From Chloroflexota bacterium (GTDB lineage Bacteria; Chloroflexota; Anaerolineae; UBA1429): a stretch of 64,000 nucleotides of DNA. The notes under the pieces are model-generated. The model did no database searches, was not told the origin of the DNA, and saw only the letters and a list, made by a program, of their open reading frames with translations. Of this stretch, positions 1 to 64,000 are shown in pieces. The position numbers were made by a program, and so were the translations under genes. The stretch's first letter is position 1. Each line of letters starts with the position of its first letter. The stretch lies in the NCBI GenBank assembly GCA_019873625.1, contig JAIOAW010000005.1, forward strand, positions 1 through 64,000, written 5' to 3'.

Positions 1-6
1 GAATGT

Positions 7-170
7 GGAGCGCGGGCCTCCCGGCCCGCGGGCGCCGAAAGGCGCCTTATATGCACATCAGCGAATCCCCTACGCCCGGCCACAGGGAGGCCTGACGGCC
101 TCCCTCGCGAGGCGGGAGCCTCGCGCTCCGGTTCCCTCTCCCGCGTTGGCGCGGGAGAGGGTTAGGGTAA
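7..170 (-). repeat. Dispersed intergenic repeat, copy A
   Basis: This GC-rich block is made of nested palindromes: a GGGCCTCCCGGCCCGC-type arm, GGCGCCgaaaGGCGCC, a GCGAGGCGGGAGCCTCGC arm, and CCCTCTCCCGCG/CGCGGGAGAGGG. Read on the minus strand it matches 6183-6336 almost base for base, with a few substitutions and small indels. It does not code for protein. A module-sized partial copy (GCGCGGGCCTCCTGGCCCGC and a CCTCTCCCAC/GTGGGAGAGG hairpin) follows at about 180-262. The family looks like an intergenic palindromic repeat with no transposase of its own. Confidence 0.75.
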
Positions 171-292
171 GGGCTTAGGGAGCGCGGGCCTCCTGGCCCG
201 CACGCGAGGCAGGCGCCTCGCGCTCCCCCTCACCCCTGTCCCTCTCCCACGTCGAGTGGGAGAGGGGAAAAAGGGCGAGGGGCAAAAGATTT

Positions 293-319
293 TTAGCATT
301 TGCCCCATTCAAGTGCTAA
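293..319 (+). promoter_or_regulatory. Second, degenerate CIRCE operator (HrcA site)
   Basis: The sequence is TTAGCATTT, a 9-base spacer, then AAGTGCTAA. The arms pair with each other at 8 of 9 positions, and the spacer is exactly the CIRCE length (consensus TTAGCACTC-N9-GAGTGCTAA). It lies just upstream of the -35 box of the groES promoter, so HrcA could bind here as well as at the downstream CIRCE. Its binding strength is inferred, not shown. Confidence 0.7.
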
Positions 320-326
320 AACCCTC

Positions 327-355
327 TTGACAAATCGGCGAATTTGTGCTATGCT
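327..355 (+). promoter_or_regulatory. groES-groEL sigma70-type promoter
   Basis: TTGACA at 327-332 and TATGCT at 350-355 are separated by 17 bases. The predicted start near 362 falls inside the downstream CIRCE element, the usual arrangement for HrcA repression of groE. Confidence 0.8.
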
Positions 356-358
356 ATG

Positions 359-385
359 TTAGCACTCGAAGGTGGAGAGTGCCAA
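359..385 (+). promoter_or_regulatory. CIRCE operator of groESL
   Basis: TTAGCACTC, nine bases, GAGTGCCAA: 17 of 18 arm positions match the CIRCE consensus. It overlaps the expected transcription start of groES-groEL and would also sit in the 5' end of the mRNA. CIRCE is bound by the heat-shock repressor HrcA; hrcA itself is not in this window. Confidence 0.93.
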
Positions 386-488
386 CGCTCAAATCCTTCG
401 GGCGAACAAGAGAAGGCGGCTGATGTGCAAAAGCGTCGGTCCCTTCTTTTTGTGAGCACATCACATACTTTCGAGGAGGTTGGTTGGC

Positions 489-791
489 ATGGACAAACTC
501 AAGCTCAAGCCCTTGGCAGATCGTATCGTCGTGCAGCCGTTGAGCCAGGAGGAGGTTACGCCAGCCGGCATCGTCCTACCTGAAACGGCCAAAGAGAAGC
601 CCCAGCGGGGCAAGGTCATCGCCACCGGCCCCGGCGCCCGCAATGAGAAGGGGGAAATCGTCCCCTTGGATGTCAAAGTGGGCGATGAGGTCATCTTTGC
701 CAAGTATGCCGGCACCGAGATCAAACTGAGCACCGATGAGACGATCTTGATCTTGCGCGAGAGCGACGTGCTGGCCATCGTCGAAAAATAG
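489..791 (+). CDS. groES: Co-chaperonin GroES
   Basis: This 100-residue protein is the 10-kDa lid of the GroEL-GroES folding chamber in the cytoplasm. The N-terminal KPLADRIVV strand, the mobile-loop region around residues 26-38 ([13 protein letters not shown]) and the C-terminal VLAIVE strand are all typical, as is the length. The ATG at 489 is chosen because GAGGAGG ends nine bases upstream; an in-frame TTG at 480 overlaps that ribosome site. It is first in the groES-groEL operon and is controlled by the CIRCE elements upstream. Confidence 0.98.
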
Positions 792-846
792 GCGATTCCA
801 GTGGTCTTATCCGCATCGAAACCCTTGAGTCAGGAGGAAAATCGCT

Positions 847-2475
847 ATGCCCAAACAACTTCGCTTCTCAGAAGAGGCTCGTGCTTCGTTGAAGAAGGGT
901 ATGGATACGCTCGCTTCGGCCGTCGGGGCGACCCTTGGCCCCAAGGGGCGCAACGTGGCCTTGGATAAGAAGTGGGGCGCGCCCACCGTCACGCATGACG
1001 GCGTAACCGTCGCCAAAGAAATCGAACTGCAAGACCCCTTTGAGAATATGGGCGCCCAACTCCTCAAAGAGGCCGCCACCAAGACGAACGACGTCGCCGG
1101 AGACGGCACCACCACGGCCACCGTCTTGGCGCAGGCCATCGTGAACGAGGGGATGAAGAACGTGGCCGCCGGGGCGAATGCCATGCTCCTGAAACGGGGC
1201 ATCGAGGCCGCCACCGAGGCCGTGGTGAAGGCCATCAAGGCCTCGGCCCGCCCGGTGAACACGCGGGAGGATATCGCCAACGTGGCCGCCATCTCCGCCG
1301 CCGACAAGGAAATCGGCGAACTGATCGCCGAGGTGATGGACAAGGTGGGCAAGGATGGCGTCATCACCGTGGAGGAATCCAAGGGGTTGGAGTTCGAGAC
1401 GGAGTATGTGGAGGGGATGCAGTTCGACCGGGGCTACATCTCCCCCTACTTTATCACCAACCCCGAGACGGCTGAAGCCATCTTGGAGGATGCCTATATC
1501 CTGGTGCACGATAAAAAGATCTCCTCTGCGCAGGACTTGGTGCCCATCTTGGAAAAGATGGTGCAGAGCGGCCGCCGCAACCTCCTCGTCGTGGCCGAGG
1601 ATGTAGAGGGCGAGGCGTTGGCGACGCTCGTCCTGAACAAACTGCGCGGGGTGCTGAACGTCGTCGCGGTCAAGGCGCCGGCCTTTGGCGACCGCCGCAA
1701 GGAGATGCTGCGGGATATTGCCATCCTCACGGGCGGCCAGGTCATCTCTGAGGAGATGGGCCGCAAGTTGGAGACGGCGCAACTCTCGGATCTTGGCCAG
1801 GCCCGGCGCGTGGTGGTAGATAAGGATAACACGACCATCATCGAGGGGAAGGGTTCGGAGGCCGAGATTCGCGGGCGCATCGAGCAGATCAAAGCGCAGA
1901 TTGAGACGACCACCTCGGATTACGACCGGGAGAAGTTGCAGGAGCGGTTGGCGAAACTCTCCGGCGGGGTGGCCATCATCCGCGTGGGGGCGGCCACGGA
2001 GGTGGAACTGAAGGAGAAGAAGCACCGCGTGGAGGACGCCCTGTCGGCGACGCGCGCCGCCGTGGAAGAGGGCATCGTGCCTGGCGGTGGCGTAACGCTC
2101 ATCAACGCCATCTCGGCCCTGGATGACCTCAAGATGGAACTGCCCGATGAGAACACGGGCGTGGCCATTATGCGCAAGGCGTTGGAAGCGCCGATGCGGG
2201 GCATCGTGGAGAACGCCGGGCTGGATGGCGCGGTGGTCATCAGCGAGGTGCGCCGCCGCCAGAAAGAAACGGGCAATATGGCCATCGCCTACGACGTGAT
2301 GCGCAACGAATACGTGGATATGTTCGAGGCGGGGATCATTGACCCGTGCAAGGTGACGCGGTCGGCGGTGGAGAACGCCGCCTCCATCGCGGCGATGATC
2401 CTCTCCACCGAGGCGCTGGTGACGGATATCCCCGAGCCGCCCAAACAGCAAACGACGCCGCCACCCGAATACTAA
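847..2475 (+). CDS. groL: Chaperonin GroEL
   Basis: This 542-residue 60-kDa chaperonin forms the double ring that folds proteins with GroES using ATP. The ATP-site motif [10 protein letters not shown] (about residue 86), the PGGGV segment near residue 414 and the overall length are canonical. CAGGAGG lies just upstream of the ATG, and groES ends 55 bases before it. The C-terminal tail is [12 protein letters not shown], proline/threonine-rich, instead of the flexible GGM repeat found in many bacterial GroELs. A strong terminator follows. Confidence 0.98.
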
Positions 2476-2513
2476 GGCCGTTTGAGCGTTGGCTCTATCC
2501 TCTCCTCACACCT

Positions 2514-2549
2514 AGAGGGGCTGCCCGTATAGGGCAGCCCCTCTTTTTC
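2514..2549 (+). terminator. Intrinsic terminator of groESL
   Basis: AGAGGGGCTGCCC and its complement GGGCAGCCCCTCT form a 13-bp stem around a short loop, followed by TTTTT. The convergent glycosyltransferase gene ends at 2551, so the element may serve both strands. Confidence 0.88.
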
Positions 2550-2550
2550 G

Positions 2551-4056
2551 TTAGGGGCGCAAGTTGGGCACTATCCATAAAAAGAGGCAGGCCGCGCTAA
2601 AAAGGGCCATCCCGCCGTAAAGGAGCACCAGAGGGGCCTCCGCGCGCCAACGGGCCAAGGCGTGCCCGCCCAGCACCGCCACGGCGCTGGCTCCCAAGGT
2701 CGCCACCGCGTAGCCGTTGAAATCCCCTTGGAGGCCGCTCATCAGGCCCACCCCCAGGGCGGCCAGGGCCAGCCCCGCGGCGGCCTCTTGCGCGTGCCTT
2801 TGGAGGAGGTCTTGAATCCCCCAGGTGAAGGCCGCGCCCAGGGGCACGATCGCTGGGAAGAGGTACCGCCCCTGGTGTTGCACGTATTTCAGGTTATACC
2901 AAAGGTAGCCGAGCGCCGTCAGCCCAACCCACAGCCCGAAGAGCATCGCCCCGCGCTGCCTTTCGGGTGGGGCGGTGCGCAAGAAACGGGAATCCACCAA
3001 GCGGCCGATGATCCCCACCAGCGCGAGGAGGGAAAGAATCCTCAGGGCGAAGTAGATGCGCCCATCGAGGGGCACGCCCATCCACCCGAACTGCCCCCAA
3101 AAACTCTGGAACGTGGTGTGCAACCCTTGGCGGATGAGCGCCGCCCAACCGATTTGGCCAAGGAGAGCGCGCGTCGTCAACTGGCCGGTGACCACCACAT
3201 CGTGCCGGCCAAGCGCCAAAAGGTCGGTGAGGCCGTAAAGGCGCGCATTGCGCCACAGCCATGGCAGGGCCACGATGAAGGCCGTGCCGAGCATAGCCCC
3301 CGCTTGCCCCACAGCGCGCCAGACGACAAGTTCTCCGCGCCGGTGGGCCGAATAGGCATCCCAAAGGAGCGCCCCGAGGGCCAAGCCAAAGGCAATGTTG
3401 GCCTGCATCTTGGTCAAGAAGGCCAGGCCCAAAAGGGCGCCGATCCCCACGGCGCGCCGCCACGTCCAATCTTCCCACTCCAGGCCGATGACCGCCCAAC
3501 CCACAAGGCCCACCATAAGTTCAGCGAGGCCGTCATTATTCACCGCCGAGGTCATCGCAAGATGCATCGGCAAGGTCGCGGCAAAGGCCACAGCCCCCAG
3601 GGCCAGCGTCGGGCGGTTTGGCGCGAGCCGCCGCACCACGCGGTAGCCCACAGCCAGCCCCGCCGCCCCGATGAGCACCGAAAAGAGCCGCAGCGCATAG
3701 AGGAGGCGCGGCATCCCCAGCGGCTTGGCCAAACGGTCAATCAGCGCGCCGCCCAGGTAATAGAGGGGCGGTTGATGCGCCTCATAGCGCAGGGGTTCGA
3801 TGGACCATCCTGGGGCAAAGCGGTGCGCCTTGATCGCCTCCAGGTACTCGACTGGGTAATCGCCCACGGTGAGTTCGGGGAGCCGGCCCTCCTCTGCCAA
3901 GAAGCGGATGTAGTTGAAATGGGCCGGTTCATCGGGGGCCTGCCAAGGGGGCGTGTAGAGGGCATAGAGCACGCCCAAGGCAAGGTACAAAAAAAGGATG
4001 GCGGCCAGCCATACAGAGGGAAGGGAAACCTTTTGCGGTGTGCGCATACGCCTCAT
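2551..4056 (-). CDS. GT-C-type membrane glycosyltransferase (DUF2142/PMT-like)
   Basis: This 501-residue polytopic membrane protein resembles GT-C glycosyltransferases that use polyprenyl-phosphate sugars. The acidic motif APDEPAHF lies in the first extracytoplasmic loop (about residues 39-46) after the first membrane helix, and a QPPLYY motif follows near residue 95. About ten hydrophobic helices follow. ATG 4056 has AAGAGG close upstream; ATG 4047 is an alternative. It lies downstream of metG on the same strand, separated by a hairpin. The substrate cannot be read from the sequence. Confidence 0.75.
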   Translation of the reverse strand: MRRMRTPQKVSLPSVWLAAILFLYLALGVLYALYTPPWQAPDEPAHFNYIRFLAEEGRLPELTVGDYPVEYLEAIKAHRFAPGWSIEPLRYEAHQPPLYYLGGALIDRLAKPLGMPRLLYALRLFSVLIGAAGLAVGYRVVRRLAPNRPTLALGAVAFAATLPMHLAMTSAVNNDGLAELMVGLVGWAVIGLEWEDWTWRRAVGIGALLGLAFLTKMQANIAFGLALGALLWDAYSAHRRGELVVWRAVGQAGAMLGTAFIVALPWLWRNARLYGLTDLLALGRHDVVVTGQLTTRALLGQIGWAALIRQGLHTTFQSFWGQFGWMGVPLDGRIYFALRILSLLALVGIIGRLVDSRFLRTAPPERQRGAMLFGLWVGLTALGYLWYNLKYVQHQGRYLFPAIVPLGAAFTWGIQDLLQRHAQEAAAGLALAALGVGLMSGLQGDFNGYAVATLGASAVAVLGGHALARWRAEAPLVLLYGGMALFSAACLFLWIVPNLRP

Positions 4057-4070
4057 CCGGCCTCTTGAAA

Positions 4071-4105
4071 GAATCGGCCTGATGCCCAGGGCACCAGGCC
4101 GATTC
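4071..4105 (-). terminator. Hairpin after metG, possible weak terminator
   Basis: GAATCGGCCTG and CAGGCCGATTC form a perfect 11-bp stem with a 13-base loop, five bases past the metG stop. No long U-run follows on the minus strand, so it may be a weak terminator or an mRNA stabiliser between metG and the glycosyltransferase gene. Confidence 0.5.
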
Positions 4106-4110
4106 CCGTC

Positions 4111-5859
4111 CTAAGCGTGCGCGCCCAGGCGCGCCAGTTCTTGCTCAACCACATCCTCATCGAGTTTGCGAAAGAGCGGCTGGGGCCGCCGCAAGGCCTG
4201 GCCGGGGGCAAGGCGGCTGGGGCGCCAGCGATCTCCCTGGCCTTCGTAATGATAGGTCAGCCCCAAATGCCGGCGGCTCGTCTCAACGTATTCCACCACT
4301 TCCTGTTTGCCCAAGAGGTCATCGTCATAGCCCAGATATTCGTGCAGGCGCTGCGAAGAGAAGGGCAAGAAGGGCAAGAACAACGTCTTGAGCGAATCAA
4401 TCACCCGCAGGGCCACATAGGTCGCCGTGGCGGCGCGGGCGGGGTCGCTCTTCAGGGCCTTCCAAGGCGCGGCCGCATCCAGATAGCGGTTGGCCTCGCG
4501 CGCCAAGGCCATCACCTCGCCCAAGGCGTTGCGCAAGTGGCAGGCATCAATCTGGGCGCCGATCGGCTCGAAGGCCGCCTCCACCTGCGCCAAAATGGCC
4601 TCGTCCTCCGGGGTGAACGCCCCGGGCTGGGGCACCCGCCCCTGAAAGTTGTTGTGCGCAAAGGTGAGCATACGGTGCGCCAGGTTCCCCCAGGTGCCCA
4701 CCAGTTCGTTGTTGTTGCAATCCACAAACTCCCGCCAGGAAAAGTCCGAATCGGAAGTCTCGGGCGCGTGCACGGTGAGGTAATATCGCAGGGGGTCCGG
4801 ATCGTAGCGCGCAAGGTAATCGGGCGCCCACACGGCCCATTTGCGGCTGGAGGAGATCTTGCGGCCCTCCAACGTCAAATATTCGTTCGCGGGCACGTCA
4901 TACGGCAATTGCAAGCCCCCATAGCCCATCAGCATCGCCGGCCAAATGAGCGTGTGGAAAAAGATGTTATCTTTGCCGATGAAATAGTACGAACGGCAGG
5001 GCGCGGACGCATCCCACCATTCGCGCCAAGCCTCCGGCGTGCCTCGGTTCTTGGCCCATTCCACGCTGGCCGAGAGGTAGCCGATAACGGCATCGAACCA
5101 GACGTAAATGCGCTTATCCTCAAAGCCCTTCACGGGCACTGGAATGCCCCACAGGATATCCCGCGTGATGGCGCGGCCGTGCAGGCCCTCCTCGAGCAAG
5201 TTCAGCGAAAAGTTGAGCACGCTGGGGCGCCAGTGGGTCTTGGTGGCGATCCAAGCCTTGAGCGGCTCGTTGAATTGGGCGAGGTCGAGGAAAAAGTGTT
5301 CCGTCTCGCGCACCTCGGGCGTGCCGCCGCAGAACTTGCAGCGCGGCGCGATGAGTTCCAGCGCGTCCAGCGGTTTGCCGCAGTTATCGCATTGGTCGCC
5401 GCGGGCGTCTCCAAAATGGCAGAAGGGGCACTCGCCCTCCACATAGCGGTCGGCCAAAAAGCGTTGGCAGCGGGGGCAATAGAGCGCGCGCATCGCCTGC
5501 TTGTAGATATAGCCCCGTTCCAACAGGCGCAAGAAAAGATCCGTCGTAACGGCCCAATGATTTTCCGTATCGGTATGGGTAAAGAGGTCGAAGGTGATGC
5601 CCAGCCCTTGGAAGGACTCCAAAAAACTGCGGTGATATCGTTCCACGACCTCGGCTGGGTCAATCCCCTCTTGCTCGGCCGTCACGGTGATGGGCGTGCC
5701 GTGCGCATCCGAGCCAGAAACCATCAGGACGTCATTCCCTCGCAGGCGGTGGTAGCGCGCAAAGATGTCTGGCGGCAGATAGGCGCCCGCCAGGTGGCCA
5801 AGGTGCAATGGCGAATTGGCATAGGGCCACGCTACGCCCACCAGGATTTTCTCGTGCAT
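4111..5859 (-). CDS. metG: Methionyl-tRNA synthetase
   Basis: This 582-residue class I synthetase charges tRNA-Met. It has the HLGH-type signature ([11 protein letters not shown]) about 20 residues in, two CxxC zinc knuckles around residues 125-165 (CPRC...CPFC and CDNC...CKFC), and a KISSS version of the KMSKS loop. The ATG at 5859 begins [17 protein letters not shown] and has AAGGAG four bases upstream; reading further upstream gives unrelated low-complexity sequence. The extra C-terminal dimerisation domain of some bacterial enzymes is absent. A long leader separates it from its promoter. Confidence 0.96.
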
Positions 5860-6119
5860 CGTGCTCCTTACTGGGAAGTCCGATCCCTCGAAAGAATACG
5901 GCACATTCGAAATAAAACCGCTCGGCCTAGGGCAACCTAATCTCTGTGGAGGGCGAGGCCCTCCATATACCCTTTGGCGGCGCACACGTGCCGAATCAAG
6001 GCGGTCAGGCGGAAAGAAAGGGCGGCGGGCCAAGGCCGGCCAGGCCGCACCGGAGGTGAAAGGAGGATAGACCCATCAGAAGGCGCGCTCATCGGACCCC
6101 TCCACTCCAGAACGATTGC
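5860..6119 (-). other. Long untranslated leader of metG
   Basis: About 255 bases separate the predicted metG start of transcription (near 6113) from its ATG. The leader contains a perfect TGGAGGGC-gag-GCCCTCCA hairpin at 5947-5965 and other GC-rich self-complementary stretches. I looked for T-box (GGTGGNACCGCG) and S-box signatures and found neither. No convincing reading frame is seen. Its role is unknown. Confidence 0.45.
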
Positions 6120-6147
6120 ATTGTATCCCGATTCCTCAGTGCGTCAA
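6120..6147 (-). promoter_or_regulatory. Promoter of metG
   Basis: On the minus strand TTGACG and TACAAT are separated by 16 bases. The predicted start leaves a leader of about 255 nucleotides before metG. Confidence 0.6.
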
Positions 6148-6182
6148 TTCCCAGGGCCTACGAGGCGCTCCATACGGCCCTC

Positions 6183-6336
6183 ACCCTAACCCTCTCCCCG
6201 CGAGCGGGAGAGGGAACCGGAGCGCGAGGCTCCCGCCTCGCGAGGGAGGCCGTTAGGCCCCCCTATGGCCGAGCGGGGGGATTTGTGGATGTGCAAGGCG
6301 CCTTTCGGCGTCTGCGGGCCGGGAGGCCCGCGCTCC
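6183..6336 (+). repeat. Dispersed intergenic repeat, copy B
   Basis: This is the inverted counterpart of copy A at 7-170, with the same modules in the same order: CCCTCTCC hairpin, GCGCGAGGCTCCCGCCTCGCG palindrome, a less conserved centre, GGCGCCTTTCGGCG, and GCGGGCCGGGAGGCCCGC. A shortened third copy (CCCTCTCC hairpin and GCGAGGC palindrome only) follows at about 6342-6424. It is non-coding. Confidence 0.75.
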
Positions 6337-6434
6337 ATACGGCCCTCACCCTAACCCTCTCCCCGCGAGCGGGAGAGGGAACCGGAGCGCGAGGCGGGAG
6401 CCTCGCGAGGGAGGCCCGCGCTCTATGTCTCATA

Positions 6435-6463
6435 TTGGCCGGAGGGGGCTGAGGGGCTATAAT
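6435..6463 (+). promoter_or_regulatory. Promoter of the PhnP-like gene
   Basis: TTGGCC and a perfect TATAAT are separated by 17 bases, about 45 bases upstream of the ATG at 6508. Confidence 0.65.
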
Positions 6464-6507
6464 GCGCCCTGTTTGGGCAAGAGGGATTTTTAAAAGAAGG
6501 GGTGCGT

Positions 6508-7299
6508 ATGCGCGTTACGTTACTCGGCACGGGCACTTCGCACGGGGTGCCCTCGCTCGATTGTATGATAGACGACTATGCTCGCTGCCCACATCAAGTC
6601 TGCCGCAAGGCCGAGGCGGATCCGCGCCACCGCCGCACGCGGTGTTCGATCCTCGTCGTGGTGAACGGGCTGAACCTCCTCCTAGATACCTCGCAGGATT
6701 TTCGCGAGCAGATGCTCGCCAACCGCGTGCGGCAGATTGATGCCGTGCTGTTCACCCACGCCCACGCCGACCACATCTACGGCCTGCCGGATATTCGCTC
6801 CTATTCGCGGGGAGGGAAGGTTATCCCCATCTACGGCTCGTCGCCTACGCTCTATGCCCTGCAGAAATCGTTTGATTACATCTTTCACCCGCCCGCGTTT
6901 GTAGGGGGCGGCATCCCCCAACTCGCGCCGCACGTGCTCGAAGCGAGAGGGCAGGTCGAAGGGGTGGAGGTGATCCCCATCCCCGTGGAGCATGGGAATG
7001 CGGAAGGGTGCCAAGGCTACCGCATCGGCGGGCTTGCCTACCTTCCCGATGTGAAGGTCATCCCAGAGGGGTCGCTAGCCCTTCTCGAGGGGTTGGATCT
7101 CCTCATTCTCAACTGCCTGCGCCCTCGGCCGCACATCAGCCATCTTTCGCTTGCGGAAAGCCTCGCCTATGTGGAGGCGTTACGACCGAAGCGGTGCCTC
7201 TTGACCCATATGACGCACGATATAGATTACGAGGTCGAAGAACCCTCTCTGCCGCCGAATGTGCGCTTTGCCTATGATGGGCTGACGGTTACCGTATAA
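6508..7299 (+). CDS. PhnP-like MBL-fold metal-dependent hydrolase
   Basis: This 263-residue metallo-beta-lactamase-fold protein resembles PhnP, which opens phosphoribosyl cyclic phosphate. It begins with the family strand VTLLGTGTSHGVP, has a Cys/His cluster (CxxxxxCPHQVC, residues 19-32) in the position of the PhnP structural zinc site, and the catalytic motif HAHADHIYGLPDIR near residue 82; a late HMTHD supplies further metal ligands. The ATG at 6508 lies seven bases after AAGAAGG. No other phn genes are nearby, so the substrate is open. Confidence 0.8.
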   Translation: MRVTLLGTGTSHGVPSLDCMIDDYARCPHQVCRKAEADPRHRRTRCSILVVVNGLNLLLDTSQDFREQMLANRVRQIDAVLFTHAHADHIYGLPDIRSYSRGGKVIPIYGSSPTLYALQKSFDYIFHPPAFVGGGIPQLAPHVLEARGQVEGVEVIPIPVEHGNAEGCQGYRIGGLAYLPDVKVIPEGSLALLEGLDLLILNCLRPRPHISHLSLAESLAYVEALRPKRCLLTHMTHDIDYEVEEPSLPPNVRFAYDGLTVTV

Positions 7300-7331
7300 C
7301 CCCTTGCCCTTTGGTCAAGGGCAAGGGGTTA
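7297..7331. terminator. Bidirectional terminator between convergent genes
   Basis: TAACCCCTTGCCCTT and its complement form a 15-bp stem with a short loop, followed on the plus strand by CTTTCTT. It starts at the stop codon of the PhnP-like gene and ends six bases before the nitroreductase stop. Confidence 0.8.
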
Positions 7332-7336
7332 CTTTC

Positions 7337-7879
7337 TTAGCGTTCGACGGCGTAGCGGTTCCAACTGGCCCGCTGGGCAAAAGGTTTTTTGGTGCGGCGC
7401 GGGCCTTCCTCCGCCGGGCGCCCAACGGGGATGATGAGCGCCAGGGCGCGGTCGGCGGGGATGGCCAAAAGGGCCTCCGCCTTGCTGCGCACCGCGCTAT
7501 CCACAAAGGGGCCGTCTTGCCAACCGCACGAGTAGCCCAACGCCGTGGCCGCGAGGAGCATATTCTCCGTAGCGGCAGCATAATCGGCGATGAGGCACTC
7601 CGTCTCGATATCGAACACCTCGCGGAAGCGCGGGCGCGTGAGCACCGCGATCATAGCGGGCGCCGTGCGCAGGGGCACGCTCTCGGTCAACTCGCCAATC
7701 TGCCGTAGGAGGGCGGGATCATCTATGATGATGAACTCCGGCGACTGATTGTTGTTGGCCGAAGGCGCGGCCATCCCCGCCTCGACGATGCGGATGAGAT
7801 CCTCTTTGGGAACGGGCGTGTTCGGATCGAACCGGGCCTTGTGCGAATAGCGCGCCTTGATGACGTCAAAAAATTCCAT
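7337..7879 (-). CDS. Nitroreductase family protein
   Basis: This 180-residue FMN-dependent NAD(P)H oxidoreductase-type protein has the N-terminal family pattern R-Y-S-x-x-x-F (RYSHKARFDP), the AAPSANNNQSPEF flavin-binding segment around residue 37, and the YAAATENMLLAATALGYSCGW helix near residue 101. The length is on the short side for the family, which works as a homodimer. The natural substrate is unknown; quinones or other electrophiles are typical. Confidence 0.87.
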   Translation of the reverse strand: MEFFDVIKARYSHKARFDPNTPVPKEDLIRIVEAGMAAPSANNNQSPEFIIIDDPALLRQIGELTESVPLRTAPAMIAVLTRPRFREVFDIETECLIADYAAATENMLLAATALGYSCGWQDGPFVDSAVRSKAEALLAIPADRALALIIPVGRPAEEGPRRTKKPFAQRASWNRYAVER

Positions 7880-7953
7880 CGCCTCCCCCTTTCTTTGCGG
7901 TTTGCATCCACTTTAGCGCAAGATGAGGGAACGGGCAAATGCCCTTCGGCCCG

Positions 7954-8532
7954 TCAGCGCGCGACCTCGCGGCCGCATCGAGCGCAAAAGCGGGCTTTGG
8001 GCCGCAGCGGCGCGCCGCAGTAGGCGCAGTAGCGATCCTCCTCGGCCTTAAAAGGGGCCACCATCTGGCCGCAATAGGGGCAGAAGGTCGCCTCCGGCGG
8101 CAGGGGTTTGCCGCAGTGGGCGCAGAGGCGTTCTGGAACGGCAGAGGCGGCCAAACTCGGCGTGGGCGAAGGCTCGGTTGCCTGGGCCTCCGCAGCGGCC
8201 AGGGCCTCCAAACGGGCCAGTTCGGCGCGCTGTTCGGCCACGGCGGCCTCCAATTCGATGATGTGCTGGCAGAGGGGCTGGAGTTCGACCGCGCTCAGCC
8301 TGCCGGCCTTGTGCAGGCCCACGGCCTGCACGCCTACGGCCGTAACCATCTCGGCGATTTGGGCATCGAGATGCTTGAGTTCGCTGCGGATACGCGCCAT
8401 AGCCCGCTTGCGGTCGGCGATGGCCATCTGGCGGCGCAAGCCCTCGATGGTGGCCCGCACCCCGCCGGCCCGGTTGATGGAGGCCTTGAGGTCCTCCGCT
8501 TTTTGCCGAAAAGTGTTGAGAAGATCGGACAT
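7954..8532 (-). CDS. Coiled-coil double zinc-ribbon protein
   Basis: This 192-residue protein has a helical coiled-coil N-terminal part (about residues 1-115), an alanine/proline linker, and two zinc ribbons at the C-terminus: CAHCGKPLPPEATFCPYCG and CYCG-type CAYCGAPLRPKARFCARCG, each with two CxxC knuckles. GAGGAGG precedes the ATG. Such ribbon proteins are common and functionally diverse; nothing here shows a partner or an enzymatic activity. Confidence 0.8.
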   Translation of the reverse strand: MSDLLNTFRQKAEDLKASINRAGGVRATIEGLRRQMAIADRKRAMARIRSELKHLDAQIAEMVTAVGVQAVGLHKAGRLSAVELQPLCQHIIELEAAVAEQRAELARLEALAAAEAQATEPSPTPSLAASAVPERLCAHCGKPLPPEATFCPYCGQMVAPFKAEEDRYCAYCGAPLRPKARFCARCGREVAR

Positions 8533-8616
8533 TGCGCCTCCTCACGATGGGGGTCCATCCTCTATACGCAAGAGGTGAGGCAAAGTGGCGCCAAATATGG
8601 TCCTTTTCGGGGCCTG

Positions 8617-8645
8617 TTGCCCCCCAAAGGGGATGGTGCTATCTT
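8617..8645 (+). promoter_or_regulatory. Possible promoter of the TIM-barrel gene at 8679
   Basis: TTGCCC and TATCTT are separated by 17 bases, and GGAGG follows at 8667. Both boxes are only partial matches to consensus. Confidence 0.45.
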
Positions 8646-8678
8646 TGGGCCGAGCACACGGAGATTGGAGGTTTTGCT

Positions 8679-9509
8679 ATGGCTTTGCCCACCATCCCTT
8701 TTGGCCCTTATCGGCTCTCGCGCCTGATCCTCGGCGCTAACCCCATCAACGGCGGGTCGCACCTCTCACGCTTTGTCAATCTCCAGATGAAGCGCTATTT
8801 CACCGAGGAGCGCGTCCTCGACCTGTTGCGCCGTTCCGAGGCGGAGGGCATCAACACCTGGCAATCGAACCATCGCAACCTGGATCTTTACGCGCGCCAT
8901 CGCGCCGAGGGCGGCGGCCTGTACTACATCTCCCTCGCCTACGATGACCCGAACGACCCCGATATGGTTGGGCGCATCCTGGGCGTCGGCGCCATCGGCA
9001 TTGCGCACCATGGGGAGTATACGGATCAATTCTTTAAAGAGGGGCGCCTCGAAGCGGTGCGCCTTTGGCTAGAGCGCACGCGCGAGCGCGTAGGTGGCCG
9101 GCCGGTGCTCGTGGGCGTCTCGACGCATATGCCCGCCGTGGTGGAGGCCATCGAAAGCGCGGGCTGGGAGGTGGATTTTTATATGACCTGCGTGTACGAG
9201 CGCCACCGCACCCGCGAGGAACTCAAGGCCCTGTTGGGGCGGGTGCCCATCCCCTTGCGAGAAGTGTACCTGGAAGAGGATCCGCCCCGGATGTTCGCCG
9301 TGATGCGCCAGACGCCTCGCCCCTGTTTGGCCTTCAAGATTTTGGCGGCCGGGCGCCTGTGCGAAAGCCAAACGATGGTCGAGCAAGCCTTTGCCGAAAC
9401 CTTTCGGCAAATCAAGCCGACCGATGCGGTCATCGTGGGCATCTACCCCGAGTTCGAAGACCAAGTGCGGTTGGATGCGGACTATGTGCGGCGCTACGGC
9501 GCCGTGTAA
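8679..9509 (+). CDS. TIM-barrel protein, possibly aldo/keto-reductase-like, function unknown
   Basis: This 276-residue protein starts with ALPTIPFGPYRLSRLILGANP, which recalls the first strand of aldo/keto reductases, and has alternating strand/helix spacing through VSTHMPAVVEAIESAGWEVDFYMT and a late IVGIYPEFEDQV. I do not see a convincing Asp-Tyr-Lys-His catalytic set, so reductase activity is not claimed. The ATG at 8679 follows GGAGG by seven bases; upstream in-frame sequence overlaps the promoter. It stands alone, with a terminator after it. Confidence 0.6.
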   Translation: MALPTIPFGPYRLSRLILGANPINGGSHLSRFVNLQMKRYFTEERVLDLLRRSEAEGINTWQSNHRNLDLYARHRAEGGGLYYISLAYDDPNDPDMVGRILGVGAIGIAHHGEYTDQFFKEGRLEAVRLWLERTRERVGGRPVLVGVSTHMPAVVEAIESAGWEVDFYMTCVYERHRTREELKALLGRVPIPLREVYLEEDPPRMFAVMRQTPRPCLAFKILAAGRLCESQTMVEQAFAETFRQIKPTDAVIVGIYPEFEDQVRLDADYVRRYGAV

Positions 9510-9536
9510 AAAGCGCGGCCCTTTTGGTATAGAACG

Positions 9537-9565
9537 CCTCCCGCAGGCATAAGGCCTGCGGGAGG
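9537..9565. terminator. Hairpin terminator between convergent genes
   Basis: CCTCCCGCAGGC and GCCTGCGGGAGG form a perfect 12-bp stem with a five-base loop. It lies between the TIM-barrel gene and the end of the six-gene minus-strand operon. The U-run is weak on both strands. Confidence 0.65.
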
Positions 9566-9574
9566 TTGAGGTAT

Positions 9575-10843
9575 TTAGGCCCAGGGGATCCACCGTTTGT
9601 TGGCCGCCAGGAGTTCCTCCAACATCGGCGCGGCTTCGTCATAGGAGGGGACGAGGGGATGGGCCATCAGGGCCTGGAGGGCCAGGCGGCGGCTCCCCTC
9701 CACGGCGGCGCGCACGGTGAGCGTCTCGTAACTTTTGACGGCCTGCACCAGCCCGCGGATGGCGAGCGGCAGTTCGCCCATCGGGATGGGGTGGGCGCCC
9801 TGCGCATCCACCCGGCAAGGCACCTCGACGGAGGCATCGTCGGGCAGGCCGGTGATGGCCCCTTGGTTCAGCACCTGCGTCACCTGGCGCTCGCCCGTAT
9901 TGCCCCGGATGGCGAGCATCGCGGCAAAGGCCACGTCGGCATAGCCGCCGCCCCCTCGCTTGGCTAGGAGCGCGGGCTTGTGATCCAGCGTGGGGTCAGC
10001 ATACTCGCGCCAGAGTTCGGCCTCCATCTCTTTGACGATCTCACCGCGCGTGCGGTGGCCGGGCTTTTGCGCCTCGCGCACCACGGCGGTGTGATGGTAG
10101 TAATAGCGCAAGTACGAGGCCGGGAGCATCCCCAAGGTGCGCAGCCAGTCTCCAGCGATGCCGTGGCCGTTTTCCTCGGCATGCTGGGCAGCCATTTCGA
10201 CGATCTCGGGCAAGCGATCCTCGCCATCCACCGTAAAGCGCACGAGGAACCCCAAATGGTTCAGGCCCATCCAATCTGCCGTGACGCGAGAGGGGTCAGC
10301 GCCCACCGCCTCGGTAACGTAGCGGATGACCTCAGCCGGTAGGCTGCACAGCCCCACAAAGCGCACCCCGCCCCCATAGACGCCGAGCGCCTCCGCAATG
10401 ATGCCGGAAGGGTTCGTGTAGTTGATGAGCCAAGCATCGGGGCAGACCGAGACCATATCCCGCGCCAAATCGAGCATCACGGGGATGGTGCGCAAGGCTT
10501 TCATCATCCCGCCAGGGCCGGTCGTCTCTTGGCCGATGACGTTGTACTTGAGGGGGATCTTTTCATCTTGGATGCGCGCATCCATCCCACCCACGCGGAT
10601 GAGGCAGTTGACGAAATCGGCCCCCTCCAGGGCGCGGCGCCGATCGGTGGTGGCCCAAACGCGCACGGGCACGCCGGCGCGGTTGAGCATCCGTTGGCTC
10701 AGGCCGGCGGCGATTTCCAACCGTTGGGGGTTGATATCCGTGAGGACGAGTTCGCTCACCGGAAAGACGGCATGGCGCTGGATCAGCCCCTCGACGAGTT
10801 CGGGGGTGTACGAACTCCCCCCACCCACGATGACGAGTTTCAT
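9575..10843 (-). CDS. GH4 family 6-phospho-beta-glucosidase-like enzyme
   Basis: This 422-residue glycosidase belongs to family GH4, which cleaves glycosidic bonds by an NAD+- and divalent-metal-dependent oxidation/elimination route. The Rossmann start MKLVIVGGGSSYTPELVEG, the IGQETTGPGGMMKALRTIP block, NYTNPSG, the metal-binding GLCSLP Cys and the GLNHLG His are all present. The ATG at 10843 has AAGGAGG five bases upstream, 26 bases past the kinase gene. It is the last gene of the operon, and the neighbouring sugar kinase fits a phospho-sugar substrate. Confidence 0.9.
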   Translation of the reverse strand: MKLVIVGGGSSYTPELVEGLIQRHAVFPVSELVLTDINPQRLEIAAGLSQRMLNRAGVPVRVWATTDRRRALEGADFVNCLIRVGGMDARIQDEKIPLKYNVIGQETTGPGGMMKALRTIPVMLDLARDMVSVCPDAWLINYTNPSGIIAEALGVYGGGVRFVGLCSLPAEVIRYVTEAVGADPSRVTADWMGLNHLGFLVRFTVDGEDRLPEIVEMAAQHAEENGHGIAGDWLRTLGMLPASYLRYYYHHTAVVREAQKPGHRTRGEIVKEMEAELWREYADPTLDHKPALLAKRGGGGYADVAFAAMLAIRGNTGERQVTQVLNQGAITGLPDDASVEVPCRVDAQGAHPIPMGELPLAIRGLVQAVKSYETLTVRAAVEGSRRLALQALMAHPLVPSYDEAAPMLEELLAANKRWIPWA

Positions 10844-10869
10844 AGTAACCTCCTTATCGTTTCGAATGC

Positions 10870-11874
10870 TCATTCATCCTCTGGGAGTGCGGCCGTGCTA
10901 AAGAAAGCAGGCTCCGGCAAGGTGCGCCGCAGGTTCTCCATCATCTCCTCCGTAACGGGGATGCCGAGCGCATCATAGGCCAGGAGCACGGCGCCCGCGG
11001 CCGGCTCGACGTTCAGGCGGACGATCTTGACCCTCGGCGCCACCTTGTGCACCTCGGCGGTGAGGGTGTCTATCAGCACGGGGCATTCGCCTTTGAAGAC
11101 GCTCCCCGAAAGCACCAACTCGAACGCGAGGGCCGTCATCTTGAAGCGGCGGATCATCCCCGTGGCATATTCGGCGAGGAGCCGCCCATCCCGCGCCAAA
11201 ATCTCGCAGGCCACCTCATCTCCGGCGTTGGCCACGCGAAAGACGAGCGGGCACAGAGAATGCGCCGCGCGCGGGGGCAGTTCGTGGGCGATGATGGCGT
11301 GGAGCATCTCATCCGCCGAGGCATAGCCGAGCGCCTTGAGCACGGCGGGCGTCAGGGCCGTGCGCTGGCCGCGCCCATCCTCCTCACGGAGCACGGCCTC
11401 GATGGCCCAACGGCCGATGGTGCCCCCGCCGCCCTCATCCGCATAGTAGCCGTAAGCCCAGCGCGTGCCATCGGGCGTGATGATGGCCGCGTTGGCGCCC
11501 GTGCCCGCGATGACCACGGCCCCCCAGGGCTGGCTGATGCCGGCGCGTAGGCCGGCAAAGGTATCGTTCATCACCAAGACGCGCCGGGCCAGCCCCAGCC
11601 GCGAAAGGACGGCCTCGCGGCGCACATGGTCTTCGGGCCAATCGGCGCCGGCTAGGGCGAAGGCGCCCTGTTCGATATCTTCGCCCGAAAGGCCAGCGGC
11701 CCCCAAGGCTTGGCGCACGGCTTCGGCCACCACGGCCATAGGAATCTCGACATCGGGGCCGGTCCAGTTCGAATTGCCGCTGCGCCCCGCACCCAGGATG
11801 CGGCCTTGATCATCGGCCACCAAGGCGATCGTCTTGGTGGTGCCCCCGTCTACTCCTACGACGTAGCGCGCCAC
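10870..11874 (-). CDS. BadF/BadG/NAGK-type sugar kinase
   Basis: This 334-residue ASKHA-fold kinase resembles N-acetylglucosamine kinase. It opens with the phosphate-1 loop VGVDGGTTKT, has the GTGANAA phosphate-2 motif near residue 123 and a DEGGGG segment after it. The start is GTG at 11874 behind GGAGG. It sits between ThuA and the GH4 glucosidase genes, 23-26 bases from each, and probably phosphorylates a sugar or amino sugar for the same pathway. The substrate is inferred only. Confidence 0.85.
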   Translation of the reverse strand: MARYVVGVDGGTTKTIALVADDQGRILGAGRSGNSNWTGPDVEIPMAVVAEAVRQALGAAGLSGEDIEQGAFALAGADWPEDHVRREAVLSRLGLARRVLVMNDTFAGLRAGISQPWGAVVIAGTGANAAIITPDGTRWAYGYYADEGGGGTIGRWAIEAVLREEDGRGQRTALTPAVLKALGYASADEMLHAIIAHELPPRAAHSLCPLVFRVANAGDEVACEILARDGRLLAEYATGMIRRFKMTALAFELVLSGSVFKGECPVLIDTLTAEVHKVAPRVKIVRLNVEPAAGAVLLAYDALGIPVTEEMMENLRRTLPEPAFFSTAALPEDE

Positions 11875-11897
11875 AACTCACCTCCTCGAATCGTCCT

Positions 11898-12524
11898 TCA
11901 TTTTTGGCCCAAGCACCAGGTCAGAACGTTCCGCAAAAGGGCTTGAAACGAGGGATGCCCCCAGACCTCCGCCGTGTGCCCCGGCGTAAGGACGCCGATG
12001 CGCCCCCGGCCCTCGCGGCGCGCCCAACCGCCGGGCTGAATGCCGTGCTCGGAGCGCGTAGTCAGGAACACATCCGCTGCGGGGTCATCCAGGGCCATTT
12101 CATAGTGCTCATCTTCCACTGTAAAAGGCGCCACGCCCGCCGCAAGGGGATGCCCCTCCTTCGGCTCGACCGTTACCGGGCAACGCGGCGGGTGCCGGAT
12201 GAAGGCCCCGCCGATGACGCCCCGAATGATGGGCAAATCGAGGTACCCCGCCGTGCCGGAATGGACGAAAAGCAGCCCGCACCCTTGGCGGGCATAATCT
12301 CGGAAGGCCTCTTGCACCGCCTCCGTCATCCAAGGGGCGTGGTTTGTTGAAGAGGTATGATTCGATTTGGCCACGATGACGGCGGGGTAAGAGGCCATCC
12401 GTTCGGCGGCCCAGAGCGCGGCGTCTTCGATGACGTCGAACGCATAGCCCTCTAAAAGGGCCAGGCCGGCCCGCACGACCTGGGCCGGGTGATATGGATC
12501 ATCGCAGAAGACGAGGACCTTCAT
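11898..12524 (-). CDS. ThuA-like domain protein
   Basis: This 208-residue protein has the ThuA (trehalose-utilisation) glutamine-amidotransferase-like fold: MKVLVFCDDPYHPAQVV, a mid segment LLFVHSGTAGY corresponding to the elbow where amidotransferases carry the nucleophile, and PVTVEPKEGHPLAAGV followed by DEHYEM. ATG 12524 has AAAGGAG upstream; the reading frame open upstream of it overlaps the isomerase gene. ThuA proteins occur in sugar-oxidation operons, but their reaction is poorly defined. Confidence 0.85.
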   Translation of the reverse strand: MKVLVFCDDPYHPAQVVRAGLALLEGYAFDVIEDAALWAAERMASYPAVIVAKSNHTSSTNHAPWMTEAVQEAFRDYARQGCGLLFVHSGTAGYLDLPIIRGVIGGAFIRHPPRCPVTVEPKEGHPLAAGVAPFTVEDEHYEMALDDPAADVFLTTRSEHGIQPGGWARREGRGRIGVLTPGHTAEVWGHPSFQALLRNVLTWCLGQK

Positions 12525-12537
12525 CGCGCTCCTTTCC

Positions 12538-13329
12538 CTAGCCCCAGAGCCTCTCGGCATAGGCATACCATTGGGCTAGGCCCTCCTCCGGGGGCGGCGA
12601 GGCAAGTTCGTATTCCAGGGCGATATCGCCCTGGTAGCCCCAAGCATCGAGCATCTCGGCCACCCAACGCGCATCGATCTGCCCCTCGCCGAGCATCGTC
12701 AACTGAAAGCCCTCTCGGCCAAAGGCGCCATCTTTGAGGTGGACGTGCGCGATGTGCCCGCGAAGCGCCCAGAGGGCTGCGCGATAATCCACGCCGCCCC
12801 GCATCAGGTTGCACGGATCGTAGAGGATGCCGAAATGGGGAGAGGCAACTCCCTCGACGAGCGCTTGCATCGGCTCGAGCGCCCCGGAAATGCCCCCGCC
12901 GTGCGTCTCAAAGCCGAGATAGACGCCGCAGGCTTGGGCATAGGCCGCAGCCTTGCGAAACCAGGGGATGATCTGCCCTAGGCAGGCGGGGTCGTCGTTC
13001 CCCGGCACCACGCGGATGGAACGCGCCCCCCAACGCGCTGCGATATCCACCGCCCGGCAGAGGGCCTCCCATTCGGCTTGCTGGGCGGCGGCATCACCGG
13101 CGAAACCGCGCCCCACGTAGGTGCCCAGGTTGGCGATGTGAAGGCCCAAAGACTGGGCAAAGGCCCAAAGGGCCTCGAGGTCGCCTTCGGCGCTATCCAG
13201 CGAAAAGTGCGGGGCACGCCCCAAGAGGTCCACCCGCGTGAACCCCGCGCGGCGAACCTTCTCCAAAGCCTCGGCCCAAGGCCGGTCTCGAAAGGGATAG
13301 GTGCACCCAGAAAGGCGGTGGATATCCAT
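12538..13329 (-). CDS. Sugar phosphate isomerase/epimerase family TIM barrel
   Basis: This 263-residue protein is of the xylose-isomerase-like (AP endonuclease family 2) TIM-barrel type. It begins LSGCTYPFRDRPWAEALEKV and carries metal-ligand-type acidic residues in FETHGGGISG (about residue 140), ILYDPCNLMRGG (about 172) and VHLKDG, ending in IALEYE. It lies 13 bases upstream of ThuA. Isomerisation or epimerisation of a keto-sugar is the family role; the exact substrate is not shown. Confidence 0.85.
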   Translation of the reverse strand: MDIHRLSGCTYPFRDRPWAEALEKVRRAGFTRVDLLGRAPHFSLDSAEGDLEALWAFAQSLGLHIANLGTYVGRGFAGDAAAQQAEWEALCRAVDIAARWGARSIRVVPGNDDPACLGQIIPWFRKAAAYAQACGVYLGFETHGGGISGALEPMQALVEGVASPHFGILYDPCNLMRGGVDYRAALWALRGHIAHVHLKDGAFGREGFQLTMLGEGQIDARWVAEMLDAWGYQGDIALEYELASPPPEEGLAQWYAYAERLWG

Positions 13330-13395
13330 AGAACCCTCGCGCGTGTGTACTTTATCCTAGCCCAAGGCGAGAGTTTCGTCCAGCGCGGCGAGCGC

Positions 13396-15096
13396 CTAGA
13401 ACGTGAAATCCTCCAAAATGGAGCCGCCGATGAATTCGCGCAGGAGCGAATTATCAGGCACGCAATCTGCCCGGCAGGGGCGCACCCACCGCAAAAAGGC
13501 GAGCAGGCGGCGCGCCTCCAACCATTCTGGGGTATCGGGTGGCACGGTGAGGAGGAGGGGTTCCACATAGGGCTTGAGCACCGCGAGTTCATAGGCCAGG
13601 GCCGAATTGAACATCACGTCGGCATTTTCTTGGTAAGGGAAGATGTTCCTTTCCTCGCCCCGCCGCACGCTCGCCCAACGTTGGATCGTCTCTCGCGCGC
13701 TGTAGCCGCGAAATTGCGCATCCCGCACGATGCGCCGGAGGAGGCGCACATCCGTCGTGGGGATGCGGTTGTGATGATCTATGTTGAGTTGCGTCAAGGC
13801 GGAGACGTAGATGCGGTAGATCATCTCCGCCGGAATCTCGGTGAGGAGGCGCGGGTTCAGGCCATGGATGCCTTCCACAAGGAGGATGGCGTTTTCCGCA
13901 AGAGATACGTCGCGATCGGGCAGGCCCTTGCCCTGGTGAAAGTCAAAACGGGGCACCGTAACCCGTTCTCCAGCCAGAAGGCGGCGGATATGCTCATTGA
14001 ACAGGGCCAAATTGAGCGCCTCGAGGGATTCAAAGTCATACGCGCCGTTCGCGTCGCGGGGCGTCTGGTCGCGATCGACAAAATAGTCGTCCAGCCCCAA
14101 GGGGAGCGGGCGCATCTCATTCACCAGGAGTTGGATGGCCAAACGCCGCACAAAGGTCGTCTTGCCGGAGGAGGAAGGCCCGGCGATGAGCACCACGCGC
14201 ACGCGTGGGCGGCGGCGGGCGATTTCGTCCGCAATGCGGGCGATTTGCTTCTCGTGGAGGGCTTCGGAGACGAGCACGGCCTCGCGGATGCGCCCCTTCT
14301 CCACGGCCTCGTTGAGCGAGCCGATATCCTCGATGCCCAAAATGCCGAGCCATTCCCCATACTCACGAAAGATGCCCATCAGTTTGGGGTAATCGTGATG
14401 CGAGTGCAGGGGCAAGGGGAACCCCCTTTGGGGCATACGCAAGATGAACCCCGGCGGGTAGAGTTCGAGCCAAAAGCCGCTCAAGGCGCCCGTCGAGGGC
14501 ATCATATAGCCGTAAAAATAGTCATACACTCCCCGCAAACGGTAAAGGGCGATGGTCGGCTCCTCGCGGAAGCGTAGGAGGCGCACCTTGTCATCGTAGC
14601 CCATCGCCTCAAAAATCGCCTTGGCCTGGACCACGGGCATCTCTTCGCGAAGGATCGGCTCATCTTGGGCGACGATCTCCCGCATACGGGCCTCAAGGGC
14701 GCGCAGTTCCTCGGCGCTGAATAGGGCGCGCCCTTTGACCTGGCAAAAGAATCCCCCTAGGGTGACGGAGTGATCTACGATGATGTGCGCCTCGGGGAAG
14801 AGTTCGTTCGCCGCCACGATGAGCACAAAGAGCAACGACCGCTGGTAGATGCGCATCCCGTCCGTCGTGGTCGTATCGAGCACCTGCACGGAGGCATCTC
14901 CCTCGACGATCTGGGTCAGTTCCACGAGTTCGCCGTTCATCAGGGCGGCGGCGATTGGCTCTGGGGGATCTGGATAGGCCGCCTCGACAAAATCTCGCAG
15001 GGGCAAACCGACGGGGCCTTCGAACAGGCGCCCATCGTGAAAGGCCACGAGCGCCGTTTGGCGAGGTTGTGCGGGGTGGATTTCTGGGTGCGGCAT
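13396..15096 (-). CDS. Nucleoside (uridine-type) kinase with TGS/ThrRS-like N-terminal region
   Basis: This 566-residue protein joins two parts. Residues 1-60 resemble a TGS domain and about 60-270 the threonyl-tRNA-synthetase editing-like domain (VDHSVTLGGFFCQVKG). The rest, about 300-490, is a P-loop uridine/phosphoribulokinase-type kinase with GPSSSGKTTFVRRLA and an LDDYFVDRDQTPRD segment. Similar proteins in Thermotogae and Clostridia are called nucleoside kinases. ATG 15096 follows GGAG; an in-frame TTG at 15111 is less likely. It lies second in the sugar operon. Confidence 0.85.
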   Translation of the reverse strand: MPHPEIHPAQPRQTALVAFHDGRLFEGPVGLPLRDFVEAAYPDPPEPIAAALMNGELVELTQIVEGDASVQVLDTTTTDGMRIYQRSLLFVLIVAANELFPEAHIIVDHSVTLGGFFCQVKGRALFSAEELRALEARMREIVAQDEPILREEMPVVQAKAIFEAMGYDDKVRLLRFREEPTIALYRLRGVYDYFYGYMMPSTGALSGFWLELYPPGFILRMPQRGFPLPLHSHHDYPKLMGIFREYGEWLGILGIEDIGSLNEAVEKGRIREAVLVSEALHEKQIARIADEIARRRPRVRVVLIAGPSSSGKTTFVRRLAIQLLVNEMRPLPLGLDDYFVDRDQTPRDANGAYDFESLEALNLALFNEHIRRLLAGERVTVPRFDFHQGKGLPDRDVSLAENAILLVEGIHGLNPRLLTEIPAEMIYRIYVSALTQLNIDHHNRIPTTDVRLLRRIVRDAQFRGYSARETIQRWASVRRGEERNIFPYQENADVMFNSALAYELAVLKPYVEPLLLTVPPDTPEWLEARRLLAFLRWVRPCRADCVPDNSLLREFIGGSILEDFTF

Positions 15097-15123
15097 AGGC
15101 GAATGCTCCAAGAGGCGATGCGG

Positions 15124-15783
15124 CTATCTCTGGCCATACTGTTCCCGATAGCGGCGATGGCCGCGGGCGACCTCGTCGGGGGGAATCTCCTCTGGCTGGC
15201 CGAGTTGTAGGGCGTAAAAGACGGTGCGTGCTACGTCCTCCACCATCACGGCGGCCTTGACGGCGGCCATCACATCTGGCCCAATCGTGAACACGCCGTG
15301 ATTCTTCATCAAGATGGCGCAACTGGAGCCGATGGAACGCACGATTTCCTGGCCAATCTCCTCCCCGCCAATAGGGGCATAGGCCCCCACGGGGATCGGC
15401 CCGCCGAACTCATCCGCAATGGCCGTCAGATACACGGGGATGGGCTTGCCTACGGCGGCAAAGGCCGTGGCAAAGGTCGAATGGGTGTGTACGATGCCCA
15501 TCACATCGGGCCGATGGCGATACACATAGAGGTGCGTGGGGGCATCCACCGAGGGTTTGAGGGCGCCCTCTACGAGGCGCCCATCGAGATCCAAGATGAC
15601 CATCTGCTCTGGGGTGAGGTCATCGTAGCGTACGCCACTGGGTTTGATGACGACCAGGCCCGTCTCACGGTCTCGCCCGCTGACGTTGCCGCTCGTCCAG
15701 GTAACCAGGCCGGCGCGGGGGAGCAGTTTGTTCCCTGCGCAAACTAGGGCGCGCAACGCATCGAGCACAGCGGCACCTCCCAT
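15124..15783 (-). CDS. Class II aldolase / L-ribulose-5-phosphate 4-epimerase-like (AraD family)
   Basis: This 219-residue protein matches AraD: SGNVSGRD near residue 33, KPSGVRYDDLTPEQMV, the PSVDAPTHLYVYR block and the zinc-ligand HTHS motif. AraD interconverts ribulose-5-P and xylulose-5-P; close relatives are fuculose/rhamnulose-phosphate aldolases, so the reaction is not settled. The ATG at 15783 gives the best family N-terminus, though an in-frame GTG at 15807 is possible. It is the first gene of the six-gene operon running to 9575. Confidence 0.88.
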   Translation of the reverse strand: MGGAAVLDALRALVCAGNKLLPRAGLVTWTSGNVSGRDRETGLVVIKPSGVRYDDLTPEQMVILDLDGRLVEGALKPSVDAPTHLYVYRHRPDVMGIVHTHSTFATAFAAVGKPIPVYLTAIADEFGGPIPVGAYAPIGGEEIGQEIVRSIGSSCAILMKNHGVFTIGPDVMAAVKAAVMVEDVARTVFYALQLGQPEEIPPDEVARGHRRYREQYGQR

Positions 15784-15877
15784 AGCAAAAGATGCCGAAC
15801 GCCTCACCCCCGAAAGTCATTGGGTTTGAGGCGCGGCATCTTGATTATGGGCGATATGGGGAGGTCTGTCAAGAACC

Positions 15878-16522
15878 TCAGCGGCGCCCGCGGGCGTTCC
15901 CAGAGGCGTGGCCGTTCGAGGGGCCGCCCTGGGCCTGGCCGGGGGCGGCGGGAGGGTTCGCCTGCCCAGAGGATTCGGAACGTTCCCGCACCTCGTTCTG
16001 AGAGCGGTTCGCCTCCGTTTGGCCCACGCGGCGGCCGTCCTCCTGCTGGGTGCGCGCCTCGTTCTGCAGGCGCGTGCGCGTCTCGTCTCCGGTGGAGGCC
16101 GACGAGATTTGCTCGCGCAGGTGCAGGCGGTTGCGGAGCAACCCATCGGGCAGGATATCCCAACGGCCCGTCTTGGCGGCTACGGCCACTGGAGAGATGG
16201 CGTTCTCTTTGACATAATACGTGCCATCCAAGGCCTCGCCCGGCAGGGCGGTGAGGTCCACTGGATCACCCCAGGCGCTTGCCGAGGGATGGTCGGTGGG
16301 GGCAGCCACCAGGTGCATAGCCGCTCCCGCTTTATAGTACCCATCCTCATAGCAATACACCCATACTTGGTAAACGCCGCTGGGCAAAGGGCGGATGGCG
16401 GCTAGGCAGGCGCCGTCATCCACCGTGAGCCGGTCGCCAAGGGGCGCGGCCGCCGCCACGGGCAGGGCCAAGGAAATCAGGACAAGCGCGGCCAGGCCAA
16501 CGGTGAGCAAACGCTTTCTCAT
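15878..16522 (-). CDS. Secreted protein of unknown function with disordered polar tail
   Basis: This 214-residue protein has a clear Sec signal peptide (MRKRLLTVGLAALVLISLALP, cut after AAA around residue 25), a small folded region with two cysteines (Cys39 and Cys57), and a C-terminal third rich in Gln, Arg, Glu, Asn and Gly that should be disordered. I do not recognise the domain. It has its own upstream gap and faces no obvious partner. Confidence 0.7.
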   Translation of the reverse strand: MRKRLLTVGLAALVLISLALPVAAAAPLGDRLTVDDGACLAAIRPLPSGVYQVWVYCYEDGYYKAGAAMHLVAAPTDHPSASAWGDPVDLTALPGEALDGTYYVKENAISPVAVAAKTGRWDILPDGLLRNRLHLREQISSASTGDETRTRLQNEARTQQEDGRRVGQTEANRSQNEVRERSESSGQANPPAAPGQAQGGPSNGHASGNARGRR

Positions 16523-16608
16523 AGGAGCCTCCTATCGTCGTGAGGAATGTGAAGGCCGTGCAGAGCCTTCACCCTATGTAACGAATGAGAGGCGCCTTGG
16601 GTTACAGA

Positions 16609-16643
16609 AAAGAAAACGCTCCCGAAATTGTTTCGGGAGCGTT
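16609..16643 (-). terminator. Intrinsic terminator of the RRM gene
   Basis: On the minus strand AACGCTCCCGAAA and TTTCGGGAGCGTT form a 13-bp stem with a three-base loop, followed by a T-rich run (TTCTTTTCTG). Confidence 0.85.
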
Positions 16644-16663
16644 CCTCAGGCGTAACGCGCCGA

Positions 16664-16951
16664 CTAGTAGCGCCCGCGATCGCGGGAGTCTCGCTCGCGC
16701 GGTTGACGAGGCTTGGCCTCGTTCACCTTGAGGGTGCGGCCACCGAGTTGGGCACCATCGAACTGCTCGATGGCGGCCTTGGCGGCGGCGTCATTGGCCA
16801 TCTCCACAAACCCGAAACCGCGCGCGCGGCCGGTTTCGCGATCCGTAATGATGCTGACCTCGACGACTTCGCCGGCCTGGCTGAAAAGGCTCTCCAGTTC
16901 GGCCTCGGTGGTAGAGTAAGGCAAATTCCCGACGTACAGTTTGCTTCCCAT
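16664..16951 (-). CDS. RRM-domain RNA-binding protein
   Basis: This 95-residue single RRM protein carries both RNP motifs: RNP2 (LYVGNLPY, residues 4-11) and RNP1 (RGFGFVEM, about residues 44-51), with a short Arg-rich tail. It resembles the small glycine-rich-type Rbp proteins of cyanobacteria and other bacteria that bind single-stranded RNA and are often cold-induced. ATG 16951 follows AAAAGGA by seven bases; a TTG two codons upstream has no site. A long hairpin lies immediately upstream of the ribosome site. Confidence 0.93.
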   Translation of the reverse strand: MGSKLYVGNLPYSTTEAELESLFSQAGEVVEVSIITDRETGRARGFGFVEMANDAAAKAAIEQFDGAQLGGRTLKVNEAKPRQPRERDSRDRGRY

Positions 16952-16966
16952 TCCCAATGTCCTTTT

Positions 16967-17032
16967 GAGTGGTCTGACAGATTCTCCGAACTCCGGGCTT
17001 CAGAATGAATCTACGCTATCCCCAGACCACTC
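16967..17032 (-). promoter_or_regulatory. Hairpin leader of the RRM gene
   Basis: GAGTGGTCTG and CAGACCACTC pair over 10 bp, and inside them AGATTC pairs with GAATCT, giving a two-storey hairpin. It ends directly before the AAAAGGA ribosome site of the RRM gene. A role in temperature or autogenous control of translation is an inference. Confidence 0.55.
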
Positions 17033-17188
17033 GACGAGACATGGGATGAGAGCGCCGATCATTCTAGCCAGGCGAACCGGCCCGCGTTGCCCGCCAACAG
17101 GCAACCCTGGCCATCGCCTCTGGCTCCGCATTATAGGCAGGGCCAAAGGCTTGTCAAACGGGGCAAACGCCGATGCCTTTCACCCCCT

Positions 17189-18541
17189 TTACGAGCCTCC
17201 GGCATTCCCTTGGCCGGGTGGGGGATATCCGCAGGTTGCGTCATCCACTACCAGCACCCAATCTGGCCCGGAAGGCAGGCGAGGCGTCTCCCAATGGCCG
17301 GGGTTGGGCATCTCGCCGATGAGGGTCGCCACGCCCTCACGCGGGTCATACCACCAAGCGCGCAGGCGGTCGCTCGCGATGACCGACGTATCGAGGTCAA
17401 TGCTCCGCAAGAGCGGAAAATAGGCCATCAAGTACGTCGCATCGCGCGCGCCGGGCGCGCCGTCGCGCGTCACGGCCACATAATCGTCCGAGCCGCAGGG
17501 ACTGAGTTTGCCCGGCGGGTCGAGGCGATTGGAAAGGATGAGCGATTGATCCGGCAGGCGCGTAAAATAGGGCCGCGAGAGCATCAAGGCCTTGAGGTGC
17601 CTCATATCAAAGGCGCCGGGCAAATCGAGAGACTCATACCACGGCTGAATAGGGTGCAGAGTGGGCCGCCGGTTGGGTGTGTACATCTGCCAGACGCTGC
17701 CGCAGCCATACGTGTGCCCCGCCGCGCCGGAAAACACCGCCCAATAGGCCGCCTTGCGCACATCATAGTCGCCAAAGTACCCGTTGCCGGGGTTGAACCC
17801 CACAGGGATCCCTTCATAACATGGCTCGGCATCGAGACAGGGCTTGGGGGGTTCCAAGGCGTAATCCGCCGCAATCATCGCCCAATTCTCGTTGGAACGG
17901 CGCAGGTGGCCCGATTGGCACATATTGATGTCGAGCCACGGCTCGTGGTGTGCCCAGATGGACGAAGAACGCTGCCCCTGGGGGTGATAGCCGATGAGAT
18001 GCTCTCCCCCGTCGCCGGCGCGCAACCCCTCGGCCATAGCGCGGTACACATGCAGGCGGCCATCGGCGGGGCGGTCTCCTCCCAAGATCCAAATGATGGG
18101 CTTATCGCGGTAGCGCTGCCCGAGGTACTCGCCGAACCACCGCGCGCTCTCCTTTTCGAAGATGACCTGATGCTCACCCCACACGTCTGTAACGTATTTC
18201 CCCCACGTGGGCAACATACCAATGAACAGCCCCAATGATTCGGCGCGTTCAACGATGGCATCTATATGCTCAAAGTAGGCCTCGTTGGGGCGAGTGGGGT
18301 CGCGATCGATCAAAGGCAGGTGACCGTAAGCATTCGGCTCCGTCAAGCCATCCAACTCGGCCAAGACCACGGCTTGAATCACAGTGAACCCCTTGGCCGC
18401 GCGGTTGGCTAGATAGCGAGCCGCCTCCTCGCGGTTGCAACGGTGGAATAATTCCCAAGCCGTATCGGCCAAGTAGAAAAAGGGCCGCCCATCCTCATAG
18501 GCCAAAAAACGCCGGTTATCGCTGATGCGCAAACGCGGCAT
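17189..18541 (-). CDS. DUF4038 apiosidase-like glycoside hydrolase
   Basis: This 450-residue cytoplasmic-type protein (no signal peptide) has the DUF4038 (GH140-like) TIM barrel: RISDNRRFLAYEDGRPFFYLADTAW-type start, WELFHRCNREEAARYL, and an ILGGDRPADGR segment at the acid/base position. A C-terminal beta domain of the kind once labelled collagenase collagen-binding follows (about residues 365-440). ATG 18541 has AAAGGAG upstream. GH140 enzymes act on apiose-containing pectin side chains; the substrate here is unproven. Confidence 0.83.
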   Translation of the reverse strand: MPRLRISDNRRFLAYEDGRPFFYLADTAWELFHRCNREEAARYLANRAAKGFTVIQAVVLAELDGLTEPNAYGHLPLIDRDPTRPNEAYFEHIDAIVERAESLGLFIGMLPTWGKYVTDVWGEHQVIFEKESARWFGEYLGQRYRDKPIIWILGGDRPADGRLHVYRAMAEGLRAGDGGEHLIGYHPQGQRSSSIWAHHEPWLDINMCQSGHLRRSNENWAMIAADYALEPPKPCLDAEPCYEGIPVGFNPGNGYFGDYDVRKAAYWAVFSGAAGHTYGCGSVWQMYTPNRRPTLHPIQPWYESLDLPGAFDMRHLKALMLSRPYFTRLPDQSLILSNRLDPPGKLSPCGSDDYVAVTRDGAPGARDATYLMAYFPLLRSIDLDTSVIASDRLRAWWYDPREGVATLIGEMPNPGHWETPRLPSGPDWVLVVDDATCGYPPPGQGNAGGS

Positions 18542-18613
18542 AGCCTCTCCTTTCGGGGAAGCGTTTTCCCTCAATGACTACGAGGCCAGGGTGCGGCCCA
18601 GCGCCCTGGCAGG

Positions 18614-19018
18614 CTAGTACTCGATCACCCTTGGCAGAGCCTTGGCTTGGGCCACCCAGTCGGCCACTTGGTCTTGGCTGGGCAGGCGGCGCACGAGTTT
18701 CTTGGCTCGGTTCATCTCTACCAAGGCCCGGTAAAGGTTCTCTGGGTTGCGCTGGGCCAGTTCCACCACGGTATCCACGCCGGCCTCTTCGAGAAGGTCC
18801 GAATACTCTTCGCCGATCCCCTTGATGCGAAAGAGGTCGGCCAAATTGACCCATTCCAAAATCAACTTGGGGCTGATGCCGGTCTTTTCGGCGAGTTCCT
18901 GGCGGCCCTTGGGCGTGGCCCCCGCTTCAAGCAGGGCCTCGGTGGAATTCACGCCGGCCTCGGCGAGTTTGGCGGCATACGTTGGCCCGATCCCCTCGAT
19001 GCGATCCAGTTTGGCCAT
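18614..19018 (-). CDS. DUF4332 helix-hairpin-helix protein
   Basis: This 134-residue protein consists of two helix-hairpin-helix units: IEGIGPTYAAKLAEAGV (residues 7-23) and IKGIGEEYSDLLEEAGV (about 65-81). This double HhH pattern is the DUF4332 family, thought to bind nucleic acid. It has its own GGAGG-type site and lies alone, upstream of the DUF4038 hydrolase gene. Function unknown. Confidence 0.87.
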   Translation of the reverse strand: MAKLDRIEGIGPTYAAKLAEAGVNSTEALLEAGATPKGRQELAEKTGISPKLILEWVNLADLFRIKGIGEEYSDLLEEAGVDTVVELAQRNPENLYRALVEMNRAKKLVRRLPSQDQVADWVAQAKALPRVIEY

Positions 19019-19151
19019 ATTGACCTCCTAGGGTTTGGAATCTGCAACGAGTATAGTGCGGCGCAAAGCGCTGTCAAGCGTTCTAAGGGGGTGGCGCATT
19101 TGGCGGGGCGTGTGGGGCGTGGTATGCTCTCGCGCAAGGGGTAGAAAAAAG

Positions 19152-19224
19152 TACCCCAGGCAGGAATCGAACCTGCGACACAAGGTTTAGGAAACCTCTG
19201 CTCTTTCCGCTGAGCTACTGGGGC
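19152..19224 (-). tRNA. tRNA-Arg (anticodon CCT)
   Basis: The 73-nt minus-strand sequence folds as a complete cloverleaf: acceptor GCCCCAG/CTGGGGT, D stem GCTC/GAGC, anticodon stem GAGGT/ACCTT with loop TTCCTAA, T stem GCAGG/CCTGC with TTCGATT, and A discriminator. The anticodon is CCT, reading AGG (Arg). CCA is not encoded; a T-run follows the gene. Confidence 0.96.
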
Positions 19225-19236
19225 ACAGGCATATTG

Positions 19237-19265
19237 AGTATAGCACAACGCGGAACGCACGCCAA
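19237..19265 (-). promoter_or_regulatory. Promoter of tRNA-Arg
   Basis: On the minus strand TTGGCG and TATACT are 17 bases apart, with the -10 box 12 bases upstream of the tRNA. It overlaps the 5' end of the divergent glycosidase reading frame. Confidence 0.6.
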
Positions 19266-19272
19266 AGAAACG

Positions 19273-20388
19273 GTGCGCCGCCCGTGGGCCGGTTGGGCCA
19301 AACGCGCGGCCGCCGTTGCCTTGATCTTGGCCCTCGTGCAGGGGCTGCCAAGGCGGCTCGTAACCATCGGGCCGCCGCAAACGGTCATCACGAGCAACCC
19401 CAAAATTGGCATCCACACCCGCTTGACGGATGAGGTGGAGCCGTGGAAGGTCCAGCGCACCTTCCAGATGGTGCGCGAGATGGGCAGCCCCTGGGCAGTG
19501 GAGTATTTCCCGTGGGGGTATTATGAGCCTCAACCGGGGCGCTATCGGTGGGAGCACCCTGACCTGGTGGTGGCCCACGCGGCGGCGCAGGGCGTCACGC
19601 TCCTGGGGCGGATCGACTTTGTGCCCGAATGGGCACGGCCCAAAGAGACCACCTTTCGCTACCTGGATCGCGACCACTATGAAGACTATGCCGCGTTTGT
19701 GCAGGCCTTTGCCGAACGCTATGGCGACCGCGTGCCCTATCTCATCATCTGGAATGAGCCGAACCTCAGTTTCGAGTGGGGTTACCGCCCGCCCGACCCG
19801 GAGGCCTATACGGGCCTCCTCTGCCTGACCTATGCGCGCGTCAAGGCCGCGCGGCCCGATGTGCAGATTTTGGCAGCGGGGCTGGCGCCCACCCTCGAGC
19901 CGGAGGGGAGCGACCTGGGGATGAGCGACCTCCTCTTCCTCGAACGGATGTATGAATATGGCGCGGGGGCCTGTTTCGATGGGCTGGCCATCCACGCCTA
20001 TGGGTTAACGGCCCCGCCCGATGACCCGCCCGATCCGCAGGCGCTCAACTTTCGGAGGGCCGAACTTGTGCGCGCCATTATGGTGGCCCACGGAGATGGC
20101 GCCAAGCCCTGCTTCATCACGGAAGGGGGCTGGAACGACCATCCTCGCTGGGCGCACGCCGTGCGGCCTTATCAGCGCATCGAATACACCATCGGGGCTT
20201 ACCAGTGGGCCTTGGAACATTGGGATTGGTGCCGTGCTGTGTGCCTGTGGGTGTTTCGCTACCCGTGGGATCAGCACACCTATCAGGATTATTACAGTTT
20301 CGTCACGGCGGATTTCATCCCCAAACCCGTCTATATGGAGGTGGCCAACTATGCCCACGGCCGGCCCTTTGAGTTTTTGGAGCCGTAA
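19273..20388 (+). CDS. Membrane-anchored clan GH-A glycoside hydrolase (GH39/GH5-like)
   Basis: This roughly 371-residue protein has an N-terminal signal-anchor (RAAAVALILALVQG) followed by a clan-A TIM barrel. The acid/base glutamate is in IIWNEPNLSF and the nucleophile in FITEGGWND, with a late VCLWVF strand. The start is uncertain: TTG 19234 is in frame but lies inside the tRNA-Arg promoter with no ribosome site, so GTG 19273 is preferred. It begins an operon with a solute-binding protein and a GNAT gene. The substrate is unknown. Confidence 0.78.
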   Translation: MRRPWAGWAKRAAAVALILALVQGLPRRLVTIGPPQTVITSNPKIGIHTRLTDEVEPWKVQRTFQMVREMGSPWAVEYFPWGYYEPQPGRYRWEHPDLVVAHAAAQGVTLLGRIDFVPEWARPKETTFRYLDRDHYEDYAAFVQAFAERYGDRVPYLIIWNEPNLSFEWGYRPPDPEAYTGLLCLTYARVKAARPDVQILAAGLAPTLEPEGSDLGMSDLLFLERMYEYGAGACFDGLAIHAYGLTAPPDDPPDPQALNFRRAELVRAIMVAHGDGAKPCFITEGGWNDHPRWAHAVRPYQRIEYTIGAYQWALEHWDWCRAVCLWVFRYPWDQHTYQDYYSFVTADFIPKPVYMEVANYAHGRPFEFLEP

Positions 20389-20391
20389 ACG

Positions 20392-21219
20392 ATGAGGGGG
20401 CTTCGCCGGTGGGCTCGGTGGGGCGCAGTGGCCGCTTTGGCCGGGATTATCCTCGCATTGGTCTTTGCTTTGCGGGGGAAGGGATGGCTCCCGTGGGGGC
20501 CGGAGGATGTGTGGGCCTCCATCCAGCGCGAAGGGGTGCTCCGCGTCTGTATGGACGCGAGTTACCCGCCCTTTGAATATGTGGATGCCTCGGGCCAGTT
20601 TTACGGCTTTGATGTGGATTTGGCCCAGGCCCTGGCCGCGAGGTGGGGAGTGCGCGCCGAGTTCGTCAACCTCTCGTTCGATGGCTTGTATGACGCCCTT
20701 TTTGTCAAGCGCTGCGACCTCATCCTCTCGGCCCTGCCCTACGACCGCACGATGACCCGCGATGTGCTCTTTACGCCGCCCTATTTCGATGTGGGGCAGG
20801 TGCTCTTGGTGCGGCCCGAAGAGGCGGCCATCGCTTCCCTTGCCGACTTGGCCGGGCGCCGGGTAGGCGTGGAATTGGGCGCTGAGGGCCATCACCTCCT
20901 GCGCACGTGGAACCGCTACCATCCCCAGCAGGTGGAGATTATCCCCTTTCGTGAGAGGGAGGACCTGGCACAGGCCCTTGGCTGGGGCGAGGTCTCGGCC
21001 ATCGTCTGCGACCAAGTGGCAGCTTTTGACCTGGTGCAAAAAGGGATGGCGCGCCGCGCTGGCCCGATGCTCACCACGGCCCCTCTGGTAGGGGCGACGC
21101 GGCTAGAAGGGGCGCGCCTGGTGGCCGAGTTCCAGCGCGCTTTGGAGGCTTGGCAAGCGGATGGCACCTGGCTTATACTCCAAGAAAAGTGGTTCGGCCA
21201 GGGAGAGGCTTTACCCTAA
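20392..21219 (+). CDS. Extracellular solute-binding protein family 3
   Basis: This 275-residue protein has an uncleaved or cleaved N-terminal hydrophobic segment (residues 9-26) and a periplasmic-binding-protein type II fold: LRVCMDASYPPFEYVDASG, YGFDVDLAQALAARWG, and the ILSALPYDRTMTRDVLFTPPYFD block typical of amino-acid/opine binding proteins. No ABC permease or ATPase is adjacent, which is unusual for a transport receptor; the neighbours are a glycosidase (three bases upstream) and an acetyltransferase. Confidence 0.88.
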   Translation: MRGLRRWARWGAVAALAGIILALVFALRGKGWLPWGPEDVWASIQREGVLRVCMDASYPPFEYVDASGQFYGFDVDLAQALAARWGVRAEFVNLSFDGLYDALFVKRCDLILSALPYDRTMTRDVLFTPPYFDVGQVLLVRPEEAAIASLADLAGRRVGVELGAEGHHLLRTWNRYHPQQVEIIPFREREDLAQALGWGEVSAIVCDQVAAFDLVQKGMARRAGPMLTTAPLVGATRLEGARLVAEFQRALEAWQADGTWLILQEKWFGQGEALP

Positions 21220-21234
21220 ACGCTGAGGAGACCT

Positions 21235-21696
21235 ATGCAAAGGCGCCCGTTTGATTATGCGCGAGATATCGAATGCGTGGTAGCGATGCAACACCGCAGT
21301 GTTGAGATCAATTTCCCCGGCGAATCCTTTTACGAACCGGCCTTTCGAGATTCGCTCAAGCGCCTGCGCCAAGATGAGATCATTTGGGTGTACGAGGATG
21401 AGGGCCAGGTGGTGGGCTGGATTTGGCTCGACCTTGGGCAGGGGCGCCGCCGAATCCACGTGCGGCACCTGCAAGTCATCGAGGAGCGCTGGGGGCAGGG
21501 CATCGGCCGGCGCATTTTAGAAGAGGCCATTGTCTTTTGTCGCGAAATCGAGCGCACCGAAATGACCCTCAATGTGACGAAATCCAACGCGCGGGCCATG
21601 GCGCTGTATCAGTCGTTGGGCTTCCAAAAGGTGAACGACTGGGGCGAGCGGCAGTTTATGCGCCTTGCCGTTCAAGAGGCGGTTCGCAAAGGGTAG
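21235..21696 (+). CDS. GNAT family N-acetyltransferase
   Basis: This 153-residue protein has the GNAT acetyl-CoA-binding core: VRHLQVIEERWGQGIGRRILEEAI (motif A, RWGQGIGR near residue 82) and the NVTKSNARAMALYQSLGFQK motif B segment. GAGGAG precedes the ATG by six bases. It is third in the operon after the solute-binding protein. The acceptor substrate is unknown. Its stop codon abuts the stop codon of the convergent S4 gene with no gap. Confidence 0.92.
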   Translation: MQRRPFDYARDIECVVAMQHRSVEINFPGESFYEPAFRDSLKRLRQDEIIWVYEDEGQVVGWIWLDLGQGRRRIHVRHLQVIEERWGQGIGRRILEEAIVFCREIERTEMTLNVTKSNARAMALYQSLGFQKVNDWGERQFMRLAVQEAVRKG

Positions 21697-21903
21697 TCAG
21701 CGCGCGTCTTCGACGATGGCCTCGCGGTCTCCCAGGGTCACGCGGTCGCCGGGGTAGAGTTTCTTACTGCGGCGCGTCTCCACCTGGCCGTTCAGCCGCA
21801 CCATACCCGCTTGAATGAGATGCTTCGCCTCTCCGCCGGAACGCACCCACCCCAACCGTTTGAGGAATTGATCGAGGCGGATGGGGGGCCTTTCTTCTGC
21901 CAT
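21697..21903 (-). CDS. Small S4-domain RNA-binding protein
   Basis: This 68-residue protein is essentially one S4 domain: RLDQFLKRLGWVRSGGEAKHLIQAGMVRLNGQ then the SKKLYPGDRV strand pair. It resembles the YbcJ/YaaA-type free-standing S4 proteins that bind structured RNA or ribosomes. It is the last gene of the ATPase-trkA-trkA operon, eight bases after the second trkA. Confidence 0.88.
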   Translation of the reverse strand: MAEERPPIRLDQFLKRLGWVRSGGEAKHLIQAGMVRLNGQVETRRSKKLYPGDRVTLGDREAIVEDAR

Positions 21904-21911
21904 CGTATCTC

Positions 21912-22604
21912 CTAAAAGGTGATCTTGGGCGTCGGACGGTCGGCCGGGCTGAGGAGGGCGGCCAGCGCGGCGGCGCTATGTGTCGTAACCAGTGCCAAGA
22001 CCTCATCGGCCGGCTGGAGGATCATACTGCCTCGCGGCAGGAACAGTTCGCCCTTGCGCAAGATGGCCACGAGGACGCAATCTTCCGGCAGGTGAAGGTC
22101 TGCGATGGACTTGCCGGCCGCGGGGGCTTGAGGGTGCACCTTTTCTTCTACGACGGCATATTGCCCCTTGCGCAGTTTGAGGAGCGTCATCATATCGCCG
22201 AGGGACATTTCTTCGGCGATGAGCCGCGCCATCACATCGGCTTGGTTGAGGCCCACATCCACGCCCATCTCTGGGGTAAAGAGCCAAGCGTTCTTGGGGT
22301 TGTTCACCCGCGCGATGATGCGCGGCACGCCGAATTCGAAGCGCGCCAACGTGGCCACCACGAGGTTCGTCTCGTCATCGCCCGTTACGGCGGCGACCAC
22401 GTTCGCCAGGCGTATGCCCGCGCCTTCGAGCGTGGTGGGGTCCGTGCCATCTCCCAAAAGGATGATCTCCTTGGGCAGGTCGCGTTGGAGCGATGGGACC
22501 TGTTCTGGCCGCACCTCGATGAGGCGAACGTGATGCCCCCCCGCGAGCAGAAGGCTTGCCAAATAGCCGCCGACTTTGCCCCCGCCTACAATCAACACGC
22601 GCAT
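21912..22604 (-). CDS. trkA: TrkA-type (KTN/RCK) potassium channel regulator, second copy
   Basis: This 230-residue protein has an RCK_N Rossmann domain (MRVLIVGGGKVGGYLASLLL, then an acidic end of beta-2 in LIEVRPEQ, and DGTDPTTLEGAGI) and an RCK_C domain from about residue 140. Such proteins are cytoplasmic, bind NAD(H)/ATP and gate Trk/Ktr K+ transporters. ATG 22604 follows AAGGAGG. It lies 17 bases after the first trkA; no TrkH/KtrB membrane subunit is in the window. Confidence 0.88.
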   Translation of the reverse strand: MRVLIVGGGKVGGYLASLLLAGGHHVRLIEVRPEQVPSLQRDLPKEIILLGDGTDPTTLEGAGIRLANVVAAVTGDDETNLVVATLARFEFGVPRIIARVNNPKNAWLFTPEMGVDVGLNQADVMARLIAEEMSLGDMMTLLKLRKGQYAVVEEKVHPQAPAAGKSIADLHLPEDCVLVAILRKGELFLPRGSMILQPADEVLALVTTHSAAALAALLSPADRPTPKITF

Positions 22605-22621
22605 CGTTTGGCCTCCTTGCA

Positions 22622-23272
22622 TTAGCCCACGCCGAGCAGTTCGCGCAGCCGCCCCTTGGCGGAAGATGCCACGGCGAGGTGTAAAAGATCCCCTTCTTGG
22701 AAGACGGTGCCCAAAGTGGGCAAGAAGGTTTTGCCCCCTCGGCTGATGGCCACCACGTGGATGGAGGCGGGCACGGCGATGGCCTGCACGGTGCGCCCCA
22801 CCAAAAGCGCCGGCACCTCCACCTCTACGATTTCCACCCCGCCGCTCCCCAGGGTCAGAACGGTCTCGATGGGGGAATAGGAGAGCATATCGGCCACGCG
22901 GTTGATGCCCCACGAGATGGGGCTGATGGTGCGCAAGCCGAGCCGGTTATAGATTTCGGCCTTGCGCGGATCGTACAGCCGCACCACCACACGGGGCACG
23001 TGAAAAAACTCACTTGCCAGGCGGGCCGCCACCACGTTGGCCTCGTCGCTGGGCATCACAGCGGCCAGGGCATCCGCGCGCTCGATGCCTGCTTCGATGA
23101 GGGCCTGGCGGTCGAACCCTACGCCGACCACCGTGCGCCCCTTGAAGGCCGGGCCGAGCCGCTCGAAACTGGCGGGGTCTCGATCCACCACCGTTACGGA
23201 ATGCCCCCGCAATTGCAGCACTTGCGCCAAGCCGGAACCCATCCGACCACAGCCGATAATGATGATGCGCAT
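22622..23272 (-). CDS. trkA: TrkA-type (KTN/RCK) potassium channel regulator, first copy
   Basis: This 216-residue paralogue also has RCK_N (MRIIIIGCGRMGSGLAQVLQLRGHSVTVVDRDP-type Rossmann start, GVGFDRQALIEAGIERADAL) and RCK_C (from about residue 135, ending HLAVASSAKGRLRELL). Paired TrkA genes often encode the two halves of a hetero-octameric gating ring. It lies ten bases after the P-type ATPase gene and shares its operon. Confidence 0.88.
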   Translation of the reverse strand: MRIIIIGCGRMGSGLAQVLQLRGHSVTVVDRDPASFERLGPAFKGRTVVGVGFDRQALIEAGIERADALAAVMPSDEANVVAARLASEFFHVPRVVVRLYDPRKAEIYNRLGLRTISPISWGINRVADMLSYSPIETVLTLGSGGVEIVEVEVPALLVGRTVQAIAVPASIHVVAISRGGKTFLPTLGTVFQEGDLLHLAVASSAKGRLRELLGVG

Positions 23273-23282
23273 CGTCTCTCTC

Positions 23283-26102
23283 CTACACTGCTTGGCGGTG
23301 CCCTAGGCGCCGAGTTTTGAGCCGTTCGAGGCCATTCAGAGCCAGTTTGCGCAATTCATCGGCCAAGAGCAAGACCGGCGTCCAGGCAAAGATGAAAAGC
23401 CAATAGCGCGGCGAAAAGGCCGCCGTGCCGATAAACGCCTGCATAAACGGCGCATAGGTAATCAAAAGGATAAGCGCGAGTTCGCTCGCAATGCCCACCC
23501 ACAACAGGGGGTTGCTAAAGAGGGGCAGCCGGAAGGCCGAGATGCGCTCCGAGCGCTGAGCGAACACGTTCCCGATTTGCGTCGCCACCACGGTCGCCAG
23601 GGCCATACCGGTGGCCGCGCGGTAAAGCGTGCCCTCCGAGGGCAAATCCAGCCACTGGCCCCAATAGCCGTTTGTCCAGAACATCCAGTAAAAAGAGGCC
23701 ATCACGGCAAGGCTCTGCCACAAGCCAAGCCACAAATAGGCGCGCGCGAGCATAGACCGCGTGATGACGTGCTCGGTGATCTTGCGCGGGGGGCGATCCA
23801 TCACGCCCGGCTCCGGGGGTTCGGCGCCCAACGCCAAGGCGGGCACCATATCGGTGCCCAAATCCACCGAGAGGATGTGCATCACGTTGAGGGCCAGAGG
23901 AATACGCGTGCCAGAAAGGGCAAAGAGGATGAAAGGCACCGCCTCGGGCGTGTTGCTGGTAAAGATATAGGTGGCAAACTTTTTAATGTTGGCATACACG
24001 GCGCGGCCTTCTTCGATGGCGTTCACGATGGAGGCGAAATTATCGTTGGTCAGGATCATATCGGCGGCCTCTTTGGCCACGTCGGTGCCGGTGATGCCCA
24101 TAGCCACGCCGATATCGGCCTTTTTGAGGGCCGGCGCGTCATTGACGCCATCTCCTGTTACTGCGACGATATGCCCCATCGCCTGCAGCCGTTCGACGAT
24201 GCGGAGTTTGTGTTCTGGGGCCGCGCGGGCAAAGATGACCTCGCCTTGCAGGGCCTCGGCCAGTTCGGCGTCGCTCATCGCGTCCAACTCGCGGCCGGTG
24301 AGGATGCGCGGCTGGCCTTGGCGGATGATGCCGATACGGCGGGCGATGCTTTCGGCCGTCAGCCCATAGTCGCCGGTGATCATAATGATGCGGATGCCTG
24401 CGCGGTGGCACTTTTCTACCGCGGCGATGACCTCTGGTCGCGGCGGGTCCATCATGGCGATGAGGCCCAAGAAGGTCAAATCGCGCTCTACCGTTTCAGG
24501 CGTGTAGGCGAGTAGGGGGCGCGCCGCTCGGTCGAAGGGCAGCCTCCGCATCGCCACGGCGAGCACGCGCAAGCCGTTCCGCGCGAAGCGGTCATTGGCG
24601 GCCATAATGCGGGTGCGCTCTTCATCGTCCAGGGGAATCTCCCGGCCTTGCTCCCAGCGATGCGTGCACAGTTCCAGCACCTCGCGCGGCGCCCCCTTGA
24701 CATAAGCGAACTGTTCCAGGCCCCCTGGGCCGGAGATTTGATGGATGGTCGTCATCCGCTTGCGGCGCGATTCGAAGGGCAGGGCGCGCACGCGCGGGCA
24801 CTGCGCGGCGGCGCGGTTCATATCCAGCCCGGCCTTCATCGCCACCACCTTGAGCGCCGCCTCGGTGGGGTCGCCAAGGATCGTCCAACGATCCGAGTTG
24901 CCGTTCGGCGGCAAAAGGCGCGCATCGTTGCACAGGCTGGCGCCGAGGAGGAGCCTCTCCAAATCCGGATCGTCCCGCGCGGTGATGGGGCGCGAGCCAT
25001 CCAAAATCTGCCCCTCTGGGGCGTAGCCGGCGCCCGTCACGCGCAAGGCGTGGCCGTTGAGCCAAAGGTCGGTTACCGTCATTTCGTTCTGGGTAAGGGT
25101 GCCCGTTTTATCGGTGCAGATGACCGTGGTACAGCCCAGGGTCTCCACGGCCGATAGGCGTTTGATGAGGGCGTGGCGCTTGGCCATGCGCTGCACTCCC
25201 AAGGCGAGCGAAAGGGTCACGGTGGGGAGGAGGCCCTCCGGCACGAAGGCCACGATCATCCCCAAACCAAAGATGAAGGCCTCGGCGAGGCGCATCCCCG
25301 CGAGGGTGATGGAGATGATAAAGAAGACGACCCCCACAAGGACGGCGATGATCGTTACGTTCCGCGTAACGACCTTCATCTCCTTTTGGAGGGGACTGGG
25401 TTCATCTTTGAGGCTCTGGGTCAGGTGAGCGATCTTGCCGAAACTCGTGTTCATCCCGGTAGCAAAGACGACGGCCTTGCCCGAACCGGAGACGACCGTG
25501 GTGCCGGCAAAGACGAGGTTCGGCCGGTCGGCCCCTTGGACGGCGGGGTTGAGTACCGCTTCGGAAAGTTTGCGCACGGGGTGCGCTTCTCCGGTAAAGG
25601 TGGATTGATCCACGGCCAGTTCGGAATCTTCCACGAGGCGCCCATCCGCCGAGACGCGGTCTCCCTCGCTCAAGAGGACGACGTCGCCCGGCACGAGTTC
25701 CTCCGCCGAAACGCGCTCTTCCATCCCCTCTCGCAAAACGCGCGCCTGCACGGGCAGCATACGCCGCAGGGCCTCGGTGGCCTTTTCGGCGCGGAATTCC
25801 TGCCAAAAACCGAAACACCCGTTGATGACGTTCACTGCCCAAATGGCGATGGCCAACTGGGGCATTTGCGCCACAAAGGCGACGATGCCGCCCACCCACA
25901 AGAGGATGGCCATCATATGGGTAAAGTTTGCCAAAAAGCGGACGATGAGCGGCGTCTTGCGCACCTCAGCGAGGACGTTGCGCCCGTAGCGCCGCAGGCG
26001 CTCCTCGACTTCGGCGTGCGTGAGGCCCTCCGGCCTGGAGTGCAAGGCCTCATAGACCTGGGTAATAGGCCATTGGTGAACGGTTTCTACTGAAGGTTCC
26101 AT
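23283..26102 (-). CDS. P2-type cation-transporting ATPase (Na,K-ATPase-like)
   Basis: This 939-residue membrane ATPase has the N-terminal cation-ATPase domain, phosphorylation site CTDKTGTLTQNEMTV, KGAPREV nucleotide-site motif, the DPPRPEV motif and TGDGVNDAPALKKADIGVAMG hinge. The M4 motif VAFVPEGLLPTVTLSLALG resembles the PEGLL of Na,K-ATPases (P2C) rather than the PEGLP of Ca pumps. The A-domain motif reads TGEA, not TGES. Two TrkA proteins and an S4 protein follow in the same operon. The transported ion is inferred only. Confidence 0.9.
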   Translation of the reverse strand: MEPSVETVHQWPITQVYEALHSRPEGLTHAEVEERLRRYGRNVLAEVRKTPLIVRFLANFTHMMAILLWVGGIVAFVAQMPQLAIAIWAVNVINGCFGFWQEFRAEKATEALRRMLPVQARVLREGMEERVSAEELVPGDVVLLSEGDRVSADGRLVEDSELAVDQSTFTGEAHPVRKLSEAVLNPAVQGADRPNLVFAGTTVVSGSGKAVVFATGMNTSFGKIAHLTQSLKDEPSPLQKEMKVVTRNVTIIAVLVGVVFFIISITLAGMRLAEAFIFGLGMIVAFVPEGLLPTVTLSLALGVQRMAKRHALIKRLSAVETLGCTTVICTDKTGTLTQNEMTVTDLWLNGHALRVTGAGYAPEGQILDGSRPITARDDPDLERLLLGASLCNDARLLPPNGNSDRWTILGDPTEAALKVVAMKAGLDMNRAAAQCPRVRALPFESRRKRMTTIHQISGPGGLEQFAYVKGAPREVLELCTHRWEQGREIPLDDEERTRIMAANDRFARNGLRVLAVAMRRLPFDRAARPLLAYTPETVERDLTFLGLIAMMDPPRPEVIAAVEKCHRAGIRIIMITGDYGLTAESIARRIGIIRQGQPRILTGRELDAMSDAELAEALQGEVIFARAAPEHKLRIVERLQAMGHIVAVTGDGVNDAPALKKADIGVAMGITGTDVAKEAADMILTNDNFASIVNAIEEGRAVYANIKKFATYIFTSNTPEAVPFILFALSGTRIPLALNVMHILSVDLGTDMVPALALGAEPPEPGVMDRPPRKITEHVITRSMLARAYLWLGLWQSLAVMASFYWMFWTNGYWGQWLDLPSEGTLYRAATGMALATVVATQIGNVFAQRSERISAFRLPLFSNPLLWVGIASELALILLITYAPFMQAFIGTAAFSPRYWLFIFAWTPVLLLADELRKLALNGLERLKTRRLGHRQAV

Positions 26103-26170
26103 CGTGTGGACCCTGCCTTCTGCCTACGATGATACGCCAAGAGGCCGCGTTCGCCAAGCCTTGGCGCAAC

Positions 26171-26200
26171 AAACCGGCCCCACCGAGGCAGGGCCGGCTT
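26171..26200 (-). terminator. Possible terminator of fusA
   Basis: On the minus strand AAGCCGGCCC pairs with GGGCCGGTTT around a ten-base loop, 23 bases past the fusA stop. Only a short T stretch follows. Confidence 0.5.
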
Positions 26201-26222
26201 GAGGGCGCGAAAACGCGGCGTT

Positions 26223-28295
26223 TTAGGCTACGTGCGAGATGATCTCCTTGGCTACCTGGTCGCTCGTGCGCTGGTAGTGCGAGAACTCCATCGTGAAACT
26301 CCCGCGCCCTTGGGTGAGGGAGCGCAGAGTGGTGGCATAGCCGAACATCCGCGCGAGCGGCACGAGCGCCAAAATGCTCTGCACGCCCGCCGTGCGCGGC
26401 TCGATGCCCGTAACGGTGGCGGCACGCCCGCTGAGATCGCCGATGATATCGCCCGTGTACTGTTGCGGGGCCACCACATCCACCTTCATCATCGGTTCCA
26501 AGAGCACCGGCCCTCCTTTGAGGACGGCCTCTTTGAGGGCCAGGCTCCCCGCCGTGAAAAAGGCCCGCTCGGAGGAATCCACCTCGTGGAATTTGCCATC
26601 CACGAGGGTGGCCTTGATATCCACGACGGGCATTTTGGCATAGGGGCCTTGGCGCATCGCCTCGCGGATGCCCTTTTCCACCGCGGGAATATACTCCTTG
26701 GGGATGGCGCCGCCGGTGATCTTGTTCTCAAAGACGAACCCAGCGCCCCCCTCCAATGGCTCGAACTCGACCACGACCACGGCGAACTGCCCACGACCGC
26801 CAGATTGCTTGACCAAACGCCCTTCGACGGTTACGGGGCGGGTGATCGTCTCGCAATAGGCGACCTTGGGCGGGCTGACGTGCGCCTCTACGCCGAACTC
26901 GCGGCGTAGGCGGTCCACCACCACGTCGAGGTGCAGTTCGCCCATTCCGGCCAAGATCGTCTCGCCCGTTTGTTCGTTCTGGCGCACGTTGAGGGTGGGG
27001 TCTTCGTCGGCCAGGCGTTGGAGCGCCGTGGCGAGCCGCTCCTCGGCCGCCTTGGATTGCGTCTTGAGCGAGATTTCGATGACGGGCGTGGGGAAGGTGA
27101 TCTCTTCCAATTCCACGGGCCGCGAGGGGTCGCACAGGGTCTGCCCTGTTTGCACGGCGCGCAGGCCAAGCACAGCGCCGATATCGCCGGTGCGCAGTTC
27201 CTCCACCTCTTCGCGGCGGTCGGCGTGCATCCGCACCAAGCGGCCGATGCGGGCCGTCTCGCCGGTGGAGGGGTTGAGCACGGTCATCCCCCGGGCGATG
27301 ACCCCTGAATAAACCCGCAAGAAGGCCAACTTGCCCACATAGGGGTCCGTGCTGATCTTGAACACCAGCGCCGCCAAAGGCTCCAACTCGCTCGGCTGGC
27401 AGAGGATCTCTGCATCGGTCAATGGGTCTCGACCGGAGATGGCCGGCAAATCGAGCGGCGAAGGGAGATAGGCCACGATAGCATCCAACAAGGGCTGGAT
27501 GCCAAGATTGCGCAGGGCCGCCCCGCACAACACGGGCACTGCCCGCGAGGCGCAGGTGGCCTGGCGCAGGGCCTGCATCAGCGTTGGGCGCGAAATCTCT
27601 TCGCCCTCTAGGTAGGCGAGGGCGATATCGTCATCCACATCGGCCAAGGCCTCGAGCATCTGCTCGCGGCGGCGCTCCACCTCTGGGCGCAGCGCTTGGG
27701 GGATTGGCTCGGTGCGCATCGCCCCTTCTGCGTCGAAATAGAGGGCGCGCATCGTGATGAGGTCTATCACGCCCTCGAACGATTCTTCGCGGCCGATGGG
27801 GCACTGCACCAAGATGGGGTGCGCACCCAGGCGCTTGCGCATCATCTCGAGGGTCTGGTCGAGGTCGGCGCCGGGGCGATCCATCTTGTTCACAAAGGCG
27901 ATGCGCGGCACGCCGTAACGGTCGGCTTGGCGCCACACCGTCTCCGATTGGGGTTCCACGCCGGCCACGCCGTCAAAGGCGACGACGCCGCCATCCAACA
28001 CGCGCAAAGCGCGCTGCACCTCGGAGGTAAAGTCAATGTGGCCAGGGGTATCGATGAGGTTTATCTGGTGCCCCTTCCACTCGCAGGTGATGGCCGCCGA
28101 TTGGATGGTGATGCCGCGTTCGCGCTCTTGGGGCATAAAATCCGTTACGGTATTCCCCTCATCCACGTTCCCCACGCGGTGGATGAGGCCGGTGTGCCAC
28201 AAAATGCGCTCGGTGGTCGTCGTTTTGCCCGCGTCAATATGCGCGATGATGCCGATATTCCTTAGGTTCTGCAAGCGATGATTCTGATGGGTCAT
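26223..28295 (-). CDS. fusA: Elongation factor G
   Basis: This 690-residue translational GTPase moves tRNAs and mRNA through the ribosome. The G motifs AHIDAGKT (residues 17-24), DTPGHIDF and NKMDRPGAD, the RGITIQSAA switch I and domains II-V (ending near RTSDQVAKEIISHVA) are complete. AGAGGT precedes the ATG. It stands alone rather than in a str operon with rpsL/rpsG/tuf, so a second copy elsewhere in the genome is possible. Confidence 0.96.
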   Translation of the reverse strand: MTHQNHRLQNLRNIGIIAHIDAGKTTTTERILWHTGLIHRVGNVDEGNTVTDFMPQERERGITIQSAAITCEWKGHQINLIDTPGHIDFTSEVQRALRVLDGGVVAFDGVAGVEPQSETVWRQADRYGVPRIAFVNKMDRPGADLDQTLEMMRKRLGAHPILVQCPIGREESFEGVIDLITMRALYFDAEGAMRTEPIPQALRPEVERRREQMLEALADVDDDIALAYLEGEEISRPTLMQALRQATCASRAVPVLCGAALRNLGIQPLLDAIVAYLPSPLDLPAISGRDPLTDAEILCQPSELEPLAALVFKISTDPYVGKLAFLRVYSGVIARGMTVLNPSTGETARIGRLVRMHADRREEVEELRTGDIGAVLGLRAVQTGQTLCDPSRPVELEEITFPTPVIEISLKTQSKAAEERLATALQRLADEDPTLNVRQNEQTGETILAGMGELHLDVVVDRLRREFGVEAHVSPPKVAYCETITRPVTVEGRLVKQSGGRGQFAVVVVEFEPLEGGAGFVFENKITGGAIPKEYIPAVEKGIREAMRQGPYAKMPVVDIKATLVDGKFHEVDSSERAFFTAGSLALKEAVLKGGPVLLEPMMKVDVVAPQQYTGDIIGDLSGRAATVTGIEPRTAGVQSILALVPLARMFGYATTLRSLTQGRGSFTMEFSHYQRTSDQVAKEIISHVA

Positions 28296-28626
28296 TTTCT
28301 ACCTCTGGGCGGGGCGCCCAACGCATTGGGCGCCTCAGGTTCGTTTTGGGCATAAGAAGGGGCGGCTGCATTCCGCACGGGCCGATGGCAGATGGCCCGC
28401 TGAAGCGCCACCCCGCTCCCGATGCACAAAAAGGTTCTTGCCGCGCTCGGCAAGCCAAAAATGCATTATACGGCAAAAGCGCGCCCAATCAAAATGGGCG
28501 ACCTATGAGCAATCTCGAACCCGCGAGGCTTCCTCGTGGGCCATCGGCTGCACAAAACTGCCCCTCTCCCACGCTTCTGGTGGGAGAGGGGCGGGGGTGA
28601 GGGCGCGTGCCTCGCGCCCTCACCCT
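28296..28626. other. fusA leader, promoter and a repeat-family hairpin
   Basis: The gap holds the fusA promoter (28465-28492), an approximately 160-nt leader with no motif I recognise, and at about 28559-28604 a CCCCTCTCCCAC/GTGGGAGAGGGG hairpin of the same family as the repeats at 7-262 and 6183-6424. The hairpin lies between fusA and the divergent-side end of the Ldh2 gene. Confidence 0.6.
28465..28492 (-). promoter_or_regulatory. Promoter of fusA
   Basis: On the minus strand TTGATT and a perfect TATAAT are separated by 16 bases. Confidence 0.75.
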
Positions 28627-29676
28627 CTACGCCAAGGCCGGTGGCAAAGGCACACCGAGGCGCGAGGCTACTTCGCGTAGGTTGCGCACCGTCCCCTCGG
28701 GGAGGGGGATGCCCTGCGCTTGCCGTTCAGCGAGGACGCGCCGCTCCGGCTCGCCCGGCACGAGAATCTCCTCTACTCCTTCCGCCTTGGGCAGGGCCTT
28801 GATGCCCTCGATGAGGCGATCTATATGCTCGCGGTAGGCTTCCACATCGCCAAAGGCGGCGATGTTCACGGCGGCGACGACGCTGTTCTGCGTGCCGGGG
28901 CGCACGGTGCCCGTGTGGAGGAGGATGGGTTCTAGGAGGGGGTTGCCGGCAAAGAGGCTGGTGAGGCATTCGAACATCAGGGCCAGGCCGTAGCCCTTGT
29001 AGCCCCCCGCCGGCAGAAGGATGCGCGCCTGGCGCGGATCGGTGGTGGGGTTGCCATCCTGGTCGAGCGCCCAACCCGCGGGGATGGGGATGCCCTTATC
29101 TATGGCCAGTTGGATCTTGCCGAAAGCAGCCACGCTGGTGGCCATATCGAGCACCAAGGCGCCGTGTTGTTTGGCCGGCACGGCGATGGCGATGGGGCTG
29201 TTATGCACACCGGCGGCCTTGGCGCCCGTGGGGGCCATATTCGGCGGGTTGCAGACGATGGCCAAACCGGCCATCCCTTCCTCGGCGGCCATCAGGGCAT
29301 AATAGCCCATCGCGCCCTGGTGGGTGGTGTTGCGGATGACGGCCCACCCCACGCCCACTTGCGCCGCCTTGGCGATGGCGCAGCGCATCGCTAGGGTGGT
29401 TACGACGGGGCCAAAGGCGTGGTCTGCTTCGATGAGCAGGACGGCCGGCGTCTCGCGCTCGATGCGGATGTGGGCGTGGGGGTTCATCCCGCCGCGTTCC
29501 ACGCTCGCCACATATTGGGGGATGCGCAAGACGCCGTGCGAATCAATGCCGCGCAGGTTGGCCCACACGAGCACGTGGGCCTCCGTGGCGGCGTCCTCCG
29601 GCGAAAGGCCGACCTTTTCAAAGATGGCCGCGGCAAAGGCCTCGAGTTCCTGAGCGGCAACGCGCGTTTCTGGCAT
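28627..29676 (-). CDS. Ldh2/malate dehydrogenase-like NAD(P)-dependent oxidoreductase
   Basis: This 349-residue enzyme belongs to the Ldh2/YlbC/ureidoglycolate dehydrogenase family, which reduces 2-oxo acids with a fold unlike classical lactate dehydrogenase. The RGIDSHGVLRIPQYV segment near residue 45, the SNTTHQGAMGYY-like RNTTHQGAMGYYAL active-site stretch and GGYKGYGLALMFE are diagnostic. ATG 29676 follows GAGG by five bases. The physiological substrate (malate, lactate or a sugar acid) is not evident. Confidence 0.9.
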   Translation of the reverse strand: MPETRVAAQELEAFAAAIFEKVGLSPEDAATEAHVLVWANLRGIDSHGVLRIPQYVASVERGGMNPHAHIRIERETPAVLLIEADHAFGPVVTTLAMRCAIAKAAQVGVGWAVIRNTTHQGAMGYYALMAAEEGMAGLAIVCNPPNMAPTGAKAAGVHNSPIAIAVPAKQHGALVLDMATSVAAFGKIQLAIDKGIPIPAGWALDQDGNPTTDPRQARILLPAGGYKGYGLALMFECLTSLFAGNPLLEPILLHTGTVRPGTQNSVVAAVNIAAFGDVEAYREHIDRLIEGIKALPKAEGVEEILVPGEPERRVLAERQAQGIPLPEGTVRNLREVASRLGVPLPPALA

Positions 29677-29749
29677 AATCACCTCGCAGGGGCAAATTCG
29701 CGCCCAGCATACGTGGAGCGAGCTGAGGTGTCAACCTACGAGTGCCCGA

Positions 29750-30196
29750 TCAACTCGGCAAAAGATCGCCCCAACGATCATCGCCTAGATAGTGGACGAA
29801 AGGCAGGCCGTTGAGCCTACGCGCGAGCCGTTCATCCGCCGTGATGAACACGGCCCCGAGAGTTTCGGCTACCGCTGCAAAAATGGCATCGTAAACCGTT
29901 ACATCGCTTTCGCGGGCGATGGCTACGGCTCTCTGCACCGCGCCCGCAGTCGGCGCGACCCATTCCCAACCCATATCGAAAAGGCTTTGCAAGGCCTCTT
30001 GAACCTGAGGCGTCGCCAAATCATTCTTGTAGCGAAGCACGTTCGCCACCTCATAGGCCAAGAACGTGGGTAACGATAGATCAATCTGCCCCTCGACGTA
30101 AGCAGTTCGCAGGGCTAAGGCGTTTTGGGCCAGAACCTCGCCCTGTCGGAACCACTTGAGGACTACGGAAGTATCGAGGACGACGCGGGGGGTCAT
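29750..30196 (-). CDS. vapC: PIN-domain toxin (VapC family)
   Basis: This 148-residue PIN-domain protein begins RVVLDTSVVLKWF with the first catalytic Asp, has an acidic EVANVLR segment near residue 48, and the second acidic cluster VTVYDAIFAAVAE and FITADERLARRL. It should be an Mg2+-dependent RNase toxin. Its start overlaps the antitoxin stop by four bases (ATGA), the usual vapBC arrangement. Confidence 0.9.
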   Translation of the reverse strand: MTPRVVLDTSVVLKWFRQGEVLAQNALALRTAYVEGQIDLSLPTFLAYEVANVLRYKNDLATPQVQEALQSLFDMGWEWVAPTAGAVQRAVAIARESDVTVYDAIFAAVAETLGAVFITADERLARRLNGLPFVHYLGDDRWGDLLPS

Positions 30197-30459
30197 CTTC
30201 GCGCCTCACGCCAGGCTCGAAGGTCTTCCGCGCTATCTTCGCCGCTGCCGGGCGCCATTTGGGATAGACCGTCTTGCACGGCAAGGGCTTGTCGCACGCG
30301 CGGGTCCGCGCCAGGGTATCGGTACCCTTGGCGAACTTCCAGATACAGGCGTAACGCTTCGCGAATGAGTTCGCTGCGCGTCCGGTGTTCTTGCCGCGCA
30401 AGGCGGTCAATTTCCGCCAAGAATTCCTTGGGTAACGAGAACATCACCTTTGTGGCCAT
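30193..30459 (-). CDS. vapB: Ribbon-helix-helix antitoxin (VapB/CopG type)
   Basis: This 88-residue protein has a ribbon-helix-helix DNA-binding N-terminus (KVMFSLPKEFLAEIDRLARQEHRTRSELIREALRLYLE) and a polar C-terminal part that would wrap the toxin. ATG 30459 follows GGAGG. It should neutralise the PIN toxin encoded next and repress the operon; a pair of direct repeats upstream may be its operator. Confidence 0.88.
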   Translation of the reverse strand: MATKVMFSLPKEFLAEIDRLARQEHRTRSELIREALRLYLEVRQGYRYPGADPRVRQALAVQDGLSQMAPGSGEDSAEDLRAWREARR

Positions 30460-30503
30460 CGTTTCCTCCGCGCGCGATAGGTAGGGAACAGCCTGTAATA
30501 TTC

Positions 30504-30522
30504 TATCCAAAGTATATCCAAA
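30504..30522. promoter_or_regulatory. Candidate VapB operator: two direct repeats
   Basis: TATCCAAA occurs at 30504-30511 and again at 30515-30522, an 11-bp period that puts both on one face of the helix, about 45 bases upstream of the antitoxin ATG. On the minus strand the area also reads TATACT and TAGAAT, possible -10 boxes. Binding is inferred. Confidence 0.45.
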
Positions 30523-30599
30523 AGATAGTTTCTTTCAAGGCGCTATGGGCTGAATGGGGCGCCTTCTATGAGGTTGAAACGCATTCCCTGCGAGGATTC

Positions 30600-30627
30600 T
30601 TGACGGCGATGGTTTACCCGCTATAAT
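30600..30627 (+). promoter_or_regulatory. Promoter of the DUF362-polyferredoxin operon
   Basis: TTGACG and a perfect TATAAT are separated by 16 bases, about 45 bases upstream of the ATG. Confidence 0.78.
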
Positions 30628-30671
30628 TTCTATAGTGATCCACTCGATTATTATTCAAAAGGACCGAGAAA

Positions 30672-31724
30672 ATGAAGTTCATTGATCGTCGCCGATTTTT
30701 GGCCGCGGCCGCCTTCTGGGGCCTAGGCGCGGTGCTGGCTAGTTGCGCGCCCAAAAAGGAGGCCCAGCCCGCCGAGCCGGCCAGCCCAACCGTTGAGCCG
30801 ATCTTTACCGCAACGCCGGCGGCAGAGCCTGCCCCCTCGCCCACGCCGGGGGCCGCTACCCCCCAGGTGAGCGCTACGGCAGCGCCCACCCCCGCAGCGC
30901 CACCCCCTTCTGGGGGCGAGGCCTATCTCGCCGTGGTGCGCGGGGCAGACCCCGAAGAGATCACCCGTCGGGCTATCGCCGCCCTGGGCGGGATGGAGCG
31001 CTTTGTAAAAAAGGGTTACGAGGTCATCATCAAGCCGAACATCTGCAACGCGAACCATGGCCCCGAATACGCCTCGACGACGAACCCCACCGTGGTGGCT
31101 ACGCTCGTTCGGCTAGCGCTCGCAGCAGGGGCCAAGAGCGTGCGCGTGATGGACTATCCCTTCTCCGGGAGCGCCCAAGAGGCCTATGTGCGCTCGGGCA
31201 TCGAGGAGGCCGTCAAGGCGGCGGGCGGCAAGATGGAGCTGATGGCCAGCGCCCTCTTTGAGGAGAGGGATATTCCCGAGGGGCGAGATATCAAAAAGTG
31301 GCGCTTTTACCGCCCCGTTCTGGAGGCCGACCTCGTCATCAACGTGCCCATCGCCAAACACCACAGCCTGGCGCGGCTGACCCTCGCCGGCAAGAACCTG
31401 ATGGGCGTCATCGAGAACCGGCCGGGTATTCACCGCAATTTGGGCCAGCGCATTGCCGATTTGGCTTCGCTCGTGCGCCCACAGCTCACCGTGGTGGATG
31501 CCGTGCGCATCCTTATGGATAATGGGCCGACGGGCGGGAACCTGGCGGATGTCAAACAGGCCAACACGGTCATCGCCAGCCACGATTGGGTGGCCGCCGA
31601 TGCCTATGCCACGAGCCTGTTCGGCCTCACGCCGGATGATATCTCGTACATTGTGGCCGGGGATGCGATGGGCCTGGGCACCAAGGACCTAAAGAGCATC
31701 CGCATCGAAGAACTCTCCCTCTAG
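30672..31724 (+). CDS. DUF362 domain lipoprotein/Tat substrate
   Basis: This 350-residue exported protein has a Tat-type N-terminus (DRRRFLAAAAFWGLG) that ends in a lipobox-like LASC at Cys25, then a Pro/Ala/Thr linker to about residue 80. The DUF362 domain follows: KPNICNANHGPEYASTTNP, VRVMDYPFSGSAQEAY, and NVPIAKHHSLARLTLAGKNLMGVIENRPGIHRN. DUF362 proteins are linked to Fe-S or metal chemistry but have no proven reaction. The polyferredoxin gene starts eight bases downstream. Confidence 0.85.
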   Translation: MKFIDRRRFLAAAAFWGLGAVLASCAPKKEAQPAEPASPTVEPIFTATPAAEPAPSPTPGAATPQVSATAAPTPAAPPPSGGEAYLAVVRGADPEEITRRAIAALGGMERFVKKGYEVIIKPNICNANHGPEYASTTNPTVVATLVRLALAAGAKSVRVMDYPFSGSAQEAYVRSGIEEAVKAAGGKMELMASALFEERDIPEGRDIKKWRFYRPVLEADLVINVPIAKHHSLARLTLAGKNLMGVIENRPGIHRNLGQRIADLASLVRPQLTVVDAVRILMDNGPTGGNLADVKQANTVIASHDWVAADAYATSLFGLTPDDISYIVAGDAMGLGTKDLKSIRIEELSL

Positions 31725-31732
31725 GGGGCGGC

Positions 31733-33244
31733 ATGGGCTACACCTTCTGGCGGCGCGTGCGGCGCGCCGTGCAGGCTTTGGCCTTCGTTGCGGCGCTAGG
31801 CCTGGCAGTTTTGACCACGCGCTATGCCTACCGCGGCCTGGGGGCCGATACGCTTGTGCATTTAAGCCCCCTCGCCGGCCTGGCCACGATGCTCGCGGCC
31901 AGGCGCTGGCTGGGGCGTTTTCTTCTCGGCTTGGGCCTCTTGGCCTTGACCTTGCTCGCCGGGCGCTTTTGGTGCGGCTGGCTCTGCCCCGTGGGTACGT
32001 TGCTCGATTGGGTCGGCCCACGGCGCTCTCGGCGGGCGCCTAAAAACCAGGTGCCCTGGCGCCGCGGTAAATATGGCCTCCTCTTTGTCATCCTTTTTGC
32101 GGCCCTTTGGGGCAACCTTACGCTCCTCGTGCTCGACCCGATGACGCTTTTCATCCGCACGGTGGGGATGGTCGTCCTCCCCGCCCTGAACTGGCTCCTC
32201 GTGCAGGCCGAGGGGGTGCTCTACCGCGTTCCTTGGCTGGTGGATGCCACCGCCAAGGCGGACGCCGCCCTCCAAGGGACGCTTTTGAGTTACAAACAGC
32301 CCTATTACGCGGGTGCGGTGGCGCTCGGGGCGGCGTTTGCGGGGATTTTGCTCCTCAACCTGTGGGCACCTCGCGCTTGGTGCCGCTATTTTTGCCCCTT
32401 GGGCGGGCTGTATGCGCTCGTTTCGAAGGTGGCCTGGCTCAAGCGGAAGGTGTCTCCGGCCTGTGTGGCGTGCGGGGCGTGTGAGCGCATTTGCCCGATG
32501 GGCGCGGTGGACCGCGACCGGGCCTATGAGAGCGATAGCGCCGAGTGCACCCTGTGTTTGGATTGCGCGCCGGCTTGCCCCAAGGGAGCCATCTCCTTTG
32601 CGGGGGAGGGGCGCCCCAGTTTCGGGTGGCCCTACGACCCCTCGCGCCGGCAGGCGCTGGGGGCGTTCGCCGCGAGCATCGCGGGTGTAACCCTCGTCAA
32701 GATTGCGGCGCGCAAGCCTCATCCCTATCCCTATCGGTTGCGCCCGCCTGGCGTGGAGGAAGACGCGCTCCTGGCGCAGTGCGTGCGCTGTGGGGCCTGC
32801 CTAAGGGCCTGCCCCAGCCACGGCCTTCAGCCGGCCTGGGCGGAGGCGGGCCTGGAAGGGGTGTGGACGCCCATCCTCGTGCCGCGCCTGGGGCCGTGCG
32901 AATATTCCTGCAATACGTGTGGGCAGGTTTGTCCCACGGGGGCCATCCCCCCCTTGGCGCTTGAGGAAAAGCGCCTCACGCCCATCGGCAAGGCGTATGT
33001 TGACCCGGCCTTGTGCATCGCCTGGACGGGCAGGGGGCCGTGCATCGTCTGCGAAGAGATGTGCCCCTTGCCAGAGAAGGCCATCGCGCTCGTGGAGGTT
33101 CAGGCCGGGCCCCCTGAGGCGCCCCGGACGGTGCAGGCGCCCGTGGTACGGCACGAACGCTGCATCGGCTGTGGGTTGTGCGAGTTCAAGTGCCCCGTGC
33201 AGGGGGAGGCGGCCATCCGCGTGCGGCTTGACCCGATGGGCTGA
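31733..33244 (+). CDS. NapH-NapG-like fused membrane polyferredoxin
   Basis: This 503-residue protein combines an N-terminal NapH/MauN-like part with several membrane helices, the two CxxxCP motifs (GRFWCGWLCP and WCRYFCP) and two ferredoxin motifs (CVACGACERICP, CTLCLDCAPACP) with a C-terminal NapG/MauM-like part. The latter starts with a Tat-like SRRQALGAFAAS and carries CVRCGACLRACP, CEYSCNTCGQVCP, CIVCEEMCP and CIGCGLCEFKCP. It should pass electrons across the membrane to exported [4Fe-4S] clusters. No periplasmic nitrate reductase or amine dehydrogenase is near; the partner here is the DUF362 protein. Confidence 0.88.
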   Translation: MGYTFWRRVRRAVQALAFVAALGLAVLTTRYAYRGLGADTLVHLSPLAGLATMLAARRWLGRFLLGLGLLALTLLAGRFWCGWLCPVGTLLDWVGPRRSRRAPKNQVPWRRGKYGLLFVILFAALWGNLTLLVLDPMTLFIRTVGMVVLPALNWLLVQAEGVLYRVPWLVDATAKADAALQGTLLSYKQPYYAGAVALGAAFAGILLLNLWAPRAWCRYFCPLGGLYALVSKVAWLKRKVSPACVACGACERICPMGAVDRDRAYESDSAECTLCLDCAPACPKGAISFAGEGRPSFGWPYDPSRRQALGAFAASIAGVTLVKIAARKPHPYPYRLRPPGVEEDALLAQCVRCGACLRACPSHGLQPAWAEAGLEGVWTPILVPRLGPCEYSCNTCGQVCPTGAIPPLALEEKRLTPIGKAYVDPALCIAWTGRGPCIVCEEMCPLPEKAIALVEVQAGPPEAPRTVQAPVVRHERCIGCGLCEFKCPVQGEAAIRVRLDPMG

Positions 33245-33245
33245 T

Positions 33246-33273
33246 TTGACAACCGGGCCAGTTTGGCTATGGT
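33246..33273 (+). promoter_or_regulatory. Promoter of the trp operon
   Basis: A perfect TTGACA at 33246-33251 and TATGGT at 33268-33273 are 16 bases apart, directly after the polyferredoxin stop codon. Confidence 0.7.
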
Positions 33274-33280
33274 ATACGCA

Positions 33281-33663
33281 ACAAGCGAAATGCTAAAGGC
33301 TGCGACCAGGAAGAGTAGGCTGCGTGATGCGGCTACAGAGAATCGGGGGAAGGTGAAAGCCCGATGCCGGCAGCGCAGTTGAATGGGCCTGCGAGCCGTG
33401 CCACGAAAGCCCCTTGGGGCAAGTAGGCCGCACCGGAGACGCACCGTTATCAGAGCGCGAGATATCGGGCTGGCATCCATGAGGTGATGGCACGGCCCCG
33501 TATCTGCCGAGATAGGTGGCTGCGTTCGTAAGACCCTTCTCGCGGGTCTTTTTTGTTACCTGGCGAATCACCACCTAAAGTGGGTGGCACCGCGTGGGCA
33601 TCAACCCCTCGCCCCACTCTCCGCCGAATAGAATGCGGCGGAGGGGGCGAGGGGTTTCTTTTT
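33281..33663 (+). promoter_or_regulatory. T-box riboswitch (tRNA-Trp) of the trp operon
   Basis: The leader has the T-box hallmarks in order: AGGAAGAGTAG at the base of stem I, the CAGAGAATCGG and GGTGAAAGCC distal-loop motifs, a candidate specifier TGG at 33384-33386 preceded by GAA, a CCGTTATC motif, a stem III hairpin with a T-run (33531-33554), and the T-box GGGTGGCACCGCG (33582-33594). An intrinsic terminator closes it (33603-33663: AACCCCTCGCCCC and complement, then T-run). Uncharged tRNA-Trp should favour the antiterminator and turn on trpE-A. Confidence 0.92.
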
Positions 33664-33683
33664 GGGATTTTGAGGAGGCCGAA

Positions 33684-35168
33684 ATGAAAGACATACCGCT
33701 TCAGACCCGAGTGCGAGAGGTGTACCCCGTCGTGCGCGAACTGCCTGCCGATATCGAGACGCCGATATCCGCCTATCTGAAGGTGCGAGGGCTGGGGCCT
33801 TCGTTCCTTTTAGAGAGTGTGGAGGGCGGCGAGCACATCGCCCGTTACTCGATGATCGGCATCCACCCCAGGGCCATCGTGCGGGCCTGGCGAGACCGCA
33901 TTACGCTCGAAGAAGAGGGCCATTGGCGCGAGTTCAGCACGTCTGAGCAGGACGTGCTCGATGTGCTCCGCGCCTATTTGCCCAGGTATCCCGCTTCGCC
34001 CCCGGAAGGCCTGCCGCGTTTTGCGGGGGGCGCCGCCGGTTATATGGGGTATGACCTCGTGCGTTCCTTCGAGCGCTTGCCCGAACGCGCGCCAGATACC
34101 CTCCAACTCCCCGAGGCCGTCTTTCTCCTGTGCGACCGGCTCATCGTCTATGACCATGTGAAGCACCGCCTGCTCCTCATCGCCCACCGCGAGGTGGAGC
34201 CTGGGGGGAGGGCCTCGCAGCGCGAGGCCGAGGCCGCGTTGGATGAACTCGCGGCGCGCCTGCGGCGCCCCCTGCCGGAGGCGCCCCTGCCGCTGGGGAA
34301 CCCCTCTGCGACCAGCGAACCGCTGCACTCGGCCTTCAGCCGGCCCGCCTTCGAAAAGGCCGTGCTCCGCGCCAAGGAATACATCGCCGTGGGGGATATC
34401 TTTCAAGTCGTCCTCTCGCGGCGCAGCCAACGGCGCACCCCCGCCCGGCCCTTTGACATCTACCGCGCCCTGCGGCGCATCAACCCCTCGCCCTATATGT
34501 TCTACTTCGAATTGCCCGACGGGTTGCGCCTCATCGGCTCCTCGCCGGAGGTGCTTGTCCGCCTCGACCGAGGCTTGGTCGAAAGTCGCCCCCTGGCCGG
34601 CACGCGCCCGCGCGGGGCCACGGCGGAGGAGGATCGTCGCCTGGAGGCCGAACTCTTGGCTGACCCCAAGGAGCGCGCCGAACACGTGATGCTGGTGGAT
34701 TTGGCGCGCAACGATTTGGGGCGGGTGTGCCGCGCGGGCACCGTCTCCACGCCCGTGTTGATGGAGGTGGAGCGTTATTCGCACGTGATGCACATCGTCT
34801 CCGACGTGCGGGGAGAACTGGCCCCCTCGAAAGATGCCTTTGACGTGCTCAGGGCTTGCTTTCCAGCGGGCACCGTGTCGGGCGCGCCCAAGGTGCGGGC
34901 TATGGAGATCATCGAGGAGTTGGAGCCAGAGCGGCGCGGCCCCTACGCCGGCGCAGTGGGCTATTTCGATTTCTCGGGGAATATGGATACCTGCATCGCC
35001 ATTCGCACCATCGTGATGAAGGGCGATGTGGCCTACCTTCAGGCGGGGGCCGGCATCGTGGCCGATTCGGACCCCGAGCGCGAGTTCGAAGAGACGGAAA
35101 ACAAGTTACGTGCCCTTTCGCAGGCCCTGCTCCTGGCGGAAGAGGCCCAACAAGGCAAGGAGGAATAG
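33684..35168 (+). CDS. trpE: Anthranilate synthase component I
   Basis: This 494-residue chorismate-utilising enzyme makes anthranilate from chorismate with ammonia from TrpG. The C-terminal catalytic domain carries GSSPEVLVR, TRPRGATAEED, the ELLADPKERAEHVMLVDLARNDLG block, and the FPAGTVSGAPKVRAMEII motif. The N-terminal part has ETPISAYLKV and a FLLESVEGG-type tryptophan-feedback segment. ATG 33684 follows GAGGAGG. First gene of the trp operon, downstream of the T-box. Confidence 0.97.
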   Translation: MKDIPLQTRVREVYPVVRELPADIETPISAYLKVRGLGPSFLLESVEGGEHIARYSMIGIHPRAIVRAWRDRITLEEEGHWREFSTSEQDVLDVLRAYLPRYPASPPEGLPRFAGGAAGYMGYDLVRSFERLPERAPDTLQLPEAVFLLCDRLIVYDHVKHRLLLIAHREVEPGGRASQREAEAALDELAARLRRPLPEAPLPLGNPSATSEPLHSAFSRPAFEKAVLRAKEYIAVGDIFQVVLSRRSQRRTPARPFDIYRALRRINPSPYMFYFELPDGLRLIGSSPEVLVRLDRGLVESRPLAGTRPRGATAEEDRRLEAELLADPKERAEHVMLVDLARNDLGRVCRAGTVSTPVLMEVERYSHVMHIVSDVRGELAPSKDAFDVLRACFPAGTVSGAPKVRAMEIIEELEPERRGPYAGAVGYFDFSGNMDTCIAIRTIVMKGDVAYLQAGAGIVADSDPEREFEETENKLRALSQALLLAEEAQQGKEE

Positions 35169-35171
35169 GCG

Positions 35172-36809
35172 ATGATCGTCGTGGTGGATAATTACGATTC
35201 GTTCACCTACAACATCGTGCAGCATTTGGGCGAATTGGGCGCGGAGACGCGCGTCTTTCGCAACGACCAAACGACACCGGAGGCCATCGAGGCGCTGAAC
35301 CCCTCGCACATCGTCATCTCGCCGGGGCCGGGCACGCCGGAGCGCGACGCGGGCATTGCCAATGAGGTCATCCGGCGCTTTCATGGGCGCGTGCCCATTT
35401 TGGGGGTATGTTTGGGGCATCAATGCATCGCCTACGTCTTTGGGGCGCAGATAGGCCGCGCCGAACGGCTGATGCACGGCAAGACGTCACGCATCCTTCA
35501 CCAAGGGGGCGATCTCTTCCAGGGCATTCCCTCTCCCTTTGAGGCGACGCGCTATCACTCGCTCATCGTGCGCGAGCCTTTGCCGGCGACGCTCGAGGTG
35601 ATGGCCCGCACAGTGGAAGGCGAGATCATGGCCCTTCGTCACCGAGAGGCGCCTACCTGGGGCGTGCAGTTCCACCCGGAATCCATCCTTACGCCGTACG
35701 GCAAGCGCCTCTTGCAGAATTTTATCGCGCTAGCGGAGGTGCGAGGCGAGCCAACGGCCCCCCAAGAAGCGATGACCCTGCCCGCGGCTATCGAACGGGC
35801 GCTTCAACGCGAGCACCTTTCTGCCGAAGAGGCCGAGCAGGTGATGGGGCGCATTATGGCCGGCGAGGCCACGCCGGCGCAGATCGGCGCTTATTTGGCC
35901 GCCCTGCGCGCCAAGGGCGAAACGGTGGAGGAGATCATCGGGTTTGCGCGGGCTATGCGCCGCCAGGCGACGCCCGTGCGCCCCAGCCGCCAGCCGCTGG
36001 TGGATACGTGTGGCACCGGCGGAGACGGCGCGCACACCTTCAACGTCTCGACCGCTGCCGGCCTGGTGGCGGCTGGGGCGGGGGTGGCGGTGGCTAAACA
36101 CGGCAATCGCTCCGTCTCCAGTCGCTGCGGGAGCGCGGACGTGCTCCAGGCCCTCGGCGTGCGGCTCGACCTCACGCCGGAACAGATTGCGCGGTGCATT
36201 GATGACGTGGGGTTCGGCTTCTTATTCGCCCCGGCCTTGCACCCCGCGATGAAGCACGCCATCGGCCCGCGCCGCGAGATGGGCGTGCGCACCGTGTTCA
36301 ATATCTTGGGACCGCTCACCAACCCGGCCGGGGCTTCGGTGCAGATTATGGGCACTTATGACCGCGCCTGGGTGGAGCCGCTCGCGCGCGTCCTGCAAGG
36401 GTTGGGGAGCGAGACCGCCTATGTGGTGCACAACAGCGCCGGCCTTGACGAGTTCTCGACCACCGGCGTCAACTATGTCGCAGCGCTGCGCCAGGGAAGG
36501 GTCCACTTGGAGACGGTGGATGCCACCCTTTACGGCCTCCCTCGGGCTGAGGTGGAGGCCCTCCGCGGAGGAGATAGCGCCGAAAATGCCCGCCTGGTGC
36601 GCGAGGTGCTTGAAGGAGTGCGTTCCCCTCGGCGCGATGCCGTGCTCCTCAACGCGGGGATGGCCCTTTGGGCGGCCGGCCTCGCCGCCGATGCCCGCGA
36701 GGGCATCGAGCGGGCAGCCGAGGCCGTGGATAGCGGCCGCGCCCTGGCCGTGTTGGAGCGCCTCATCGCGTTTACCCAGGCCGCCGCGGCCCAAAAGGAG
36801 GCGGCATGA
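35172..36809 (+). CDS. trpGD: TrpG-TrpD fusion: glutamine amidotransferase and anthranilate phosphoribosyltransferase
   Basis: This 545-residue protein fuses two enzymes. Residues 1-190 are the class I glutamine amidotransferase (ISPGPGTPE, catalytic Cys in VCLGHQCIAY, and WGVQFHPES). From about 205 to the end is anthranilate phosphoribosyltransferase (DTCGTGGDGAHTFNVST, KHGNRSVSSRCGSADVLQALG, GPLTNPA). It supplies ammonia to TrpE and then makes phosphoribosyl-anthranilate. The same fusion is known from enteric bacteria. It starts three bases after trpE. Confidence 0.97.
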   Translation: MIVVVDNYDSFTYNIVQHLGELGAETRVFRNDQTTPEAIEALNPSHIVISPGPGTPERDAGIANEVIRRFHGRVPILGVCLGHQCIAYVFGAQIGRAERLMHGKTSRILHQGGDLFQGIPSPFEATRYHSLIVREPLPATLEVMARTVEGEIMALRHREAPTWGVQFHPESILTPYGKRLLQNFIALAEVRGEPTAPQEAMTLPAAIERALQREHLSAEEAEQVMGRIMAGEATPAQIGAYLAALRAKGETVEEIIGFARAMRRQATPVRPSRQPLVDTCGTGGDGAHTFNVSTAAGLVAAGAGVAVAKHGNRSVSSRCGSADVLQALGVRLDLTPEQIARCIDDVGFGFLFAPALHPAMKHAIGPRREMGVRTVFNILGPLTNPAGASVQIMGTYDRAWVEPLARVLQGLGSETAYVVHNSAGLDEFSTTGVNYVAALRQGRVHLETVDATLYGLPRAEVEALRGGDSAENARLVREVLEGVRSPRRDAVLLNAGMALWAAGLAADAREGIERAAEAVDSGRALAVLERLIAFTQAAAAQKEAA

Positions 36810-37615
36810 TCCTCGAAACCCTGGTATCGGCCACACGTGAGCGGCTAGCGGTGCGCCAATCCATCGAGCCGGAGGGAGCCTTGCGGGAGCGCATCCGAGC
36901 CTCGGCGCCGCCGCGAGATTTTATCCAGGGCCTGGCGCGGCCCGGGGTGAGCCTCATCGCCGAGATGAAACGCGCCTCGCCCTCGCGCGGCGCGCTGAAT
37001 ATGGCCCTCGAGCCAAGCCAACTCGCCGTGGATTACGCCCGCGGCGGCGCCGACGCCCTTTCTATCCTCACGGAAGAGACGTATTTTCAGGGAAGCCTTG
37101 GGGATTTGATCCTCGCACGCCAAGCGCTCGAGGGGGCCGGCTACGCGCTCCCGATCTTGCGCAAGGATTTCATCGTGCACCCCTATCAACTCCTCGAGGC
37201 GCGCGCGGCGGGGGCCGACGCGGTGCTCCTCATCGCGGCTCTGCTGGATGATGAAACGCTGGCGAGCCTCTACGCCCAATCGCTCGATTTGGGGCTGACC
37301 CCTCTCATCGAGGTGCACACGCGTGAAGAACTCGAGCGGGCGTTGGCGCTTCGGCCTCGCGTCATCGGCATCAACAATCGAGATTTGCGCGATTTTTCCG
37401 TCTCGCTCGAGGCGACGCGCCTCCTGCGGCCCCTGGTGCCACCCTCTTGTCTGGTCGTCTCCGAAAGCGGCATCCGCACCCCGGAGGAGATGCGCCTCCT
37501 CGCTGCATGGGGAGTGGATGCGGCCCTCATCGGCGAGGGCCTGGTTACAGCGCCCGACCCCATCGCGCAACTCCGCGCGCTGAAACAAGCGGGGTGCGAG
37601 GAGGTGCGCCGATGA
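36806..37615 (+). CDS. trpC: Indole-3-glycerol phosphate synthase
   Basis: This 269-residue TIM-barrel enzyme closes the indole ring from CdRP. Active-site segments are IAEMKRASPSRG (Lys near residue 53), SILTEETYFQGSLGDL, LRKDFIVHPYQLLEARAAGADAVLLI and INNRDLRDFSV, followed by VSESGI. It overlaps the trpGD stop codon by four bases (ATGA), implying translational coupling. Confidence 0.97.
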   Translation: MILETLVSATRERLAVRQSIEPEGALRERIRASAPPRDFIQGLARPGVSLIAEMKRASPSRGALNMALEPSQLAVDYARGGADALSILTEETYFQGSLGDLILARQALEGAGYALPILRKDFIVHPYQLLEARAAGADAVLLIAALLDDETLASLYAQSLDLGLTPLIEVHTREELERALALRPRVIGINNRDLRDFSVSLEATRLLRPLVPPSCLVVSESGIRTPEEMRLLAAWGVDAALIGEGLVTAPDPIAQLRALKQAGCEEVRR

Positions 37616-38238
37616 CGGCCGTCAAGATCTGCGGCCTCACGAATGTGGAAGATGCCCTTTGGGCCTGGCGGTGCGGCGCGGACCTCTTGGGGTTCGTACT
37701 CGTGCCGAGTAGCCCCCGGTACGTGCCGCCCGAACGGCTGAGCGAGATGGCCCAAACCCTGCGGCGCGAACGGTGTGCGGCGCTCTTGGTGGGGGTGCTC
37801 GCCCCTTCTTCGCCGCCGGGAAGCCTCGAGGCGGCCCAGCGCCATCTCGATGTGATCCAGTGGCACGGTGTGGAGGGGGAGCGCATTCTTGAAAAATCGC
37901 GTTTGCCCGTCATCGCGGCGCAGGGCGTGCGGCCAGACCCAGATTGGCGCCCTCTCCCTATGCCGGGGGCCTGGGCCGTCCTCCTCGATGCGTTCGACCC
38001 GGTGCGCCTCGGCGGCACCGGTAAGGCGTGGGATTGGGGCCTCCTCAAACGGCATCTTCCTCTCCACGATCGCCTTATCTTGGCCGGTGGGCTGACGCCG
38101 GAAAACGTCTCCCAGGCCATCGCCGCCGTGCAGCCGTGGGGGGTGGACGTCTCTTCCGGCGTGGAGGCCGCCCCCGGCCGCAAAGACGCGCGGCGCGTCC
38201 AAGCATTCATCCAGAACGCCAAAGGAGCCTTCGTATGA
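37612..38238 (+). CDS. trpF: Phosphoribosylanthranilate isomerase
   Basis: This 208-residue TIM-barrel isomerase begins [14 protein letters not shown], with the catalytic Cys in KICG, has [17 protein letters not shown] near residue 85, a catalytic-Asp segment LLDAF, and [10 protein letters not shown] plus VDVSSGVEA for phosphate binding. It overlaps trpC by ATGA and trpB likewise. Kept separate from trpC, unlike the E. coli fusion. Confidence 0.96.
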
Positions 38239-39467
38239 CGCCTCTTTGCGAGAGAAACCTTTCGCCCCACGGTTGGCCCGATGCGCGCGGCTACTATGGC
38301 CCCTACGGTGGGCGGTTTGTCGCCGAGACGTTGATGGAGCCGCTCGCCGAATTAGAAGAGGCTTACCGCCAGGCGCGGGAGGACCCCACCTTTCAGGCCG
38401 AGTTGGCTGCCCTCCTGTGCCATTATGTGGGGCGGCCCACGCCCATCACCTATGCCCAACGCTTGAGTGCGGCCTGCGGGGGCGCCCAAATCTGGCTCAA
38501 GCGGGAGGATTTGGCGCACACCGGCGCCCACAAAATCAACAATGCCCTCGGCCAGGCCCTTTTGGCCAAGCGGATGGGCAAGAAGCGGCTCATCGCCGAG
38601 ACGGGCGCGGGCCAGCACGGCGTGGCCACGGCCACGGTGGCGGCGCTCTTGGGGATGGAGTGCACCGTCTATATGGGGTGCGAGGATATGGCCCGTCAAG
38701 CGCCGAACGTCCTAAGGATGAGGCTCCTCGGCGCGGATGTGCGCGCCGTGGAGGGCGGCAGCCGCACCCTGAAAGATGCCATCAACGAGGCCCTGCGCGA
38801 TTGGGCCTACAGCGTGCGCGAGAGTTACTACCTTCTCGGCTCGGCCTTGGGGCCGCATCCCTATCCCCTCATCGTGCGCGATTTGCAGAGCGTCATCGGC
38901 CGAGAGGCCCGCGAGCAGATGCTCGCCCAGGCTGGCCGCCTGCCGGATATCCTCGTGGCGTGCGTGGGGGGAGGTTCGAACGCCATCGGCCTCTTTTACC
39001 CCTTTTTGCAGGATGGCATCGAGATGGTGGGCGTGGAGGCGGGCGGCGAGGGCCTGGCGAGCCATCGGCATGCCTCGCGGCTGACGGGCGCACCCGAAAG
39101 CCGAGTGGGCGTTCTGCACGGCGTGAGAACGTACGTCCTGCAAGATGAGCACGGCCAAATCGCCGCGACGCATTCCATCTCGGCGGGGTTGGATTATCCC
39201 TCCGTCGGCCCGGAGCATGCCCTCTTGTATGAGATGGGCCGCGTGCGTTACACGGCGGTTACCGATGGGGAGGCCCTGGCTGCCTTTCAGGCCCTGGCGC
39301 GGTTGGAGGGCATCTTGCCGGCGTTGGAATCGGCCCACGCCATCGCCGAGGCGATGCGCCTCGCCGCGGCGAGGCCCAAGGAGGCCATCCTTCTGGTGAA
39401 CCTCTCTGGCCGCGGCGATAAGGATTTGGATACCGTCTCGGCGGCTCTTGAGGAGGGAGGACGATGA
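38235..39467 (+). CDS. trpB: Tryptophan synthase beta chain
   Basis: This 410-residue PLP enzyme condenses indole with serine. The PLP lysine lies in [18 protein letters not shown] near residue 96, the catalytic Glu in AETGAGQHG, and the phosphate cup in VGGGSNAIG. The N-terminal [22 protein letters not shown] is that of the classical TrpB1 type, which works in complex with TrpA. ATGA overlaps on both sides couple it to trpF and trpA. Confidence 0.97.
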
Positions 39468-40270
39468 AAGATAGACCCTTTGGCCGCGAGGCCCTGGCCG
39501 CTGCTTTTGCCCGGGCGCGCGCCGAGCGCCGCGCCGCGTTGATCACCTATTTGACGGCGGGGTATCCCTCGCTAGAGGATTCGCCCGCCTTGCTGAAAGC
39601 GCTCGCCCAGGGCGGCGCGGATATCCTCGAACTCGGCGTGCCCTTTTCGGACCCTATAGCCGATGGGCCGACCATTCAAAAGGCGAGTTACGTCGCGCTC
39701 CAGAACGGCACAACGCCTTCGGCCTGCCTGAACCTGGTGCGGCGCCTGCGCGAGGAGGGCTTTCGAACGCCGATGGTCCTGATGGGGTATTACAACCCCA
39801 TCTACCGCTACGGCCTTGAGGCCTACGCCCAGGCCTGCCGGGAGGTGGGGGTGGATGGCCTCATCGTGCCCGATGTGCCGGTGGAAGAGGCGGAACCCCT
39901 GCAATCCGCCTGCCGCGCCTATGGCCTGGCCCTCATCCTCCTCGCTGCGCCCACCACGCGGGAGGATCGCCTGCGGCGCATCGCCGCGCAGACGGAAGGG
40001 TTCCTGTACTTGGTGGCGCGGTTGGGCATCACGGGGGCGGGGGATGGGTTGACTGGCGACCTTTTCGACCGGGTAGCGCAGGTGCGCCGTTTTGCCCGCA
40101 CGCCGGTGGCCGTAGGGTTCGGCATCGCCATGCCAGAGCAAGCGCGGGCGCTCGCCCCTTGGGTGGATGGGGTCATCGTCGGGAGCGCCATCGTCGAGCG
40201 CGCCCCTCAGGGGCCGGGGGCACTCGCCGAATACGTCGCCAGCCTCAGGGCGGCCCTGAGGCTGGCGTAA
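39464..40270 (+). CDS. trpA: Tryptophan synthase alpha chain
   Basis: This 268-residue TIM barrel splits indole-3-glycerol phosphate and passes indole to TrpB. The catalytic Glu and Asp are in [19 protein letters not shown] (about residues 47-65), followed by [12 protein letters not shown] and [16 protein letters not shown]. The loop [10 protein letters not shown] carries the phosphate contacts. A perfect 10-bp inverted repeat (40241-40263) lies in its last codons. Last gene of the operon; it converges on pheT. Confidence 0.97.
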
Positions 40271-40290
40271 AAGGGCAGAAGGCGAGAGCG

Positions 40291-42759
40291 CTAGCCGCGC
40301 AGTTCGGCGCCGAACTCTTGGCGCAAGGCCTGGACGATGCGATCGCGCTGTTTGTTGGCCTGCTCGCTCGTGAGGGTGCGGTCGGGCGCTTGGAAGGTGA
40401 GCCGATAGGCGAGACTCTTTTTGCCCGCGCCGATCTGCTCGCCCTGGTACACATCAAAGAGGATCACCTCGGCGAGCCACGGGCCGCCCGCCCGGCGGAT
40501 GGCCTCTTGCACGGCATCGGATGGCACATCGGCGTTCACCACCACGGCCAAGTCGAGTTTGAGGGGCGGCATCCGCGAGATGGATCGGTAGCGACCGCCC
40601 GGCACAGAGGCCTTCAGGAGGCGTTCGAGATCCACTTCGGCAAGGCAAACGGGTTGATCCGGCAAATCGAAGGCAGCGCGCACCATAGGGTGCACCTCCC
40701 CCAGGATGCCGATTTCCTCTTCGCCGACCTTGAGCGCCGCCGCGCGGCCGGGGTGGAACGTGGGATGCTCTTTGGGCACGAAAGAGACGTTGGCCACATC
40801 CATCCGCTCGCAAAGGGCCTCGATGATGCCCTTGAGGTCGTAAAAATCGAGCGGTTCCTCGGCGCGTTTGAGCCAGGTAAGCGGTTCGCGCGGCCCGCTC
40901 AGGGCAATGCTAAGGCGGCGCGGCTCATCGGGGAGGGATCGCCCCTCGCGGGGCAAATAGACGTGGGCGACCTCGAATACAGCCACGCGTTCCACCAGGC
41001 GCAGGTTGCGCGCCACTGTTTCGAGCGTGGTATTCATCAGCGTTTGGCGCAAATATTCGTGCTCGCGGCTCAAAGGGTTCGCCAAACGGATGTATGCGTT
41101 GGGGTCCGGCGGGGCGCCGCCCGGCGTCAATTTGGCCACGCTCTCCAGGTTCGTGAGTGAATAGGAGATCATCTCCGTCAGCCCGCACCCCACCAAGATG
41201 TCTCGCACGCGCTCCTCTTGCTCTACGTCGCGGTTGCGCCACTGGCGGGGCATTTCCTCGGCCATCAGCGTGCTGGGCAAGCGGTCATAGCCGTAGAGGC
41301 GGGCAATCTCCTCGATGAGGTCGGCGGGGATGGAGACATCCAGCCGGTAACTGGGCACCCGCACGAGAAGGGTGCCCTCCTCGCCGGGGTGCTCTTCACA
41401 GGCGAAGTCGAGCCGCCCGAGGAGTTCCTTCACCTCTTGAGGGGAAAGGGAGATGCCCAGCAAGCGCTTGATCTCCGAAACACGGAAGGGGATGACCTTC
41501 TCCGGCGCCTTGCGGGGATAGTTATCGGCAAAGCCCTTGGCCACCGTGCCACCGGCTAGGGTGCGCATCAATTCGCACGCCCGCCGAAGCGCGACGACCG
41601 TCAGTTCGGGGTCCACCCCGCGCCCAAAGCGCTGGGCCGCCTCGCTAGGGATGCGCAGGGCTGCCGAGGTGCGCCGCACGCTGATGAAATCGAAATTGGC
41701 TGATTCGAGGAGGACGTCCACCGTTTGCTCGGTGACCTCGCTCTCCAAGCCGCCCATCACGCCCGCCACAGCCACCGGCCCGCCGCCATCGGTGATGAGG
41801 AGCATATCGCGCGTAAAAGTGCGGCGTTCGCCATCGAGCGTGGTCATCTCCTCGCCCTCGCGGGCGCGGCGCACGATGATGGTGGGCACTCCGCCGGACC
41901 GCGCGGGGCGCAGGAGGCGGTAATCGAAGGCGTGCAGGGGCTGGCCCCATTCGAGCATCACATAATTCGTGATATCCACCACGTTGTTGATGGGGCGCAT
42001 TCCGGCCAGGATGAGGCGCCTCTGCATCCATTGGGGTGAGGGGCCGATCTGGACGCCCTTGATGAGCGCCGCGCTGTAACGCGGGCAGAGGTCCGGGTCT
42101 TGGATGACGATTTCGATTTGGCCGTCAATCGGCTCCCCCACCGCCTCGACGTTTGGCTCGGAGATTTGGAGGGTTCCCCCGGTGAGCGCGGCCACCTCAC
42201 GGGCCACGCCCACCATCGAAAAACAGCGCGCCAGGTTGGGCGTCAGGTCAATATCGAGCACCGTATCTCCCCAGTAATCCGCAAAGGGCATCCCCACGGG
42301 GGCATCATCCGGCAGGATGAGGATGCCCGTGTGCTCGTCCGAAATGCCCAATTCCTTTTCCGAGCAGACCATCCCCTCGGAATAGACGCCGCGAATCTTG
42401 CTCCGTTTGAGCGTCTTATATTGGAGCGTCTCGGCGTAAGGGTCCACAAGGCGGGCGCCCACCGTGGCAAAGACCACCTTTTGCCCCGCATCGCCTACGC
42501 GCAAATTGGGAGCGCCGGTGACGACCTCCAGGGGCGCCTCGGCGCCGTAATCCACCGTGACGAGCACGAGGCGATCCGCATCGGGGTGGGGGCGCACCTT
42601 GAGCACCTGCCCGACAAAGATCTTCGTCCGATCCCACTCCTCGCCCACGCGCTCGATCTTGGCCACCTCCAAACCGCCCAGGGTGAGCCGATTGGCCAGG
42701 GCCTCGACGGAGAGGGGCCAGGCGACGAACTCTCGAAGCCAACTGAGAGGGACGCGCAT
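40291..42759 (-). CDS. pheT: Phenylalanyl-tRNA synthetase beta subunit
   Basis: This 822-residue subunit of the alpha2beta2 enzyme has the N-terminal tRNA-binding EMAPII-like domain (KVRPHPDADRLVLVTVDYG, residues 52-70), the B3/B4 editing domain with an AGMRPINNVVDITNYVMLEWGQPLHAFD stretch, B5, the catalytic-like core, and the C-terminal ferredoxin-fold anticodon-binding domain (PPLKLDLAVVV). It follows pheS by 24 bases with GGAGG and AGAGGAG upstream. Confidence 0.97.
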   Translation of the reverse strand: MRVPLSWLREFVAWPLSVEALANRLTLGGLEVAKIERVGEEWDRTKIFVGQVLKVRPHPDADRLVLVTVDYGAEAPLEVVTGAPNLRVGDAGQKVVFATVGARLVDPYAETLQYKTLKRSKIRGVYSEGMVCSEKELGISDEHTGILILPDDAPVGMPFADYWGDTVLDIDLTPNLARCFSMVGVAREVAALTGGTLQISEPNVEAVGEPIDGQIEIVIQDPDLCPRYSAALIKGVQIGPSPQWMQRRLILAGMRPINNVVDITNYVMLEWGQPLHAFDYRLLRPARSGGVPTIIVRRAREGEEMTTLDGERRTFTRDMLLITDGGGPVAVAGVMGGLESEVTEQTVDVLLESANFDFISVRRTSAALRIPSEAAQRFGRGVDPELTVVALRRACELMRTLAGGTVAKGFADNYPRKAPEKVIPFRVSEIKRLLGISLSPQEVKELLGRLDFACEEHPGEEGTLLVRVPSYRLDVSIPADLIEEIARLYGYDRLPSTLMAEEMPRQWRNRDVEQEERVRDILVGCGLTEMISYSLTNLESVAKLTPGGAPPDPNAYIRLANPLSREHEYLRQTLMNTTLETVARNLRLVERVAVFEVAHVYLPREGRSLPDEPRRLSIALSGPREPLTWLKRAEEPLDFYDLKGIIEALCERMDVANVSFVPKEHPTFHPGRAAALKVGEEEIGILGEVHPMVRAAFDLPDQPVCLAEVDLERLLKASVPGGRYRSISRMPPLKLDLAVVVNADVPSDAVQEAIRRAGGPWLAEVILFDVYQGEQIGAGKKSLAYRLTFQAPDRTLTSEQANKQRDRIVQALRQEFGAELRG

Positions 42760-42783
42760 CTCCTCTTAAACCTCCTTGATGGA

Positions 42784-43812
42784 TCAGGCGAACTGCGCGA
42801 GAAAGCGCACGTCGTTGGAGAAGAACAGGCGGATATCCTCAATGCCGTATTTGAGGATGGCGATGCGCTCCGGCCCCATGCCGAAGGCGAACCCGCTGTA
42901 AAGGTCCGGGTCATATCCGCCGTTCTGGAGGACCTGTGGGTGCACCATCCCGCAGCCCAAGATTTCTAGCCAGCCGCTGTATTTGCACATTGGGCAGCCC
43001 TTGCCGTGGCAGAGGATGCAGTCTATATCCACTTCTGCGCTCGGCTCGGTAAAGGGAAAGTAAGAGGGGCGGAAGCGCAAGCGCCGCTCGGGGCCGAACA
43101 TCTGCCGGGCAAAGTTCTCCAAAGTGCCTTTGAGGTCTCCCATCGTGATGTTTTTGCCCACCACGAGGCCCTCCACCTGGTGGAACATCTGCTCGCTGCG
43201 CACAGTAACCTGCTCGTAACGGTAGCACTTGCCCGGCAAGATGACGCGAAACGGCTCTGGGTAAAAGTGGCGCATCGCCCGAATTTGCCCCGGCGAGGTA
43301 TGCGTGCGCAAAAGGACGCCGGGCCGCGTGGTGTAAAAGGTGCTCCACATATCGCGCGCCGGGTGGTGGGGCGGGATGTTCAATAACTGAAAGTTGGTGA
43401 GGTCGTCTTCTACCTCTGGCGTGGGGAAGACGTGGAACCCCATCTGCGCAAAGATGAAGGCGATCTCCCGCAGGGTCTGTGTGCTGATGTGCAGCACCCC
43501 CAAGGCCGGCTTGCGGCCGGGGAGGCGCACATCGAGGGCGTTTTGGGCGAGGTCTCGCTCCAGCGCGGCGCGCTGAAGGGCCTCGCGGCGCGCCTCAAAG
43601 GCCTGGGTGAGGGTTTGGTTCAGCGCGTTCGCGCGCTGGCCGGCCGCTGGCCTCTCTTCCGGCGGCAGTTGGCCGATGCTCCGCAGGGCCAGCGTGATGG
43701 CCCCGCGCCTGCCCAGGTACTTTTGGCGCCACGCCTCCAACTCGTCGAGCGAGGAGGCCTTTTCCAACTCCTCTTGGGCCTGCACGCCGAGGCGTTCGAG
43801 TTCCTCTAGCAT
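42784..43812 (-). CDS. pheS: Phenylalanyl-tRNA synthetase alpha subunit
   Basis: This 342-residue class II catalytic subunit has an N-terminal coiled coil (residues 1-85), then LLRTHTSPGQIRAM, the motif 2 region GKCYRYEQVTVRSEQMFHQVEG and the motif 3 segment GFAFGMGPERIAILKYGIEDIR. AAGGAGGGAG precedes the ATG. First gene of pheST, controlled by the T-box leader upstream. Phe is attached to the 2'-OH of tRNA-Phe. Confidence 0.97.
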   Translation of the reverse strand: MLEELERLGVQAQEELEKASSLDELEAWRQKYLGRRGAITLALRSIGQLPPEERPAAGQRANALNQTLTQAFEARREALQRAALERDLAQNALDVRLPGRKPALGVLHISTQTLREIAFIFAQMGFHVFPTPEVEDDLTNFQLLNIPPHHPARDMWSTFYTTRPGVLLRTHTSPGQIRAMRHFYPEPFRVILPGKCYRYEQVTVRSEQMFHQVEGLVVGKNITMGDLKGTLENFARQMFGPERRLRFRPSYFPFTEPSAEVDIDCILCHGKGCPMCKYSGWLEILGCGMVHPQVLQNGGYDPDLYSGFAFGMGPERIAILKYGIEDIRLFFSNDVRFLAQFA

Positions 43813-43845
43813 ACTCCCTCCTTGCGATTTACCCGATAAATGAGA

Positions 43846-44147
43846 AGCGATCGCAACCCATCAGGGACGAAGTTGCGATCGCTAATCCTCCGCGGTACCA
43901 CCCTGTTTGGCCCCTTGGCGAGGCCCTCTCACCGCCGGCGGCCCTTGATGAGGGCATACCGGCTGCCCTGCTAACGGGGGGCTTCCGGAGCGGCCTACTT
44001 TGCACCCAAGAAGGGCGTGTTCAACCGTCGGCTCCAGAGTGAACTTCGGCGAGGTTCTTCCCAAGGGGACTTGCAGTCGGCGATCCCCTCTCCCTGGGGG
44101 CCTCCCCTCGCGTACTCTCTCTTTCGCAGCCTTTGAGCATCTCAGTT
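43846..44147 (-). promoter_or_regulatory. T-box riboswitch (tRNA-Phe) of pheST
   Basis: Read on the minus strand the leader has AGAGAGAGTACG near the stem I base, a candidate specifier TTC preceded by GAAG at 44043-44041, a hairpin rich stem II/III region, and the T-box AGGGTGGTACCGCGG at 43904-43890. It ends in a perfect 12-bp stem AGCGATCGCAAC/GTTGCGATCGCT (43883-43846) followed by TCTCATTT, the terminator. Uncharged tRNA-Phe should allow read-through into pheS. Confidence 0.92.
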
Positions 44148-44153
44148 GGCGCT

Positions 44154-44182
44154 ACTATACACCGCGCGCAGGGGGATGTCAA
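44154..44182 (-). promoter_or_regulatory. Promoter of pheST
   Basis: On the minus strand a perfect TTGACA and TATAGT are 17 bases apart, immediately upstream of the T-box leader. Confidence 0.88.
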
Positions 44183-44185
44183 AAT

Positions 44186-44231
44186 GTTACGAAACGTCGG
44201 TAGATTTTGATATCTACCGACATTTCGTAAC
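44186..44231. terminator. 46-bp near-perfect palindrome, likely terminator
   Basis: Two 20-base arms (GTTACGAAACGTCGGTAGAT and its complement with one mismatch) surround a six-base loop, TTTGAT. It lies 12 bases past the end of the Gfo/Idh gene and four bases before the pheS -35 box. On the minus strand ATTTTG follows the hairpin, so termination of the sugar operon is the simplest reading; a protein-binding site is possible. Confidence 0.6.
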
Positions 44232-44242
44232 CAATACCTTCT

Positions 44243-45352
44243 TCAATCGTCCAGCGCATCTTCGGGCAGGCCCAAGGGGAGCGGCGCGGGCCGTTCCATC
44301 GTGCTGCTTGGGGTGTAGTAACGCCCCTCACGCGAGGCATCGAGGAAGCCCTGCATCAGGTCAAGCACGTGGTAGGCTTGTTCCCCCGTGGCGCGGTGCG
44401 GCCGCCCAGAAAGGAGGGCGTGCGCCATATCGGCCACGCCAATGCCCCATTGGGTGCGCCCATCGGTATGGCCGTGGGTCAGGGGCACTTCGTGCCATTC
44501 TCGTTCGCCTGCCCGCGAGAGGAACACCGGCCCGCCGAGAGAGTTCGGGTCAGGCACGGCCAGGGTGCCCTCGGTGCCGTAAATCTCGATGCGGGGGAGG
44601 CGCGAGTTCCAGGTGGCAAAGGTGGTGATGATGGTGCCGATGGCGCCGCTCGCGAATTCGAGGGTGCCCGCTACGTGGTCGGGCGTCTCCACGAGGATCT
44701 TTTCGCCATAGTGAGGTTGGCTCGTGATGGTGCGCTCGGGGATGAGGATGCCCGCTGCGCCGCTCAGCCGTTTGACGGGGCCGATGAGCGTGGTCAGCGC
44801 GGTGAGATAGTACGGCCCCATATCGAACATCGGGCCGGCACCCACTTTGTAATAATAAGCGGGGTCCGGGTGCCAACTCTCGTGGCCGTGGCTCATCATA
44901 AAGGCCGCCGCCGCAATGGGCTGGCCGATGGCGCCATCGTCCATCAATTTCCGGCAGGTCTGCAATCCCCCGCCCAAAAAAGTGCCTGGCGCACAACCCA
45001 CGCGCAGCCCCTTCGCCTTGGCCAGGGCCAAAACGCGGGCGCCCTCTTCACGGGTAACGGCCAAGGGCTTTTCGGTATAAACGTGCTTGCCCGCTTCCAG
45101 GGCGGCAAGGTTGACCGCCGTGTGAGATTGCGGCGTGGTCAGGTTGACGACGATTTGAATCTCCGGGTCGGCCAGGAGTTCCGCCACGCTGCAGGCCTTG
45201 GGGATGCCGAACTCCTTGGCGCGCGCTTCGGCGCGCTCGGAGATGGCATCCGCACAGGCCACGCATTCGAGGATGCGGAAGGCTTTGGCCGTCTCAAAGT
45301 ATTTGGCGCTGATGTTCCCACAGCCGATGATGCCGATTTTGACGGTGGTCAT
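44243..45352 (-). CDS. Gfo/Idh/MocA family NAD(P)-dependent dehydrogenase
   Basis: This 369-residue oxidoreductase has an N-terminal Rossmann fold ([17 protein letters not shown]), the family's [15 protein letters not shown] motif near residue 94 with the catalytic Lys, and a C-terminal alpha/beta domain containing [33 protein letters not shown]. Members oxidise or reduce sugars and cyclitols. It lies 14 bases downstream of the GH106-like hydrolase gene and closes the operon. Confidence 0.92.
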
Positions 45353-45366
45353 AGGTCGTTCGCTCC

Positions 45367-48300
45367 TCAGGCGGTCTCGCGTTGGATACGCACTTGGCCG
45401 ATTAGCCCCCAGGCCTTGAGCACATAGTGCGGGGTAAAGGTCTCATCGGTGCGGCGGAAGGAGCGCCAATCCGTCCAGTTCTCGCGCCCCGTGGCCAAGT
45501 GCAGCGGCCCGAGCATATTCCGGGGGCTGGAGACGACCTCGATATCCACATTATTCACGCCCGTTCCGAGGGCGTCGGTGATATCGAGGCCATTGGCCGC
45601 CGCCCAGGGGATGTGCCCTGCCAACTTGCCGTTGACGTGCACGGCCACATCCACCGCTTCATACTCGCCCAGGTATACCTTGACGCGCTCGCCCTCTTTG
45701 GGCGTGTGGTTGAACTGCCCGTGATAGATCATACTCCCCGCGTAGTGCGGGTAGCCCTGGGTCGTCCAATCGCCAAAGTGCAGGACGGTTGGCTCGCGGA
45801 TGATGACGCGGTCGCGGCTCACGCCGAAATCGCCGATGAGGAAGCAATCCTCCAACTCCATATAGTTGGTGTAACCGCAGCGCAATTCGAGGAGGTTCTG
45901 CCCTTCTCGCAGAGCCGGCAGAAGCACCTTGTGAAAACTGCGATCGAGGTACCAGCCCACGGGCAGGTTCGAGACCTTTTGCCCGTTGAGGTAGATCTCG
46001 AATTGCTCGGCGCCCTCGACCAGGAGGTACACCGGTTTTTCGGGCACATCGTGCACCACAAAGGCAAAGCGCAGGGCCGCCGGTGTGCCATCTTGCGGGT
46101 GAGGTTGAAGCGCCCACTTGTAGCGTTGCGGCAGGCCGTTGTAAAAGTTGGGGCGCATCCCCAGGGCCGTGCGGATGGCGTTTTGGGCGCGCCACACCTC
46201 CATCTCCTCAGACCAATCGCCTTCGCGCAGGCGATAGCGGCACATATCCAAGGTGAGCACGTTCGGATCGGTGCGCGTAAAGGGGCACGTTGGGCCAATA
46301 AACGAGGCATTTTGGGCGCGCCGCCCCACGCGGAAAGCGGGCGGCCGAGCGAAGGCCTCTCCTGGCTCAGGTTGGCCGGCAGGGTCCACAACGTACAGTT
46401 TCGAGCCGGCCGGCCCGATCTGTGCCTGGAAGTGGAGTTTCCCATCCTTTTCTACGGCGGGCACGCCGCGCATCGCCCCGGTGAGGGGGTCCCATTCCTC
46501 CAAGCGTCCGCTCCCCTCTAAGGCGAGGCGGATATCGTAGGCGTTCTGGCGATCGCCATTGAAGATAAAGTAAGCAAACTTGCCGTCAAACGCGCGCTGC
46601 ATATAGAGGAGCGAGGCCGCCTCCTGCCCTTTGGGCGTGCGCAGGCTCACCCGGCGGGGAAGTGCGGCCTCCAGCGCGGCCTGCAGGGCCGAAACGTCCT
46701 CGATGACGGTCACCCCCTCGCGCGCCCAAAGGGCCTCGAGGCGCGGGTTGGGTTCCGCATCCATAAGAGTGGGCAAGGGTTTGATGGCGATGACGCGGCC
46801 GCCGCTGGCGAGGAACTCCTCCAACAGGCGCACGGTGGAGGCAAAGAGGGTGCGCGTATCGGGGGGGATGACCACCAGGCAATACGGCGCGCGCCCTACA
46901 TACAGCGCATCACCCTCTACGCGGCCGTCGGAGGCCATCAACTGCTCATCGCCAAAATCAAAGTCGTAATGCGTGGCCAAAAGGGCCTGGGCGAATTCGT
47001 TCAGGCGTTCGCCATAGTCATCCACCGCGCGGACGGATTCCTCCCCTTCTCCGAGCATGGCCCAACCCGAAGAGACGGGGTGGACGACTAGGACATCGCG
47101 CACGGCTCGGCCTTCGGTGAGCACGCGCCCCACCCGCGCAAAGTAATCTTCCACCACGCCGTTATACTTCCACCAGGTGGTGTTGTAGTTGAAGGCGGGC
47201 GGATAATCGCGCTTGCGGCAACCCCGCAGGGTATACAAGGCCAGGTGCTGGCAGCGCAGGTTCACCCCAAGGACGTACTGCCAATCTCCCACCCATTTCT
47301 GCCCCTCGAAGGTGAATTCCCATGAGGAACAGCCATACGTCTCGGAAAGGACGCGCTCTCGGCCGAACTGGTTGGCCACGCTCGTGCACTGTTTGATGGT
47401 GAGGAACTCGTGGTTCTGCTCGGTGAGCATATCAATGCCCGGCACGTGCTGGTAGCGATAGTGGGGCATCATCGCGCCGCAGCGGAGGATGCCCATCCCC
47501 ATCTCATTCTCTAGGAGATAGTGCCCCGTAAAGGCCAGGCCGTAGCGCTCGCACCACTCGCCGATTTGCTTGCTAAAGGCCTCGGTAAAGCGCTGGGTGA
47601 TGGTGTACCAATAGTCATGCCGCGCCTTGAGGGCCTTTTCGCCCTCGAAAAAGAGCCAGGGCACCACATCCAGGAGGTCATAACCCCGCCGCTCGGCAAA
47701 GAAGGCGGGGAGGCCATCCGTCCAGGGGAGGGCGCGGCGCCCCGAGCGCACCGAAACGGCAAAGACGTTCGGCTCGTCCGTAAAGATGCCCGGCACCGCC
47801 TTACCGAATTCCTCGCCCACCTCGCGGCGATAGGCCTCGTAGGTCGTCTCGATGAAGGCGGCCACCGCATCGGGGTTCAGGTTATCGGCATAGGTGTCGT
47901 TGTTGAACCACTCGGTGGGGGCGGAGATTTCGCGCCGAAAGACGAGCCACACCTCGCCCTCGCGGAGCATACCGGGCAAGCCAAGGGAGCGCCGCTCGGC
48001 CGCACACAGGGCGTGGCCCTCTAGGTGCGCGGCAAAAAGGGCGAGCACATCGGAAAGGTCTTCGGGGAGGGCCGGGCACACTTCGACCGTCAGCACCTTG
48101 GCGCGGTAGGCGTCTCCCCCTTTGGCGGGCACCAGGCCGCCCGCCGCGCCGGAGGGCCAGCGATCCTCGTCATAGAGCCAGGCGCCCATCCCCTCCTCTT
48201 TGGCCGTTTTGACCGTCTCACGGATGCATTCCATCCACTCCGGCCCCATATAGACGGTCTCTAGCCCATCGCGCGAGTGCATAAAAAAGCCGCCCATACC

Positions 48301-48426
48301 GTGGGCCTTCATATCGCGCACCTGGCGGCGCAATTCGGAGACCTGCAAGGCATCGTTCCAAGACCAAAACGGCGCCCCTCGGAGCGAATGGGGCGGGCAA
48401 AGGAACTCGCGGCGCAGTTTTTCCAT
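45367..48426 (-). CDS. GH106-like glycoside hydrolase (putative alpha-L-rhamnosidase)
   Basis: This 1019-residue cytoplasmic-type protein (no signal peptide) begins with the family pattern [20 protein letters not shown], then [21 protein letters not shown] and [27 protein letters not shown] and [12 protein letters not shown] supply acidic active-site candidates. A GH2-type sugar-binding beta domain closes it (about 840-1000). ATG 48426 lies eight bases after AAGGAG. Rhamnosidase specificity is inferred from family resemblance only. Confidence 0.8.
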
Positions 48427-48438
48427 CGTCATCACTCC

Positions 48439-49242
48439 TTATGCGTTTTGGCCTTCGGCCACTATGGGGTTGCGTAGGGTGCCGATGCCGTCAATCTCGA
48501 TTTCGATGACATCGCCCGGCCGGAAGAAAACGGGCGGCTTGCGGGCGAACCCCACGCCGGAAGGCGTGCCCGTCATAATCACCGTGCCGGGGAGGAGGGT
48601 TATCCCTTGCGAGAGGTACGAGATCAGTTTACGGCACGAAAAGATCATATCGCTCGTGTTAGATTCCTGCATCACCACGCCGTTTAGGCGGCTGCGGATG
48701 GGCGCGGCATCGGGGTTGAGGTCGGTCTCAACCCAGGGGCCAAGCGGGGCGAAGGTGTCGAACGATTTGCCGCGCGCCCATTGGGAATCCAGGCGAAGTT
48801 GGCAATCTCGCGCGCTCACGTCATTCGCGCAGGTATAGCCCAAGACGTAATCGAGCGCCTCCTCTTCCGAGACGCGTTTGGCCCGCTTGCCGATGACGAT
48901 GGCCAGTTCACATTCGTAATCCACCTCGTTGGGGGCCACGGCGGGGAGCACGATGGGATCTCCAGGGTGGCACAAGGCGGTAGTGGCCTTGAGAAAGAGC
49001 ACGGGCCGTTCGGGGAGCGCGGCGCCGCTTTCGCGGGCGTGGGCGCGGTAGTTCAGGCCAATGGCGAGGATATTCGGCGGAGAGACCGGCGCGAGGAGCC
49101 GCACCGCACCCAGGGGAACCGTCTCCTCCGCCGGATGCCAGGAGCCAAAAATATCCCCCGAGATGATACGTAGGGTGTTGGCTCCTTCCAGAAGGCCGTG
49201 CTGAATGCGCCCATCGGGCATCTCAAAGCGCGCGATTTTCAC
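48439..49242 (-). CDS. Fumarylacetoacetate hydrolase (FAH) family protein
   Basis: This 267-residue enzyme has the FAH C-terminal domain: ILAIGLNYRAHARESG (about residue 66), the metal ligands in EVDYECELAIVIGK, YTCANDVSARDCQ and GTPSGVGFARKPPVF. The start is GTG 49242 behind AGGAGGAGG; the upstream frame has no site. FAH-fold enzymes hydrolyse, decarboxylate or hydrate diketo/keto-deoxy acids, which would fit sugar-acid breakdown in this operon. Confidence 0.9.
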   Translation of the reverse strand: MKIARFEMPDGRIQHGLLEGANTLRIISGDIFGSWHPAEETVPLGAVRLLAPVSPPNILAIGLNYRAHARESGAALPERPVLFLKATTALCHPGDPIVLPAVAPNEVDYECELAIVIGKRAKRVSEEEALDYVLGYTCANDVSARDCQLRLDSQWARGKSFDTFAPLGPWVETDLNPDAAPIRSRLNGVVMQESNTSDMIFSCRKLISYLSQGITLLPGTVIMTGTPSGVGFARKPPVFFRPGDVIEIEIDGIGTLRNPIVAEGQNA

Positions 49243-49279
49243 AAGACCTCCTCCTAAAGTAAATATAAAAAGGACCGCG

Positions 49280-50242
49280 CTACGAATGATGTTGGCCAAT
49301 CTTCCCTTGGGCGGAGACGAGCGCCGCGCCGCCCAAGACGCCGGCGAAATTCTGCAATTGCGAAACCTCGAGGCGCAGGTTGCGCCGCACCGCCGGAAGC
49401 GCCTCCGTCATCACCACCTCGCGGGCGCGCTCCACCCCCTGGGGCCAGGCCATAATGATGCCCCCGCCCAAGATGACCATCCGCGGGTTCAAGAGGTTCA
49501 CCAGGGAGGTCAGCCCGATGCCGAGGTAGGTAAAGGCCTCATCCAGGGCGCGTAGGCACGAGCGATCGCCGATGCGGGCATGTTCGATGAGCAGTTGCGC
49601 CCCGCCAAAACGCGTATCCATCGCGTACAAGTCGCGCGGCATAAAGATCTGCGAGGCGACGCGCGCCAGGGCCTTGCCAGAACAGTACATCTCCAAACAG
49701 CCGTGAGCACCGCAAGAGCATTGCAGGCCATTCGGCACCACGATCATATGGCCAAATTCGCCCGCCGCCCCGTCGGAGCCTTCGTAGAGTTCGTCGTTGA
49801 TGATGAGGCCGCACCCCACGCCAGACCCCACAAAGATCACGGCGAGGTTATGAATCCCTTGGCCAATGCCTGCCGTGTGCTCCCCCAGGCAGATGAGGTT
49901 CGTGTTGTTATCCACATAGACGGGTATGCCGAGTTCCTGGGCCAACAGCGGGCCGAGCGAGAGGCCATCCAAGATGGATAAGTTCGGGCAAGAGACGACC
50001 AACCCCTGCCGACGATCGGCCACGCCCGGCACGCCGATGCCTACGCCGACCACATCCTTCAAGGAGGCCCCTTGCGCCTCGAGAAAATGGCGTAGGGCCG
50101 CCGCCAGGGCCTGAACGGGCGGCAGGTCCCCGGCAAACAGGGTATCGGTAATAGGGCGTTCCCAGGCCACCACTTGGGGCGCCTCGGCCTCGATCAAGGC
50201 GAACATCGTGCGCGTGGCACCGATATCTATCGCACAGCGCAT
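49280..50242 (-). CDS. ROK family sugar kinase/regulator
   Basis: This 320-residue ROK protein opens RCAIDIGATRTMFALIEAE, has VGVGIGVPGVAD and a GSGVGCGLIINDELYEG phosphate motif, GHMIVVPNG with the zinc His, and the CSCGAHGCLEMYCSG zinc motif near residue 175. There is no N-terminal helix-turn-helix, so it is more likely a glucokinase-type kinase than a repressor. First gene of a four-gene sugar operon. ATG 50242 follows GAGGAGG. Confidence 0.92.
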   Translation of the reverse strand: MRCAIDIGATRTMFALIEAEAPQVVAWERPITDTLFAGDLPPVQALAAALRHFLEAQGASLKDVVGVGIGVPGVADRRQGLVVSCPNLSILDGLSLGPLLAQELGIPVYVDNNTNLICLGEHTAGIGQGIHNLAVIFVGSGVGCGLIINDELYEGSDGAAGEFGHMIVVPNGLQCSCGAHGCLEMYCSGKALARVASQIFMPRDLYAMDTRFGGAQLLIEHARIGDRSCLRALDEAFTYLGIGLTSLVNLLNPRMVILGGGIIMAWPQGVERAREVVMTEALPAVRRNLRLEVSQLQNFAGVLGGAALVSAQGKIGQHHS

Positions 50243-50311
50243 TCCCGACCTCCTCGTCGTGCGAGATGGCTGGATTGTAGCGCATCCCGCCCTGGGGGGC
50301 AAGCGAAATTC

Positions 50312-50339
50312 TTGACGACGGAGGCAAATCGGCCATAAT
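50312..50339 (+). promoter_or_regulatory. Promoter of the CrtQ-like/CrtO-like pair
   Basis: TTGACG and CATAAT are 16 bases apart, about 43 bases upstream of the ATG at 50382. Confidence 0.65.
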
Positions 50340-50381
50340 GCCGCCATTCTCGCATCCATTGCCGCGTAGAAGGATATCGTT

Positions 50382-51503
50382 ATGCCCCTTGTGGTGATCG
50401 GCCTGATGCTGGGGATTGGGTTTTTCCTATTGTGGCATATGCCTCGACCCAAGGTGACGGGGAACGCCGCCAAGATGGGCCTACGGGTGGATGTGATCAT
50501 CCCAGCGCGCAATGAGGCCCATCGCATTGCGCCTCTCTTGGAATCATTGCGCCTTCAGACGTTCTATCCCCAGAATGTGCTCGTCGTGGACGATGGCTCA
50601 ACCGATGACACCGCGGCCATTGCCCGCCGTTTCGGGGCGAATGTGGCATCGGCAGGGCCTCGCCCGGAAGGCTGGAATGGGAAGACGTGGGCTTGCTGGC
50701 AAGGGGTTCAGAAGAGCGACGGCGACCTTCTGGTCTTTCTCGATGCGGATACTTGGCTGGCCCCCGATGGGTTAGAGGCCTTGGTGGATACCTATCTCCA
50801 GCAGGGCGGGCTGCTGGCTGTTCAGCCATACCACGTCACCCAGCGGTTCTATGAGCAGTTTTCGGCCTTTTTCAATATTGTACTGATGGCCAGCATCAAT
50901 GCCTTCACGCCTTTCGGAGATCGCCTCGCCCCAGGGGGTGCTTTTGGCCCTTGCATGGTGTGCTCACGAGCCGATTACTTGCGCGTGGGCGGCCACAGGG
51001 CCGTGCGCACAAAAGTCATCGAAGATATCCCCCTAGGGAAGAGATTCCTGCGCGAGGGCTTGCTGGTGCGCTGCCGGGCGGGCCGGGGAATCCTCTCCTT
51101 CCGTATGTATCCTGGAGGGTTCGGCGAAATGCTCGAAGGCTGGAGCAAGGGGTTCGGCTACGGAGCGCTGGCCGTCCGCCCGTGGGCGACGATCCTGGTG
51201 AGTGCCTGGATCACGGCGTGCTTTAGCATTTCGGTTTCACTGCTCAAACAGGCCTTGAACGACCCCCTTTCTGCGGAGATGTTGGCCCGGCTGGCCCTCT
51301 ACCTCGTGGGGGCTGGACAGGTCTTTTGGATGTTGCGCCGCATCGGACGTTTTCAGGCCTGGGTGGCGCCGCTGTTCTTCGTGCCCCTCTTTTTCTTTGG
51401 GCTGGTGATGCTTCGCTCGTCCATTATGACGTATGTCTTGGGCCGTGTGCGTTGGAAGGGATATGAGATTTCGACGAATCACCACACGCGAGGAGCGCCA
51501 TGA
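50382..51503 (+). CDS. GT2 glycosyltransferase, CrtQ-like
   Basis: This 373-residue membrane-bound family 2 glycosyltransferase has an N-terminal anchor helix, the nucleotide-sugar site VDVIIPARNEAHRI and VLVVDDGSTDDTA, the DXD-type VFLDADTW near residue 127, and a WSKGFGYGA motif at the QxxRW position. Three C-terminal helices follow. With a CrtO-like acyltransferase overlapping its 3' end it resembles staphyloxanthin CrtQ, which glucosylates a carotenoid acid. No carotenoid synthase is in the window. Confidence 0.82.
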   Translation: MPLVVIGLMLGIGFFLLWHMPRPKVTGNAAKMGLRVDVIIPARNEAHRIAPLLESLRLQTFYPQNVLVVDDGSTDDTAAIARRFGANVASAGPRPEGWNGKTWACWQGVQKSDGDLLVFLDADTWLAPDGLEALVDTYLQQGGLLAVQPYHVTQRFYEQFSAFFNIVLMASINAFTPFGDRLAPGGAFGPCMVCSRADYLRVGGHRAVRTKVIEDIPLGKRFLREGLLVRCRAGRGILSFRMYPGGFGEMLEGWSKGFGYGALAVRPWATILVSAWITACFSISVSLLKQALNDPLSAEMLARLALYLVGAGQVFWMLRRIGRFQAWVAPLFFVPLFFFGLVMLRSSIMTYVLGRVRWKGYEISTNHHTRGAP

Positions 51504-52000
51504 GGCTGTTGCATTGGCCCACGTGGGCTACGATTGCATTGGATGCGACCGCCTGGTTGATCTTGCAACTCTTGATTTCCTGGCTTGTCCTCCGCGTTCC
51601 CATAGCCTCCTTTGCCCCAGAAGGTTGGCTTTACCGCCTTCGAGGTTGGGAACGTGGTGGGGAGATCTACCAATCCGTTTTCCGTGTGCGGCGCTGGAAA
51701 GAGCGATTGCCCTCTGGAGGACCCTGGATGGGCGGATTTCGGATGAAGCATATCGCCTCGTCGGAGAGGACCTATCTCCAGCGCTGGCTTTTGGAGACGT
51801 GTCGAGCGGAATTGGCCCATTGGCTGCAACTCCTCGTGGCCCCCTTGTTTTTCTTGTGGAACCCGCCAGTAGCGGGGGTTATCATTTTATTCTATGCCCT
51901 TGCCGTGAACCTGCCTTGCATCATCGTGCAACGGTACAATCGGCCGCGGCTGAGGGGGATTTTGCAGAGGGCCATTCGTCGAGAGGCTATGACGACGTAG
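51500..52000 (+). CDS. CrtO-like membrane acyltransferase
   Basis: This 166-residue protein has two N-terminal membrane helices, then RRWKERLPSGGPWMGGFRMKHI, a conserved ETCRAELAHW segment (residues 93-102) and LAVNLPCIIVQRYNRPRL near the end. These match the glycosyl-4,4'-diaponeurosporenoate acyltransferase (CrtO, staphyloxanthin) family, which acylates the sugar added by CrtQ. It overlaps the glycosyltransferase gene by four bases. The true acceptor here is unknown. Confidence 0.75.
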   Translation: MRLLHWPTWATIALDATAWLILQLLISWLVLRVPIASFAPEGWLYRLRGWERGGEIYQSVFRVRRWKERLPSGGPWMGGFRMKHIASSERTYLQRWLLETCRAELAHWLQLLVAPLFFLWNPPVAGVIILFYALAVNLPCIIVQRYNRPRLRGILQRAIRREAMTT

Positions 52001-52018
52001 AAAGCGCGGGGGCTATTT

Positions 52019-52047
52019 TTGACTCCCCTCTCAAAGCATGGTATAGT
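52019..52047 (+). promoter_or_regulatory. Promoter of tRNA-Asp
   Basis: TTGACT and TATAGT are 17 bases apart, ten bases before the tRNA. Confidence 0.78.
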
Positions 52048-52057
52048 TAGTTTGTTC

Positions 52058-52130
52058 GGAGGCGTGGTGTAGCGGTCAACATGTCGGCCTGTCAAGCCGA
52101 AGATCGCGGGTTCGAATCCCGTCGCTTCCG
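52058..52130 (+). tRNA. tRNA-Asp (anticodon GTC)
   Basis: The 73-nt cloverleaf has acceptor GGAGGCG/CGCTTCC, D stem GTGT/ACAT, anticodon stem TCGGC/GCCGA with loop CTGTCAA, T stem GCGGG/CCCGT with TTCGAAT, and G discriminator. The anticodon is GTC. CCA is not encoded. Confidence 0.96.
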
Positions 52131-52138
52131 CCCGAACA

Positions 52139-52178
52139 GCCCTGCGCCGCAAAAAAACTTGCGGCGCAGGGCTTTTTT
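52139..52178 (+). terminator. Terminator of tRNA-Asp
   Basis: GCCCTGCGCCGCAA and its perfect complement form a 14-bp stem with a six-base A-rich loop, followed by TTTTTT. Confidence 0.93.
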
Positions 52179-52199
52179 GTGCCTAGGCGGGGTGGGGCA

Positions 52200-52228
52200 T
52201 TGACGCTCTCCCCAAGGTGGGGTAAAGT
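52200..52228 (+). promoter_or_regulatory. Promoter of the CPBP protease gene
   Basis: TTGACG and TAAAGT are 17 bases apart, about 60 bases upstream of the ATG. Confidence 0.6.
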
Positions 52229-52289
52229 GTGCGTCAAAGGGGGTGTCATTCCAATCGGCGGCGCTCGGAACTAGGAAGGGAAAGGCTGC

Positions 52290-53090
52290 ATGGGCGATCG
52301 CAATGTATTAAAACGTCACCCGATCCTCTCCTTTTACATCCTCGCCTTTTTGATTTCTTGGCTGGGCTGGGTTCCGCAAGCGTTGGCCGGCTACGGCTTG
52401 TTCAGCGCCGATAGCCCTTTGTTCACCCTTCTGGGCGGGGGTGGACCTGCCTTGGCGGCCATCATCGTCACGCTCGCCCTGCGCGAGGAAGGCGGCATCG
52501 GCCGTTTGTTCGCACCTTTAGCCAAATGGCGCGTTTCTGCGGGATGGTTTGCGTTCGTATTGGCTTTCTGGTTTGTGGTGGCGGGCATCGCCCTCAGCCT
52601 TGAGGCCCTGTGGCGGAGGAATATCCCGTCGGTTGATCTGCGTATCGTTGGAGGGCGCCTTGTTTTCGTGTTTGTGGGGATGCTCTTCTCAAATGTGTGG
52701 GAAGAGATCGGTTGGCGCGGGTTCGCCCTGCCGCGCTTGCAAGAACGCTTTGCCGATGGCGCCATTGTCCTCCTGATGGGGCTTCTATGGAGTTTGTGGC
52801 ACGTGCCTTTGCTGGTTAACCCTTCTTCGCCGATGTCGCGCCTGCCGTGGTATGGCGAAATTCCCTTCAGCCTGGCGTTGACAGTTCTCTATACCTGGCT
52901 GTATCGGCACACGGGGGGAAGTTTGCTCCTGGTGACCATATTTCACGCCCTATCCAATACGGTGGCGTTTGTCTTACTCGAGTGGGGCTTGTATGAATCT
53001 TCCTATCCATTTATGGTCCTCGTAACGAGCCTGATTGCCGTGGGCGTTCTTTTCCGATATGGCCCGCGAAGGCTCGGCCCCCTGCGGTAG
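52290..53090 (+). CDS. CPBP family intramembrane metalloprotease (CAAX/Abi)
   Basis: This 266-residue protein has about seven membrane helices and the three CPBP motifs: EEIGWRGFALPRLQERF (EExxxR, about residue 139), LWSLWHVPLL, and FHALSNTVAF. Eukaryotic relatives remove CAAX tripeptides; bacterial members process bacteriocin or membrane proteins or give immunity. No bacteriocin gene is next to it, so its target is unknown. Confidence 0.88.
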   Translation: MGDRNVLKRHPILSFYILAFLISWLGWVPQALAGYGLFSADSPLFTLLGGGGPALAAIIVTLALREEGGIGRLFAPLAKWRVSAGWFAFVLAFWFVVAGIALSLEALWRRNIPSVDLRIVGGRLVFVFVGMLFSNVWEEIGWRGFALPRLQERFADGAIVLLMGLLWSLWHVPLLVNPSSPMSRLPWYGEIPFSLALTVLYTWLYRHTGGSLLLVTIFHALSNTVAFVLLEWGLYESSYPFMVLVTSLIAVGVLFRYGPRRLGPLR

Positions 53091-53111
53091 GCACCGGTGA
53101 TGAGAACATAA

Positions 53112-53149
53112 AACGCGGCCCTTGGGGCTTTGGCTCAGCGGGCCGCGTT
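53112..53149 (+). terminator. Hairpin after the CPBP gene
   Basis: AACGCGGCCC and GGGCCGCGTT form a 10-bp stem with an 18-base loop, 21 bases past the stop codon. The U-run is lacking, so terminator function is uncertain. Confidence 0.45.
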
Positions 53150-53228
53150 GGGGCGATTTCGGCCTTTGGTGCGAACTTTTCCCGCCGTAAAATGTGCGCA
53201 ACGCCTTTTTCGCACACAGGAGAGTCCT

Positions 53229-53873
53229 ATGAATCAACGGCGCCTTGCGGCATGGGCGGGCATCGTCGGCCCGATTCTGTTTGTGGCGGGGTTCACCCTC
53301 GAAGGCTGGCTGCGGCCGGGCTATGATCCTTTGAGCCGGTTCGTCAGCGAACTCTCGCTGGGGCCGCGCGGCGGGGTGCAGATCGCCAACTTTACCCTCT
53401 TTGGCCCGCTGCTCTTAATCTTTGCGCGCGGCGTCGCCGCCGAGTTCCGAGGCGCGAGAGGCTCGCGGGCAGGGGGTGTGCTCCTCACCCTCGTGGCAAT
53501 CGGCTACCTCGCTTCTGGCCCCCTCGTGATGGACCCTCCGGGCACGCCTCAGGGCCAGGCGAGCCTTCACGGCACGCTTCACGGCCTCCTCGGGGGCATC
53601 GTCTTTCTCCTGATGCCTGCTTGTTGTTTTGTATTCCTGCGCAGTTTTCGGCTGAGCGCGGCATGGCGCCCTTTCTGGGGATGGACGCTCGCCTTTGGGG
53701 TGATCATCGGCATAGCGGTGGTTATGTTGACCGTTGCCTCAAAGGTGCCGGCGGTGCAGGGCGCCTTCCAGAGATGGCTTGGCCTCATCCAGCGGGGGGC
53801 CATCGTGCCGTTTATGGCTTGGGTGTGCCTTTTCGGGGTGAGGCTGCTCCGGAAGAGTAGGGTGCCCCGTTGA
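53229..53873 (+). CDS. DUF998 family membrane protein
   Basis: This 214-residue protein has six predicted membrane helices starting with LAAWAGIVGPILFVAGFTLEG, followed by the DUF998 pattern GYDPLSRFVSELSLGPRGGVQIANF. ATG 53229 follows AGGAGA; the open frame upstream has no ribosome site. The family has no known biochemical function. Confidence 0.85.
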   Translation: MNQRRLAAWAGIVGPILFVAGFTLEGWLRPGYDPLSRFVSELSLGPRGGVQIANFTLFGPLLLIFARGVAAEFRGARGSRAGGVLLTLVAIGYLASGPLVMDPPGTPQGQASLHGTLHGLLGGIVFLLMPACCFVFLRSFRLSAAWRPFWGWTLAFGVIIGIAVVMLTVASKVPAVQGAFQRWLGLIQRGAIVPFMAWVCLFGVRLLRKSRVPR

Positions 53874-53909
53874 GGTGGCCTCTGACGGGCGCGCCCGTAG
53901 GCGGGGGCC

Positions 53910-54417
53910 AAAAACAAAAGCGCCGCGAGGGATTCCTCGCGGCGCGCGAACCCAAAAAAGTGCAGAACCCCAAGTGACCTGAGCCTTCTACCCGCACCTG
54001 ACTCGTTGATAATGGAGTTTCTCCTCCGCGGGCCTTGGGTACGATCCCTCATGCTTTACCACGAGGTTTCGCAAAGGACCTTTGGGCCTGGGCTTGCGCC
54101 CTCACCTTCCGGGTACCTCTCCGCACTCCCAGCATCACCTGGGTTTTGCGAACCCTTGCACCCTTCGTTCAGATGCCCCGGACCGCCCGTCTCGTTGTTA
54201 TGGAGTGTCTCCTCCGGTTTTGATCGGCTTGACTCCCTTTCCCCTGCGGGTTGCCCCACAAGGTAATCAGTTAATGGCTTCCCGATGCGGCTTGCACCGC
54301 ACCTTTAGACCACTTACGGCCCTTCAGGTTGCCCCTCCGGTACCGCTCGCCAGCCAACCAAGTTTTCAACGTGGCGCCCCGTTGAGTAGACCTCATCAAT
54401 CTCTCGGGGCTCTGCAC
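53910..54417 (-). ncRNA. Large stand-alone structured RNA (~508 nt), class unassigned
   Basis: A near-consensus promoter lies immediately upstream and a strong terminator ends it. The first 15 transcribed bases (GTGCAGAGCCCCGAG) pair with the bases just before the terminator (CTTGGGGTTCTGCAC), closing the whole molecule. Inside are many hairpins, including two capped by GCAA (GTGGG/CCCGC and GGGC/GCCC), GGTGCGG/CCGCATC, CCTCGTG/CATGAGG and GGGTT/AACCC. A motif GGAG-GAGAMA-CTCC followed by ATWAYAACGAG occurs twice. It lacks the conserved cores of RNase P and the tRNA-like end of tmRNA, and a domain V of group II introns was not seen. No frame on either strand looks like a gene. Confidence 0.8.
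53920..53945 (-). terminator. Terminator of the large structured RNA
   Basis: GCGCCGCGAGG and CCTCGCGGCGC form a perfect 11-bp stem with a four-base loop; on the minus strand CTTTTGTTTTT follows. Confidence 0.9.
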
Positions 54418-54421
54418 AATC

Positions 54422-54450
54422 ACTATAGCATACTTTCGCCAATTTGTCAA
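54422..54450 (-). promoter_or_regulatory. Promoter of the large structured RNA
   Basis: On the minus strand a perfect TTGACA and TATAGT are 17 bases apart. Transcription should begin at or within a base or two of the closing helix of the RNA. Confidence 0.9.
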
Positions 54451-54522
54451 GGGGTTTAGGGGCGAATTTTCGCGATTTTCAAAAATTCATTTCGAGATGG
54501 GCGCAAGGCCCTTGCCAAGCCT

Positions 54523-55224
54523 TTAGGGCTTCCAAATCTCCCAGACCCTGCCCACCAACGCCGGGCCGGGTTTGAGGGTCATTTGCCCAGGCTGCCAGCC
54601 CGAAGGCGTGACCTCCCCCGTGGCGCGGACGTGCTGGAAGGCCTTGACCTGGCGAATCAACTCCTCGGGATTGCGGCCCACTTCGGGCGTGAGCACTTCC
54701 ATCGCGCGGATGACGAAATCGGGGTCAATGATAAAGCGCCCACGGATATCCACGCCGGCCGCTTCATCATACACGCCATAGATGGCGCCGATCTTCCCGC
54801 CGGCATCCGAGAGCATCGGGAAGGGCACCCCGCCTTCCACCATCTTGGAGAGTTCGTACTCCTGCCACATCTTGTGTACAAAGCGGCTATCGGTGCTCAT
54901 AGCCAACACTTCTACATCCAGGGCCTTCAGTTCCGGGTAACGGGCGGCGACCGCCGCCAATTCTGTGGGTCAAACGAAGGTGAAATCTCCTGGGTAGAAG
55001 CACAGGACGATCCATTTACCCTTGTAATCCGACAGTTTGACGGTGCGGAACCCCACGCCGTTGATGAAGGCATTCGCCTCGAAATCAATGGCCTCTTGGC
55101 CGACGCGTGCAATCATCCTCTTTTCCTCCATCGCTTCTCGGCCGGCGGCTGCGGCGGCCTGTTGGGGCAAGGGCACGATCGGCCCTTGCGCGGGTTTGAC
55201 ACATCCATCGGTAAGTTCCGGCAT
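54523..55224 (-). CDS. Selenocysteine-containing peroxiredoxin (AhpC/Prx1-Prx6-like), TGA read as Sec
   Basis: The frame gives a 233-residue peroxiredoxin if the TGA at 54972-54970 (codon 85) is read through. Before it is [15 protein letters not shown] and after it [22 protein letters not shown], so TGA sits exactly at the peroxidatic Cys of the FTFVCPTE motif. A GGUC-loop hairpin starts 11 bases later, as in bacterial SECIS elements. The second half ([47 protein letters not shown]) is intact. The C-terminal resolving position reads [10 protein letters not shown] with Thr, suggesting a one-Sec mechanism. AAGGAGG precedes ATG 55224. An inactivated gene is the alternative. Confidence 0.88.
54943..54969 (-). 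promoter_or_regulatory. Candidate bacterial SECIS element
   Basis: Immediately after the in-frame TGA come 11 bases and then GGCGGC-GGTC-GCCGCC, a perfect 6-bp stem with a GGUC loop. The E. coli fdhF SECIS also has an 11-base spacing and a GGUC apical loop for SelB binding. The bulged U of the fdhF stem is not present here. Confidence 0.75.
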
Positions 55225-55314
55225 ATTGCCCTCCTTTCGTAGGCCTTATATGCGTTCCAAAACCCTTGCGCCCATCGCGAATTGCCCCATCGCACCTTTA
55301 CGGGGGTGGGAGGG

Positions 55315-56781
55315 TCAATCCCAATCCACCATAAAGACGCGGTTGCCCCCTTGCTCTTTGGCCAAGTACATCCCTTGATCGGCCAAATCCACCAACGTCG
55401 CGGCGTTCACGCCCGATTTGGGCGTGAACACGGCCACGCCGCCGCTCACCGTGATGTGAAACTCTAGGCCCATCACGCGGATGGGCGTCTCGCGCAACTG
55501 CTGGCACAGGCGGTTCGCCAAGATCATCGCCTCGTTCTTGCCCGTCTCTGGCGCAAGGATGGCGAACTCGTCTCCGCCGTAGCGCGCCACGCTATCGGCC
55601 CGGCGCACGTTGTAGGTGAGCACCTTGGCCACCTCGCGCAGGACGGCATCGCCCACCTGGTGGCCATAGGTGTCGTTGATGTATTTTAGGCCAGAAGCGC
55701 GATCCATATCCAGCATAATAATCGCCAGGCTGTAGCCGTGCCGCTCGGAGCGGCTGATCTCGGCTTCCAGGAGTTCGAAAAAGTGGCTATGGTTATACAG
55801 CCCCGTGAGGCTATCGCGCGTGGCCAGTTCGCACATCCGCGCAAAGAGAAAGGCATTCTCCAGGGCGATGCTCCCTTGCGTGGCCAATACCCGCAAGATG
55901 GCGAGGGCGTCTTCATCGCACGGCGCCTCGCGGTGGCTCCCCAGGACCATCACACCCAACGTGCTCTCGCGTGTGGTGAGCGTGACGGCCTCCATATGGC
56001 GCCAATGGCCCTCGTCCTCCTCGGGGGCATCATCCGAGGTGACGTGCACATCCACATCCTTTACCGGGATGGGGAAGCGCCCCGGAAAGCGGGTGATCAG
56101 GGCCTCCAAAAGGGTCTGCTGGGCCTCGTGGGTAAGTGGGCGTGTGCTCCCCAAAAGGGCGAACGGCTTTTGCGGGATGGAAGGCGGCGCCACGAGCACG
56201 CCGGCCGCATCGCAGGCCATAGCGCTGATGGCGAGCGCTATCATCACCTCGGCGATTTCCTGCGCTTGCAGACCGCCCGCTAGGGCGCGGCCCATCTGCT
56301 GGATAATGTGCAATTGGTGCGCGCGCTGGCGCTGCAATTCGGCATTGGCGCGTTGGAGTTCGGCGATCAACTGCTCGTTGCGCAGGCCCACCCGCCGCCG
56401 ATCGAGCGCGCGTTGGATGATCACCGGAATCAGTTGGATGTTGAGGGCATCTTTTTGGATATAGTCATACGCGCCCAGGTTCAACGCCTCCACGGCCGAT
56501 TTGAAATCGGCATAGCCCGTCAGGATGATGATGACCATCCGTGGGTCGCGCTCGCGCGCTCGGCGGAGGATTTCCATCCCGTCTATATCGGGGAGGCGCA
56601 GGTCTACGATGGCGAGCGCCGGCAGTTCGCTCTGCTCCAACAGGTTCAACGCCTCGCGCCCAGTGGAGGCCGTGAGGACGTCATACCCCTCGCGCTCGCA
56701 AAGGCGCGCCAGGAGTTGGCGGATGTTCTCCTCATCATCCACGATGAGGATCTTTTCGAGGGTTTCAGGCTCGTTCGACAA
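55315..56781 (-). CDS. Response regulator with GAF-like and GGDEF domains (diguanylate cyclase)
   Basis: This 488-residue protein has a receiver domain (residues 1-125; phospho-acceptor Asp in AIVDLRLPDIDG, Lys in DYIQKDALN), a coiled coil (about 145-170), a GAF-like sensor segment (about 175-320), and a GGDEF domain with RYGGDEFAIL near residue 405. It should make cyclic di-GMP when phosphorylated. The start is TTG 56781, overlapping the end of rpiA by 17 bases. No partner kinase is adjacent. Confidence 0.88.
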   Translation of the reverse strand: MSNEPETLEKILIVDDEENIRQLLARLCEREGYDVLTASTGREALNLLEQSELPALAIVDLRLPDIDGMEILRRARERDPRMVIIILTGYADFKSAVEALNLGAYDYIQKDALNIQLIPVIIQRALDRRRVGLRNEQLIAELQRANAELQRQRAHQLHIIQQMGRALAGGLQAQEIAEVMIALAISAMACDAAGVLVAPPSIPQKPFALLGSTRPLTHEAQQTLLEALITRFPGRFPIPVKDVDVHVTSDDAPEEDEGHWRHMEAVTLTTRESTLGVMVLGSHREAPCDEDALAILRVLATQGSIALENAFLFARMCELATRDSLTGLYNHSHFFELLEAEISRSERHGYSLAIIMLDMDRASGLKYINDTYGHQVGDAVLREVAKVLTYNVRRADSVARYGGDEFAILAPETGKNEAMILANRLCQQLRETPIRVMGLEFHITVSGGVAVFTPKSGVNAATLVDLADQGMYLAKEQGGNRVFMVDWD

Positions 56782-57451
56782 CGCGCACCCCCTCTGCGGA
56801 GGCGATCACGGCGCGATGCACCATCCCCAAGAACAGGCCATTTTCGACGACGCCGGGAATGTTGTTCAAGGTGTTGTGCAGGGCGGCGGGGTCCTCGATG
56901 CCCCCTTGGTAAAGGCAATCTACGATGAGGTGCCCTTCGTCGGTGAGGTAGGGCTGGCCGTTCCGGCGGCGCAGGGTGGGTATGGCCCCCGTGCGCTCGA
57001 GGGCGCGCAGGGTGTTCTGCCAGCCAAAACGCACCACTTCCACCGGCACGGGGCTGCGGGTCCCCAAGCGTGGCACCCATTTGGACCCATCCGCCACGAT
57101 GATCTCCAAGCGCGTGGCAAAGGCCACGATCTTTTCGCGCAAGAGGAACCCGCCGAGGCCCTTGATGACGTTCAGATGGGGGTCAATCTCATCGGCCCCG
57201 TCAAGGGTGATATCCACCACGGGGTGCTCCTCGAGAGTGGTGAGGGGGATGCCTTCTCGCTCGGCAAGGGCGGCCGTCTCGTTGGAGGTGGGGATGGCCA
57301 GGATACCCCGCAGCGACCCTTCGCGCAGGCGCCTGGCGAGGCATAAGGTGACATAACGTGCCGTCGAACCGCTCCCCAGGCCGACGATTTGCCCATCCCG
57401 CACGAATTGGGCGGCATACTCGCCCGCTTGGCGCTTGAGATCCTCGGTCAT
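56765..57451 (-). CDS. rpiA: Ribose-5-phosphate isomerase A
   Basis: This 228-residue enzyme interconverts ribose-5-P and ribulose-5-P. The substrate loop VGLGSGSTARYV (about residue 20), the catalytic segment DITLDGADEIDPHLN, KGLGGFLLREKIVA with the catalytic Lys, and the GNGL-like region near the end (VVENGLFLGM) are all present. GAGAGGG precedes the ATG. The next gene starts inside its 3' end. Confidence 0.95.
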   Translation of the reverse strand: MTEDLKRQAGEYAAQFVRDGQIVGLGSGSTARYVTLCLARRLREGSLRGILAIPTSNETAALAEREGIPLTTLEEHPVVDITLDGADEIDPHLNVIKGLGGFLLREKIVAFATRLEIIVADGSKWVPRLGTRSPVPVEVVRFGWQNTLRALERTGAIPTLRRRNGQPYLTDEGHLIVDCLYQGGIEDPAALHNTLNNIPGVVENGLFLGMVHRAVIASAEGVRVVERA

Positions 57452-57547
57452 CCTATGCCCTCTCGCGGTGGAATGCTCCTACAAGGGCATTATAGTCCAT
57501 ACGGTACCCCTGTAAACCGTGGGACCCAACCAAAGCCAAGGGGCGGT

Positions 57548-58528
57548 TTAGGCCCGTGCCGCGTCTATGAGGGCGTGGATATTCTCCAGGGGCGTGCCGA
57601 TGGGCAGGTCGCAGGCCGTGCTCACGATATAGTTGGGGTAGGGGGCCATGGCCTCGACGAGTTCGCGGGTGAAGCGGTATACCTGGTTGGGCGTCATCTG
57701 GTTCATCACCACCACGGTATCCACATTCCCGATGAGCACCACATCTTCGGGCACGCGGCGAATGACCTGCGGAAAATCCACGCAGGAATCCAGGCTCAGG
57801 CCGTGGGCGCCCGTTTCGGCCATCGCCTCGATCAACGTGCTCGTGCGGCCGCACACGTGCAAGATGGGGATGGTGTTCAGCGTGCCGAATATCTCGGCGA
57901 TGTACTGCCCAGAAAACTCGCGGAACTGCCGGGGCGAAAGGAAACTGGCCGTTGGCTCGAGTACGGCAATCATATCGGCGCCCGCTTGTTCGAGGGCGCG
58001 GGCATAGCGGGCGATGATCCCCGAGGCAAAACGCAACACGGCGTGAAGAAGCGCAGGATCGGTCATCGTGGCCATAGCGGCCTCCGTGGCGCCCATCAGC
58101 AAGCCGGCCAGAGAGAATGGCCCGATGACGTACCCCCCTTTGAGGGTGTTCAGGTCGCGCGCCATAAGGCGCATCGTCTCCACAAAGGCGGCCACGCGCG
58201 CGTCGGTCAGGATATCCACATTGGCATAGCGAGAAAGGTCCTCGATGCTCCGCACGGGGTGTTCTTCCACGGAGGGCGATTCATCCAAGGGGAAGCGCAC
58301 CGCCAGCCCCAAGGCGGCGGCCTCTACGGAGAGGTCCATCAGGAAAAAGATGCCATCCGGATGAAAATAGTGGTGGAGGGCTTGGATCGTCTGAAAGTGG
58401 GTGCCCCAGTTAAAGATGTTGCGCCGCAGGGTGCTCCCGTTGAGTTGCATCCCCGGGAACCCCATCAGCGGGATGACCATACGCCGACCGAACCCGTGGA
58501 CGATTTCGATGAGGCGCTGCTTGGCCAT
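57548..58528 (-). CDS. UroD-family protein of the MtaA/CmuA methyltransferase type
   Basis: This 326-residue TIM barrel resembles uroporphyrinogen decarboxylase but carries the zinc-ligand pattern of MtaA/CmuA cobalamin methyltransferases: HVCG (ILHVCGRTS, about residue 222) and a late Cys in TACDLPIGTPLENI. The C-terminal block, VLIGNVDTVVVMNQMTP, is also typical. It is therefore more likely a methyl-transfer enzyme than HemE. ATG 58528 follows CAGGAG by 11 bases. No corrinoid protein gene is nearby. Confidence 0.82.
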   Translation of the reverse strand: MAKQRLIEIVHGFGRRMVIPLMGFPGMQLNGSTLRRNIFNWGTHFQTIQALHHYFHPDGIFFLMDLSVEAAALGLAVRFPLDESPSVEEHPVRSIEDLSRYANVDILTDARVAAFVETMRLMARDLNTLKGGYVIGPFSLAGLLMGATEAAMATMTDPALLHAVLRFASGIIARYARALEQAGADMIAVLEPTASFLSPRQFREFSGQYIAEIFGTLNTIPILHVCGRTSTLIEAMAETGAHGLSLDSCVDFPQVIRRVPEDVVLIGNVDTVVVMNQMTPNQVYRFTRELVEAMAPYPNYIVSTACDLPIGTPLENIHALIDAARA

Positions 58529-58557
58529 ATGCGATGAAACTCCTGTGAAGGGATTGC

Positions 58558-59265
58558 CTATAAAGACCGGGCCGGCCACCGGATCGGTATCTCGTGCGCA
58601 AGGGTGATTTCCCACAGGGAGACGGCGCAACGAAAGGCCCTCACGGCCACCCCCTGCGCGGCTACCTCGGCCAGCCGCTGGGCAAAGGCGGGGTCGGCCT
58701 CGGCGTTGGGCGAAAAGGATTCTGCATCGCCCCTTTGCACGATAAAGACGACCGCGGCTTCATCTCCTTGGGCGGCGGCTTGGGCTAAGGCCTCGAGATG
58801 GCGCCGCCCCCGCGCGGTGGGAGCATCTGGGAACAGGGCTACGCGGTCGCGCGCCAGCGTGACGGATTTGACCTCCACCCAGGCGGAACGATCGCCCCGC
58901 GCAAGGCGAAAATCGAGCCGGCTGGCGCCCCGACGGGCCTCCGGCACGAGGCGCGCCTCGCCGCCCACCCACCAGGTGGGGGCCAGGGCCTCGGCAAAAA
59001 GGCGGTTGGGCACGCGCGCGTCAATCGAGACGAGTGCGCCCTCACATTCCACAAGCACGAGGTCATAGGCCGTCTTGCGAGGGGAACCTGGGCGACTCGA
59101 GGCCCCATCGGCAAGCCAAACGCGCCGCCCGGGGGTGAGCAGTTCACGCAAGCGCCCCGAGTTGGCCACGTGAGCGCTCGCCATCTGCCCCGAAACCTCC
59201 ACGGCGGCGCGGAAGCGATTCTCCCTTTGAATCAAACGCCCTTCGATGAGATTGGGAAAGCGCAT
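58558..59265 (-). CDS. sfsA: SfsA family nuclease/sugar fermentation stimulation protein
   Basis: This 235-residue protein has the SfsA pattern: LIEGRLIQRENRFRAAVEVSG with the OB-like N-terminus, HVANSGRLRELL, then RLDFRLARGDRSAWVEVKSVTLA (nuclease-fold active-site D-E-K) and FPDAPTARGRRHLEAL. SfsA was named for an effect on maltose metabolism; its fold suggests nucleic-acid cleavage. It lies 29 bases upstream of the UroD-family gene. AGGGAGG precedes the ATG. Confidence 0.93.
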   Translation of the reverse strand: MRFPNLIEGRLIQRENRFRAAVEVSGQMASAHVANSGRLRELLTPGRRVWLADGASSRPGSPRKTAYDLVLVECEGALVSIDARVPNRLFAEALAPTWWVGGEARLVPEARRGASRLDFRLARGDRSAWVEVKSVTLARDRVALFPDAPTARGRRHLEALAQAAAQGDEAAVVFIVQRGDAESFSPNAEADPAFAQRLAEVAAQGVAVRAFRCAVSLWEITLAHEIPIRWPARSL

Positions 59266-59341
59266 ACCCTCCCTAGCGCCGCGCCAGAGCGCGCGCCGAA
59301 TGATACGGACGGCTTACGACAGGGCGCAAAAGGCTCTTTTC

Positions 59342-59788
59342 TTAGGCAGCACGCCGCGTGCTCGCGCTGACCGTTTCCTCGATGGCGCTCTTGAGTTTCT
59401 GCAGGCCCTCGGTGAAGGCCAGGTTCACCTGCTTATCGAGGCGGAAGCGTTCCAAGATGCTCCCCGGCGCCACATAGTCGGCCATATACATCACGCGGGT
59501 GCCATCGCGCAGTTCTTGGAGGAGCCAAGTCGCCTCCATTTTCATCCCCTGCGTGCCCTGGAGGGTGATCTTGCGCCCCTCTTCGGCGATCTGCTGGACG
59601 CAATCCGCCGAGACCTTGCGCCCGCCCAAGTCAAACTCCGGGCGGAAGCGAATACGCCGTTCGCCCTCTTCCAAGACCTCCACCTGCGACACAGGCCAAT
59701 ACTTGGGCAGGTTTTGGCAGTTCCACAGGAACTCGAACACCTGCCTAGGCCGCGCCTTGATATCCACCGTTCCGCTGACCTTGCTCAT
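59342..59788 (-). CDS. SRPBCC (START-like) ligand-binding protein
   Basis: This 148-residue protein has the polyketide-cyclase/CoxG-type helix-grip fold: VSGTVDIKARPRQVFEFLWNCQNLPKYWP, then VEVLEEGERRIRF and ATWLLQELRDGTRVMYMADYV. The family binds hydrophobic ligands; no ligand can be named. GGAGGGAGG lies upstream of the ATG. It ends 76 bases before sfsA on the same strand. Confidence 0.87.
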   Translation of the reverse strand: MSKVSGTVDIKARPRQVFEFLWNCQNLPKYWPVSQVEVLEEGERRIRFRPEFDLGGRKVSADCVQQIAEEGRKITLQGTQGMKMEATWLLQELRDGTRVMYMADYVAPGSILERFRLDKQVNLAFTEGLQKLKSAIEETVSASTRRAA

Positions 59789-60103
59789 CGTTCCTCCCTC
59801 CTATGCAGGCTCTGCCACGTGCGCACGGATACCCTTGAGGCGGCAACGGGGCGCCTTTGCGAACCGCGCCCGGTCGGCTAGGATGAAAGGAGCGATGAAA
59901 ACCCAGGCGGCTCGCCACGGCGATGCCCGAGCCTTCACTTTTATTATACCATAGAATGTTCAGCGTGCACGTTCCGTATGCAAGGCCTTCACGCGCGTTG
60001 GACAAAATGGCGAAACGGCCTACAATACGCTTCGACCTCGAACGATTTGCGCTTTGGCCGAGCAAGGCGCCAGCGCGAACCCTCTCGATGCAGATGGAGC
60101 CTG
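59789..60103. other. Divergent intergenic region
   Basis: This 315-base gap between the SRPBCC and MFS genes holds the MFS promoter (59999-60026) and, on the minus strand, a TATAAT at 59948-59943 with no clear -35 box that could serve the SRPBCC gene. Nothing else was recognised. Confidence 0.6.
59999..60026 (+). promoter_or_regulatory. Promoter of the MFS transporter gene
   Basis: TGGACA and TACAAT are 16 bases apart. The leader is about 70 bases. Confidence 0.65.
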
Positions 60104-61393
60104 ATGACGGAGATCAACCAAACCAACGCACCCCAGAACCGCCGTGGACTCTTGGGATGGTCTCAACATCCCAGCATCCTCCTCGCGGTGATGACGCAGA
60201 CCTTTATCAATATGCTCGGCGTGGGCATTGTGGGGCCGGTGTTGCCGCTATACGCCGCCTCTTTTGGGGTGAGCACCGCTATGGTGGGGTTGCTCAACTC
60301 GGCGTTCGGCATCGCCCGCATCCCCGTGAACGTGCCCGCCGGGAGCCTGGCCGACCGTTTGGGCCGCAAGCCCCTCCTCGTGGGGGGGTTCCTCATCACG
60401 GCGGTCGCGGCCCTTTTGACGGGCCTTTCGAACAGTTTCGGGCAGATCGTCTTCTTTCGCCTTCTGCAAGGGATCGGCTCGGCCCTCCAAATGACGGGCG
60501 CGATGATCGTGATGGCGGATATCAGCACACCGCAAGATCGTGGGCGCACGATGAGTTTCTACCAGGGCGCCCTCCTCTTAGGCACCAGCACCGGTCCGAT
60601 CATCGGCGGGTTCCTGGGGGAGCATTTGGGCTATCGCGTGCCCTTTTTCGCCTACGCCTTTTTGGCCTTTTGCGCCGCGACGTGGGCCTTTTTCGTCGTG
60701 CCGGAGACGCAAAGAATCGGCGGCGAGCCGAAGGTCGTTCGCGGGGGGCAAGGGCGGCCGGCGAGGGGCATTTCTTGGCAAGATGTGGGGAGGCTGCTCC
60801 TCACGCCGAGTTTTCTCCTGGTCAGTTTCGTGACCTTGGCGACCTTTTTCACGCGCACGGGCAGCCAAAATACCGTTTTGCCGCTCTTGGGCAAGGAGCG
60901 CTTTGGGCTAGGGCCGGCAAAGGTGGGCTATGCCTTTACGGCCATCGCGGTGATGAACTTTTTGACCATCAATTTTTCGGGCGTCCTGTGCGATCGTTAC
61001 GGCCGTAAGATGGCCATCGTGCCGGGGAGCCTGGTCTGTGCCATCGCGCTCCTCACCTATACCTTCGGGCACACGTACTGGCACTTTTTATTGAGCAGCA
61101 TCCTCCTTGGGTTTGGGACGGGCATCAGCGGGCCGGCGCCCGCGGCCTATGTGTCGGACCTCAGCCTGCCCGGCGGGCGTGGGCTGACGATGGGCGTTTA
61201 CCGGACGGTGAGCGACCTCGGCATCACGGTAGGGCCGGTGCTCCTGGGGTGGGTGAGCGACCAGTTCTCCTATTCCGCCGCGCTCTGGGTCAATAGTGCC
61301 CTCTTTGTAGCCGCCGGCTTGGCCTTTGCCCTGTGGGCGCAAGAGACGGCGCCCCGGCGCAAACCGGCCGTCAGCCCTTCGCCGGGGGAGTAG
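60104..61393 (+). CDS. Major facilitator superfamily transporter
   Basis: This 429-residue membrane protein has twelve hydrophobic helices and the MFS loop 2-3 motif GSLADRLGRKPLLVGG (motif A, about residue 80), repeated in weaker form in the second half as GVLCDRYGRKMAIVPG. RLLQGIGSALQMTGAMIVMADIS resembles motif B, typical of proton-coupled drug or metabolite exporters. ATG 60104 follows GGAG. The substrate is unknown. Confidence 0.92.
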   Translation: MTEINQTNAPQNRRGLLGWSQHPSILLAVMTQTFINMLGVGIVGPVLPLYAASFGVSTAMVGLLNSAFGIARIPVNVPAGSLADRLGRKPLLVGGFLITAVAALLTGLSNSFGQIVFFRLLQGIGSALQMTGAMIVMADISTPQDRGRTMSFYQGALLLGTSTGPIIGGFLGEHLGYRVPFFAYAFLAFCAATWAFFVVPETQRIGGEPKVVRGGQGRPARGISWQDVGRLLLTPSFLLVSFVTLATFFTRTGSQNTVLPLLGKERFGLGPAKVGYAFTAIAVMNFLTINFSGVLCDRYGRKMAIVPGSLVCAIALLTYTFGHTYWHFLLSSILLGFGTGISGPAPAAYVSDLSLPGGRGLTMGVYRTVSDLGITVGPVLLGWVSDQFSYSAALWVNSALFVAAGLAFALWAQETAPRRKPAVSPSPGE

Positions 61394-61404
61394 GGGCGCG
61401 GCCT

Positions 61405-61548
61405 TTGGTTCGCTAGGCGCCTCGCGCTTGCGGGAGCGCCGCTTCTGCACTCCACATATTTAACCCTCTCCCACTTTGGACGGGAGAGGGGGAGCGTGAG
61501 GCCCCTTCCTCGCGTGTGGGCCAGGAGGCCCGCGCCCCATATTGTGTG
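61405..61548. repeat. Intergenic repeat-family modules
   Basis: The gap after the MFS gene contains a GGCGCCTCGCGCTTGCGGGAGCGCC palindrome-like stretch, an AACCCTCTCCC/CGGGAGAGGG hairpin, and CCAGGAGGCCCGCGCCCC. These are the same building blocks as the repeats near 7-262 and 6183-6424, here degraded and reordered. Confidence 0.55.
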
Positions 61549-61555
61549 GGCTTTA

Positions 61556-62747
61556 TTACGGCGTCTGAGCGCCCGTGGCCGCCTCTTCGGCATCCACCAG
61601 GCCCCAACCGTACCACGCATCGCGCCCTTCGGCCCCTAGATCATCCGCAGTGGATTGCAGGATCGCCCGCACATCGTCGGGGGTGTTCGCTCGCCCTGCG
61701 GCGAGCACCAAGGCTGCGGCCCCAGAGACGTGTGGCGTGGCCATCGAGGTGCCGCTGGCGGTTCGGTAATAGCCGTCGTTCCAGGTGGAGTCAATCTCCA
61801 CTCCCGGCGCGGCCAATTCGACCTCCGGCCCGCGGCTGCTGAAGGAGGACAGGACGTCGTTGCTATCGGTGGCCGAAACGGCGATAACCTCCGGGTAGGC
61901 CGCCGGGTAGTTTACACTGTTGTCCACACCGTCATTCCCGGCTGCCGCCACGAGCACGATGCCCGCTTGGTAGGCCTTTTGGATGGCCTCATGGTAACTC
62001 GTCGTGCCGCCCCCACCCAGGCTCATATTGGCGACTTGTATGCCGTTTTGGATGCACCAATCTAGCCCCTCGATGATATCCGACACGAAGCCGATGCCGC
62101 GCGAGTTCAACACCTTGACGGCGTACAGATCCGCCTCCGGCGCCACGCCGACTACCCCAATCCCGTTTTGGCGGGCGGCGATGATACCGGCGACGTGGGT
62201 GCCGTGGCCGTTATCGTCATTGCAACTTTTGCGTGGGTTGAGCGCGTTATAACCCCCCTTGATGTTCTCCTTGAGGTCGGGGTGGTCGAGGTCAATGCCG
62301 GTATCAATCACCGCTACTTTGATGCCGGCACCGCGAGTTGTAGCCCAGGCTAGATCGGCATCAATGCGATCTACACCCCAGGGAAGGACCTCTGCCGGTT
62401 GAGGGGGCGGCGTCTTAGGTGGTTTGGCGGGGTTCGAGGGTTTGCCCAGGGCATAGGCGATGGGGTCATCCTCTACACGGAGCACCCCCGGCGCGCGGGC
62501 CAGGGCCGCTTCTGCTTGGGGGAGGCAAGAGCACGGCCATCCCACTCACCAAGGGGAGATGCTTGATGACCACTCCGCCGAACTGCCGCACGAGGGCCTC
62601 GCGGGCCGGTTCGTTCAGGGCCGACCCTTCAAAGACCACGATGCGGCGCACAGGCACCCCCGTTGGCCCTTGAGCCGCACTGGGTAGGGTTATAGATACA
62701 AGAAGAAGGGTCAATACAATGGCCAGGAACAGTTTGAACCGACGCAT
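61556..62747 (-). pseudogene. Subtilisin-like (S8) secreted serine protease, frameshifted
   Basis: The 5' part (MRRFKLFLAIVLTLLLVSITLP signal peptide, then an I9-type propeptide RRIVVFEGSALNEPAREALVRQFGG ending MAVLLP) and the 3' part (starting QAEAALARAPGVLRVEDDP) are in different frames. They join at a run of five C (plus strand 62518-62522): removing one C restores a single frame of about 396 residues. The catalytic Asp (VIDTGIDLDHPDL), His (GHGTHVAGI) and Ser (GTSMATPHVSGA) are all intact. Either a sequencing/assembly slip, phase variation at the C-tract, or a recent mutation explains it. Confidence 0.85.
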
Positions 62748-63420
62748 ATGTCCCCCCCTTTCATGAGCGCAGAGCAAGATACGGCTGATACTTTACTGTT
62801 TCTAGTATATCACGCGACGGGTTAGAAGTCAAGGAATTTTGGGGGAATACACGGAATGACAAAAGATGAGTACCCTTATACCGCTTGCCTTTCTCGATAA
62901 GATGGAGCAAAATCCTTCGGCGAACAGATATTCTGAATCGAAGCGCTCAGCCGTATTGCGTTACGCTTGCCCTCATAAAATTGATGCTCTCGCTGAGTTA
63001 GCGTACCAACACCAGCGGGAACCGAGATATGTCATCCCTTTGGCCCTAAAAGAGGCCGTACAGGAACGACAGTTCTTGTTTTTGAGGAAAATGGCTTTAG
63101 GATTTGTACACTTTCAATATGGCTGCGATAGGCATGTGGTCCCCTATGAAATCGCTATGCAAGGTGTCCGCCGTGGCATCGGGCGTCCGCACGCAGAGGC
63201 CGTGACCGATTATGCCTGGGAATGCGATCAAGTCTTCGGCTCGGGCAAGCCTATTTGCGGCCATTGAGCCATTATGAGTGAAGCCGTCATAGTGGATGAT
63301 GCAATGACGAGTCGGCATCATCCAGATTCGTCCATGCTGCAATAAACACAGGAGCGCAGAGGCTTAGGCCCCTTGGGTGTGCAAAAAGGGCGGAACGGAA
63401 AAGGTTCTGGAGTTTCGTAA
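62748..63420. other. AT-richer region without a convincing gene
   Basis: Composition drops sharply in GC here compared with the preceding 62 kb. A minus-strand frame at 63342-63097 (81 residues) ends GDHMPIAAILKVYKS, faintly like the C-terminal end of endonuclease/exonuclease/phosphatase proteins, and may be a gene remnant. A 133-residue plus-strand frame at 62866-63267 overlaps it and shows no family resemblance. I do not annotate either as a gene. Confidence 0.4.
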
Positions 63421-64000
63421 ATGGGTGAAAATATGGATGCAAGAAATGGCCATATGACGGAAAAATCCCTTGATCTACAGCAAAACCTAAGCGATCTTCA
63501 GTCCCATTCGATCAAGATCTTGGGAATTCTTCTTGGGAGTGTGGGCTATCTCTGGTTGATGGGAGTGATGTGGCCCAAAATCGGCGTGCAGGTAACATTC
63601 TGGGATTGGTTAGGGAGTGTGTTGTGCGTTCTCACGGCCGTGTTGGGCCTTTGGTTTTCGCAGCGTTTACCAACCTTTGGGGCGATCTTTCTGACCCTCT
63701 GTTTCTTCGCGGCCACTCTTTGCTTGGTTTATTCTATGAATACGGTGGAGTCGGTTTACTTTTTTGCACTTCCTATCATTGCTTCGAGCGCTCTTTGGGG
63801 TACGGAGTTTATATTTTTTATTTCTGTTTTAATATGTATAGCAAGTACATTTTTGCTCAGATATGGTTGGAATTTTGATATTATGTCTTTTTCATTTTTG
63901 CGTCCCATCCTCTTCATTGGGGTTATCTCGATTACTTCCTGGCTCTCCACACGGAATCTGTATACAGCACTTGAATGGGTCTGGAATGGTTATGAGACGG
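63421..64000 (+). CDS. N-terminal part of a polytopic membrane protein, probably a sensor kinase (cut by window end)
   Basis: An open frame runs without a stop from ATG 63421 to the window edge (193 codons). After a polar start (MGENMDARNGHM) it has about six hydrophobic helices, including KILGILLGSVGYLWLMGVMW, GAIFLTLCFFAATLCLVYSM and ILFIGVISITSWL. It then enters STRNLYTALEWVWNGYET, a segment I associate with the linker before the coiled coil of Chloroflexota histidine kinases. GGAG lies eight bases upstream of the ATG. The kinase call is inference because the catalytic part is outside the window. Confidence 0.6.
   Translation, partial: MGENMDARNGHMTEKSLDLQQNLSDLQSHSIKILGILLGSVGYLWLMGVMWPKIGVQVTFWDWLGSVLCVLTAVLGLWFSQRLPTFGAIFLTLCFFAATLCLVYSMNTVESVYFFALPIIASSALWGTEFIFFISVLICIASTFLLRYGWNFDIMSFSFLRPILFIGVISITSWLSTRNLYTALEWVWNGYET

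Follow-up and report, generated by a model that had tools for sequence, protein, structure and literature searches.

A predicted large structured RNA with a constant closing helix and a size-variable interior in one family of Chloroflexota

Introduction

Does the minus strand of positions 53,910-54,450 in the window (the whole stretch of DNA analysed here, 64,000 nt from a Chloroflexota bacterium) carry a gene for a structured RNA, does this RNA belong to a known family, and what could it do in the cell? Structured non-coding RNAs of large size are rare, and the majority of those known have proved to be ribozymes, cores of RNPs or RNA assemblies of an unusual kind. A first-pass annotation, made from the letters alone, had proposed an orphan, independently transcribed and highly folded RNA of ~508 nt, outside known families and comparable in size and ornament to OLE, GOLLD or ROOL. 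Here, we follow up this proposal by comparing the locus with covariance models of known RNAs and with related genomes.

Organization of the locus

The RNA gene is composed of the following elements:

54422-54450 (-): sigma-70-type promoter TTGACA-N17-TATAGT with an extended TGC before the -10, from a sequence scan
54403-54416 (-): 5' arm of the closing helix P1, TGCAGAGCCCCGAG, from the fold, an inverted-repeat scan and covariation in 28 copies
54398-54402 (-): 5' side of the inner part of P1, the A of an A·A mismatch and GATT (4 bp)
54202-54215 (-): hairpin GGAGGAGACACUCC of interior domain 1, from a pattern scan of 376 genomes
54192-54201 (-): A/C-rich strand AUAACAACGA following hairpin 1, conserved and predicted to be unpaired
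54014-54027 (-): hairpin GGAGGAGAAACUCC in interior domain 2, where the GGAG motif occurs a second time
54003-54013 (-): second conserved strand, AUUAUCAACGA
53975-53979 (-): 3' side of the inner part of P1, GGUC and the A of the A·A mismatch
53961-53974 (-): 3' arm of P1, CTTGGGGTTCTGCA, from the fold, the inverted-repeat scan and covariation
53961-54416 (-): whole structured RNA, P1 to P1, 456 nt, with an interior of two multibranch domains
53954-53959 (-): T6 run directly 3' of P1, a possible built-in terminator
53910-53945 (-): 11-bp intrinsic terminator with a T-rich tail

The consensus minus-strand promoter of the first-pass annotation is indeed present: the -35 box TTGACA (54450-54445) and the -10 box TATAGT (54427-54422) are separated by 17 nt and score 11 of 12 matches, with 0.7 sites this good expected over the 2.5 kb that were scanned, and the 5' arm of P1 begins 5 nt past TATAGT. 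The same geometry, a TTGACA -35, a 17-nt spacer and a helix starting 5-6 nt past the -10, is found in all 28 analysed copies of the RNA (described below), 26 of which also display TGn before the -10. Note that the promoter search pattern demanded TTGAC and a loose TATA-like -10, leaving free the sixth base, the exact spacer and the TG, and that, despite this requirement, several copies were first located without the pattern. Given a near-consensus promoter with an identical geometry in 28/28 copies, high expression is to be expected and the RNA is probably abundant.

The closing helix lies, as had been claimed, beside an 11-bp terminator with a T-run. In the window copy, P1 consists of 14 bp, then the A·A mismatch, then 4 bp, and it appears in the inverted-repeat scan as a pair of 18-nt arms with 83% complementarity. 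The terminator stem (53945-53920, 11 bp) is followed by TTTTGTTTTT. The RNA measures about 505 nt to this distal terminator, close to the length first proposed; should transcription already stop at the U-run behind P1, it would measure about 460 nt. Since a T-run directly follows P1 in most copies and several lack an obvious second hairpin, P1 may itself double as a terminator.

Interior fold and coding potential

The predicted minimum free energy of 53910-54450 is -249 kcal/mol (z = -7.9; 0 of 100 dinucleotide shuffles as low). All 28 copies fold better than their shuffles, with z ranging from -3.8 to -13.1; in the short G009 copy (217 nt), the stability of the interior does not exceed that of shuffles (z -0.8). 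The multiple internal hairpins with GNRA loops noted at first sight are borne out, since such loops cap 4 of the 8 predicted hairpins of the window copy vs 0.4 in shuffles, and 45 of 162 over the 28 copies vs 7.3 expected, an about six-fold excess.

Each of the two domains of the 456-nt window copy ends in a GGAG hairpin, with AUAACAACGA or AUUAUCAACGA coming next, and domain 1 resembles, by eye, the interior of one group of relatives (subgroup B, see below). Fourteen of the 15 places matching the GGAG-motif pattern in the 376 genomes scanned fall inside the RNA described here. The motif is missing from several copies (G002, G004, G009 and G012).

No reading frame is common to the 28 copies. 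A GAGAG..UUGAUGA sequence near the 5' end looks like a ribosome-binding site with a start codon, and could point to a small-protein mRNA that has a structured leader. Against this, the sequence forms a strand in and beside P1, and the frames starting from it span 8-70 codons or are missing, none keeping its length from copy to copy; we consider an mRNA extremely unlikely.

Covariation of the closing helix and of the interior

An RNA gene is expected to display covarying helices, a check set out by the first-pass annotation, and both P1 and the interior show compensatory changes. Over 28 distinct sequences, 95.4% of the P1 cells are paired, a percentage that is inflated because copies were accepted partly on pairing (P1 arms pairing at least 10/12); the compensatory exchanges, found at P1 columns 2, 5, 6, 7, 8 and 10, are not forced by this selection. 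The alignment contains 41 double-change cells vs 9.6 in shuffles (0 of 500 as high), and pairing drops to 28-52% when it is slid. The inner core of P1 (GAG, A·A, G-C) hardly varies, and within the near-invariant core CGAGAG/GUCACUUG pairs 13, 14 and 16 are unchanged in 27-28 of the 28 copies, which suggests a recognition site.

For the interior, we used small alignments (6-7 sequences) from subgroups other than that of the window copy. In subgroup C (seven sequences), 24 of 65 pairs are changed on both sides, above all shuffles, and pairing stands at 91.2%, falling below 50% when the alignment is slid; in subgroup B, 11 of the 59 pairs of the alignment fold carry a compensatory change. With these changes, a promoter and terminator of its own and no conserved ORF, the locus is almost certainly a genuine non-coding RNA gene.

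Comparison with known RNA families

We then compared the locus with the 4227 families of Rfam 15 using cmscan, and obtained no convincing match at the gathering score or up to E 10; the five entries reported at the locus up to E 10 each score far below their own gathering score. None of 20 homologous loci has a match to the RNA at the gathering score, the single hit nearby being a cobalamin riboswitch downstream of the G011 copy (L004, 2473-2624). A literature search of an open-access library brought up no earlier account of an RNA of this kind from these bacteria. Together with the covarying helices, the conserved promoter and terminator and the lack of a conserved ORF, this Rfam-negative result supports, as judged from sequence comparison, the proposed gene for a highly folded RNA that is transcribed on its own and belongs to no known family.

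Could the RNA still be a diverged or replaced version of a known one, such as RNase P, 6S, tmRNA, Y RNA, OLE, ROOL, GOLLD, HEARO or a group I or II intron? Its similar size, strong promoter and GNRA loops would fit, and its CGAGAG/CACUUG core faintly recalls the Ro-binding stem of Y RNAs. This reading is very improbable, with nothing relevant from cmscan to E 10 and no neighbour gene common to the copies. RNase P (RF00010), 6S RNA (RF00013) and tmRNA (RF00023, a model that includes the tRNA-like end) are not matched at the locus and are encoded elsewhere in the same genome, at G000:C1:46261-46652 (242 bits), G000:C14:20046 and G000:C2:146043-146435, respectively. A separate 6S gene is found in 14 of 16 genomes; in G002 (C79:173-598), two adjacent 6S matches lie about 90 nt apart. 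The Y RNA model is likewise unmatched, and the Ro60/TROVE protein was detected in 0 of 80 relatives, with a positive Deinobacterium control. OLE, ROOL, GOLLD and HEARO lack a covariance-model match at the locus.

Beyond homology, several of these RNAs offer likenesses of architecture. 6S RNA is also independently transcribed and closed by a long terminal helix, but its interior is one long bubble hairpin whereas the one described here is multibranched. In bacterial Y RNAs, a variable body is held by a terminal stem that is conserved and carries an internal irregularity of specific sequence; the present RNA shares the conserved stem and the variable body, in a family without Ro60/TROVE. OLE, ROOL and GOLLD are, like it, independent large multibranched bacterial RNAs with a conserved structure and an unclear cellular role, so the likeness first noted holds in style (size, GNRA loops, multibranch fold) and not in homology: unlike them, the present RNA comes in lengths that differ four-fold, with closing helix and promoter retained, has no covariance-model match to them, and gives no convincing match in phages, plasmids or viral contigs.

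Distribution of the family

A blastn search of 150 relatives, the check proposed for the locus, returned short collinear matches at the closing helix and at GGAGGAGACACTCC, and reading the matched loci revealed the same arrangement with a different interior. Three patterns, the P1 3' strand, the promoter with the P1 5' strand, and the GGAG motif, were run over 376-396 genomes of the class and reached the same loci. The RNA is present in all 15 sampled genomes of the family of the window and in one genome (G170) of a second family, whose copy may lie on a contaminating contig (the MAG is 82% complete). This amounts to 29 complete copies in 16 genomes, namely the 28 of the analysed set and G005b (at L098), plus two cut by contig ends in G003 and G006, the latter being the only copy of its genome; G389, in which the P1 arms pair poorly, was left out. 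The term 'orphan' therefore does not hold, every sampled relative of the same family having copies, and is better replaced, on these genome sequences, by a multi-copy family restricted, as sampled, to one bacterial family and one outlier.

Each genome has 1-4 copies, and the 28 P1-to-P1 lengths range from 217 to 931 nt. Three subgroups of interior can be told apart, B with 242-263 nt, A with 243-284 nt and C with 304-417 nt, alongside a long type of 782-931 nt found in two genera. Two genomes of a single genus (G003:C136 and G013:C49; L089 and L023) have two copies in tandem, separated by ~0.4 kb.

No convincing member other than that of G170 was found outside the family, either in a 400-genome sample of the phylum or in a scan of 84,980 GTDB species, keeping in mind that more diverged relatives would be missed because the search patterns are strict. 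In the latter scan, the exact P1 3' strand occurs in nine stretches, seven on Chloroflexi/Anaerolineae contigs and two chance-like. Of the matches outside the family, in G618, G556, G660 and G135, those in G618, G556 and G135 were read and do not contain the RNA. The RNA was not found in phage and plasmid collections, the exact P1 3' pattern has zero occurrences in viral contigs, and the short GGAG motif occurs in 25 viral contigs, a number that we estimate to be about chance, all of which lack the P1 signature. These searches argue against a phage origin.

Proposed role

We moderately favour a lineage-specific, trans-acting structural RNA in which the P1 core is a docking site and the interior a scaffold; trans action, docking and scaffolding are all inferred. 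The near-consensus promoter would start the transcript at the 5' arm of P1, the interior would fold into multibranched domains with GNRA-capped stems and one or two modules of a GGAG hairpin followed by AUAACAACGA, and P1 would close the molecule, with the U-run and/or the downstream hairpin ending the transcript. The P1 core (CGAGAG/GUCACUUG with the A·A mismatch) most likely docks one common partner, either a protein or, in a homo-oligomer, the same RNA, and the interior would be a plastic scaffold that expands and contracts four-fold with its helices kept. A plastic scaffold with a docking core in P1 would imply a structural RNA or RNP that works in trans and is not the leader of a neighbouring gene.

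OLE, ROOL and GOLLD form RNA-only homo-oligomers held by A-minor contacts and kissing loops (PMC12286853). As ornate RNAs can thus assemble without protein, an RNA-only particle is, by analogy, a real possibility. A bolder version, in which the RNA is a previously undescribed core bacterial RNA machine, an RNA-only or RNA-protein particle with a constant helical handle and a scaffold varying four-fold in size, is put forward tentatively.

The main rival is a trans-acting regulatory RNA that acts by base pairing or sponging: AUAACAACGA and the opened GGAG hairpin (ACUCC) would be seeds for mRNAs or an RNA-binding protein, and the paralogues would be sibling regulators. The 1-4 diverged paralogues per genome, the strong promoters and terminators and the fast-evolving interiors are typical of sRNA siblings, and the motif shows high conservation with a predicted single-stranded state, but it is lacking from the G002, G004, G009 and G012 copies, and a base-pairing sRNA needs less than an extensive covarying multibranch fold. 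CsrB and RsmZ are multi-copy, fast-evolving RNAs of variable length with a strong promoter and terminator. The present RNA resembles them in all of these respects and differs by its long conserved closing helix; moreover, CsrA was found in only 1 of the 16 genomes and is missing from the other 15, and GGA is not among the 22 3-mers most enriched over dinucleotide shuffles, which argues against a sponge of this type. Overall, we judge a regulatory role to be unlikely.

The RNA has no entry in Rfam 15, and every sampled member of one Chloroflexota family has kept it, with natural size variants of 217-931 nt that have one closing helix in common. Owing to these variants and to the family-wide conservation, the minimal core and its partner are directly testable in vitro, even without a cultured host.

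Genomic neighbourhood of the copies

Conserved inverted ends, a variable interior and several copies per genome are also what a MITE-like mobile repeat would display, its terminal inverted repeats mimicking a closing helix. We give this reading hardly any credence: in every copy the promoter lies outside the inverted repeat and at a fixed distance from it, compensatory changes are seen in the interior, some copies occupy syntenic loci across genera, and tandem copies recur in two genomes of one genus.

Those neighbours that were examined have ordinary metabolic functions and vary from copy to copy, and no neighbour gene is common to all copies, which speaks against a leader acting in cis and against a dedicated partner encoded by an adjacent gene. 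Synteny among relatives is local; in four genera, for example, some short members are located upstream of a gene resembling a phosphoribosyltransferase. Upstream of the RNA in the window, a peroxiredoxin gene (54523-55224, minus strand) displays an in-frame TGA exactly at the position of the peroxidatic cysteine, making it a candidate selenocysteine peroxiredoxin.
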